Shown one piece after another: positions 1 to 34,106 of a DNA stretch of 34,106 bases (position 1 is the first letter of the stretch; the number at the start of each line of letters is the position of its first letter). The notes beneath the pieces are model-generated. The model was given only the letters and a program-made list of their open reading frames with translations, ran no database searches and had not been told where the DNA came from. This DNA is from an uncultured Lachnospiraceae bacterium (GTDB lineage Bacteria; Bacillota; Clostridia; Lachnospirales; Lachnospiraceae), in assembly GCA_902773435.1 (NCBI GenBank), contig CACYEN010000098.1, positions 1 through 34,106 of the forward strand, given 5' to 3'. The position numbers were made by a program, and so were the translations under genes.

Positions 1-629
1 GAGCAGTCCGCCCCGTAAGGGGCGAGATCGTCCCCCTCCGCGCAGGGCTTTACGGTCATGCCGTGTTCCCCCGCGATCTGAATCATGGTCCTGCCGAGCA
101 GGATCCGGTCCTCCCGGGGAACCTCGCGGACTTCCGGAAAATTCCTGCGGACCTTCCGATAGAGGTCGATGAAGCTGATGACCACCGTCTCCGTATACCC
201 GTCGAGCGCCTCCGCCATCTGCCGGAACGCCTTCAGGTGATACTCCTTCGTGTACCTCGCGGAGAGGAGGATCGGGTCGTACCGCCATCCGACGGAGTTC
301 ACCCCGACGATCCCGGAGAGCTTCCGGAAATCCTCAAGAACCCGATGTTTATCCGGCACGCCGGGCTCAATGTCCCGCCCGTAGGGTGTGATCGTGACGA
401 ACCAGTACTGGCCGTACGCCTCGAGGAGATCCATGTACCGGAACATCGGCGAAGGATTTTTGGTGCAGAATGAGATCACGTCCACAACGGATGGGTCGAG
501 CCTGTACCTGCTGACCTTTTTGAGGTCGTAGGGATTCCGGACACAGACGGTTCCCGCTCTCAGGCGGTTCGCGAACCACTCCGCGTAGAAGGCCGGGATG
601 TCCGTGCGCTGGCCGGTGTTGATGATCAT
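1..629 (-). CDS. DUF1848 family protein (partial, C-terminus outside window)
   Basis: About 209 residues are visible; the frame stays open to the window edge, so the C-terminus is missing. The protein opens with MIINTGQRTDIPAFY and continues with conserved stretches such as VRNPYDLKKVSRY, FCTKNPSPMF, YGQYWFVTITPYG, GWRYDPILL and SFIDLYRKVRRNFPE. I recognise these as DUF1848, a family of about 300 residues whose C-terminal cysteines (only ...YGADC is visible here) have suggested a metal or iron-sulfur protein related to radical SAM folds. Its biochemical role is not established. The start at 629 is the first ATG after an in-frame TGA 9 codons upstream. It lies 88 bases downstream of the BMP lipoprotein gene on the same strand and may be co-transcribed with it. 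Confidence 0.85.
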   Translation of the reverse strand, partial: MIINTGQRTDIPAFYAEWFANRLRAGTVCVRNPYDLKKVSRYRLDPSVVDVISFCTKNPSPMFRYMDLLEAYGQYWFVTITPYGRDIEPGVPDKHRVLEDFRKLSGIVGVNSVGWRYDPILLSARYTKEYHLKAFRQMAEALDGYTETVVISFIDLYRKVRRNFPEVREVPREDRILLGRTMIQIAGEHGMTVKPCAEGDDLAPYGADC

Positions 630-717
630 ACCGTTCTCATCCAGGCCGTCATCTCACCCCTGCCCCGGTTATTCCAAGGGCAGTGGGGAACGGCCGTAAA
701 CTCCGCCCTCGCCCCGC

Positions 718-1866
718 TCACGCGGTCGTCTCCACGAACGAATCGAGCTCCTCGTAGTCGGTCTCCGGAACCGTCTGCACGGCCCCGACGACGGACTCCC
801 TCTGCTCTACATAGACATTCTGGCCGAGCGCGGGGTTCTCCTCGGTCCCCGCCCCGTTGGATACGATCGCCTGGCCGGTCGCCATCGCCGCCAGGACCGT
901 CTGCGTATCCACTTCCGTCACGACCGGCATCCTGGAGTACTCCGCGGCGAGGCGGATCCCGCTCTCCGCGGCGGTACAGACGATCGAAGTCCCCCCGGCA
1001 AATCCCTTCGCCTCGTCAAATGAAGCCAGCAGCGATCTAACCGCCCCCTCCGGATTCGCGACGACCGAGAACTGGATCAGCTGTGATCCCGAGAGCGCGT
1101 TGAATCCGACCGTGGCGTAGGGCTTCTGCAGGACCGGCGCCTCCTTCGCGAGCGCTTTCGCGATCTTCTCCCTGTCGGTGACGATCAGCTGAGCGCCTTC
1201 GTTGTACAGGTTCTTCGCGTCCGCCGCCCTTCTCGGCGTGAGCTCGTCCGTTCCCGCGAATTCAGTCAGCACCGTGACGCTCTCACGGCCCAGCTGCTGC
1301 TCCTTCATCCCGTACCCGACGCCGTTCAGGAATCCCTCGTAGTACTCGGCGCCCTCGCGGGTCTCCCGGCCGGACAGCCAGGCGATCTTCCTGTAACCCT
1401 CCTTCACCGCGATGCAGCCGGCAAGAAAGCCCATGCTGTATCGGTCAAATGTCACGCACTCCGTGTTCTTCCTTATGCTGGAGGCCGCCGTCTCGTTTTT
1501 CCTCGGCTCGCCGTCGACCAGGACGAACCGTGTCTTCCTGTGGGCGCCCTGGGCGCTGTACACGGGGATCTCCATCTCCCGGCCGACCGCGATCACATAC
1601 TTAGCGCCTGCCTCGGCCGCCGCCTTGAACTGCTCCGCGTAGCTCTCGGCGCCCGCGATCTCCGCGGTATAGGTCTTCGTCTCATAGGCGTGCTCCGCCG
1701 CGTATCCCTCCATGCCGCTCACGACGGCCTGGATCTCGGCGTCCGTATCCGTCCCGCCGGGTCCCGTAACCAGCGCGAAGCGGACTCCCGAGCTCTGGGA
1801 GCCGCAGGCGGTGAGCAGGAGGACGGCAGAAATAATAAAGAGAACCGGAAATATCCTTCTTGGCAT
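718..1866 (-). CDS. BMP-family (PnrA-like) substrate-binding lipoprotein
   Basis: A 382-residue lipoprotein. Residues 1-20 form a signal peptide (MPRR, then a hydrophobic run) ending in lipobox LLTAC, with the lipidated Cys at residue 21. The rest resembles the Bmp/Med/PnrA binding-protein family: VRFALVTGPGG at the start of the mature domain, AGAKYVIAVG, VLVDGEPR, DRYSMGFLAGCIAV, KIAWLSGRE, and a long C-terminal lobe. The family usually binds nucleosides or similar ligands for an ABC transporter at the outer membrane face, but no cognate permease or ATPase lies beside it here. The start was set at 1866 because GGAGAGGG precedes this ATG by a few bases; an in-frame start 33 bases further upstream would add a polar extension before the signal peptide. 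The ligand cannot be assigned. Confidence 0.85.
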   Translation of the reverse strand: MPRRIFPVLFIISAVLLLTACGSQSSGVRFALVTGPGGTDTDAEIQAVVSGMEGYAAEHAYETKTYTAEIAGAESYAEQFKAAAEAGAKYVIAVGREMEIPVYSAQGAHRKTRFVLVDGEPRKNETAASSIRKNTECVTFDRYSMGFLAGCIAVKEGYRKIAWLSGRETREGAEYYEGFLNGVGYGMKEQQLGRESVTVLTEFAGTDELTPRRAADAKNLYNEGAQLIVTDREKIAKALAKEAPVLQKPYATVGFNALSGSQLIQFSVVANPEGAVRSLLASFDEAKGFAGGTSIVCTAAESGIRLAAEYSRMPVVTEVDTQTVLAAMATGQAIVSNGAGTEENPALGQNVYVEQRESVVGAVQTVPETDYEELDSFVETTA

Positions 1867-2016
1867 TTTCCCTCTCCAATCTGAAGATGAAATCGGCACA
1901 AAGCCAATACCAATATAGCAGGATTTTCCGGTTCTCGCTATCTTTTTATGATAATGCCCGCGTCAGCGGTCATCGGTATTTTTGTAATAACGGAGCCGCG
2001 GCCGGGACCCGCGTCT

Positions 2017-3324
2017 TCACGTTCCGAGCAGGATCTTCATTACCTTTGCCGGACTCATCTTCTGGACTCCCTCCGGGTCGCGCAGAAGGATTCCCGAGCC
2101 GGAGACCTTCCATCTGGCCTTTCCCACGTATTTCAGGTAGGAACTGCTGACGGTCCTCGCCGCGTAAGGCCACTGCGGGAAATACTTCTTCATATAATAG
2201 GCCGCCTGGCGCGCCGCCGTCCCGGCGGTGCCGCTGATCTGGACTCCCTTGGGCGAGCTGTGGATGACGAGCACGCTCCCGTCCGAATACTGGCCGAGCG
2301 AGATCCAGACGTGTCCGTCCATGCTGACGACGTCTCCCGGCTTGAAGGTCTGGTCAGAGCCGTTCGACTTATAGGTCGCCCACCCCATGCTCGCGTATTT
2401 CTTCGCCACGCCTGTGGAGTGATCCGGAGTGCCCCAGTCGATGGACGCGGATTTCGAGGCGTTATACTGCGTCGTGTCTATGCCGCTCTTCGTGAACACC
2501 GTGTTGTAGAGCGTCCACCTCGCGAAGCCCGAGCAGTCGAGACCGCTGCCGTACTTGTACCTGAACTTCGTGTAGTCGTAGCCCGGCTTCGCGTTATTCT
2601 TGAAAAATGTGCTCCAGCCCGACTGGTACCCGATCTTGGACGTATCCTTCCCGGTTCCGCCCCAGCCGCCGCCCCAGATGTAGAGCGTCCTTCCGCAGGG
2701 AACCAGCGCGTTCTTGAGATAGGTGATCAGCGTCTTCCGGCCGTTGACCGTACCCGGAGCCGTAGGCTGGGCGGGCGGCGTGACGTTGCTGATCCTGACC
2801 AGCTTCCACAGCTGCGACGCCTTTCCGGCGCTGTATTTGCAGATACCGATCGGCGCGTTGTTGGTTGTCCTGTCACCGAGAATCCCGATGCACTTCTTCG
2901 ATATCGACGACTGGATGTGATAGTAGCTTCCCCTCTTCAGGAAGAACCACCGCTGGTAGTTGTACCCGCACCAGTAAGTCTGGTAGACCGGCGCGTTGGC
3001 GCTCGTCGACTGATTCTTGACGGAGAGAGCCTGCATCGTGCGCAGCGTGCGGATCAGGTAGGTCCCGCCTGCCGTCGGCGTGATGTAGAAGATCTGTCCG
3101 GAGAGCTTCTGCCACGTGCGGGATACCGCGGGCGCGTACGGCTTCGTCGAAGAATTCTGGATCGAGAGGGCGCGCTCAGGCACGCTCTTCGGAATCAGCG
3201 CGTAGTATCCCTTCGCGATCGTCGCCCTCGTTGTGATCGGAGTCGTGCGGGAGATGTCCGCCGACGCGGTCACGGGCGCGATCAGAAGGAACAGCAGCGC
3301 CATCAGTCCCAATGCTTTCTTCAT
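2017..3324 (-). CDS. Secreted ricin-type lectin / NlpC-P60-like cell-wall hydrolase
   Basis: A 435-residue secreted protein. Residues 1-22 are a Sec signal peptide (cleavage near ASA). Residues about 30-185 look like a RICIN-type beta-trefoil lectin, with repeated QNSSTKPYAP, NQSTSANAPV and TTNNAPI segments followed by aromatic QxW-like motifs (YNYQRWFF, ASQLWKLV). After a proline-rich linker (residues about 186-195), residues about 200-400 resemble an NlpC/P60-like papain-fold domain. GLDCSGFARW holds the likely nucleophile Cys264, GHVWISLG the likely His338, and VIHSSPKG a third conserved element. The expected role is carbohydrate-guided peptidoglycan cleavage outside the cell; cell-wall versus dietary glycan targeting cannot be told. 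It has its own promoter, divergent from the nitroreductase gene. Confidence 0.85.
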   Translation of the reverse strand: MKKALGLMALLFLLIAPVTASADISRTTPITTRATIAKGYYALIPKSVPERALSIQNSSTKPYAPAVSRTWQKLSGQIFYITPTAGGTYLIRTLRTMQALSVKNQSTSANAPVYQTYWCGYNYQRWFFLKRGSYYHIQSSISKKCIGILGDRTTNNAPIGICKYSAGKASQLWKLVRISNVTPPAQPTAPGTVNGRKTLITYLKNALVPCGRTLYIWGGGWGGTGKDTSKIGYQSGWSTFFKNNAKPGYDYTKFRYKYGSGLDCSGFARWTLYNTVFTKSGIDTTQYNASKSASIDWGTPDHSTGVAKKYASMGWATYKSNGSDQTFKPGDVVSMDGHVWISLGQYSDGSVLVIHSSPKGVQISGTAGTAARQAAYYMKKYFPQWPYAARTVSSSYLKYVGKARWKVSGSGILLRDPEGVQKMSPAKVMKILLGT

Positions 3325-3382
3325 ATTATCTTCACCTTATCTTCAATGTGCTGTCATCACTTGAACTTCAAAAGTTAACAAT

Positions 3383-3411
3383 ATTTTAACATTTTGGAGG
3401 CGGCATGACAA
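3383..3411 (-). promoter_or_regulatory. Promoter of the lectin/NlpC gene
   Basis: On the minus strand TTGTCA (3411-3406) and TAAAAT (3388-3383) are separated by exactly 17 bases. Transcription would start near 3376, giving a leader of about 50 bases. The box is placed back-to-back with the nitroreductase promoter, whose -35 lies 22 bases away, so one regulator could act on both. Confidence 0.65.
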
Positions 3412-3433
3412 CCCTCAATATGACATGGGAAAA

Positions 3434-3462
3434 TTGCGCCCGCGGTATCGGCGTGATATAAT
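3434..3462 (+). promoter_or_regulatory. Promoter of the nitroreductase gene
   Basis: TTGCGC (3434-3439), a 17-base spacer and a perfect TATAAT (3457-3462). Transcription is expected from about 3469, giving a leader of roughly 97 bases before the ATG at 3566. Confidence 0.7.
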
Positions 3463-3468
3463 CAGCGG

Positions 3469-3513
3469 GGACGAAACCGCCGGCGCGGGGGATAATTCCG
3501 CGCGGCCCCGTCC
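3469..3513 (+). other. GC-rich hairpin at the 5' end of the nitroreductase leader
   Basis: GGACG (3469-3473) can pair with CGTCC (3509-3513), enclosing GCGCGG / CCGCGC with a nine-base loop. It lies at the predicted transcript start, so it could act as a 5' stabilising stem. No T-run follows, so it is not an intrinsic terminator, and no known riboswitch consensus was recognised. Confidence 0.35.
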
Positions 3514-3565
3514 GGGTATGTGATGTCGGACTTCTCATTTCGGGGTCCGGGCAAGGAGGTATCAT

Positions 3566-4078
3566 ATGGAATTCTCAGAAGTTGTCAAAAACCGCTACTC
3601 ATGCAAAAAATTCAGCGGCCGTGACGTCAGCGCGGACACGCTCCGGTCAATCCTTGAAGCCGGGCGGCTCGCCCCGACCGCGAAGAACCTTCAGGAGCAG
3701 CACATCTACGTCGCCCGCACCGCTGACATCATGGAGAAGATCGACAGCGCGACGCCCTGCCGCTACGGCGCTCCCGTGGTGCTGATCGTCGCGTACGACA
3801 AAGACAACGTATTTACCTATCCCGGCAGTGAGCGGACCTCCGGCGCGGAGGACGCGGCGATCGTCGCCACGCATCTTGTGCTCGCGGCCTGTGACGCCGG
3901 AGTCGACAGCTGCTGGATCAACTTCTTCAATCCGGACGAGCTCGCGGAGAAGCTCGGCCTCCCGGAGAACGAGGAGATCCTCATGCTCCTTGACCTCGGA
4001 TACGCCGCGGAGGGCACGGGCCCGCTCCCGAAGCACGGGAACCGCAAGCCTCTGGAGGAGACCGTGAGCTATCTGTAA
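3566..4078 (+). CDS. Nitroreductase family protein
   Basis: A 170-residue member of the FMN-dependent nitroreductase family, at the short end of the family's range. NRYSCKKF at residues 9-16 corresponds to the RxSxRxF flavin-binding start, and LEAGRLAPTAKNLQ (about 30-43) is the second hallmark. The central part AIVATHLVLAACDAGVDSCWINFF and the C-terminal DLGYAAEGTGPLPKHGNRKPLEE with the final RKPLEETV also fit. It would be a cytoplasmic NAD(P)H-dependent flavin enzyme reducing nitro groups, quinones or an unknown substrate. The start is firm: AAGGAGG (3553-3559) precedes the ATG by six bases. It is a single-gene unit, with its own promoter and a large hairpin after it. Confidence 0.9.
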   Translation: MEFSEVVKNRYSCKKFSGRDVSADTLRSILEAGRLAPTAKNLQEQHIYVARTADIMEKIDSATPCRYGAPVVLIVAYDKDNVFTYPGSERTSGAEDAAIVATHLVLAACDAGVDSCWINFFNPDELAEKLGLPENEEILMLLDLGYAAEGTGPLPKHGNRKPLEETVSYL

Positions 4079-4146
4079 GCCCGCCACGGCCCGCGCGGGG
4101 CGGCCCGGCCGGCCGCGCGCGGAGAGCGGCACAGCCCGCCGCGCAT

Positions 4147-4199
4147 AGAGAAAGACATCCCGGCAGAGAGCTCGTCTCTCCGCCGGGATGTCTTTCTCT
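4147..4199. terminator. Shared hairpin between convergent genes
   Basis: An 18-base perfect inverted repeat (4147-4164 with 4182-4199; arms begin AGAGAAAGACATCCC) around a 17-base loop. It lies between the convergent nitroreductase and double-glycine peptide genes and should serve both as a bidirectional terminator. The plus-strand 3' side is pyrimidine-rich, but there is no long pure T-run. Confidence 0.7.
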
Positions 4200-4209
4200 C
4201 CCTCCTCCG

Positions 4210-4401
4210 TCAGGCTTTGGGATTCACTTTGTCGCACACTTCGCAGATCCAGCAGTCCTGGCTCATCCAGTATTTGTGCATGGTCGTTTTTTTGCACGAC
4301 GGACAGTATTTCTTTTCCCTGGGCACGATATTGACCCGACCTCCGGTCACGTTCTCCAGCTCTTCCCCGCTGAGCGCGGCGGTTTTCTTTTCATCTGACA
4401 T
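4210..4401 (-). CDS. Small double-glycine-leader peptide with a five-cysteine, zinc-ribbon-like core
   Basis: A 63-residue peptide (64 if the ATG at 4404 is used). Residues 1-20 look like a double-glycine export leader: an acidic, amphipathic segment LSGEELENVTGG typical of bacteriocin and natural-product precursors cleaved by C39 peptidase transporters. The remaining 43 residues carry CPSC near residue 33 and CWICEVC near residue 50, giving five cysteines spaced like a zinc ribbon, plus MHKYWM between them. The ATG at 4401 was chosen because GGAGG sits seven bases upstream. It follows the PncC gene by about 40 bases on the same strand and ends at the shared hairpin. No PCAT transporter or modification enzyme is visible nearby. 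Function is unknown; a secreted peptide or a natural-product-like precursor is possible, and chance resemblance of the leader cannot be excluded. Confidence 0.75.
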   Translation of the reverse strand: MSDEKKTAALSGEELENVTGGRVNIVPREKKYCPSCKKTTMHKYWMSQDCWICEVCDKVNPKA

Positions 4402-4441
4402 CATTTTCCCTCCTTGTCATTGCTTTGCCCCGGCGGAGCCG

Positions 4442-4951
4442 CTAAAAAAGCGCGTCGAGCGCCTCGAACACCCTGGCCGCAAAAAGGCCCTTGATCGCGT
4501 GCCTGTCGAGCCCGTCCACGTCGGCGTCGATCTCAAACGAGCGCGTCTCCCCGCCCGAGGCGATGCAGAAAAACGCCTTCCCCCTCACACTGTCCCCGTT
4601 GTACGGGTCCGTGTTCCCGGTCGTCCCGGTGATTCCGACGCCTACATCCGTTGAGAAGCGCTCTCTCGCGGTCTCCGCCATCGCCCGCGCACACTCCGCC
4701 GAGTAGACCCCGTACTTCCGGATGATCTCCCCGTCGACTCCCGCCGCCTCCTTCGCGCGGTTGGAGTACGTCACGAATCCGCCGGGAAAGATCTCCGACG
4801 CGCCCTCGGTATCCGTGATCATCGAGGCGATGAGCCCGGCCGTGCAGCTCTCCATGACGGAGATCGTCCTCCTTTGGCTAATCAGGCGCAGCACGACCCT
4901 GCGGGCGGTCTCCGCGGCGCTGCCGCCGCGCGTTCCGGATATGTTCTCCAA
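4442..4951 (-). CDS. pncC: CinA C-terminal-type nicotinamide-nucleotide amidohydrolase (PncC)
   Basis: A stand-alone CinA-C domain of about 169 residues. SVMESCTAGLIASMITD carries the catalytic Ser of the family; IFPGGFVTYSNRAKE, KYGVYSAECARAMAE and GVGITGTTGNTDP are the other signatures. The enzyme deamidates nicotinamide mononucleotide to nicotinate mononucleotide in pyridine-nucleotide recycling. The start is taken as TTG at 4951, preceded by AGGGGG (4963-4958) with a six-base gap. A longer frame from TTG at 5020 is unlikely, because those bases form the -35 box of the promoter that reads into this gene. The double-glycine peptide follows in the same direction and may share the transcript. 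Confidence 0.85.
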   Translation of the reverse strand: MENISGTRGGSAAETARRVVLRLISQRRTISVMESCTAGLIASMITDTEGASEIFPGGFVTYSNRAKEAAGVDGEIIRKYGVYSAECARAMAETARERFSTDVGVGITGTTGNTDPYNGDSVRGKAFFCIASGGETRSFEIDADVDGLDRHAIKGLFAARVFEALDALF

Positions 4952-4990
4952 TCGGATCCCCCTTTCTGCCTCTGCTCCGCTTTCCTCCGC

Positions 4991-5020
4991 ATTATAGTAC
5001 AGGTCCGCCCCGCTCCGCAA
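4991..5020 (-). promoter_or_regulatory. Promoter of pncC
   Basis: On the minus strand TTGCGG (5020-5015), an 18-base spacer and a perfect TATAAT (4996-4991). Transcription would begin near 4984, 33 bases before the chosen TTG start. The promoter thereby decides against the longer reading frame. Confidence 0.65.
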
Positions 5021-5129
5021 TCCCGCCCTTCCGGAGGCGGGATGCCGATATGCCGCCGCTCACCGTCCGGGCAGGGCCCGCCCCGCCGCCGGCACTTAAG
5101 GGGGCGTGCTGATTTTTTTCAATTCTAAA

Positions 5130-5158
5130 TTTACAAAATAGTTTAACTGTTATACAAT
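5130..5158 (+). promoter_or_regulatory. Promoter of the liv transporter operon
   Basis: TTTACA (5130-5135), a 17-base spacer and TACAAT (5153-5158) in an A/T-rich island within otherwise GC-rich DNA. The expected start is near 5165, about 155 bases ahead of livG, leaving a leader that holds the predicted attenuator. The stretch 4952-5320 carries no larger gene. Confidence 0.6.
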
Positions 5159-5165
5159 TTTCCCT

Positions 5166-5222
5166 GTGGAGTTTAGCGCGCACACATTCATTATTGCCGT
5201 GATTGCTGGCGGCATGCCTTAA
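5166..5222 (+). CDS. Putative Ile/Val-rich leader peptide of the liv operon
   Basis: An 18-codon frame starting with GTG and ending in TAA: residues 8-16 read FIIAVIAGG. Ile codons (ATT) fall at positions 9, 10 and 13 and a Val codon at 12, clustered as in ribosome-mediated attenuators of branched-chain amino acid genes. The Ile/Val codons lie in the left arm of the first leader hairpin and the stop codon lies in the right arm, the arrangement needed for attenuation. Weak points: no Shine-Dalgarno sequence precedes the GTG, and the predicted transcript start is within a few bases of it, so translation would have to be leaderless or begin from another promoter. Confidence 0.45.
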   Translation: MEFSAHTFIIAVIAGGMP

Positions 5223-5226
5223 TGAA
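5187..5226 (+). promoter_or_regulatory. Attenuator leader hairpin (regions 1 and 2)
   Basis: TTCATTA (5187-5193) pairs with TAATGAA (5220-5226) and TGCCG (5195-5199) with CGGCA (5210-5214), leaving a ten-base loop. The right arm also contains CATGCCTT (5213-5220), which can instead pair with GGGGTATG (5241-5248), the 5' arm of the terminator, using three G-U pairs. The two pairings exclude each other, as in a classical attenuator. Confidence 0.5.
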
Positions 5227-5237
5227 CGCGGACATAC

Positions 5238-5282
5238 AAAGGGGTATGCTGATTCCGTCCAGGGAAAACATGCCCCTTTTTT
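5238..5282 (+). terminator. Intrinsic terminator in the liv operon leader
   Basis: AAAGGGGTATG (5238-5248) pairs with CATGCCCCTTT (5269-5279) with one G-U pair and a 20-base loop, and the hairpin runs into six T (5277-5282). It ends only about 38 bases before the livG start, well inside the transcript from the promoter at 5130-5158, so it should act as an attenuator rather than as the end of an upstream gene, which is divergent. Confidence 0.75.
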
Positions 5283-5320
5283 GTATTTGAAGGAAAAAAG
5301 CAGATTGGAGAGATAGCGAA

Positions 5321-6094
5321 GTGTCGGTCTTACTGGAAGCGAAAAACTGCAGAAAGTCATTCAGGGGACTTCAGGCGGTGAAGGATTTCTCGGCTTCGAT
5401 CGAGGAGGGCGGGATCTACGGTCTTATCGGCACCAACGGCGCCGGGAAGACCACCGTCATCAACATGCTGTCCGGCGTGCTCGTCCCGACGGGCGGGCAG
5501 ATCATCTACGGCGGCACGGATATCACCGGATGGAAGCCCGACCGGGTCGCCAAGGCCGGCATTCTGAGGACATACCAGAACCTCCGGCTGTTCGGAAAGA
5601 TGACCGCCCTTGAAAATGTCGTGATCGGCGCCCAGATGCACCGCGGGTACAGCTTTCTCGACGGGCTGCTCCACACCGGCAGGTTCAGCGAGAACGAAAG
5701 TAAGTACTACGACCGGGCAAGGCTCATGCTGCGGGAGATGGAGATCGACTCCTACGAGAACGCCCGGGCGGACTCCCTCCCGTACGGCAGCCAGCGGAGG
5801 CTCGAGATCGCGAGGATTCTCGCCGCCGGTCCCAGGCTGATCCTGCTGGACGAGCCCGCCGCCGGCATGAATCCGCAGGAGAGCGCGGACCTCGTCGCCG
5901 CGATCAGGAGGACGCAGAAGGAATTCAACCTGACTGTGCTCCTGATCGAACACGACATGAAGGTCATCATGAGTCTCTGCGAATACATCTACGTTATGGC
6001 TTCCGGCGAAGTGATCGCGAGCGGAACCCCGGAGGAGATCCGGAGCGACCCGAAGGTCATCGCCGCTTATCTGGGGAGGCAGGCGAATGCTTGA
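5321..6094 (+). CDS. livG: Branched-chain amino acid-type ABC transporter ATP-binding protein LivG
   Basis: A 257-residue ATPase. Walker A is GTNGAGKTT (37-45), the Q-loop YQNLRLF follows, the signature is the LivG-like LPYGSQRRLEIAR, Walker B is ILLDEPAAGMN and the switch His is in LLIEHDM. The long insertion between Q-loop and signature is usual for LivG. It energises uptake of branched-chain or other hydrophobic amino acids, or in related systems amides and urea, through LivH/LivM. The start is GTG, with TTGGAG about ten bases upstream and no ATG nearby. It is the first gene after the leader terminator and overlaps livF by eight bases, implying translational coupling. Confidence 0.95.
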   Translation: MSVLLEAKNCRKSFRGLQAVKDFSASIEEGGIYGLIGTNGAGKTTVINMLSGVLVPTGGQIIYGGTDITGWKPDRVAKAGILRTYQNLRLFGKMTALENVVIGAQMHRGYSFLDGLLHTGRFSENESKYYDRARLMLREMEIDSYENARADSLPYGSQRRLEIARILAAGPRLILLDEPAAGMNPQESADLVAAIRRTQKEFNLTVLLIEHDMKVIMSLCEYIYVMASGEVIASGTPEEIRSDPKVIAAYLGRQANA

Positions 6095-6797
6095 GATAAA
6101 AGATCTTGTCGTCAGATACGGCGGAATCAGCGCGGTAAAGGGGATCTCGCTTGAGATCGCGGAGGGCGAGACCGTCGCCCTCATCGGCGCGAACGGAGCG
6201 GGTAAAAGCTCCATGCTGCACGCGGTGTCCGGCCTCATAAAGACGGCTTCCGGGAAGATTACATTTGACAGACATGACATCACGGGGATCGGCGCCGACA
6301 GAATCGTGAGCCTCGGCCTCGTCCAGGTCCCGGAGGGGAGGCAGATCTTCACCCGCCTCTCCGTCGACGAGAATCTCCGCATGGGCGCTTATGTCAACCG
6401 CGACAAAGCGGACATCGAGCGGAACCGGGCGCGGGTTCTCGATCTCTTTCCCATTCTGAAGGAGCGGGCGAAACAGTCTGCGGGAACGCTCTCCGGGGGC
6501 GAGCAGCAGATGCTCGCAATCGGGCGGGCGCTGATGAGCTCCCCGAAGATGCTGCTTCTCGACGAGCCGTCGATGGGGCTCTCCCCGATCATGACCGAGG
6601 AGGTCTTCGGCGTGCTCCGCGGCCTCAAGGACCAGGGCATCACCGTCTTCGTCATCGAACAGAACGCCTACGACGCGCTCGAGCTCGCGGACCGGGCCTA
6701 CATCATGGAGACCGGGACGATCACGCTCGAGGGAAAGAGCTCGGACCTCATCAGGGACGAGCGCGTGAAAGCGGCCTATCTCGGAGGTGACATATGA
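6087..6797 (+). CDS. livF: Branched-chain amino acid-type ABC transporter ATP-binding protein LivF
   Basis: A 236-residue ATPase and partner of LivG. Walker A is GANGAGKSS (34-42), the signature LSGGEQQMLAIGRAL, and Walker B LLLDEPSMGLSP. As is usual for LivF, the switch position reads VIEQN rather than having a His. PEGRQIFTRLSVDENL is a typical LivF Q-loop region. The start overlaps the end of livG and the last four bases (ATGA) overlap the livH start, so the transporter core is translated as a tightly coupled unit. Confidence 0.95.
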   Translation: MLEIKDLVVRYGGISAVKGISLEIAEGETVALIGANGAGKSSMLHAVSGLIKTASGKITFDRHDITGIGADRIVSLGLVQVPEGRQIFTRLSVDENLRMGAYVNRDKADIERNRARVLDLFPILKERAKQSAGTLSGGEQQMLAIGRALMSSPKMLLLDEPSMGLSPIMTEEVFGVLRGLKDQGITVFVIEQNAYDALELADRAYIMETGTITLEGKSSDLIRDERVKAAYLGGDI

Positions 6798-7693
6798 TTA
6801 ATTCCGCCTATTTCATGAGCATGCTGATCAGCGGCCTCAAGCTGGGCAGTATCTACGCGATCGTCGCGATCGGTTATTCCATCGTCTACGGCATCCTCCG
6901 CCTGATCAACTTCGCCCACGGCGACATCATGACCATCGGCGTCTACATCATCCTGATGCTGATGAATCAGGCCGGCGTGCCGATTCCGGCGGCGCTCCTT
7001 ATCTCCGTCGCGTTCAGCGTCGGCGTCGGCCTCCTGATCGAGCGTCTCGCCTACCGGCCGCTCCGCGACGCGTCGGAGGAGACGACCCTCATCTCCTCGC
7101 TCGCGGTGTCCGCGCTGCTCCAGAACATGCTTCAGATGGTCTTCTCCGCCCAGCGTCAGCCGTTCATGCTGCCCGAAGCGCTGAGGACGACGCATAAGAT
7201 CGGCATCGTCAATCTGTCGACGATCAACATCATCACATTTATCTCCACAGCGATCTTCCTCGTCATCCTTCACCTGGTCCTCACGAAGACCCGGATCGGC
7301 ACCGCCATGCGGGCCTGCTCGGAAAATCTCCGGGCGGCGAGACTCATGGGCGTGAACGTCAACCGCGTCGTCATGACCGCGTTCGCGATCGGCTCGGGAC
7401 TCGCGGTCATCGCAGGCTTCCTCCTCGCCGGGGAGTATAAGACAGTCTATCCGTCGCTCGGCTTCGTCCCCGGACTCAAGGCCTTCTGTGCCGCGGTCAT
7501 CGGGGGCATCGGTAGTCTCGGCGGCGCCGTGACCGGCGCGTTCATCATTGGCATCGCCGAGATGCTCTTCGCCGGCCTTGTCCCGACCACAATGACCGCC
7601 TACAGAGACGCGTTCGTGTTCCTTCTCATGGTGATCGTCCTGCTGTTCCGCCCGAACGGACTGTTCGGCGGCAGTGAGACGGCGAGAAGCTGA
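6794..7693 (+). CDS. livH: Branched-chain amino acid-type ABC transporter permease LivH
   Basis: A 299-residue integral membrane protein with about eight hydrophobic segments. The family hallmarks are visible: GSIYAIVAIGYSIVYGILRLINFAHGD near the start, LIERLAYRPLR, TRIGTAMRACSENLRAARLMGVN (the loop that contacts the ATPases), and the Gly-rich AAVIGGIGSLGGAVTG near the end, followed by LFRPNGLFG. It forms one half of the transport channel with LivM. It starts within the ATGA overlap with livF. Confidence 0.95.
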   Translation: MINSAYFMSMLISGLKLGSIYAIVAIGYSIVYGILRLINFAHGDIMTIGVYIILMLMNQAGVPIPAALLISVAFSVGVGLLIERLAYRPLRDASEETTLISSLAVSALLQNMLQMVFSAQRQPFMLPEALRTTHKIGIVNLSTINIITFISTAIFLVILHLVLTKTRIGTAMRACSENLRAARLMGVNVNRVVMTAFAIGSGLAVIAGFLLAGEYKTVYPSLGFVPGLKAFCAAVIGGIGSLGGAVTGAFIIGIAEMLFAGLVPTTMTAYRDAFVFLLMVIVLLFRPNGLFGGSETARS

Positions 7694-7719
7694 TTATTGC
7701 CGGGGAGGTGACATTTTTT

Positions 7720-8820
7720 ATGAATAAGACATACCGAATCACCGACTGCAGCCTGTTCCGGCTGATCGTATTCGTCATCGTGCCGCTGATCATCCTCATC
7801 CGCTGCGCGATGCAGCCGACAAGCTACATTACCGGAATCGTCATCACGATGGGCATCTACATCGTGCTCGCGGCGAGCCTCAACCTGATCAACGGGTTTT
7901 CGGGGATGTTCTCCATGGGCCACGCGGCGTTCATGGCGATCGGCGCCTACATCGCAGCGTTCTTCACGCTCGCGCCTCAGGTCAAGGAAAACATGACGCC
8001 CGGCCTTCCCGCCTGGCTCATCAACCTTCAGATCCCGCTCGCGCCCGCGCTCCTCATCGGCGGAGCCGCCGCCGCGCTCGTCGCGCTCATCGTCGGCTTC
8101 CCCGTGGTCCGCACGAAGGGCCATTACCTCTCGGTCGTGACGCTCGCGCTCATCGTCGTGGTCCGCGCGGTCATCGACAACCAGGGCGACATCACTCACG
8201 GTTCCCGCGGCCTCACCGGCCTGCCGGCGAAATCGACGATTCTCTCCGTCTACATCGCGGTCGTGGTCACGCTCTTCGTCCTCTACCGGATCACTCACTC
8301 CGATTACGGGCGGGGACTCATCGCGATGCGGGACGACCCGGTCGCGGCGCAGACCCTCGGGATCAACCTCGTCAAAAAGAAGATCTCCTGCTTCGCGATC
8401 AGCGCCTTCTTCGCGGGTATCGGCGGCGGCCTCTGGGGGCATTACCTGACGACGATCTCGGCGTCGAACTTCTACTTCTCGAAGAGCTTCGATATCGTGG
8501 AAATGAGCATCATCGGGGGCATGTTCTCCCTGAGCGGCTCGATTCCCGGCGCGATGTTCTACACGATCGTCCCCGAGTTTCTCGCGCCGCTCGAAAGCGG
8601 CTTCAATCTCGGGGGGATCAGGCTTCCGACCATGTTCGGTCTTTCCAATATCATAATGGCGGTTCTCCTGATCGTTCTGATCATTTTCAGGGGGCAGGGG
8701 ATCATGGGGACGAGCGAGATCATTCTCGACACCTGGTTTTCGAAGGACACGTATCTCGCCCCGTTCCGAAAGGAGGAATATCAGAGACTTGCCGGAGTCT
8801 TCCGGAAGAAGTCTTCCTGA
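7720..8820 (+). CDS. livM: Branched-chain amino acid-type ABC transporter permease LivM
   Basis: A 366-residue permease with about nine to ten membrane segments. Marks of LivM are AASLNLINGFSGMFSMGHAAFMAIGAYIAA, VVRTKGHYLSVVTLALI, TGLPAKS, the ATPase-contacting loop GRGLIAMRDDPVAAQTLGIN, and GGMFSLSGSIPGA. The start is ATG 7720, with GGGGAGG at 7702-7708; an earlier GTG at 7708 overlaps the ribosome site itself and is unlikely. Only 26 bases separate it from livH. The tail after the last membrane segment is a short, charged cytoplasmic extension of about 40 residues. Confidence 0.94.
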   Translation: MNKTYRITDCSLFRLIVFVIVPLIILIRCAMQPTSYITGIVITMGIYIVLAASLNLINGFSGMFSMGHAAFMAIGAYIAAFFTLAPQVKENMTPGLPAWLINLQIPLAPALLIGGAAAALVALIVGFPVVRTKGHYLSVVTLALIVVVRAVIDNQGDITHGSRGLTGLPAKSTILSVYIAVVVTLFVLYRITHSDYGRGLIAMRDDPVAAQTLGINLVKKKISCFAISAFFAGIGGGLWGHYLTTISASNFYFSKSFDIVEMSIIGGMFSLSGSIPGAMFYTIVPEFLAPLESGFNLGGIRLPTMFGLSNIIMAVLLIVLIIFRGQGIMGTSEIILDTWFSKDTYLAPFRKEEYQRLAGVFRKKSS

Positions 8821-8900
8821 TAGATCAGGGTTCGGGAAGCCGTCGGCGGACGGGTCCCCGGCCTAAACAATGCTTCAGTTGAGTAAAAGGAGGTAGTACA

Positions 8901-10061
8901 ATGAGAAAACACGCGTTAATGAGAAAAGCCGCCTGCGTTGCCCTGACCGCTGCCATGACGCTTGCCATGGCCGGGACAGCCGCGTTCGCTGACGAACCGA
9001 TCGTCGTCGGCGGCATCTTCAATATCACAGGCGATCAGTCATCGCTCGACGAGCCGACCCAGCAGGGCTTTGAACTCGCGATCGAAGAGATAAACGCCGC
9101 GGGTGGCGTAAACGGAAAGATGCTTGAAGCTGTCTATGACGACGGCAAGACGGACACCGCGGTCTGCGCGAGCAACGCCAAGAAGCAGATCAACAACGAC
9201 GGCGCGGTCGTTCTCGCCGGATTCTCCGACAGCGATTTCGCCTATGCCGCCGGCGCTGTCGCCCAGGAAGCGGGCGTGCCGTTCGTGTTCACGGGCGCCA
9301 CGACCCCTGATATCCCGTCGACAGTCGGCGACTGCGCGTTCCTCTGCGCGTTCGGCGACGACGTCTGCGCTCACGCCGGCGCTGACTACGCGGTCGAGGA
9401 GCTCGGCGCGAAGACGGCCTATGTCCTCACCGACAACTCCATGAGCTACACCACGAACCTCTCCGACTACTTCATCGAGCGGTTTGAGGAGCTCGGCGGA
9501 GAGATCGTCCTTCAGGACTACTTCGCGAGCGGCGACTATGACTACTCCGCCCAGATCGCCCGCTATCAGGCGCTCGGCGAAGAAGCCGGCATCCTCTTCA
9601 TGGCGACCGGCCCGGACGACGCCAGCACAGTCATCGAGCAGTACCGCTCCGCGGGCGTCACGGGACCGATGATCTCCGGCGACGGCTGGGATACGGATCT
9701 CTGGGGTGTCGCGGGTGATCTCGCAAACCAGGACGTCTATGTCTGCACGCATTTCTCATCCGACGACGACAGCGAAGCGGTCCAGGGCTTCCTCAGCGCC
9801 TATGAGGAGAAGTACGGCAAGGCTCCCGAGAACGCGTTCGCGGCGCTCGGATACGACACGGCTTACCTCATCGCCTCCGCGATCGAAGCGTGCGGCGACG
9901 ACGTGACTCCGGCCGCGATCCGCGACGCGCTTGAGAACACGCAGGACTTCCCGGGCATCACCGGAACGATCTCCTACTCCGCTGAGACGCACGTCCCGGA
10001 CAAAACTGTCGTGGTCTGCCAGGCGGAAGACGGCCTGCTGAAGTTCCGCAAGAACATCTGA
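8901..10061 (+). CDS. Branched-chain amino acid-type ABC transporter substrate-binding protein
   Basis: A 386-residue secreted binding protein of the LivJ/LivK type (Peripla_BP_6 fold). Residues 1-30 form a Sec signal peptide ending in AAFA. The mature part starts IVVGGIFNITGDQSS, then GFELAIEEINAAGGVNGK and VYDDGKTDTAVCASNAKKQI, which match the family; AGILFMATGPDD and ITGTISYSAETHVPDKTVVV near the end are also typical. No lipobox Cys follows the signal peptide, unusual for a Gram-positive binding protein, which is normally a lipoprotein. AAAGGAGG lies eight bases upstream of the start. Its ligand is a branched-chain or other small amino acid or amide; the creatininase and asparaginase downstream make an amide-type ligand possible. 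Confidence 0.93.
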   Translation: MRKHALMRKAACVALTAAMTLAMAGTAAFADEPIVVGGIFNITGDQSSLDEPTQQGFELAIEEINAAGGVNGKMLEAVYDDGKTDTAVCASNAKKQINNDGAVVLAGFSDSDFAYAAGAVAQEAGVPFVFTGATTPDIPSTVGDCAFLCAFGDDVCAHAGADYAVEELGAKTAYVLTDNSMSYTTNLSDYFIERFEELGGEIVLQDYFASGDYDYSAQIARYQALGEEAGILFMATGPDDASTVIEQYRSAGVTGPMISGDGWDTDLWGVAGDLANQDVYVCTHFSSDDDSEAVQGFLSAYEEKYGKAPENAFAALGYDTAYLIASAIEACGDDVTPAAIRDALENTQDFPGITGTISYSAETHVPDKTVVVCQAEDGLLKFRKNI

Positions 10062-10115
10062 TCCTTTTATGACCGGACGTGACCGCATCGCGGTCATCGG
10101 AGAAATACGACAACA

Positions 10116-10149
10116 GGGATTTCCGGGCGCGTGATGCCCCGGAAATCCC
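10116..10149 (+). other. Intergenic hairpin between binding protein and creatininase genes
   Basis: GGGATTTCCGGG (10116-10127) and CCCGGAAATCCC (10138-10149) are a perfect 12-base inverted repeat around a ten-base loop. No T-run follows, so it is more likely an mRNA-stabilising or processing stem that sets the high level of the binding-protein message apart from the downstream genes. Confidence 0.55.
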
Positions 10150-10172
10150 GCAAAAGAAAGAAGGAATCGGCT

Positions 10173-10934
10173 ATGGCTAACAATGAACTTCTGAAACTCA
10201 CCGCTCACCAGGTCAGGGAGAGAAAGTTTGACAAGGTGATCCTCGCCGTCGGATCCTGTGAGGCGCACGGCAGTCATCTCGCGGAAGGGACGGACACGCT
10301 CGTGTCCTACATGCTCTCCTGCAAAATCGCGGAGAAGGTGGACAACATGCTGGTGCTGCCGCCGATCACGGTCGGATACAGCGCCCACTATGACACGTTC
10401 CCGTTCACGCTGACCCTGAGCTACGACACCGTGACGGCCGTCATCTACGACATGATCGAGTCCGTCATCCGAAACGGCGTCAACCACATCTTCATCATGA
10501 ACGGACACGACGGCAACATCGCTCCGATCGAGATCGCGACGCGAAAGATCAAGGAGAAGTACCCCGAGGCCAGAATGGTTTCGCTCCCGGCGTGGTGGGT
10601 GACCGCGGGCGAGCTGCTTCCGCCTGACACCTTCGAGGTGTGGGACGGTCTCGGACACGCCGGCGAGGGCGAAAGTTCCATCGCCTACTATCTGTATCCG
10701 CAGTGGAACGAGCCGGACCAGGCCAAGGGCTGGGTTCCGGATATGCTTCCGAAGTACGTCGACGTCAAGTGGGATTTCGCTGAACTCACGGACTGTGCCG
10801 CCACCGGTGATCCGACGAAGGCAACTCCGGAGAAAGGCGAGAAGATGACCGAGGTTCTGGTCAACGCGTGCGTGGAGGCGATCAACGAGCTCGACGCCTG
10901 CGGATGGGATTACAGGACAAAGGGCATCCGTTAA
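10173..10934 (+). CDS. Creatininase family amidohydrolase
   Basis: A 253-residue protein of the creatininase superfamily, which hydrolyses cyclic or linear amides using a two-metal site. VGSCEAHGSHLAEGTDT (26-42) gives the likely ligands Glu30, His32 and Asp41; IMNGHDGN (108-115) gives His112, and GHAGEGESS (161-169) the last acidic motif. As I recall, true creatininase has a Glu two residues after the NGH His; here it is Gly, so creatinine hydrolysis is not implied and the subfamily is open (MftE and ArfB are relatives of other function). The start at ATG 10173 has AAGGA eight bases upstream; an earlier ATG at 10131 lies in the preceding hairpin region. It is probably read from the liv operon and ends at a terminator. 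Confidence 0.85.
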   Translation: MANNELLKLTAHQVRERKFDKVILAVGSCEAHGSHLAEGTDTLVSYMLSCKIAEKVDNMLVLPPITVGYSAHYDTFPFTLTLSYDTVTAVIYDMIESVIRNGVNHIFIMNGHDGNIAPIEIATRKIKEKYPEARMVSLPAWWVTAGELLPPDTFEVWDGLGHAGEGESSIAYYLYPQWNEPDQAKGWVPDMLPKYVDVKWDFAELTDCAATGDPTKATPEKGEKMTEVLVNACVEAINELDACGWDYRTKGIR

Positions 10935-10944
10935 CGACGCAATA

Positions 10945-10988
10945 AGAGGAGGCAGAGATCCGCGGAGGTATCTCTGTCTCCTCTTTTT
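10945..10988 (+). terminator. Terminator after the creatininase gene
   Basis: AGAGGAGGCAGAGAT (10945-10959) pairs with ATCTCTGTCTCCTCT (10970-10984), 15 pairs with one G-U, followed by TTTTT (10984-10988). It sits 50 bases before the asparaginase start, so asparaginase is expressed by read-through or by a promoter not recognised here. Confidence 0.85.
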
Positions 10989-11037
10989 AACGCAGCGCAT
11001 CTAAGCGGACGCAGACCATGAAATGAAGGAGGCTGCT

Positions 11038-12018
11038 ATGCCTGACAGACATCCGAAAGTAGTGATTTACACAACGGGCGGGACCATCCAGTGCTCGAAA
11101 GACGCGATCAGCGGGAAGGTCACCCCCGCGATGACCGGCTCCCAGATGCTCGAGCGGCTGACCGCGCTGCGCGAACACTTTGACATCGAGGTGCACGAGA
11201 TCTTTAACATGCCCGGCTCAGACCTCACCCTTCAGGACGGGCTCGCCCTGGCGAAATCTCTCCGCGAGACCGAGCTTCGGGACGATATCGACGGCATCGT
11301 CGTGCTCCAGGGGACCGACACGATGGACGAGATCCCCTACTTCATCAACGTGACCGTCGGATGCGCGAAGCCGATCGTCTTCACCGGTTCGATGAAGAGT
11401 TCCCGCGATCTCTACAGCGACGCCCTCGGAAATGTCTATGGCGCCGCAACCGTCGCCTCCGACCCCCACTCCGTCGGCAGAGGCGTGCTCGTCTATTTCA
11501 ACGAGACAATCTTCTCCGCGGACGACGTGAACAAGTACCACTCCAGCAGAATCGACGCCTTCCGTTCGCCGCTCGGCCCCCTCGGCAGCATCGTCGAGGA
11601 CAGGGTCCGCTACTACAGAAGCAACGTCCAGGGGCCGGTCTATCCTGCCGAAGACGTGGATATCCCGGTTCCGATCATGAAGTGCTATGCCGGCGTGAGC
11701 CGGGATATCTTCGACTACCTCGTCAGCTCGGGAAGCCGGGCAGTTGTGATCGAGGGATACGGCACAGGCAACATCCCTTACTATCTGTCGGATCCCGTGA
11801 GGGCCGCCGTGGAGAACGGCGTCATCGTCGTCGTCACGACGCGCTGCGTCGACGGCGAGAGCTACGCCTGTTACAATTACGTCGGAGGCGGAGCCCAGCT
11901 CGAGGAATTCGGCGTCATTCTGAGCGGGGAACTGAACGCGATCAAGAGCAGGATCCTGCTGATCGCGATGCTGTCGGTCGGAAAGACCGAAGAAGAGATC
12001 AGGGACGCTTTCCGCTGA
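11038..12018 (+). CDS. L-asparaginase (type I/II family)
   Basis: A 326-residue asparaginase that hydrolyses asparagine to aspartate and ammonia. TTGGTIQ (12-18) carries the nucleophile Thr, and VVLQGTDTMDEIPYF carries the second Thr-Asp pair; TGSMKSS gives the catalytic Lys region. GYGTGNIP and VTTRCVDGES in the C-terminal domain are also typical. There is no signal peptide, so it acts in the cytoplasm. The start is ATG 11038 because AAGGAGG (11026-11032) lies directly upstream; an ATG at 11023 precedes that ribosome site. With the transporter and creatininase upstream it suggests use of an imported amide or amino acid as nitrogen source. Confidence 0.93.
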   Translation: MPDRHPKVVIYTTGGTIQCSKDAISGKVTPAMTGSQMLERLTALREHFDIEVHEIFNMPGSDLTLQDGLALAKSLRETELRDDIDGIVVLQGTDTMDEIPYFINVTVGCAKPIVFTGSMKSSRDLYSDALGNVYGAATVASDPHSVGRGVLVYFNETIFSADDVNKYHSSRIDAFRSPLGPLGSIVEDRVRYYRSNVQGPVYPAEDVDIPVPIMKCYAGVSRDIFDYLVSSGSRAVVIEGYGTGNIPYYLSDPVRAAVENGVIVVVTTRCVDGESYACYNYVGGGAQLEEFGVILSGELNAIKSRILLIAMLSVGKTEEEIRDAFR

Positions 12019-12060
12019 AAGGGTGAAAAACAGCGGGAATTGACAGTACTCCGGGTTTAT

Positions 12061-12101
12061 GATCCTGAGATCAGGATCCATCCGGAGCTCAGGATCCGGA
12101 T
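12061..12101. other. Palindrome-rich convergent gap
   Basis: Two short inverted repeats, GATCCT/AGGATC (12061-12078) and ATCCGGA/TCCGGAT (12080-12101), share a TCAGGATCC word. They lie between convergent genes and could form the 3' ends of both transcripts, but neither is followed by a T-run. Confidence 0.35.
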
Positions 12102-12703
12102 CAGACTCCGGGTTCGCCGCCCTCGCACAGGACGGCCTCCGGGACGCTGAAAGTCCCGTCGGAAAGCTCCGCGGCATAGACGCCGCATGTGGGAATATAC
12201 CGGGACCAGTAAGCCCCGTCCGACCCGGGCGTCAGGTACTCCAGGGCGCCCTTCAGCGCGATCGCGTGCGTCGCGACAAGGATCGTTCCGGCATCCTCGC
12301 CCTTCAGCGACTCCGTGAATTCTCCCATCCGGCTCACGACGTGAGCAAGGGTCTCCATGCCGTCCGGCGCTGGATTCCGCACAAAATCACTGAAAAACCG
12401 GATGAGCTCCGGAGGCGGGTTCTCAAGACTTATGCCCTCGTAGGGCCCGTAATCCATCTCGAGGAGCCGGTCGTCGCACACAATCTCCGCGTCATCCCCG
12501 GCGATGATCCGAGCGGTCTGCACAGCCCTCGTGAGCGGGCTGGAGAAGACCCTGTCGAACCGGATCCCCCTCTCCGCGAAGAAGTCCCTCACCCTCATGA
12601 CCTGCCTCTCTCCCGTCCCGTCGAGCGGCATATCGCTCCTTCCCTGGAGCCGCTTCTCCCGGTTTTTCGACGTCTGGCCGTGGCGCACAAAATAGACTGT
12701 CAT
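12101..12703 (-). CDS. Histidine phosphatase family protein (phosphoglycerate-mutase-like)
   Basis: A 200-residue cytoplasmic phosphatase. VRHGQT (6-11) holds the phospho-acceptor His8 and the RHG motif; FSSPLTRAVQTA (53-64) carries the second Arg; Glu82 in LEMDYGPYEG is the likely proton donor; ATHAI (144-148) holds the second catalytic His. Such proteins dephosphorylate small metabolites (for example CobC, PhoE, GpmB-like), and the substrate cannot be told. The final segment after ATHAI (about residues 150-200) is a normal length for the family. GGAGGAG precedes the start by six bases. It follows the SpoIIE-like phosphatase gene by 42 bases and is probably co-transcribed. Confidence 0.9.
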   Translation of the reverse strand: MTVYFVRHGQTSKNREKRLQGRSDMPLDGTGERQVMRVRDFFAERGIRFDRVFSSPLTRAVQTARIIAGDDAEIVCDDRLLEMDYGPYEGISLENPPPELIRFFSDFVRNPAPDGMETLAHVVSRMGEFTESLKGEDAGTILVATHAIALKGALEYLTPGSDGAYWSRYIPTCGVYAAELSDGTFSVPEAVLCEGGEPGV

Positions 12704-12745
12704 CGGCAGCTCCTCCCCCGAACCGGATCCTCCCGCGCCATACCG

Positions 12746-14557
12746 TCACTCATCATTTTTCTCCAGTCCGTTGTACCTGAAGCAGAGCATCGTGATGTCG
12801 TCAAACTGCTCCGCCCCTCCGGCAAAATCCCGGATTTCGGCCATCATGCTGCTGATAACGCGCCTGGGATCGACATTCTTCTGCCTGTTCAGCGCTCTCA
12901 GCATGCGGTCCGTGCCGAACAGCACGTTCTTCCGGTTCGCGGCTTCCGTGACACCGTCGGTATAGACAAAGAGGCTTCCGCCGGGCTCGATCTCGAATTC
13001 GTGTTCCCGGAACCTGCTTTCCAGCATTGCTCCCACGGGGAGTGAATGGCGGTAGACAACGAGCTCGTAGTCCCCGCCCGGACGGCAGAGCGCGGGGTGC
13101 TCGTGGCCCGCGTTCGCCGCGATGCCCCTGCCGGTCGCAAGGTCAATCACCGCGAGCCAGACCGTGACGAACATGTCTTCCCCGTTCCCCTCGCAGATCT
13201 GACTGTTCACATTGGCGAGCGCCGCGGCAGGGCTGTCCCCGCCGGTGATACGGTTCTTGATCAGGATCTTCGCCACCATCATCATCAGCGCGGCGGGAAC
13301 TCCTTTTCCCGACACGTCTGCCATCACGAGTGCCAGATGTTCGTCGTCGACCATGAAGAAATCGTAGAAATCTCCTCCCACTTCCCTCGCCGGCGTCATG
13401 GAGGCGAAGATGTCGAACTCCTTTCTGTCGGGATAGGGCGGGAATTTCGACGGGAGCTGGCTTCTCTGGATCACCTTCGCCATCTCCAGCTCCGTTCCGA
13501 TCCGCTCCTTCTCCACCGTAACCGCGCGGACCTCGTCGGTGTAGCGGTCAATCTCATGGGTCATCCCGGTAAAGCTGCGGGCCAGATAGCCGATTTCATT
13601 ATCCGACCTGCAGATTTTCATCAGGTTCTTATCCGCTTCTTCGCTGGATTTATTCTGCTCGTACTCCTGCACGCTCTTCTGCAGGCGTCCGATCGGCCGC
13701 ATCACCACCAGCAGGAGGAGGATGAGGATCAGCGCGCATGTGACGCCGAGGTAAAGCCATGTGCGCCTGGTAACCCTGGATGCCTCCTCGTACATCTGGT
13801 TCTCGACGAGCCCCGCGGACACACTCACGCAGATCAGACAGCAGAGTCTGTTTTCCCGATAAACGGGACGGTAGAAGAGCACGTCCCCGGCATTTCTCCC
13901 TGACGCGACCTCCATCGTTTTCAGGTCCTCCACCTCTTTTGCCTGCCCCGCTTCCTCGAGAAGCTCCTGAACTTTCGAGTAGTGCTCCTCGCGAAGCGTG
14001 ATAATGCTCCCTTCATAGTAGGTTGTCTCGTCACTCGCGTCGTCGTTTCCGCGGAACGGAAGGAAGATCTGGTTGTCCCCGAGCATCACGGCACAGAAGA
14101 TTCCGTTCGTGCGGTATGTCGAGGCGACGCTGTCAAACTCCTGTACGATCGATACATGGCAGAATTCCGCGAACTTCTTCTGCAGATCGTCGGATAAAGT
14201 GCTGAGCTCCTCCGGAGTAATATACTGTTCGTTGAGTTCATAGAACAGTTTGTGGGCTTCCCTCCATTTTCCGTCTGCATCCCCTTCGTATTCCGGGGCA
14301 AGGTCCAGCTGCAGCCAGTTCTCCGTCCAGTAATCCAGAAGCCAGGGAAGGGCTTCGTACGACTGCATCCTGTCATTCAGGAACGCGGTCACTTTATCAC
14401 TCGCTGACGTGGCGCTGGCCAGGTACATCCGGCTGTAACTGAGCGCTGTGTCAAAGAAATTCAGAAGCACGACGACACCGAACATCAGCATCACGGAGAT
14501 ACCGACGTTCACCAGCAGGTGTCTTCTTCGCGTCTTTTTCCCGTTCCCTTTTTCCAT
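12746..14557 (-). CDS. Membrane-bound SpoIIE/RsbU-like PP2C phosphatase with HAMP domain
   Basis: A 603-residue signalling protein. Membrane segment 1 is at about 14-36, followed by an extracytoplasmic sensor region to about 265 that I cannot assign, membrane segment 2 at about 266-285, and a HAMP-like linker (MRPIGRLQKSVQEYEQ to MTHEIDRYTDEV). The C-terminal 240 residues are a SpoIIE-type PP2C domain: QRSQLPSKFPPYP, AREVGGDFYDFF and LVMADVSGKGVPAA with the metal-binding Asp residues, ending in FDDITMLCFRY. Such proteins dephosphorylate anti-sigma-factor antagonists and so switch on a stress or sporulation sigma factor in response to an outside signal. No antagonist or anti-sigma gene is adjacent. 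ATG 14557 is preferred over 14563 because AGGGG lies six bases upstream. Confidence 0.9.
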   Translation of the reverse strand: MEKGNGKKTRRRHLLVNVGISVMLMFGVVVLLNFFDTALSYSRMYLASATSASDKVTAFLNDRMQSYEALPWLLDYWTENWLQLDLAPEYEGDADGKWREAHKLFYELNEQYITPEELSTLSDDLQKKFAEFCHVSIVQEFDSVASTYRTNGIFCAVMLGDNQIFLPFRGNDDASDETTYYEGSIITLREEHYSKVQELLEEAGQAKEVEDLKTMEVASGRNAGDVLFYRPVYRENRLCCLICVSVSAGLVENQMYEEASRVTRRTWLYLGVTCALILILLLLVVMRPIGRLQKSVQEYEQNKSSEEADKNLMKICRSDNEIGYLARSFTGMTHEIDRYTDEVRAVTVEKERIGTELEMAKVIQRSQLPSKFPPYPDRKEFDIFASMTPAREVGGDFYDFFMVDDEHLALVMADVSGKGVPAALMMMVAKILIKNRITGGDSPAAALANVNSQICEGNGEDMFVTVWLAVIDLATGRGIAANAGHEHPALCRPGGDYELVVYRHSLPVGAMLESRFREHEFEIEPGGSLFVYTDGVTEAANRKNVLFGTDRMLRALNRQKNVDPRRVISSMMAEIRDFAGGAEQFDDITMLCFRYNGLEKNDE

Positions 14558-14593
14558 CCTCATCCCCTGTCAGAAGCGATACTACTATCTATT

Positions 14594-14621
14594 ATTTTAA
14601 ACAAGTCAGACGATTTATCAA
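14594..14621 (-). promoter_or_regulatory. Promoter of the SpoIIE-like phosphatase gene
   Basis: On the minus strand TTGATA (14621-14616), a 16-base spacer and TAAAAT (14599-14594), in an A/T-rich patch. The start site would lie about 30 bases before the ATG. A GC-rich inverted repeat lies upstream near 14665-14685, between this promoter and the methyltransferase gene, without a clear T-run. Confidence 0.55.
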
Positions 14622-14686
14622 CCGGAATCGTCCACCTGTCCCCGTTCCAATCGATTTTCCCGATCCCCGGCGCACCGGCGGGGAAC

Positions 14687-15358
14687 TTACCAGATAAACG
14701 GGATCACCTTATATCGCACCTTCTCCTTATACGCCGAATATCCTTCCAGCCCCTGCTCCAGAACCTTCTCCTCGTTCCGGATGCGCTTTCCGATGATGGG
14801 AATATACAGCAGGAGGATCAGGAACGAGATGGCGGAACCCAGCACGAGCGGCATTGACAGGAACAGCAGAAGCGTCGTCATATACATGGGATGACGGACG
14901 ATGCCGTAGAGTCCCGTATCGATCACCTTCTGGTCTTTCTGCACCTCCACGGTCCGGGACAGATAGGCGTTCTCCCGCAGCACCTCCGCGTACAGCGCAT
15001 AGGCGGACAGAAAGACGGCGGCAGCCGCAAAGGAGACCCACTCCGGCAGGATCAGCCAGCCAAACCTGCGGTTGAAGCCGGCGACAAGAAAGGCCGCCAG
15101 AAACATGAGCCCCGACATCAGGATCACCTGCTTCTGGTCGGCTTCCGTCTCCTTCACATTCAGCCGCTTCCGCAGCAGGTCCGGACTCTTCTTCATCATG
15201 AAAATGCCGGCAAAGAACATCGGAATGAAAAGAATCCCGAGAAACAGCCACGCCTGCCAGAAATCCCACGTCCCTGCAGGCAGGAACAGCAGAAGGCCCA
15301 CCAGCAGCAGGCCGCTCAGGAACTTGATGATCGCCTGTCTGAATAATTCCGCATCCAT
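14687..15358 (-). CDS. ICMT/PEMT-like membrane methyltransferase
   Basis: A 223-residue protein with about five membrane segments. The C-terminal half has the isoprenylcysteine-carboxyl / phospholipid methyltransferase signature: DTGLYGIVRHPMYMTTLLL followed by a hydrophobic stretch, then RIRNEEKVLEQGLEGYSAYKEKVRYKVIPFIW. The RHPMY and EE motifs form the AdoMet site. In bacteria these proteins methylate membrane or exported small substrates, and the acceptor is unknown. It lies 43 bases after the giant surface-protein gene on the same strand with no terminator in between, so it may be read from that transcript. The ribosome site is weak (GAGGG about 13 bases upstream). Confidence 0.8.
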   Translation of the reverse strand: MDAELFRQAIIKFLSGLLLVGLLLFLPAGTWDFWQAWLFLGILFIPMFFAGIFMMKKSPDLLRKRLNVKETEADQKQVILMSGLMFLAAFLVAGFNRRFGWLILPEWVSFAAAAVFLSAYALYAEVLRENAYLSRTVEVQKDQKVIDTGLYGIVRHPMYMTTLLLFLSMPLVLGSAISFLILLLYIPIIGKRIRNEEKVLEQGLEGYSAYKEKVRYKVIPFIW

Positions 15359-15401
15359 CGTCCGTATAAATCCCTCACACCCGATAAAATACCACTTCGC
15401 C

Positions 15402-18400
15402 TTATTTCGTTATCTTTGCGGTCTTATACGCGCTCCACGTGCTGAAGTACTTCTTGTCCGAGACGGTCCTGAAGCTCCTGACATAGACTTTGTAAGAGCT
15501 GCCTTTCTTCAGGCCTGTGATCTTCCTCGTCACGGTCGACCCGCTGCTGATTGTCACGGTCTTCTCCTCGTCTCCGAGCGCGTACTTCACCTGCCAGCCG
15601 TTCGCCTTCGCGTTCTTTCCCCACGTGACCGTCAGCTCACCCGCGGCGCTGTTCGACGCCGACGTGATCACCGGGCGGGACATGAAGTACGTGAATTTCT
15701 CCGTGGACAGAGTGCTCACATACGTCTTCCCCGACACGGTCTTGCGCGCGCGGATCTTGTACGCGTACTTTGTTCCGTCCTGCGTTCCCGCGCTGTCCGT
15801 ATACGAAGTCCCCTTCACCGCGGAAGCCGCCAGTTCCCCGCCGCGGTACACGTCGTACCCGTCCGCCCCTTCGATTGCCGTCCACGCGACCTTCGGACCG
15901 CCCGCCACATTGCCCACCTGGGAGATCACCGGGCGTGACAGGTACCAGGCCTGTACCGTTCTGGAGACCGTGCTCTTTGAGACCAGGCCGGACTCGGACT
16001 TATACGCGTAGATCTTGTAGGTATATCCGGTATTATTCTCCGCCTCGTTGTCCGTATAGTTGAGGCTCCCCGCAGAGACGGTTTTGATCCTCGTACTCCC
16101 GCGGTATACATAGTATCCGCTGGCGCCCTCGATCTTCTCCCACGCAATCTTCACGCCTGCCGAGGTGTTGGTCACGGACGAGATCTCCGGCCGCGAAAGG
16201 TAGCAGATCTCCTTCTCGTCGGAGGAACTGCTGACGCGCCCTCCGCCTTCCGGGCCGGCGTATGCCTCAATTATGTAGGTATATCTTGTGTTGTTCTCTG
16301 CTGTGGCGTCCGTATACGTGATCGCGGCCCCCGTCGCGCTCTGGCGGGCCAGCTCCCCGCCATCCCTGTAGACCGTATATCCCTCCGCTCCCGGCACATG
16401 CTCCCACTTCAGCCTGACACCGGCGGACACATTCAGGATCGTCCTGATCTCCGGTTTATCGAGCGTTATCTCCGGCAGCTTTTCGATCGGAACCTCAGAG
16501 CCCTCCCTGATGGCACCGCAGACCGCACAGTGGATCGACTTCACGCCCTCCTCCGTCCGGGTAGGTTCGCGGTCGACCGTGTAATTCGTCTCCCAGCTGT
16601 GCTCTGCCTTTTCGATCGTCTCCGTCTCAATTGTCGCGCAGGCGGAGCACCCGCGCTCCAGGGTTCCCTCAGCCTCACAGGTCGGCGCCTTGACCAGCTT
16701 CCACCTGCCAAAGCTGTGCCCCGTGGCCGGGATTTCCGTCTCTTCGACAGTTCCGCAGTCATCGCAGGTTCTCTCCCTGCGGCCGGGTTTCTCACAGTCC
16801 GGCGCCTCCTTCACGACCCAATCGCGGAAACTGTGGCCGGTGGCGGGAATCTCCTCGCTGATCACCTTGCCGCAGTGCTCACAGACCTGCTTCTTCCAGC
16901 CCGGCTGCGCGCAGGCCGGCTCATCGGTCACGGTCCATTCCCCGAAACTGTGGCCGAGAGCGGGGATCTCTTCTACCGAGTCTTCTCTGATCTCCCCGCA
17001 GACCGTGCAGTGGACCGACCTCTGTCCCGGCTCCGTACAGGCCGCCTCCCGGTCGACCGTTTTGTTCGCATCCCAGATGTGACCGTAAACCGGAAGATCC
17101 TCGACTTCGGTCTTTCCGCAGTCAGAACAGGTTCGCTCGATCCGTCCTTCCACCGTACATGTCGGCATTGAGATATAGTTCCAGGCTGAGAAGCTGTGGC
17201 CTTTGACGGGGAGTACCATCGCCCGGGTCAATCCACAGATGCGGCAGGTACTCTCCTGCAGGCCGGATCTCTCACAAGACGGCTCTTCCTTCACAACCCA
17301 GTCACCGTAATCATGTTCCAGGGCGGGGATCTCTTCCACTGTTTCTCCGTTGATTTCTCCGCAGACCGTGCAGTGGATCGACTTCACGCCGGGTCTCCCG
17401 CAGGATGTCTCCAGGTCAACCGTGTACTCCGTATCCCAGGTGTGGCCGTAAGCCGGGAGATCCTGAACTTCGACTGTTCCGCAGACGGTACAGGTTCTCT
17501 CCCGGACTCCGCTTTCCGTGCAGGCCGGCTCACTTAAAGTCGTCCAGTCGGCGTAGAAATGACCTCTCTCCGAGTAGGCCGCCTCCGATGGCGCCCCGCT
17601 GACCTCCCCGGCATCCGTATCCAGATACGCTTCTACGGTATATCCGTACTCCCCGCCGCACGTTCGGGCGTCAGTGTCCAGATGCGACGAGACCGTATGA
17701 TCCGTGATCGTCAGGACCACTTCGCTGCCGCGGAGGAGCCTGTACCCGGAAATGCCGGACACGGGACTCCATTCGACATACTCGCCGTCCGGCCGGGCTG
17801 TCACCGCAATGACCGTGACCTGAGGGACATAATACGTCGCGCGCTCATCCGAAGCCGACCTCACATACGCGAAATCTCCCGCGTCCACATAGGCGCTCAC
17901 CTGATACGTGTACATCGCGCCCGGCTCATCCGCTCCGGTATCTGTATAGCAGGTCACGGACTTATCGGAGACTGTCTGGATTTTCAGCCCGCTGCGGTAG
18001 ATGTAATATCCGCTGGCTGCGTCAACTTCCGTCCACGTCAGGCTTACTCCGGAGGGGACATTCTCCAGTGAGAGTATTGTCGGCCGTTCCGCCTCCGGGT
18101 TTTTCTCTATGCTGAAAAATGTCCTGACCGTTCCGCTGAAATTGCTCTCTTCCACCGCGGAAGCGATCACGGCACCTGTTCCGGGCGCGATATTGTTGCG
18201 ATAAGACAACCGGTAATCAGTGCCGGCCGTCAGCGTCTGCCCGCCAAAAACAACCGTCGGCTCAGGCTCTATCCCGGTTCCGTCCTCATAGTAGACTTCC
18301 TGGGGGAGAGTGATCGAAGCCACTGCAAGGTCCGCCTTCCCAATCCGGAAGGGCACCGACCGCTCACCGGCATAGTTCCCTGTACCGGTAATGACAGCCT

Positions 18401-21400
18401 CCGCGCTGCCGGCATTGATGTTGTTCCGATACTCTATGACATAGTCATCCTCTGTGATGACAGCCCCGGAGTCCGTCACCGTGACCGCGGCCTCCTTCGG
18501 CGTTCCGTCATAGACCAGCCCGGTCTCTTCCGCGGATACCTGTACTCCCTCCGCGCTGATGCTCCGCGGAGAGACTGACGGCACAACTCTGGCGCTTATC
18601 GCTGCCTGTCCGCCGTCTTCCGTAAATGTGACCTCGTAATCGCGTTCGGTGCCGACCTCCGGCCTTTCCGCTGCCGACGCATCCGTCACCGTCCAGACTC
18701 CGCTGACTGTCTCCCCGTCAAGAGTCACGGCGCCGCCCGTCAGCTGCATCTCCCCCGCTTCATCACCATAGGTGCCGGAGAGCAGCGGCAGGGACGTGAT
18801 CACATACCTGCTCCCCACGACGACTGTACAGGCTGCAGAGATATCCCGGACCGAGACCGTGATCACGGCAGTCCCCTCGCTGAGAGCGGTAACCGTTCCG
18901 TCAGCAGCGACCGCCGCCGCATCTTCCGCGTCACTCCTCCAGGAACAGACGACAGACACTGCGGCAGGTTCAGATACAAAGCCGGGGACAAGCACATATG
19001 TTTCTCCCGGCTTCAGCACGATTTCGGTCTCCGGCAGGCTGACTGAGATAATTTCCGTTAAAACGGGTATATGATTATCGAAACAGAGCGCGTCGGCAGC
19101 CGTACCGGGTACGCTGTCGACTTTCGCGAGTTCCGACCCGGCAAAGATGTTCGGGCTGATCGATGTCAGGCCGCTGTTCCCGGTTATGCCGACGGTCGTC
19201 AGTCCCCCGCAGTTCCCGAAGGCGTATTCACCGATTGACCGGACACTGTCAGGGACATCGACGGATGTGATGCCGCAGCCCGAGAAGGCATAGCTGCCGA
19301 TCGCCGTGATTCCCTCCGCGATCCCGATCTCTGTGATGCCCGGGGCGAAATCCTTCCAGGGCACATCGTCATCGGAGGCATAGCTGTCCATGTCCCCGGT
19401 GCCCTCTATAACAAGACGGTAATTGTCATTCCCGAGCGGGAGCAGGCTCCACTCCGTCTTTGATCCGCAGCTCCCGACAATGACAAATGGAATGCCGTTC
19501 TGTTCCGCATAGGCAGCCGCGTCAGATCCGGCCCTGCAATAGATCACCAGATCAGGGCAGTCTCTGAACACGTCCGCGCCAAACGCGGTCGAAGATCCTT
19601 CAATCCTTACAGCTGATAATCCCGTATTGTAAAAAGCCTCATCCCCGATACTCGTCACACTGTCCGGAATGGTCACACCTGAAAGGCCTGTGCAGTTTCT
19701 GAACGCATTTGCCCTTATGGCCGTTGTGCCGTCCGGGATGTCCACTTCCGTTACTGATTCGCCGTTCCTGATAATGCGGAGTTCATCGGCGTAACAGGCG
19801 GGGTCACTGGCGGAACCGCCGAAAACCGCGTTAAGCCAGGACTCAATTGAAGAAATGCTGACCACTCTGAGGCCGCTGCAGTTATAGAACGCGTAGTTTC
19901 CGAAGTTCACCGCGCCTTCGCCGATCGTCACGTCCGCCAGGCTGACGCATCCCCTGAATGCGTAGTATCCGATCGTCGTCACACTGTCCGGAATCTCTAT
20001 CTCCGTCAGCGCGCTGCAGCCGGAGAAAGCGTAGCTTCCGATCGACGTAATTCCTTCCGCGATATCCGCCTCCGTGATGCCGGCAGCATAGTCCTTCCAC
20101 GGCACACTGCTGCCGGACGTAAAGCTGTCCATACTGCCGCTTCCGGCAATCTCAAGGCGGTATTTGTCATTCTCAAGCGGGAAGAGGCTCCACGATGCGT
20201 CCGGGCCGCAGCTTCCGTCGATGACATAGGAGAAGCCGTTCTCTTTCGCGTAAGAGATCACGTTTGAGCCGGCCCTGCAGTAAAGGACGGGGTCGGCACA
20301 GTTCTTAAAGACATCCGCTCCGAAAGCAACGTCGGAACCCTCGATTCGCACGGCGGATACCCCGGTATTAAGAAACGCTTCATCCCCGATGCCGGTCACG
20401 CCGGCCGGGATTGTCACACTTGAGAGGCTGATGCAGTTTCTGAATGCACCCGCCCTGATACTTGTGATGCCCTGTGGAATAACGACGTCTGTTACCGGTT
20501 CGCCGTTCCTGATAATGCGGAGCTCATCCGCATAAGATGAAGGGTCGCTGCCGGAACTGGCAAAAGAAGCGCTGAGCCAGGCTTCAACCGAAGTGATATT
20601 GACGGTTTCAATGCCGCTGCAGTAATAAAATGCGCTGCCCCCGAAACTCGTTACGCTGTCACCGATCGTTACGCTCTTAAGGCCGCTGCAGTCATAGAAT
20701 GCATACTCCCCGATGCTCGTCACATTGTCCGGAATCGTTATCTCCGTCAGTCCGCTGCATCTGCTGAACGCGTGCGACCCGATGCTCGTCAGGCCGTCGG
20801 GAAGCACTATGCCCGTCAGGCCCCTGCAGCCGTTAAATGTATAATATCCGATATCGGTCACACCGTCGCCCAGCGTGACGCCCTTAAGGCCGCTGCAGCC
20901 GTCGAACGCGGAAGATCCGATACTTGTCACGTTATCAGGGATCGTCACTTCCGTCAGGTTTTCGCAGCCGCTGAACGCATAAGCCCCTATGTCTGTCACG
21001 CTGTCCGGGATCGTGACGCCCGAGAGGCTTTTACAGTTTCTGAATGCATATGCCCTGACGCTTGTGAGACCCTCCGGAATCTCAACCTCCGATATCATCG
21101 AACCGTCCCGGATTATACAAAGTTCACCTGTGAAATAACCATAGAGAGGATTGCTGTAAGACGTATCGTCAAACTCAGCGGAAAGCCAGGACTCAGCTGA
21201 AGAGATATTGACTGTCGCCAGGCTGCCGCACCCATAAAAAGCATATTCGCCGTAGTGCCTTACGCCGGCCCCGATCGTCAGGCTTTTCAGTCCCCGGCAC
21301 TCATAAAAAGTCCGATTTTCAATGCTTGTCACCCCGTCCGGGATTTCTATCCCCGTCAGGCTGCTGCAGTTGCTGAACGCATAAGACCCGACACTCGTCA

Positions 21401-22412
21401 CGCCCGCCGGGAGCGATATATCCATCAGGCTGCCGCAGTAGCTGAACGCGTCACTCCCGATGCTCGTCACGCCTGCCGGGAGCGCCACATCCCTCAGGCT
21501 GCCGCAGTGGGTAAATGTTCTCTCCCTGATGCTCGTCACACCGTCCGGGATCGTCACGCCTGTGAGACTGCCGCAGTTGCTGAACGCACCTGTCCCGATG
21601 CTCGCCACACTGGCAGGGATGACCACATCCGCCAGCTCGCTGCAGAAGATAAACGCATAGTTCCCTATACTCGTTACGCCGGCCGGAATTGTCACACCCG
21701 TCAGGCTGCTGCAGTATGCAAAAGCATTATTTCCGATGCTCGTTACACCATTCTCCAGTTCCACTGTGGTGATATCACTTCTGTAGCTGTACCACGGCAT
21801 ATTCCCCGTTGAATAATCTGCCATCGGCCCGGTTCCCCCGATCACGAGCCTGTAGGTCGTACCTGTGACGCTGTAAAGACTCCAGGTCACATTATCTCCG
21901 CAGGTGCCGGCTGCATAGGGAGTATCTCCGGCGGTCTCCTCCGCCTCAAGGGATTCCTCTAAGTCCTCCGCCGGGTATCCGGCTTCAAATGCCGCTTCTC
22001 CGGCCAGCTCCCGGTCTTCCTGCCACACGGATTCCTCATCTTCCGGCATCTCCACAGGTTCTTGCGCGGCGGAACCCGGAGCCTCTCCTGAAGCGGGCGT
22101 CTCCTCTTCAACCGTCTCTTCTGATGCCGCTTCGAAGATATCTTCGGAGGGCTCCTCAAAGAACTCCCCCGATAGAGGGAACCCGTCCTCTTCCTCCTCG
22201 AAGAAAAGGTCCGCTTCGTCGGTTTCGGGGATGAATCCCCCATCTTCATCTTCAGGGAACAGTTCTTCTTCGTCCCCAAAGATCACATCCTCTTCAAACA
22301 GGGTCTCTTCGTATTCTTCCGCACTGAAGAAAGCGTCTTCCGCGCCTGCGGGAGACACTGAGGCCAGGCACAGGGCGATCACGGTCACGATCGAAATCAG
22401 TCCCTTCTTCAT
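15402..22412 (-). CDS. Giant secreted BspA-like LRR surface protein with Ig/MBG/FN3-like modules and CxxC repeats
   Basis: A 2,336-residue protein, the largest in the window. Order of parts: signal peptide 1-24 (cleavage near AGA); a Glu-rich acidic segment 25-165; a CGDNVTWSL-type cap near 170; about 27 BspA/LRR_5 repeats of some 23 residues (215-1110), interrupted by two further caps near 731 and 981; a Big_2-like Ig domain about 1120-1200; two MBG-like modules about 1205-1440; two fibronectin-like modules 1445-1615; nine CxxC repeats 1618-1975; and four fibronectin-like modules to the end. No LPXTG signal or C-terminal membrane anchor is present. It should be exported by Sec and bind hosts, plants or other cells, an inference from BspA-family adhesins. 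It has its own promoter at 22456-22484 and a GGGGGTG ribosome site. Confidence 0.9.
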   Translation of the reverse strand: MKKGLISIVTVIALCLASVSPAGAEDAFFSAEEYEETLFEEDVIFGDEEELFPEDEDGGFIPETDEADLFFEEEEDGFPLSGEFFEEPSEDIFEAASEETVEEETPASGEAPGSAAQEPVEMPEDEESVWQEDRELAGEAAFEAGYPAEDLEESLEAEETAGDTPYAAGTCGDNVTWSLYSVTGTTYRLVIGGTGPMADYSTGNMPWYSYRSDITTVELENGVTSIGNNAFAYCSSLTGVTIPAGVTSIGNYAFIFCSELADVVIPASVASIGTGAFSNCGSLTGVTIPDGVTSIRERTFTHCGSLRDVALPAGVTSIGSDAFSYCGSLMDISLPAGVTSVGSYAFSNCSSLTGIEIPDGVTSIENRTFYECRGLKSLTIGAGVRHYGEYAFYGCGSLATVNISSAESWLSAEFDDTSYSNPLYGYFTGELCIIRDGSMISEVEIPEGLTSVRAYAFRNCKSLSGVTIPDSVTDIGAYAFSGCENLTEVTIPDNVTSIGSSAFDGCSGLKGVTLGDGVTDIGYYTFNGCRGLTGIVLPDGLTSIGSHAFSRCSGLTEITIPDNVTSIGEYAFYDCSGLKSVTIGDSVTSFGGSAFYYCSGIETVNITSVEAWLSASFASSGSDPSSYADELRIIRNGEPVTDVVIPQGITSIRAGAFRNCISLSSVTIPAGVTGIGDEAFLNTGVSAVRIEGSDVAFGADVFKNCADPVLYCRAGSNVISYAKENGFSYVIDGSCGPDASWSLFPLENDKYRLEIAGSGSMDSFTSGSSVPWKDYAAGITEADIAEGITSIGSYAFSGCSALTEIEIPDSVTTIGYYAFRGCVSLADVTIGEGAVNFGNYAFYNCSGLRVVSISSIESWLNAVFGGSASDPACYADELRIIRNGESVTEVDIPDGTTAIRANAFRNCTGLSGVTIPDSVTSIGDEAFYNTGLSAVRIEGSSTAFGADVFRDCPDLVIYCRAGSDAAAYAEQNGIPFVIVGSCGSKTEWSLLPLGNDNYRLVIEGTGDMDSYASDDDVPWKDFAPGITEIGIAEGITAIGSYAFSGCGITSVDVPDSVRSIGEYAFGNCGGLTTVGITGNSGLTSISPNIFAGSELAKVDSVPGTAADALCFDNHIPVLTEIISVSLPETEIVLKPGETYVLVPGFVSEPAAVSVVCSWRSDAEDAAAVAADGTVTALSEGTAVITVSVRDISAACTVVVGSRYVITSLPLLSGTYGDEAGEMQLTGGAVTLDGETVSGVWTVTDASAAERPEVGTERDYEVTFTEDGGQAAISARVVPSVSPRSISAEGVQVSAEETGLVYDGTPKEAAVTVTDSGAVITEDDYVIEYRNNINAGSAEAVITGTGNYAGERSVPFRIGKADLAVASITLPQEVYYEDGTGIEPEPTVVFGGQTLTAGTDYRLSYRNNIAPGTGAVIASAVEESNFSGTVRTFFSIEKNPEAERPTILSLENVPSGVSLTWTEVDAASGYYIYRSGLKIQTVSDKSVTCYTDTGADEPGAMYTYQVSAYVDAGDFAYVRSASDERATYYVPQVTVIAVTARPDGEYVEWSPVSGISGYRLLRGSEVVLTITDHTVSSHLDTDARTCGGEYGYTVEAYLDTDAGEVSGAPSEAAYSERGHFYADWTTLSEPACTESGVRERTCTVCGTVEVQDLPAYGHTWDTEYTVDLETSCGRPGVKSIHCTVCGEINGETVEEIPALEHDYGDWVVKEEPSCERSGLQESTCRICGLTRAMVLPVKGHSFSAWNYISMPTCTVEGRIERTCSDCGKTEVEDLPVYGHIWDANKTVDREAACTEPGQRSVHCTVCGEIREDSVEEIPALGHSFGEWTVTDEPACAQPGWKKQVCEHCGKVISEEIPATGHSFRDWVVKEAPDCEKPGRRERTCDDCGTVEETEIPATGHSFGRWKLVKAPTCEAEGTLERGCSACATIETETIEKAEHSWETNYTVDREPTRTEEGVKSIHCAVCGAIREGSEVPIEKLPEITLDKPEIRTILNVSAGVRLKWEHVPGAEGYTVYRDGGELARQSATGAAITYTDATAENNTRYTYIIEAYAGPEGGGRVSSSSDEKEICYLSRPEISSVTNTSAGVKIAWEKIEGASGYYVYRGSTRIKTVSAGSLNYTDNEAENNTGYTYKIYAYKSESGLVSKSTVSRTVQAWYLSRPVISQVGNVAGGPKVAWTAIEGADGYDVYRGGELAASAVKGTSYTDSAGTQDGTKYAYKIRARKTVSGKTYVSTLSTEKFTYFMSRPVITSASNSAAGELTVTWGKNAKANGWQVKYALGDEEKTVTISSGSTVTRKITGLKKGSSYKVYVRSFRTVSDKKYFSTWSAYKTAKITK
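16490..17561 (-). repeat. Nine CxxC 'GHSF' repeats within the giant protein gene
   Basis: Coding repeats of about 35-45 codons. Each unit follows the plan: upstream Cys in EPxC, G, then a CxxCG knuckle (CTVCG, CRICG, CSDCG, CEHCG, CDDCG and others), a short acidic stretch, then PAxGHSFxxW. One upstream Cys, the CxxC pair and the His could form a metal site. Two sub-types alternate: one with GHxWDxxxTVD and IHCTVCG, one with GHSFxxW. The last units (CSACA, CAVCG) are more divergent. Confidence 0.8.
19085..21770 (-). repeat. BspA-like leucine-rich repeat array within the giant protein gene
   Basis: About 27 coding repeats of the form SLTxVTIPDxVTSIGxYAFxxCS. A longer module with WLSAxF...ADELRIIRNG...AFRNC occurs three times, and the cap VRIEGSxxAFGADVF with YCRAGS occurs twice, which shows that whole blocks of several hundred bases were duplicated, not just single repeats. 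Confidence 0.85.
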
Positions 22413-22415
22413 CTT

Positions 22416-23054
22416 TCACCCCCGGAACAGCGAAATGGCCGGAAACAGTGCTTTCATTATCTCATAGGAGACCCCGCTTTTCAATCGACGGACTTTTTGT
22501 CCACGCGGCTTTTTGAGCAGGACAGAAAAAAGAGACCGCGGCATCAGGATTCTCTTCCGATACCGCGGTCTCCGTGCCGGCGGCGTGATCCTTCCACGCC
22601 GCGCATATTCCAGTTCAATCCGGAGCACGCTCCATTTCCCCTTGGTATCCACTGTCCTCGTATTCGGGACAAGGGAGGTGTCCATCACGCACCTGATCGT
22701 ATGACGCCCGGACAGGCCGTGCGGCCAGCGGCACCTGATCTCCGCTCTCTCGGCGAACGTCCACCAGATATCCCTGATGGAAGGGAGCTCTTCGAAGGAA
22801 ATCTTCTGTCCCCGGACTATAAAGTACGAGCTGTGCCCGTCCGTCTCGCGGCCGTCGATGTAGACGTGAAATCCCCTGAACCATCCGAGCGGATGGACCG
22901 GGTGAAGACAGTTGTTGAAAAGGTCAAAGGCCACATAGTCCGGATCTTCGCTGCCGGAACCCGCTATATTCCTGTATCCGGACGAAAGAGAATTCTCTTT
23001 CATCCAGTACTGCGCACCTAAACCCACGCTATCCTCCGTTTCTGTCATATCCAT
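22416..23054 (-). CDS. C-glycoside-deglycosidase beta-subunit-like protein (DUF6379-type), 3' end doubtful
   Basis: The frame encodes 212 residues. Residues about 40-150 resemble the C-glycoside deglycosidase beta subunit family: FRGFHVYIDGRETDGHSSYFIVRGQKISFEELP, WWTFAERAEIRCRWPHGLSGRHTIRC. In known enzymes this beta-sandwich subunit pairs with an AP-endonuclease-like alpha subunit that cleaves C-glycosidic bonds; none is seen here. The last 60 residues are Arg/Lys-rich, unlike the family, and are read through an intrinsic terminator (22526-22572) and a promoter (22456-22484). They look like translated non-coding DNA, so a lost stop codon or a small frameshift near residue 145 is likely. The start may be 23054, or GTG 23027, which has GGAGG five bases upstream. 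It follows the amidohydrolase by 22 bases. Confidence 0.6.
   Translation of the reverse strand: MDMTETEDSVGLGAQYWMKENSLSSGYRNIAGSGSEDPDYVAFDLFNNCLHPVHPLGWFRGFHVYIDGRETDGHSSYFIVRGQKISFEELPSIRDIWWTFAERAEIRCRWPHGLSGRHTIRCVMDTSLVPNTRTVDTKGKWSVLRIELEYARRGRITPPARRPRYRKRILMPRSLFSVLLKKPRGQKVRRLKSGVSYEIMKALFPAISLFRG
22456..22484 (-). promoter_or_regulatory. Promoter of the giant surface-protein gene
   Basis: On the minus strand TTGAAA (22484-22479), a 17-base spacer and GATAAT (22461-22456), with the ATG at 22412 about 37 bases after the expected transcript start. It lies inside the 3' part of the deglycosidase-like frame. Confidence 0.65.
22526..22572 (-). terminator. Intrinsic terminator inside the deglycosidase-like frame
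   Basis: On the minus strand GAGACCGCGG (22572-22563... paired arm 22541-22532) forms a perfect ten-base stem with a 21-base loop, followed immediately by TTTTTT. It is a convincing terminator for the amidohydrolase/deglycosidase-like transcript, yet the reading frame continues for about 38 codons beyond it. Confidence 0.85.
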
Positions 23055-23076
23055 GGCGGCTCTTTCACGGCAGCAC

Positions 23077-23928
23077 TCAGCTTATGCCGTAAACTTCCGC
23101 GGCATTTGCGCCCATGACCCTGTCTGTGGTTTCTGATCCGCAGCGCTCCAGAACAGAGACGGTCAGTTCCACCTGTCCCCTGTATGTTCCGAACATCGAG
23201 CACGGAGGCCAGTCGGATCCGAACATGCAGCGGTCGGCCCCAAACCGCTCAAGAACGGCTGATATCATGGGTTCATAGTAAGCGGCTTCGGCAGGCGAAG
23301 GCCGCAGGGCCGCCCGCTCAAAGAGCCCGGACAGCTTGACGAAGACATTCCGATGGGCTGAGAGGTCATCCAGCATCCGGGTAAACAACGCCGGAGGTTC
23401 TTTCCCGTCCGTCGAAAACCACGCGAAATGATCGATGACAAACCTGAGGTCCGGATGATTCGCGATCAGGGGTTCCACCGCGTACATATTGCTGAAATGT
23501 GCAGGCACAATCTCGACAATGTCGGCAGGCCGTTCAAAACAGTCCAGGTTCCGGTTCAGTTTCTCCAGCCTCGATAAGGAGATATCGGGCCTGATCCTGA
23601 TTCCCCGGAATTTTCCGTACCGGCAGTACCTGTTGTACAGGGAAGAAAACACCTCCCGGTCCACGTCGGGCGGGATTGAGGCGACAGCCGCCCCGATGGA
23701 GTCCGACCGCTCTGCCAGCTCGAGTGTCCAGAGATTGTTGATCTCCTCAAATCTGTCGCCATATACGCATTCGACCGAAACGGCCTTCTCTATCCCGGTT
23801 CCCCTGCTGATCTCCCGGAAATCATCGGGGTAACTGTTGTGATAGAGTTCCGGCGGATGCAGTGAAGTCGGCCACTCCGTCTCCCGGCGGGTAATGTCAT
23901 AGAGATGGACATGAGTATCGATCCACAT
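23077..23928 (-). CDS. Amidohydrolase_2 family protein, sugar-lactonase-like
   Basis: A 283-residue TIM-barrel metal-dependent hydrolase. DTHVHLYD (4-11) carries the HxH metal motif, RFVIDHFAWF the core His, VFVKLSGLF the following strand, and CMFGSDWPPCSMFG the final Asp. The order and the WP spacing resemble COG3618 lactonases that open L-fuconolactone or L-rhamnonolactone. The family also includes decarboxylases, so the reaction is inferred. GGAGGGA lies six bases upstream of the start. It is followed by the deglycosidase-like gene and preceded, in the opposite direction, by a truncated LacI regulator, consistent with a sugar or glycoside catabolic locus. Confidence 0.85.
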   Translation of the reverse strand: MWIDTHVHLYDITRRETEWPTSLHPPELYHNSYPDDFREISRGTGIEKAVSVECVYGDRFEEINNLWTLELAERSDSIGAAVASIPPDVDREVFSSLYNRYCRYGKFRGIRIRPDISLSRLEKLNRNLDCFERPADIVEIVPAHFSNMYAVEPLIANHPDLRFVIDHFAWFSTDGKEPPALFTRMLDDLSAHRNVFVKLSGLFERAALRPSPAEAAYYEPMISAVLERFGADRCMFGSDWPPCSMFGTYRGQVELTVSVLERCGSETTDRVMGANAAEVYGIS

Positions 23929-23969
23929 AAAGAAATCCCTCCATTCTCACGTGTCCCGCAGGCTGTTGA

Positions 23970-24263
23970 TCGATCCTGTTATCAGGCCGCGCCTTCTTCT
24001 GTATCTCCGACGTCTTTGCCTCGGCCGCCGTCCGCGTCGCGCAGGAGAAAGGATTCTCCGTTCCGGAGGATATCAGCGTAATCGGCTTTGACGACACCGA
24101 TTTTGCCAAGATCTCCCATCCGACCCTGACGACCGTACACCAGCCTTCCTATCAGATCGGATGGCAGTCCTGCAATCTGCTGATCGATATGATAGAGAAT
24201 CCCACGGCTAATTATTCTCATATCGACCTCACAACGGACCTGATCGTGAGGGAATCAACCTGA
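23970..24263 (+). pseudogene. LacI-family transcriptional regulator, 3' remnant
   Basis: The plus frame encodes about 91 recognisable residues of the C-terminal end of a LacI regulator and stops at TGA 24261-24263: AFFCISDVFASAAVRVAQEKG, then VPEDISVIGFDD, the HPTLTTVHQPSYQIG motif and LIVREST. These are the ligand-binding core's last strands. The DNA-binding helix-turn-helix, hinge and first half (about 240 residues) are missing: an in-frame stop lies at 23967 just upstream, and 57 bases later the amidohydrolase gene begins on the other strand. There is no start codon or ribosome site for the piece. It is what remains after a deletion that removed the 5' part. Confidence 0.85.
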
Positions 24264-24311
24264 GGTATCGGGCATGGGGCCGCATGCCGGTGCGGCGCTG
24301 ATTTTTCCCAC

Positions 24312-24357
24312 AAAAAATACGGTTCTTTTGCCTCTGCAAAAGAACCGTATTTTTTTA
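24312..24357. terminator. Bidirectional intrinsic terminator
   Basis: A 19-base perfect stem (arms AAAAATACGGTTCTTTTG and its complement, 24312-24330 and 24337-24355) with a six-base loop, flanked by A-run and T-run, so it can stop transcripts in both directions: the former LacI gene on plus and the GGGtGRT gene on minus. Confidence 0.9.
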
Positions 24358-24374
24358 ACGAATCTTCAGAATCT

Positions 24375-25394
24375 TCAGAACTTGCCGGCCTTCGCCGCCT
24401 CTTCAATGGACACGGCCGTCGAAACGGTCATTCCGACCATCGGGTTATTGCCCGCGCCGATCAGGCCCATCATCTCGACATGCGCCGGTACGGAGGACGA
24501 TCCGGCGAACTGCGCGTCGGAGTGCATACGGCCAAGGGTATCGGTCATACCGTAGGAAGCCGGGCCCGCAGCCATGTTGTCCGGATGGAGCGTACGGCCT
24601 GTGCCGCCGCCGGACGCGACCGAGAAATACTTCTTGCCCGCTTCTACGCGCTCTTTCTTGTAGGTGCCGGCTACCGGATGCTGGAATCTCGTCGGGTTTG
24701 TGGAGTTGCCGGTGATGGAGACATCGACGTTCTCCTTCCACATGATGGCAACGCCTTCCTGAACGTCATTGGCGCCGTAGCAGTTGACCTTCGCGCGCGG
24801 CGATTCCGGATCCTTGGAGTAGCATGTTCTGGAGACTTCTTCCAGCTCGCCGGTGAAGTAGTTGTACTTCGTCTCCACATGGGTGAAGCCGTTGATGCGG
24901 GAGATGATCTGCGCCGCATCCTTGCCGAGACCGTTGAGGATGACCCTGAGCGGCTTCGTGCGGACCTTGTTCGCCTTCTCAGCGATGCCGATCGCGCCTT
25001 CCGCTGCCGCGAAGGACTCGTGGCCGGCGAGGAACGCGAAGCACTCTGTATCCTCTTCCAGGAGCATCTTTCCGAGATTGCCGTGGCCAAGGCCGACTTT
25101 GCGGCGATCGGCGACGGATCCCGGGATGCAGAACGCCTGCAGGCCGATTCCGATGGCCGCGGCCGCGTCTGCAGCGCGGCGGCAGTTCTTCTTGATCGCG
25201 ATGGCGGCGCCGACCGTGTACGCCCACTTCGCGTTTTCGAAGCAGATCGGCTGAATGCCTTCGACGAGTTTATAGACATCGATGCCGGCTGCGTCCGTGA
25301 TTTCCTTACATTCTTCAATCGAAGAGATTCCGTACTCCTTCAGCGCGGCAAGGATCTGAGGCTCTCTTCTCTCATAGGATTCAAATAATGCCAT
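24375..25394 (-). CDS. GGGtGRT protein
   Basis: A 339-residue cytoplasmic protein named for its motif, seen here as SVASGGGTGRTLHPDN at about residue 260. Other conserved stretches are ENAKWAYTVGAAIAIKK, RKVGLGHGNLGKML, AFLAGHESFAAAEGA and GSSSVPAHVEMMGLIGAGNNPMVGM. The family is widespread in anaerobic Clostridia and is nearly always next to an IscU-like scaffold; no reaction is known to me. Several conserved Gly, His and Cys suggest a cofactor or metal-binding function. GGAGG is nine bases upstream. It lies 20 bases after the scaffold gene and ends at the bidirectional terminator. Confidence 0.9.
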   Translation of the reverse strand: MALFESYERREPQILAALKEYGISSIEECKEITDAAGIDVYKLVEGIQPICFENAKWAYTVGAAIAIKKNCRRAADAAAAIGIGLQAFCIPGSVADRRKVGLGHGNLGKMLLEEDTECFAFLAGHESFAAAEGAIGIAEKANKVRTKPLRVILNGLGKDAAQIISRINGFTHVETKYNYFTGELEEVSRTCYSKDPESPRAKVNCYGANDVQEGVAIMWKENVDVSITGNSTNPTRFQHPVAGTYKKERVEAGKKYFSVASGGGTGRTLHPDNMAAGPASYGMTDTLGRMHSDAQFAGSSSVPAHVEMMGLIGAGNNPMVGMTVSTAVSIEEAAKAGKF

Positions 25395-25414
25395 TGCTTT
25401 ACTCCTCCCTTATC

Positions 25415-26107
25415 TTACTCGTGTCTCGGATCAATCAGGCGCACAGCGTCAGCAACTCTTCCGTACTTCCCGGAAGCCTTTTCAAGCGCGGTATTCGCGT
25501 CGTCACCGGCGTGGATGAAGTCCATCATCCTGCCAAAGTTCACATACTGGTAGCCGATGATCTCGTCATTTTCGTCGAGAGCCAGTTTCGTAATGTAGCC
25601 GTCGGTCAGCTCAAGATAGCGCGGTCCCTTCGCAACCGTGCCGTAAGTCGTTCCGATCATTGAGCGGGTGCCTTTACCGAGGTCTTCAAGGCCCGCGCCG
25701 ATCTGAAGGCCGTCCTCGGAGAACGCGCTCTGCGTCCTGCCGTAGACGATCTGCAGGAACAGCTCTCTCATCGCCGTGTTGATGGCGTCGCAGACAAGGT
25801 CCGTATTCAGTGCCTCGAGGACCGTGAGACCCGGAAGGATCTCAGCGGCCATCGCCGCCGAATGCGTCATTCCGGAGCAGCCGATCGTCTCAACCAGCGC
25901 TTCCTGGATGATGCCGTCTTTCACATTGAGGGAGAGCTTGCATGTGCCCTGCTGCGGCGCACACCAGCCGATTCCGTGGGTATAACCGGAGATATCTTCA
26001 ACTTTCTTTGCCTGTACCCATTTCGCTTCTTCGGGAATAGGAGCCGCACCGTGGTGCACCCCCTGTGTCACAGGGCACATGTTTTTCACTTCTGTCGAAT
26101 AGATCAT
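25415..26107 (-). CDS. IscU/NifU-like iron-sulfur cluster scaffold protein (GGGtGRT partner)
   Basis: A 230-residue protein with an IscU/NifU N-terminal-like fold. Candidate cluster ligands are Cys49 (GIGWCAPQQGTC), Cys77 (ETIGCSGMTHSAAM) and Cys106 (DLVCDAINTAM), spaced like the three cysteines of IscU. It is longer than IscU (about 130 residues): an N-terminal extension of about 40 residues (MCPVTQGVHHGAAPIPEE) and a C-terminal domain of about 90 residues with ELTDGYITKLALDENDEI. This architecture is the partner found with GGGtGRT proteins. It has its own promoter at 26155-26183, a GGAGG ribosome site, and is co-transcribed with the next gene. Whether it builds clusters for the partner is inference. 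Confidence 0.88.
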   Translation of the reverse strand: MIYSTEVKNMCPVTQGVHHGAAPIPEEAKWVQAKKVEDISGYTHGIGWCAPQQGTCKLSLNVKDGIIQEALVETIGCSGMTHSAAMAAEILPGLTVLEALNTDLVCDAINTAMRELFLQIVYGRTQSAFSEDGLQIGAGLEDLGKGTRSMIGTTYGTVAKGPRYLELTDGYITKLALDENDEIIGYQYVNFGRMMDFIHAGDDANTALEKASGKYGRVADAVRLIDPRHE

Positions 26108-26154
26108 ATTGTCCTCCTAATATGTTATTCAGAACAAGGATAGAACCCGGAATA

Positions 26155-26183
26155 ATTTTACCATACGGGATGAAGTTCGCCAA
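26155..26183 (-). promoter_or_regulatory. Promoter of the IscU-like / GGGtGRT operon
   Basis: On the minus strand TTGGCG (26183-26178), a 17-base spacer and TAAAAT (26160-26155). The leader to the ATG at 26107 is about 40 bases. Confidence 0.6.
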
Positions 26184-26217
26184 CAGATTATTCTTATTTC
26201 CTTTACAAATGGGCGGC

Positions 26218-26238
26218 AGAAAAGACTGCCCCGCAGTC
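26218..26238 (-). terminator. Weak terminator after the Dabb gene
   Basis: On the minus strand GACTGC (26238-26233) pairs with GCAGTC (26229-26224) around a three-base loop, then TTTT. The stem overlaps the stop codon of the Dabb gene. It is short, so some read-through into the IscU-like gene is possible. Confidence 0.5.
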
Positions 26239-26521
26239 AGTCCTCGCTGTCGAAAATCGTCTTCGCGCTGAGCATTCCCCCGTACACTTCTTTCCATTTT
26301 TTGTGCGGGGCGCTCCTGTCGTACGCCTCCAGCGCCTCCCGGTCCATGTCGATTTCGATCATGATGTCATAGCGGTTCGGGCGGTCGATACAGCAGGGTT
26401 TTACCGTCACGCCGTGGATGCCCGGGATCGAGAGCGTCTCCTCGAAGATCTCCGTCACCGGGGCGATCAGGGCGTCTCTTTCGACTCCTTCATTCAGTTT
26501 CGCGATGATGTAATGCTTCAT
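26237..26521 (-). CDS. Dabb family (stress-responsive alpha/beta barrel) protein
   Basis: A 94-residue single-domain protein. MKHYIIAKLNEGVERDALI at the start, IPGIHGVTV in the middle, the RYDIMIEIDMDREALEAYDRS strand and HKKWKEVYG near the end are the features of the dimeric Dabb ferredoxin-like fold. Members act in diverse ways (polyketide cyclases, stress proteins), and no function is evident here. GGAGGAG lies five bases upstream. It is the last gene of the minus-strand operon that starts near 29818. Confidence 0.88.
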   Translation of the reverse strand: MKHYIIAKLNEGVERDALIAPVTEIFEETLSIPGIHGVTVKPCCIDRPNRYDIMIEIDMDREALEAYDRSAPHKKWKEVYGGMLSAKTIFDSED

Positions 26522-26551
26522 ATTCTCTCCTCCCTCCTGCCGCGGCAGGTG

Positions 26552-27064
26552 TCATTCCGGCTGTTCCGGCTGTTCCGGTTCTTTCAGCATTTCCTCAAGG
26601 ATCCGCGCCGCCCTCATCACAAGGCCCGGGCACGGGCGATCGCGGTAGTATTCCGCCGTCCTCTCCCGCGGGTCGCCGCCCGCCCCGGCAGCTTCGGCGG
26701 CGTTTCCGCTCCCCGCGAGAAGCTCCCGGCAGATAATGGACCCCTCGCTCTCCCGAAACTTCTCCGCGAATGCGCGCACTCTTTCATAATGTTCTTTCTT
26801 GGCATTCCGGTCCTCCGGATCCGCGTAGCCCCGCGCGGCGCCGAGCACCATCGCCGCGCCGCTCACGGCCCCGCACACTTCCCGAAGCCTTCCCAGGCCT
26901 CCTCCGAAAGAAGAGGCCAGGCGCGCCGACAGGTCCCTGTCAAAGCCGGTGACGTCATCAAAAGCGCAGAATACGGACTGCGCGCAGTTATAGCCCTCAA
27001 AGAAGAGCTCCCCGGCACGGGAAGCGCGGTCTTTTTTTACCTGTTCCGCACGACCTGCTTTCAT
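26552..27064 (-). CDS. C-GCAxxG-C-C family redox protein
   Basis: A 170-residue protein of the C_GCAxxG_C_C family. YNCAQSVFCAF (about 25-35) gives the first cysteines; FGGGLGRLREVCGAVSGAAMVLG carries the family's central CGAxxG motif; the later cysteine SIICRELL is also in place. The family is found in anaerobes and is thought to act in redox or metal chemistry, but no member is firmly characterised to my knowledge. The last 20 residues repeat PEQPEQPE, a low-complexity tail. GGAGG is five bases upstream, and the gene follows the alpha/beta hydrolase by 28 bases. Confidence 0.9.
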   Translation of the reverse strand: MKAGRAEQVKKDRASRAGELFFEGYNCAQSVFCAFDDVTGFDRDLSARLASSFGGGLGRLREVCGAVSGAAMVLGAARGYADPEDRNAKKEHYERVRAFAEKFRESEGSIICRELLAGSGNAAEAAGAGGDPRERTAEYYRDRPCPGLVMRAARILEEMLKEPEQPEQPE

Positions 27065-27092
27065 AGAATCCTCCCTGCAGCGTCCCGCTGTC

Positions 27093-27896
27093 CTACTCCC
27101 TGCAAAACTCTTTTACGCACCGGAGGAAATCCGGTGTCTCCTCATACAGCCCATGGCCAAGCCCGTCATACATGACCAGAGCGCAGTCCGGGATCATCTC
27201 CGCCATCTCCACGGAGGCCTGCCCGGTGACGATCCTGTCCTCTTTCCCGCCGATCACGAGCGTCGGACAGGTGATGCGGCACAGCATGCCGAAGGCATCA
27301 TGCGTCACGCACGACGCCGCCTGAATTATGAAGCGGTCAAATGACTTCGGCTTCCCGACGCTTCCCAGGAACCTGTATTCCAGCTCTGACTGCCGCAGGC
27401 GCTTTTCGGAATATGACCGCCTGGCTGTGTCCAGCATGATCCCTCTATAGTCTCCGCGGTTCGCCATCTCCGTCCATCGGGCGATCACATCCCGCACCGT
27501 ATCGTTCGGACGGCTCAGCGTCACGGCCAGCACCAGTCTCTTCACTTTGTCCGGATGATCGATGGCCAGCCACTGCGCAATCATGCCGCCCTGTGATACT
27601 CCCACCAGCGCGACGGCGGACAGCCCCAGTTTCTCAAAGGCCTCATTCAGGTCCTCCGCCATGTCCCGCGTGGTCATCCCGGCGGAGAGCTGCCTCCGCC
27701 TGCTGAATACGTAAACCGTGTAATCTTTTGCCAGCGTGCGGTATAAAAACGCGAAGGGGAGCGCCATCCCCCTGACGGTCTTCAGGCCGTCGCCGACTCC
27801 GGGGATCATGACCAGGGTCCTCTCTCCGCTGCCGAAGCGGATATAGTCGACCGACCCGGCCGGCAGCTCCAGATGACAGTTCTCAGCCTTCAGCAT
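27093..27896 (-). CDS. Alpha/beta hydrolase (267 residues)
   Basis: A typical alpha/beta hydrolase of 267 residues. LVMIPGVGDGLKTVRG holds the oxyanion loop, VALVGVSQGGMIAQWLA the nucleophilic Ser elbow, LVIGGKEDRIV the acid Asp, and YDGLGHGLYEE the catalytic His. Substrate is unknown; the family includes esterases, lactonases and C-C hydrolases. The start at 27896 overlaps the end of the preceding hydrolase gene by 14 bases, so translation is coupled; a longer in-frame extension to 28223 is Arg-rich shadow sequence of that gene. It is clearly related to the 267-residue hydrolase at 30022-30825. Confidence 0.88.
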   Translation of the reverse strand: MLKAENCHLELPAGSVDYIRFGSGERTLVMIPGVGDGLKTVRGMALPFAFLYRTLAKDYTVYVFSRRRQLSAGMTTRDMAEDLNEAFEKLGLSAVALVGVSQGGMIAQWLAIDHPDKVKRLVLAVTLSRPNDTVRDVIARWTEMANRGDYRGIMLDTARRSYSEKRLRQSELEYRFLGSVGKPKSFDRFIIQAASCVTHDAFGMLCRITCPTLVIGGKEDRIVTGQASVEMAEMIPDCALVMYDGLGHGLYEETPDFLRCVKEFCRE

Positions 27897-28884
27897 TGTT
27901 TTCCACCTGCTCGTACCACCTGATCGCGCGCTCGGGCCAGCCCGCCATGCACGTCCCGGTTCCCTCCGCAAATCCGTGCCGGCCTCCCGGCCCCACTTCC
28001 AGCCTGCAGGGGATGCCCGCGTCTTCCAGGGCTTTCGCCAGCGCCTTTGAGTGCATGGGATCAACCAGCTCATCCCCGTCCATGACGAAGACAGCCGTCG
28101 GCGGGAAACCCCCGACGTGCTCCGGTATCTCGAAACAGCCGCCGCAGGCCTCTTCCATGGTAATTCCGAGCGCGGCGCGCGCGGTTTTGTCCTTCTCCTC
28201 CTCCGCTTCCCACTCTTCCTCATTCAGCATGCGGAACGACGTCAGGGGATAGATCGGGAAACAGGCCTTTGGTTTTGGCATACCGAAGGCAGAATAACCC
28301 TTCCCGGTATTCCAGAGGCATACGATGTAACCCCCGGCGGAAAACCCGCAGGTAATATAATTGTCAGGATTCACGTGAAACTCCTCTTTTCGCGCAGAGA
28401 TGATCTCCATTGCCCTCGCGATATCGCCCATGGCCTTCACTGCCGACCCTTCGGTTTCGACCTGGTAAGTAAGAATAAAGACGTGATATCCGAGTTCATT
28501 AAAGAGCCTCGCCACGGGCCACCCCTCCGTGAGGTTCCACACATTGACGAACCCGCCTCCGGGCACCAGAAGGACAAAGGGTCTCCGGTCAGCCGCCGCG
28601 TCGTCCGAACGGAAATAGACAAAGTTCGCGTTTGCCCTCTCCGGGGCATTTTCACGCTCCTCCTCGGAGTACAGTTTAAAATAATACTGTCCCGTGTCCG
28701 CGGCCTCAAACAGTTTTGCAAAACCGGGCTCCAGGCTGTGCCAGCCGTTTCTTTCATCTATTTCCCGCAGGGTCCAGTGGTAGAATTCCTCCTTCGACAG
28801 ATCCCACTTGCTGATGGCATCCGGCGCGATCTCGGCGATTCTCGGATCCTCAAGAAGGGATCCCAGTGTTTTATCCATTAACAT
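27883..28884 (-). CDS. Alpha/beta hydrolase, esterase/dipeptidase-like
   Basis: A 333-residue alpha/beta hydrolase of the fold-3 or BD-FAE type. FVLLVPGGGFVNVW holds the HGGG-like oxyanion hole (Pro instead of His), TCGFSAGGYIVCLW the nucleophile Ser, VFVMDGDELVDPMHS the acid, and GGRHGFAEG the catalytic His. An N-terminal cap of about 100 residues (SKWDLSKEEFYHWTLRE) precedes the core. Such enzymes remove acetyl or feruloyl groups from sugars or hydrolyse small esters. The ATG at 28884 overlaps the stop of the DUF998 gene (ATGTTAA) and has AAGGAAG upstream. Confidence 0.85.
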   Translation of the reverse strand: MLMDKTLGSLLEDPRIAEIAPDAISKWDLSKEEFYHWTLREIDERNGWHSLEPGFAKLFEAADTGQYYFKLYSEEERENAPERANANFVYFRSDDAAADRRPFVLLVPGGGFVNVWNLTEGWPVARLFNELGYHVFILTYQVETEGSAVKAMGDIARAMEIISARKEEFHVNPDNYITCGFSAGGYIVCLWNTGKGYSAFGMPKPKACFPIYPLTSFRMLNEEEWEAEEEKDKTARAALGITMEEACGGCFEIPEHVGGFPPTAVFVMDGDELVDPMHSKALAKALEDAGIPCRLEVGPGGRHGFAEGTGTCMAGWPERAIRWYEQVENNAEG

Positions 28885-29546
28885 TCTTCCTTCCTTTCCG
28901 GCCTCACGGCCCCCGCCACATTAAATCCATTGAAGAGATATACGCCCAGGACCGCATTATACCCGACCGCGGAAAATGTGCTGAACCTCTCAAAGATGCC
29001 AAAATACCGCGGCGGAAACGCCGCCATCCCGACCGGCCCCATAAGCATCAGCGCCAGCGCGGCCGCCGCCCAGATCCCCGGTCCCCTTACGTCCCTGTCC
29101 CTTATGCCGGCAATAATGAGAAGGACAAGCGAGACAACGGACAAAAGGACCACGCACCCCGTAACCGCCATATGCATCGCTTCCTGAAGGCCCGCGATGT
29201 CCCTGCCCGAATCCGAAAGCGCGAACATCCTGTATCCTACATTAGATACACAATTCATAATTGTAAAGAGGTATATTCCAAGTCGGAACTGCCCGGTCGA
29301 AACCTTCTTTTCGGAGACAAACACCGCCGCGCAGACTGTGCACACCACGCTTCCCGTCTCATAAAATGCCGACAGCTGATCCCACAGATGTCTCGACGGG
29401 GCCGAATCCGCCGACAGGTCGCTGACCGCCTGTTCCATCCAGTTATACCCGGGATACGAGAGAGGCGAGAACAGCACGGCAGCCGCATACGAAATCAGTG
29501 CGAGCACGCCCGCGAGCCCAATCCAGTTTATCAGTTTTCTATTCAT
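28878..29546 (-). CDS. DUF998 family membrane protein
   Basis: A 222-residue protein with about six membrane segments, starting MNRKLINWIGLAGVLALISYAAAVLF. SYPGYNWMEQAVSDLSADSAPSRHLW is the conserved extracytoplasmic loop of DUF998; AAFPPRYFGIFERFS fits its later part. Its function is unknown. The start at 29546 (ATG, GGAGAG eight bases upstream) is preferred; upstream TTG codons would only add a polar stub. It lies 29 bases after the small secreted peptide and overlaps the following hydrolase gene. Confidence 0.88.
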   Translation of the reverse strand: MNRKLINWIGLAGVLALISYAAAVLFSPLSYPGYNWMEQAVSDLSADSAPSRHLWDQLSAFYETGSVVCTVCAAVFVSEKKVSTGQFRLGIYLFTIMNCVSNVGYRMFALSDSGRDIAGLQEAMHMAVTGCVVLLSVVSLVLLIIAGIRDRDVRGPGIWAAAALALMLMGPVGMAAFPPRYFGIFERFSTFSAVGYNAVLGVYLFNGFNVAGAVRPERKEEC

Positions 29547-29575
29547 AATACCGCTCTCCGATTTTTGTACCAATA

Positions 29576-29818
29576 CTAATAACCGATAGTCCTGTCAACA
29601 GGGATCGCCCCTCCCCCCCGTACACGGGAAAGCCCTGCTGTCCATCCGTTTTCCCCTCCAAAAAAGCATCCGGCATTTTTCTTATAAGGCACATCATACT
29701 CCACGGTTTCCTCTGCGCAGACCGGCACTTCCATCCCGAAAAAAGCGACAAGGAATAAGATCAGGACAGCAGTAAACAGCACCGGACGCAAAGCATATCT
29801 CCGCAAACCTTCTTTCAT
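29576..29818 (-). CDS. Small secreted peptide or decayed 5' end of a secreted protein
   Basis: An 80-residue frame with a strong ribosome site (AGGAGG, four bases upstream). Residues about 1-35 form a signal peptide (hydrophobic VLFTAVLILFLVAFFGM, cleavage near VCA), then EETVEYDVPYKKNAGCF and a Gly-rich tail. The VEYDVP start recalls the N-terminus of secreted clostridial hydrolases, and in another frame a fragment reading MDSRAF overlaps the tail, so a frameshifted remnant of a larger gene is possible. A real small peptide is equally possible. It is the first gene of the operon, downstream of the promoter at 29959-29987. Confidence 0.6.
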   Translation of the reverse strand: MKEGLRRYALRPVLFTAVLILFLVAFFGMEVPVCAEETVEYDVPYKKNAGCFFGGENGWTAGLSRVRGGGAIPVDRTIGY

Positions 29819-29837
29819 AAATCCTCCTGAATGATCA

Positions 29838-29857
29838 AAACCCCACTCGTGGGATTT
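29838..29857 (-). promoter_or_regulatory. Small leader hairpin before the secreted peptide gene
   Basis: On the minus strand AAATCCCA / TGGGGTTT (29857-29850 with 29845-29838) with a CGAG tetraloop, followed by TTTT-GATC and then the ribosome site at 29827-29822. It resembles a short attenuator or a stem that controls access to the ribosome site. Confidence 0.4.
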
Positions 29858-29870
29858 ATCTTCATATAAC

Positions 29871-29921
29871 AAAAAACCAGGGAAAAACATCAGGCGTGTG
29901 CTGTATGCTGATCTCTGGTTT
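29871..29921 (-). terminator. Terminator-like hairpin in the leader
   Basis: On the minus strand AAACCAG (29921-29915) pairs with CTGGTTT (29880-29874), enclosing ATCAG/CTGAT (29912-29908 with 29893-29889), with six T at 29876-29871. It lies about 30 bases after the predicted transcript start, so a promoter-to-terminator RNA of roughly 80 bases would result. Confidence 0.6.
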
Positions 29922-29958
29922 ATCCATGCTAATCTATGTAACAATGTCTATAAAAAAT

Positions 29959-29987
29959 ATCATATAAAGCGGACTTTCTGAAGTCAA
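29959..29987 (-). promoter_or_regulatory. Promoter upstream of the secreted peptide / DUF998 operon
   Basis: On the minus strand TTGACT (29987-29982), a 17-base spacer and TATGAT (29964-29959): the best promoter of this end of the window. The start site is near 29952, giving a leader of about 130 bases with two hairpins. Confidence 0.75.
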
Positions 29988-30021
29988 CTCATAAATTAAG
30001 CATTCCCCCAAAACAGGATTT

Positions 30022-30825
30022 TCACCCATTAAAAAAGCGCAGGATTCTTTCCCGATAATCCGGAGCGGTATCAAATGCCGCATGTCCGAACCCGATGTAC
30101 ATATAGAGCCTGAAATCCTCGAGGAAATCCAGCTGTTCCGCGATCTCCATAGTCGCGTCCGAATCAAGGACAGAATCCTCATACACGCCGACGGCAAGGA
30201 CAGGACATCTGATCTTAGGCAGGTCCTCCACCACGTCAAAACCCTTTATTCCCCTCGCGAGAATAATAAACCGCTCCAGGTCGGTATCCGTTACCGACTC
30301 AGCCGCCGCGGTCAGGGCCTCCCGGTATTGGGAGAAGACGTTCGGAGGATAGATCGCGCGGCCAAAGCTCAGATAGAGTCCGACTCTGTCTTTGTTCCGC
30401 GCGAGATTGATCCATTCTTCAATCATCCGGTACTGGTGCTCCTGAACATGGGCGGATGTGGAGCCCAGAACCATTCTTCCCACAAGCTCCGGGTATTCAA
30501 TGGCGAGGACAAGCGCGATCATTCCGCCCTGTGAGGCGCCAAAGAGGCACACATGGTCGAGGCCGAGGGCCCGGAAAGCCAGCGCCGTGTCGCGGGCCAT
30601 GTCCCGGATGGAATAAACCGGGGGCAGCTCTTTCCTCCTGTCAAAAACATAGATGGTAAATGTGTCCTCCAGGGACCGGTATGCGGAGGCGATGGTATCC
30701 GCGGCGCCCATGACGCTTTGAATGCTGAGGCCCGGCAGAATGACAAGGTTTCGTTTCCCCCTGCCGAAACGAAAAAAATCCATCGCACACGTCTCAGTCC
30801 GGACTGCTTCGATCTTAATACTCAT
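30022..30825 (-). CDS. Alpha/beta hydrolase (267 residues), paralogue of the 27093 gene
   Basis: A 267-residue alpha/beta hydrolase. LVILPGLSIQSVMG is the oxyanion region, LFGASQGGMIALVLA the Ser elbow, VLAVGVYEDSVLD the acid, and YIGFGHAAFDTAPD the catalytic His. Length, spacing and the YVFDRRKELP segment match the 27093 gene (there YVFSRRRQLS), so the two are diverged copies. No substrate can be named. It is the last gene of the operon starting with the PheC-like protein, 56 bases after the phosphorylase-like gene; the only GGAGG upstream of the start is 16 bases away. Confidence 0.85.
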   Translation of the reverse strand: MSIKIEAVRTETCAMDFFRFGRGKRNLVILPGLSIQSVMGAADTIASAYRSLEDTFTIYVFDRRKELPPVYSIRDMARDTALAFRALGLDHVCLFGASQGGMIALVLAIEYPELVGRMVLGSTSAHVQEHQYRMIEEWINLARNKDRVGLYLSFGRAIYPPNVFSQYREALTAAAESVTDTDLERFIILARGIKGFDVVEDLPKIRCPVLAVGVYEDSVLDSDATMEIAEQLDFLEDFRLYMYIGFGHAAFDTAPDYRERILRFFNG

Positions 30826-30881
30826 TTTGATCCACTATCTTCCTCCGATGATTACCGGGCGCGGCCGGAATACAGACCATA

Positions 30882-31646
30882 TCAGATCAGCGCGACCAGT
30901 TCCGCGCACAGCTGAACGAGATCATACCTCACGCCCTCCCTGCTTCGCCAGCTTCTGGCATCCCAGTCTTCACCCGTCATGTCATCTCCGCCATAAATCA
31001 GTGCCCCGTACGCAAACCCGCGGAACCGGGAAACGGCGATGCACCCCGCCTGCTCCATTTCCACGATCTTCGCACCTTCTTCTTTTCGCAGCTCGATTCT
31101 GTCCGCCGTCTCACGGAAAATGGCATCCGTCGTCCAGACCAGTCCTCGCAGAATGGGCACACCCCGCTTCTCAAGATATGAGACGATTCTGTCCGTGACT
31201 GCCGGATCCGTGAAAATAATCCTGGACGCGGGGATATAGTGATAGGAAAAGCCCTCATCCCTGATGGCGCCATCCACGACCAGAACCTGCCCGACCCCGA
31301 TATTTCCATCCAGGACACCTCCGCCGCCGCAAAACATCACCCTGGTGATGCCCATCGCGTTGAACAGATCCAGATTCCCGGCACACGCCGGGCAGCCCAC
31401 CTGTCCCAGTGTCAGCAGCACATCCGCCTTCTCCTTAAATCGAAAGACCGTCAGCGGATTTTCTCCGGGAATGACGTGTGTCTGGTTTATCTGACCGGTG
31501 CGCAACAGTTTCTCGATCACTTCGGGAAAGAACGTGATGACCATTTTATCCGTGTCAAATCCCCCACCGGAGAAATGGGTCGGATTGAGTTTTGCGACAG
31601 GGCTGTCATCAAATTCCAGTATTGGCAGGCTGTTCCTGTAAAACAT
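30882..31646 (-). CDS. Nucleoside phosphorylase-like protein (PNP/UDP family)
   Basis: A 254-residue protein of the PNP_UDP_1 family, which cleaves nucleosides or related N-glycosides with phosphate or water. FCGGGGVLDGNIGVGQVLV resembles the GSCG phosphate region, and KIVEMEQAGCIAVSRFRG carries the ME substrate-binding motif of the family. RDEGFSYHYIP and LVWTTDAIFRE also match uridine-phosphorylase-like members. The Cys-rich LGQVGCPACAGNLDLF is less usual. GGAGG is eight bases upstream. It is 22 bases after the PheC-like gene. A link between the two activities is not obvious. Confidence 0.8.
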   Translation of the reverse strand: MFYRNSLPILEFDDSPVAKLNPTHFSGGGFDTDKMVITFFPEVIEKLLRTGQINQTHVIPGENPLTVFRFKEKADVLLTLGQVGCPACAGNLDLFNAMGITRVMFCGGGGVLDGNIGVGQVLVVDGAIRDEGFSYHYIPASRIIFTDPAVTDRIVSYLEKRGVPILRGLVWTTDAIFRETADRIELRKEEGAKIVEMEQAGCIAVSRFRGFAYGALIYGGDDMTGEDWDARSWRSREGVRYDLVQLCAELVALI

Positions 31647-31668
31647 GTCTGCTGCCTCCTCGTCTTAA

Positions 31669-32523
31669 TCATCCGGGCTCAGCTGAGCTCGTGAAGAAAT
31701 ACTCATCAGCCAGCTCGTCGATTATTCCGGAGTATTTTTCTTTGCTCAGAAATTCATTCACATATTCCAGCAGGTCTTCCGACCCTTTCTGCATCAGAAC
31801 CCCGATCTCACCGTTTGTAAAGGGTTCATGTATGAGCGGCGCCGCAAGACGGGGATCCTGTCCCGTATAATATCCTGCTTCCATGATCTCAGTGATCATA
31901 ATATCCGCTTCGCCGGAGGCAACCAGGCCGGGAATCTCCTGATTGACGTCATGGATCATTAAGGTCGCGTCCGGCAGGTTTTCACGGGCAAACTGTTCAT
32001 TGAGGCCGCCCGGATTCACCATAACACGCACCTCCGGCCGATTGATTGATTCCAGGCTCGTGTATCTGTCGGCATCTTCCGCACGGCACAGGATGGTTTT
32101 TCCATTTTCAATATAACCGTCAGACATCAGCGCCTGTTCTTTCCGGGCATCGTTGACGGTAACGCCGCAGATCGCGAGGTCGAATTTTCCCGCAAGCAAG
32201 TCATCCATCAATGTCGGCCAGGATGTCTCCACATACTCCAGCCCGACATCCATGTCGGCCGCGAGATCTTCCGCGAGTTCCGCATCGAAACCGACATATT
32301 CGCCTGTCTCGGGATCAAGGTAGGACATGGGCTGATAATCCCCGGTCGTACCCACCTTGAGTACTCCCCGTCCCCATATCTCCTCAAGTTTGAACGTTTC
32401 TGAAGAAGCCCGATCATCAACCAGAGCCTGGCTTTCGGCAGGCAGCGGCATGCTGATCATAACAGCCGCAAGCATCAGGACGGCCAGGCGTCCGTGGTTT
32501 TTATGTTTCAACTTTTCTCTCAT
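31669..32523 (-). CDS. Secreted binding-protein-fold protein, PheC (cyclohexadienyl dehydratase)-like
   Basis: A 284-residue secreted protein of the SBP_bac_3 fold with a signal peptide at about 1-32 (no lipobox Cys). LKVGTTGDYQPMSYLDPETGEYVGFD, TSWPTLMDDLLAGKFDLAICGVTV and the RVMVNPGGLNEQFARENLPDA stretch match periplasmic cyclohexadienyl (arogenate/prephenate) dehydratases, including ITEIMEAGYY where, as I recall, those enzymes carry a catalytic Glu. Plain amino-acid-binding proteins lack the NPGGxNExF motif. It may therefore make phenylpyruvate or phenylalanine outside the cell, or may be a binding protein that kept the motif. No ABC permease is adjacent. It begins an operon with the phosphorylase-like and hydrolase genes. 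Confidence 0.78.
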   Translation of the reverse strand: MREKLKHKNHGRLAVLMLAAVMISMPLPAESQALVDDRASSETFKLEEIWGRGVLKVGTTGDYQPMSYLDPETGEYVGFDAELAEDLAADMDVGLEYVETSWPTLMDDLLAGKFDLAICGVTVNDARKEQALMSDGYIENGKTILCRAEDADRYTSLESINRPEVRVMVNPGGLNEQFARENLPDATLMIHDVNQEIPGLVASGEADIMITEIMEAGYYTGQDPRLAAPLIHEPFTNGEIGVLMQKGSEDLLEYVNEFLSKEKYSGIIDELADEYFFTSSAEPG

Positions 32524-32619
32524 CTCAGCATGTCACCCTTCAAATTCAGCTGTCTGTGCGTACAGCCGCCAGTCATCATCAGTGTCTGATCATACCAGTC
32601 AAGATCATTAAGGGACCGG

Positions 32620-33528
32620 TTATGCACCCCATACTATCCGGACATAGTATTCTTCACAGGGACAGCCTTCAAACGCATCCTTGTCCCACTGCTTCACGCG
32701 GGACAGGTCGCCCTCGATCACAAGGTTTTTCAACCCCGTACAGCCGCCGAAAGCCCGCCGATCCACCTGCCGGACGGAGGCCGGTATCACAACGGTCTCA
32801 AGAGCCGGATTGTCGGCCAGGATCTCGCCTTCGATCCTCTCCAGACCTTCGTCGAAAAGGACTTGTTTTACCCCGCGCCCTGCGTATTCGCCCCAATAAT
32901 CGTCTTCACATATTCTCACAAAGAGCGAGGCAGGGCACGTATGGAGAAACCCGTTTTCCAGCGCGTAGATGAGATTCCCCCACTCCTCGCGCCTGGGCGT
33001 CCAGCCGGTTTTCCACGGCTCAAGGACAATGTTCGCGTCGCAGAGATATCCCGCGGTCTCTCCGTCTTTGCACTGAATCTCCAGAATGCCGTCCGCATGC
33101 ATTTTCACGTCCTCGACGAACCGATCACCGAGCCGTCCATTCAGGCTTTTTCCATCCCACACAGTGAAGCCTTCTTTTTTCTGGGTCCATTCCCCCAGCT
33201 TACCATCTGCCAAAAGCCATACCAGGCATTTCCCGCCTGGCGAAAGTGCCATGGCTGACAGCCGGCTGTCCCATTTTTCAACCCACGAGGGAGTATCCAG
33301 CTGCAGGTCCCCATCTTTTCCCACGATCACGATCGCCGATTCGCGCCCCCAGGGATCTCCGAATGCGGGAACGAAACCGATGCCGAAGTGACGTCCGTCC
33401 GGCAGATCGCCGCAGCGGTAGTAGCGCCCGTCTTTTCTTCTCCCCAATGAGGACCAGTAGAAGCCGCATTCTTCCCAGTTGGCCTCCAGTTCGGAAAACC
33501 ATACCTCAGTCGTATCACGCAGTTTCAT
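32620..33528 (-). CDS. Cytoplasmic protein with a short BspA-like LRR tail
   Basis: A 302-residue protein without a signal peptide or membrane segment. The first 200 residues (WFSELEANWEECGFYWSSLG, GRYYRCGDLPDGRHFGIGF, WVEKWDSRLSAMALSPGG) look like an SMI1/WD-like sheet protein that I cannot assign. Residues about 235-290 hold one to two BspA-type leucine-rich repeats (GLERIEGEILADNPALETVVIPASVRQVDRRAFGGCTGL). Its function is unknown. The start at 33528 is preceded by GGGGAG seven bases upstream; an earlier start at 33573 would add a 15-residue polar stub. It lies between the DHH-type gene and the PheC-like gene. Confidence 0.75.
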   Translation of the reverse strand: MKLRDTTEVWFSELEANWEECGFYWSSLGRRKDGRYYRCGDLPDGRHFGIGFVPAFGDPWGRESAIVIVGKDGDLQLDTPSWVEKWDSRLSAMALSPGGKCLVWLLADGKLGEWTQKKEGFTVWDGKSLNGRLGDRFVEDVKMHADGILEIQCKDGETAGYLCDANIVLEPWKTGWTPRREEWGNLIYALENGFLHTCPASLFVRICEDDYWGEYAGRGVKQVLFDEGLERIEGEILADNPALETVVIPASVRQVDRRAFGGCTGLKNLVIEGDLSRVKQWDKDAFEGCPCEEYYVRIVWGA

Positions 33529-33633
33529 TTTGTTTCTCCCCTGCCATGCTGATCGTTCCGGTTCATCAGGCATGTAAAGTTTCCCGCGTATTCATACGAA
33601 CACTCCGGTCTCTTATCTTGTAATACGATCCAT

Positions 33634-34106
33634 TCACTCCCGCGGATAAGATTCCAAAACATCCGTGATCGCCGGAACCAGTACCTGTTTTCTCGAAATG
33701 CCCGGTTCAAGCCTGTAAGAAACTCCGTCATAAACCGCATCCTCTCCAAATGCGCTTTGAATCACTTCATCAGCAGCCTTATTGGAAGGAACAAGATATG
33801 TAATTGAAATATCATCATGGAAAATGCTTATCTGCGCGAATGACATATCCATCCCGGTCGATGTCAGCGTACCCGGGATAACCTTTGTCATCCGTTCGGC
33901 CAGATCTCTCGCGCTGTCCTCATCATACGCATTTATGCATCCAATCGCGTACTTTTTTCCCCCGCTTTCATACTCCTTGTAATCATCAAAGAAAATCTCA
34001 TCATCCGTCATGCCTTCATACGAGATCGACACCTGAAACATTCCCTGATACAAGGCATCCAGATCACTGATTCCGGCCAGCAATGACAGTTCTTTTAACG
34101 CTTCCC
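33634..34106 (-). CDS. DHH/DHHA2-type phosphoesterase, C-terminal part (partial, N-terminus outside window)
   Basis: About 157 residues are visible and the frame runs off the window end. DDYKEYESGGKKYAIGCINAYD, then a middle strand region (FAQISIFHDDISITYLVPSN) and the final LEPGISRKQVLVPAITDVLES resemble the DHHA2 domain at the C-terminus of Mn-dependent inorganic pyrophosphatases and related DHH phosphoesterases; the SRK motif binds the phosphate. The catalytic DHH domain would be outside the window. A CBS-domain variant is possible. No terminator is apparent before the next gene. Confidence 0.75.
   Translation of the reverse strand, partial: EALKELSLLAGISDLDALYQGMFQVSISYEGMTDDEIFFDDYKEYESGGKKYAIGCINAYDEDSARDLAERMTKVIPGTLTSTGMDMSFAQISIFHDDISITYLVPSNKAADEVIQSAFGEDAVYDGVSYRLEPGISRKQVLVPAITDVLESYPRE

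Follow-up and report, generated by a model that had tools for sequence, protein, structure and literature searches.

A terminator leader with an overlapping hexaloop hairpin as a candidate attenuator of a liv-type transporter operon in an uncultured Lachnospiraceae bacterium

How does transcription enter an operon that lies behind an intrinsic terminator? The question is raised by a liv-type transporter operon of an uncultured Lachnospiraceae bacterium (assembly GCA_902773435.1, contig CACYEN010000098.1), of which positions 1-34,106 of the forward strand were analysed (34,106 nt, hereafter the window). A first-pass annotation had read its leader as a ribosome-mediated attenuator, and the anatomy that it described was recovered where it had been placed: the 18-codon Ile/Val frame, the pairings 1:2, 2:3 and 3:4, the six-T terminator, the stop codon in region 2 and the Ile codons in region 1. 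Of the wider claim, what stood is that a predicted promoter and the operon are separated by a terminator leader, which is kept in a genus-mate, whereas its control by a ribosome fared worse in that comparison.

The sigma-70-type site given in Table 1 is the sole promoter-like site that a consensus scan returned between 4000 and 7000, with 0.8 expected by chance over those 3 kb. From its spacing, transcripts are expected to start near 5165, so that the GTG with which the short frame opens would fall at +1 or +2. Since the T run ends 38 bases 5' of livG, transcripts from this promoter must cross the terminator, and a further promoter downstream of it is unlikely in so short a space. The frame sits upstream of the terminator, in a leader that can adopt three mutually exclusive pairings. 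Hairpin 1:2 counts 13 pairs when the loop-side ones are included (TTCATTA/TAATGAA and TGCCGT/GCGGCA). In 2:3, the core CATGCCTT (5213-5220) can pair with GGGGTATG (5241-5248) and be extended to 10 pairs, while in 3:4 the same GGGGTATG pairs with CATGCCCC (5269-5276) ahead of T at 5277-5282. Rfam covariance models gave 0 matches over the window at gathering score, T-box included, in agreement with the earlier remark that no T-box consensus is present. A permissive search of 5100-5340 (E up to 10) returned a single match, to a miRNA model at E 4.5, and permissive searches of two leaders gave no usable match. We also observed that the stop of the short frame overlaps (TAATG) a second frame without ribosome site, MNADIQRGMLIPSRENMPLFCI* (5220-5288), whose ADIQ-GM is readable in one frame of the genus-mate too.

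Table 1. Predicted features of the leader and operon, in window positions, and the ANTAR protein of the same genome, in positions of its own locus
Feature	Coordinates	Strand	Basis or remarks
Predicted sigma-70-type promoter, TTTACA-17-TACAAT	5130..5158	+	Consensus scan, 10/12 matches
18-codon GTG frame, VEFSAHTFIIAVIAGGMP*, with FIIAVIAGG	5166..5222	+	Lacks a ribosome site; opens on or next to the predicted +1
Hairpin 1:2	5187..5226	+	Region 1 (5187-5199) with 5210-5226; -11.8 kcal/mol
Alternative pairing 2:3	5211..5250	+	10 pairs including G-U; -12.0 kcal/mol
Hexaloop hairpin, CATAC-AAAGGG-GTATG, A1 and G4 in loop	5233..5248	+	-3.8 kcal/mol; exclusive with the terminator
Intrinsic terminator	5238..5282	+	Stem 5238-5248/5269-5279, T run 5277-5282 (six T); -20.3 kcal/mol
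LivG-like ATPase, encoded first in the operon	5321..6094	+	Below curated cut-off
LivF-, LivH- and LivM-like genes	6087..8820	+	Below curated cut-offs
HAAT/liv-type substrate-binding protein (Peripla_BP_6)	8901..10061	+	Family and structure matches
Creatininase-family amidohydrolase	10131..10934	+	Family matches
Asparaginase-family protein	11023..12018	+	Family matches
ANTAR protein of the window's genome	L060:2358-2918		186 aa, ANTAR E 5.3e-18; adjoins glutamine synthetase

The operon runs in the order livG-F-H-M-like genes, Peripla_BP_6 binding protein, creatininase-family enzyme and asparaginase-family protein (5321-12018). The genes are thus of the liv/HAAT type, as first proposed, but the ligand is less clear. 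The binding protein scores 86.6 bits on the NCBI branched-chain model, for which the cut-off is 477 bits, and all transporter subunits stay below the NCBIfam cut-offs for branched-chain amino acids or urea, such models being strict. On the other hand, the solved structures most closely related to the binding protein, 4gnr (E 5.9e-41) and 3td9, are both named branched-chain amino acid proteins, with AmiC (1pea) as a distant solved relative (1.6e-7). The operon may carry branched-chain amino acids, to go by the names of 4gnr and 3td9, while the curated cut-offs and the linkage to creatininase- and asparaginase-family genes do not point that way, and we leave the ligand undecided. The livGFHM genes, the binding protein and the creatininase gene are consecutive in seven relatives (L032, L034, L042, L043, L058, L059 and L074), the last gene being cut by the contig end in L042; L033 holds the operon from livF on, and creatininase is absent from the stretch fetched for L044. 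Asparaginase-family genes lie nearby in L032, L033, L034, L043 and L074. The transporter-creatininase unit also recurs within the family, where several genera have it, and in one genus (G675) that belongs to a different family, and our literature search found no paper joining the creatininase family, a branched-chain transporter and an asparaginase. Elsewhere in the window, the minus strand at 15402-22412 holds a 2336-residue repeat-rich frame with the look, by eye only, of a surface protein.

Several sets of genomes were screened for orthologs. Two loci were obtained from genome contigs, and 61 relatives were likewise searched. Among 42 genomes of the genus, 3 were retained at E up to 1e-60; 4 were retained among 397 genomes of the family (1e-80) and 4 among 392 of the order (1e-70), both sets being samples of larger groups and all three counts including the genome itself. 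The relatives of two other genomes, 144 of G217 and 245 of G359, gave 4 and 2, centre included, and viral contigs gave 0. L032 and G065 were counted as one genome, and the contig of L033 ends before the leader. In the eight relatives with readable sequence 5' of livG, a terminator is found there in L032, L043, L058 and L059. A terminator search read by eye gave no strong terminator between the promoter region and livG in L034, L042, L074 and L044: in L034 and L042 the hairpins are placed level with the promoter or ahead of it, L044 has a weak one within the upstream gene, and the search gave none for L074. The terminator leader is hence missing in 4/9 operon copies when the window is counted (4/8 relatives). 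The terminator of L043, L059 and L058 (genus g177) at first resembled a second hexaloop case; since that of L058 follows a gntR/FCD gene and L043 and L059 are nearly identical, it adds at most one further lineage. This regulator gene (L058 269-910) lies immediately 5' of the orthologous operon (G471). A narK match in L043 (E 0.089, 20.2 bits against a gathering score of 43.2) was not taken as evidence.

The genus-mate L032, whose binding protein is 90% identical, provides the only homologous leader (n = 1). Over ungapped columns, the two leaders are identical at 59/106 positions, that is 20/46 upstream of the hairpin block, 16/18 within it and 23/42 downstream. The 18-base block GACATACAAAGGGGTATG was picked after the fact, and at the overall identity such agreement within it has a probability of 0.0014. 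It opens with eight bases that lie largely outside the terminator core and agree at 8/8. The predicted hexaloop hairpin keeps 5/5 pairs around the loop AAGGAG, which differs from AAAGGG solely at positions 3 and 5 (CATAC-AARGRG-GTATG across both leaders), and the terminator with which it overlaps keeps 9/11, one of them compensatory (G-C to A-U). By comparison, 1:2 keeps 7/13 pairs, with gaps accounting for two of those lost, and 2:3 keeps 7/10 in a weak duplex of -4.4 kcal/mol. The covariation check proposed in the first-pass annotation for its three pairings thus speaks for the terminator and against 1:2 and 2:3 in this one relative, although the conservation rests on two sequences and 7/10 is not far from 9/11. 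Moreover, the stem folded in the window continues beyond the T run and involves bases from the hexaloop's 5' arm, so part of the conservation of that arm may belong to the terminator. When the best upstream pairing to the terminator arm of L032 was sought with the hairpin arm excluded, 1651/2000 shuffles did equally well; with it included, 226/2000 did. An Ile/Val frame that stops ahead of or within the terminator is also lacking in L032, whose listed frames end at 6404 or later, downstream of it; conservation of the frame in relatives was the test by which the first-pass annotation had said that its proposal could fall. In the main terminator of L032 (-17.9 kcal/mol), one A precedes the T run, and a strict terminator search consequently returns a different hairpin. 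A further structure, TTGTATG-CTGA-CATACAA (L032 6303-6330), overlaps the hexaloop hairpin there, and these two exclusive pairings of CATAC could compete.

Chance controls give modest support to the leader elements, which were chosen after the fact. Four Ile/Val in five codons occurred in 6/5000 dinucleotide shuffles, four in six codons in 26/5000 and four Ile/Val/Leu in five codons in 105/5000, while a 4-of-5 run from any of nine residue classes occurred in 46/1000. A 2:3 duplex of equal strength was found in 50/2000 shuffles (57/2000 under slightly different limits). An A1/G4 hexaloop hairpin with five pairs arose anywhere in 220/5000 shuffles of 5165-5250, and in 113/5000 when the terminator arm was fixed and required. 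Roughly, 2:3 and the hexaloop are each expected at about 2% by chance and the Ile/Val run alone is rarer, before allowing for after-the-fact choice. The whole leader (5165-5290) folds with a z of -1.63 (14/200 shuffles equal), and once the terminator is left out (5165-5245) its fold shows no advantage over shuffles (z +0.87, 164/200 equal). As equilibrium values for each transcript end rather than kinetics, the folding probabilities of transcripts ending at 5250-5265 are 0.59-0.70 for the hexaloop, 0.26-0.37 for 2:3 and about 0.5-0.7 for 1:2; in a transcript reaching 5285, the terminator pair has risen to 1.0, leaving 0 for both 2:3 and the hexaloop. The hexaloop is therefore the likeliest partner of the terminator arm until the terminator has been transcribed.

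These observations can be accommodated in several ways. In the proposal of the first-pass annotation, a ribosome stalled at the Ile/Val codons of a leaderless GTG frame would free region 2 for region 3 and prevent termination. The missing ribosome site, which had been given as its weak point and which we confirm, is not fatal, since with the predicted start the GTG falls at +1/+2, an arrangement like that of the leaderless attenuator of ilvBNC in Corynebacterium glutamicum. There, the start codon of the leader peptide MTIIRLVVVTARRLP is reported to lie a single base from +1, and its alteration to cut expression by 80% (Morbach et al. 2000, as cited in PMC11857589). The TrpL transcript of S. 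meliloti likewise begins with ATG (PMC7298713). The C. glutamicum leader resembles that of the window by a frame at the transcript start without ribosome site, branched-chain codons and alternative terminator/antiterminator hairpins. It differs, as described in PMC11857589, by an ATG, a regulatory region conserved across species and mutants that were tested, while the leader of the window has a GTG, a leaderless start that is predicted and a frame missing from the sole homologous leader. Among firmicutes, a leader-peptide attenuator for branched-chain genes has been reported in Staphylococcus aureus (PMC5794164); its ilv-leu peptide is alike in being an Ile-containing short frame 5' of a terminator, but the report gives it alone a putative ribosome site 9 bases 5' of the start, codons conserved across staphylococci and isolated mutants. 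The rarity of the Ile/Val run and of the 2:3 duplex among shuffles, the fit of stop and Ile codons to regions 2 and 1, and the branched-chain names of the solved relatives of the binding protein all favour such a mechanism. It is weakened by the lack of the frame in L032 and by a 2:3 pairing that is there no better than shuffles, as well as by the GTG start, the operon copies without terminator leader and residue-class runs that are not rare. Ribosome control would then have to act through a switch private to the species, and we regard it as possible but doubtful. It appears improbable that both mechanisms are combined, i.e., that a recently gained leaderless GTG leader-peptide attenuator, with a ribosome stalled at the 5' end, was set atop an older protein-bound hexaloop antiterminator.

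On the opposite side, the terminator could be a plain one that damps or insulates transcription into the operon, with the hairpin and the frame being incidental. Half of the readable relatives manage without it, in L058 it simply follows the gntR/FCD gene, and both the chance levels of the hexaloop and 2:3 and the shuffle-like folding of the rest of the leader are what incidental elements would give. The predicted promoter that precedes the terminator and the eight identical bases mostly outside its core in L032 argue against this, and we hold the plain terminator to be unlikely. A more specific proposal would be that termination is prevented, upon a nitrogen signal, by an ANTAR regulator whose gene adjoins that of glutamine synthetase and which binds the hexaloop, as in dual-hexaloop antiterminators of the EutV/NasR/AmiR type (PMC3369931). 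Loop positions A1 and G4, reported as important in that work, are present in AAAGGG (window), AAGGAG (L032) and AAAGGC (L043, L058 and L059); a P2-type hexaloop overlaps the 5' arm of the terminator in the leader of the window, and its A-U and C-G closing pairs agree with the description of eutP P1. The ANTAR protein is found in 8/8 genomes searched and adjoins glutamine synthetase in 4/5 loci tested (L060 of the window's own genome, G000, then L062, L067 and L068; the protein tested in L065 is a CTP synthase), and the targets listed in PMC3369931 are mostly nitrogen genes. However, those targets are described with two hairpins. No P1 hexaloop lies a short linker upstream in 5150-5330 besides P2, and the leader of the window has no second A1/G4 hexaloop hairpin of at least 3 pairs. 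The second hairpin of L032, about 48 bases upstream and over the -10 region, is too far. The pair in L043 is separated by a 5-base linker; its second stem, however, contains A-U pairs alone, lies inside the terminator and is not kept in L058. Together with one in L062, this pair was the only match of a dual-hexaloop and T-run scan of 12 loci. A looser dual-hexaloop scan lists four pairs in L066, a locus with eut-like genes by our own reading. No regulon signal emerged over 42 genomes either, with 18 matches (two shifted duplicates included) against 37 for the reversed control, for a blunt pattern (ACAANGRRGT with six T nearby) that misses the L032 site with its five T. The dual motif with T run was present upstream of ammonium transporters in 0/21 loci scanned, out of 30 fetched (the shuffled control averaged 0.2); these loci do not include G000 and G065, where no transporter was matched. 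No ANTAR RNA target was found in the genome of the window, and a literature search on ANTAR with glutamine synthetase in Clostridium gave nothing of use among the matches listed. The hairpin resembles half an ANTAR target only, and we do not class the leader as one; ANTAR control is accordingly rated very improbable.

The leader is likely a terminator leader of an ordinary kind before a transporter operon. The reading that we prefer, with a rough probability of 0.38 and thus tentatively, is a transcription-attenuation leader in which a small hexaloop antiterminator, held by some factor, makes use of the terminator's 5' arm. RNA polymerase would start near 5165 and stop by default at the terminator, before livG; when the hexaloop is held, the terminator could not form and the operon would be read. 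Being far less stable by itself than the terminator, the hexaloop would need a partner to hold it, of which an RNA-binding regulator is the simplest; the signal may perhaps be nitrogen status. We infer this chain of events, from promoter and start to default termination, factor and signal, whereas the terminator, the hexaloop, their overlap and their retention in one genus-mate are seen in the sequences. The better conservation in L032 of the hexaloop and the terminator than of 1:2 and 2:3 suggests this shared-arm attenuator, under which the Ile/Val frame would be fortuitous or peculiar to the species. Weighing against it are the shuffles that yield a hexaloop by chance or match the L032 pairing with the hairpin arm included, and the four relatives without a strong terminator 5' of livG.

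To conclude, this leader offers a modest, testable case. If the terminator is regulated, it would provide a route of control for a transporter operon that has creatininase-family and asparaginase genes beside it. Alternatively, if the ribosome version were true, leaderless attenuation as reported for ilvBNC of C. glutamicum would extend to the Lachnospiraceae.
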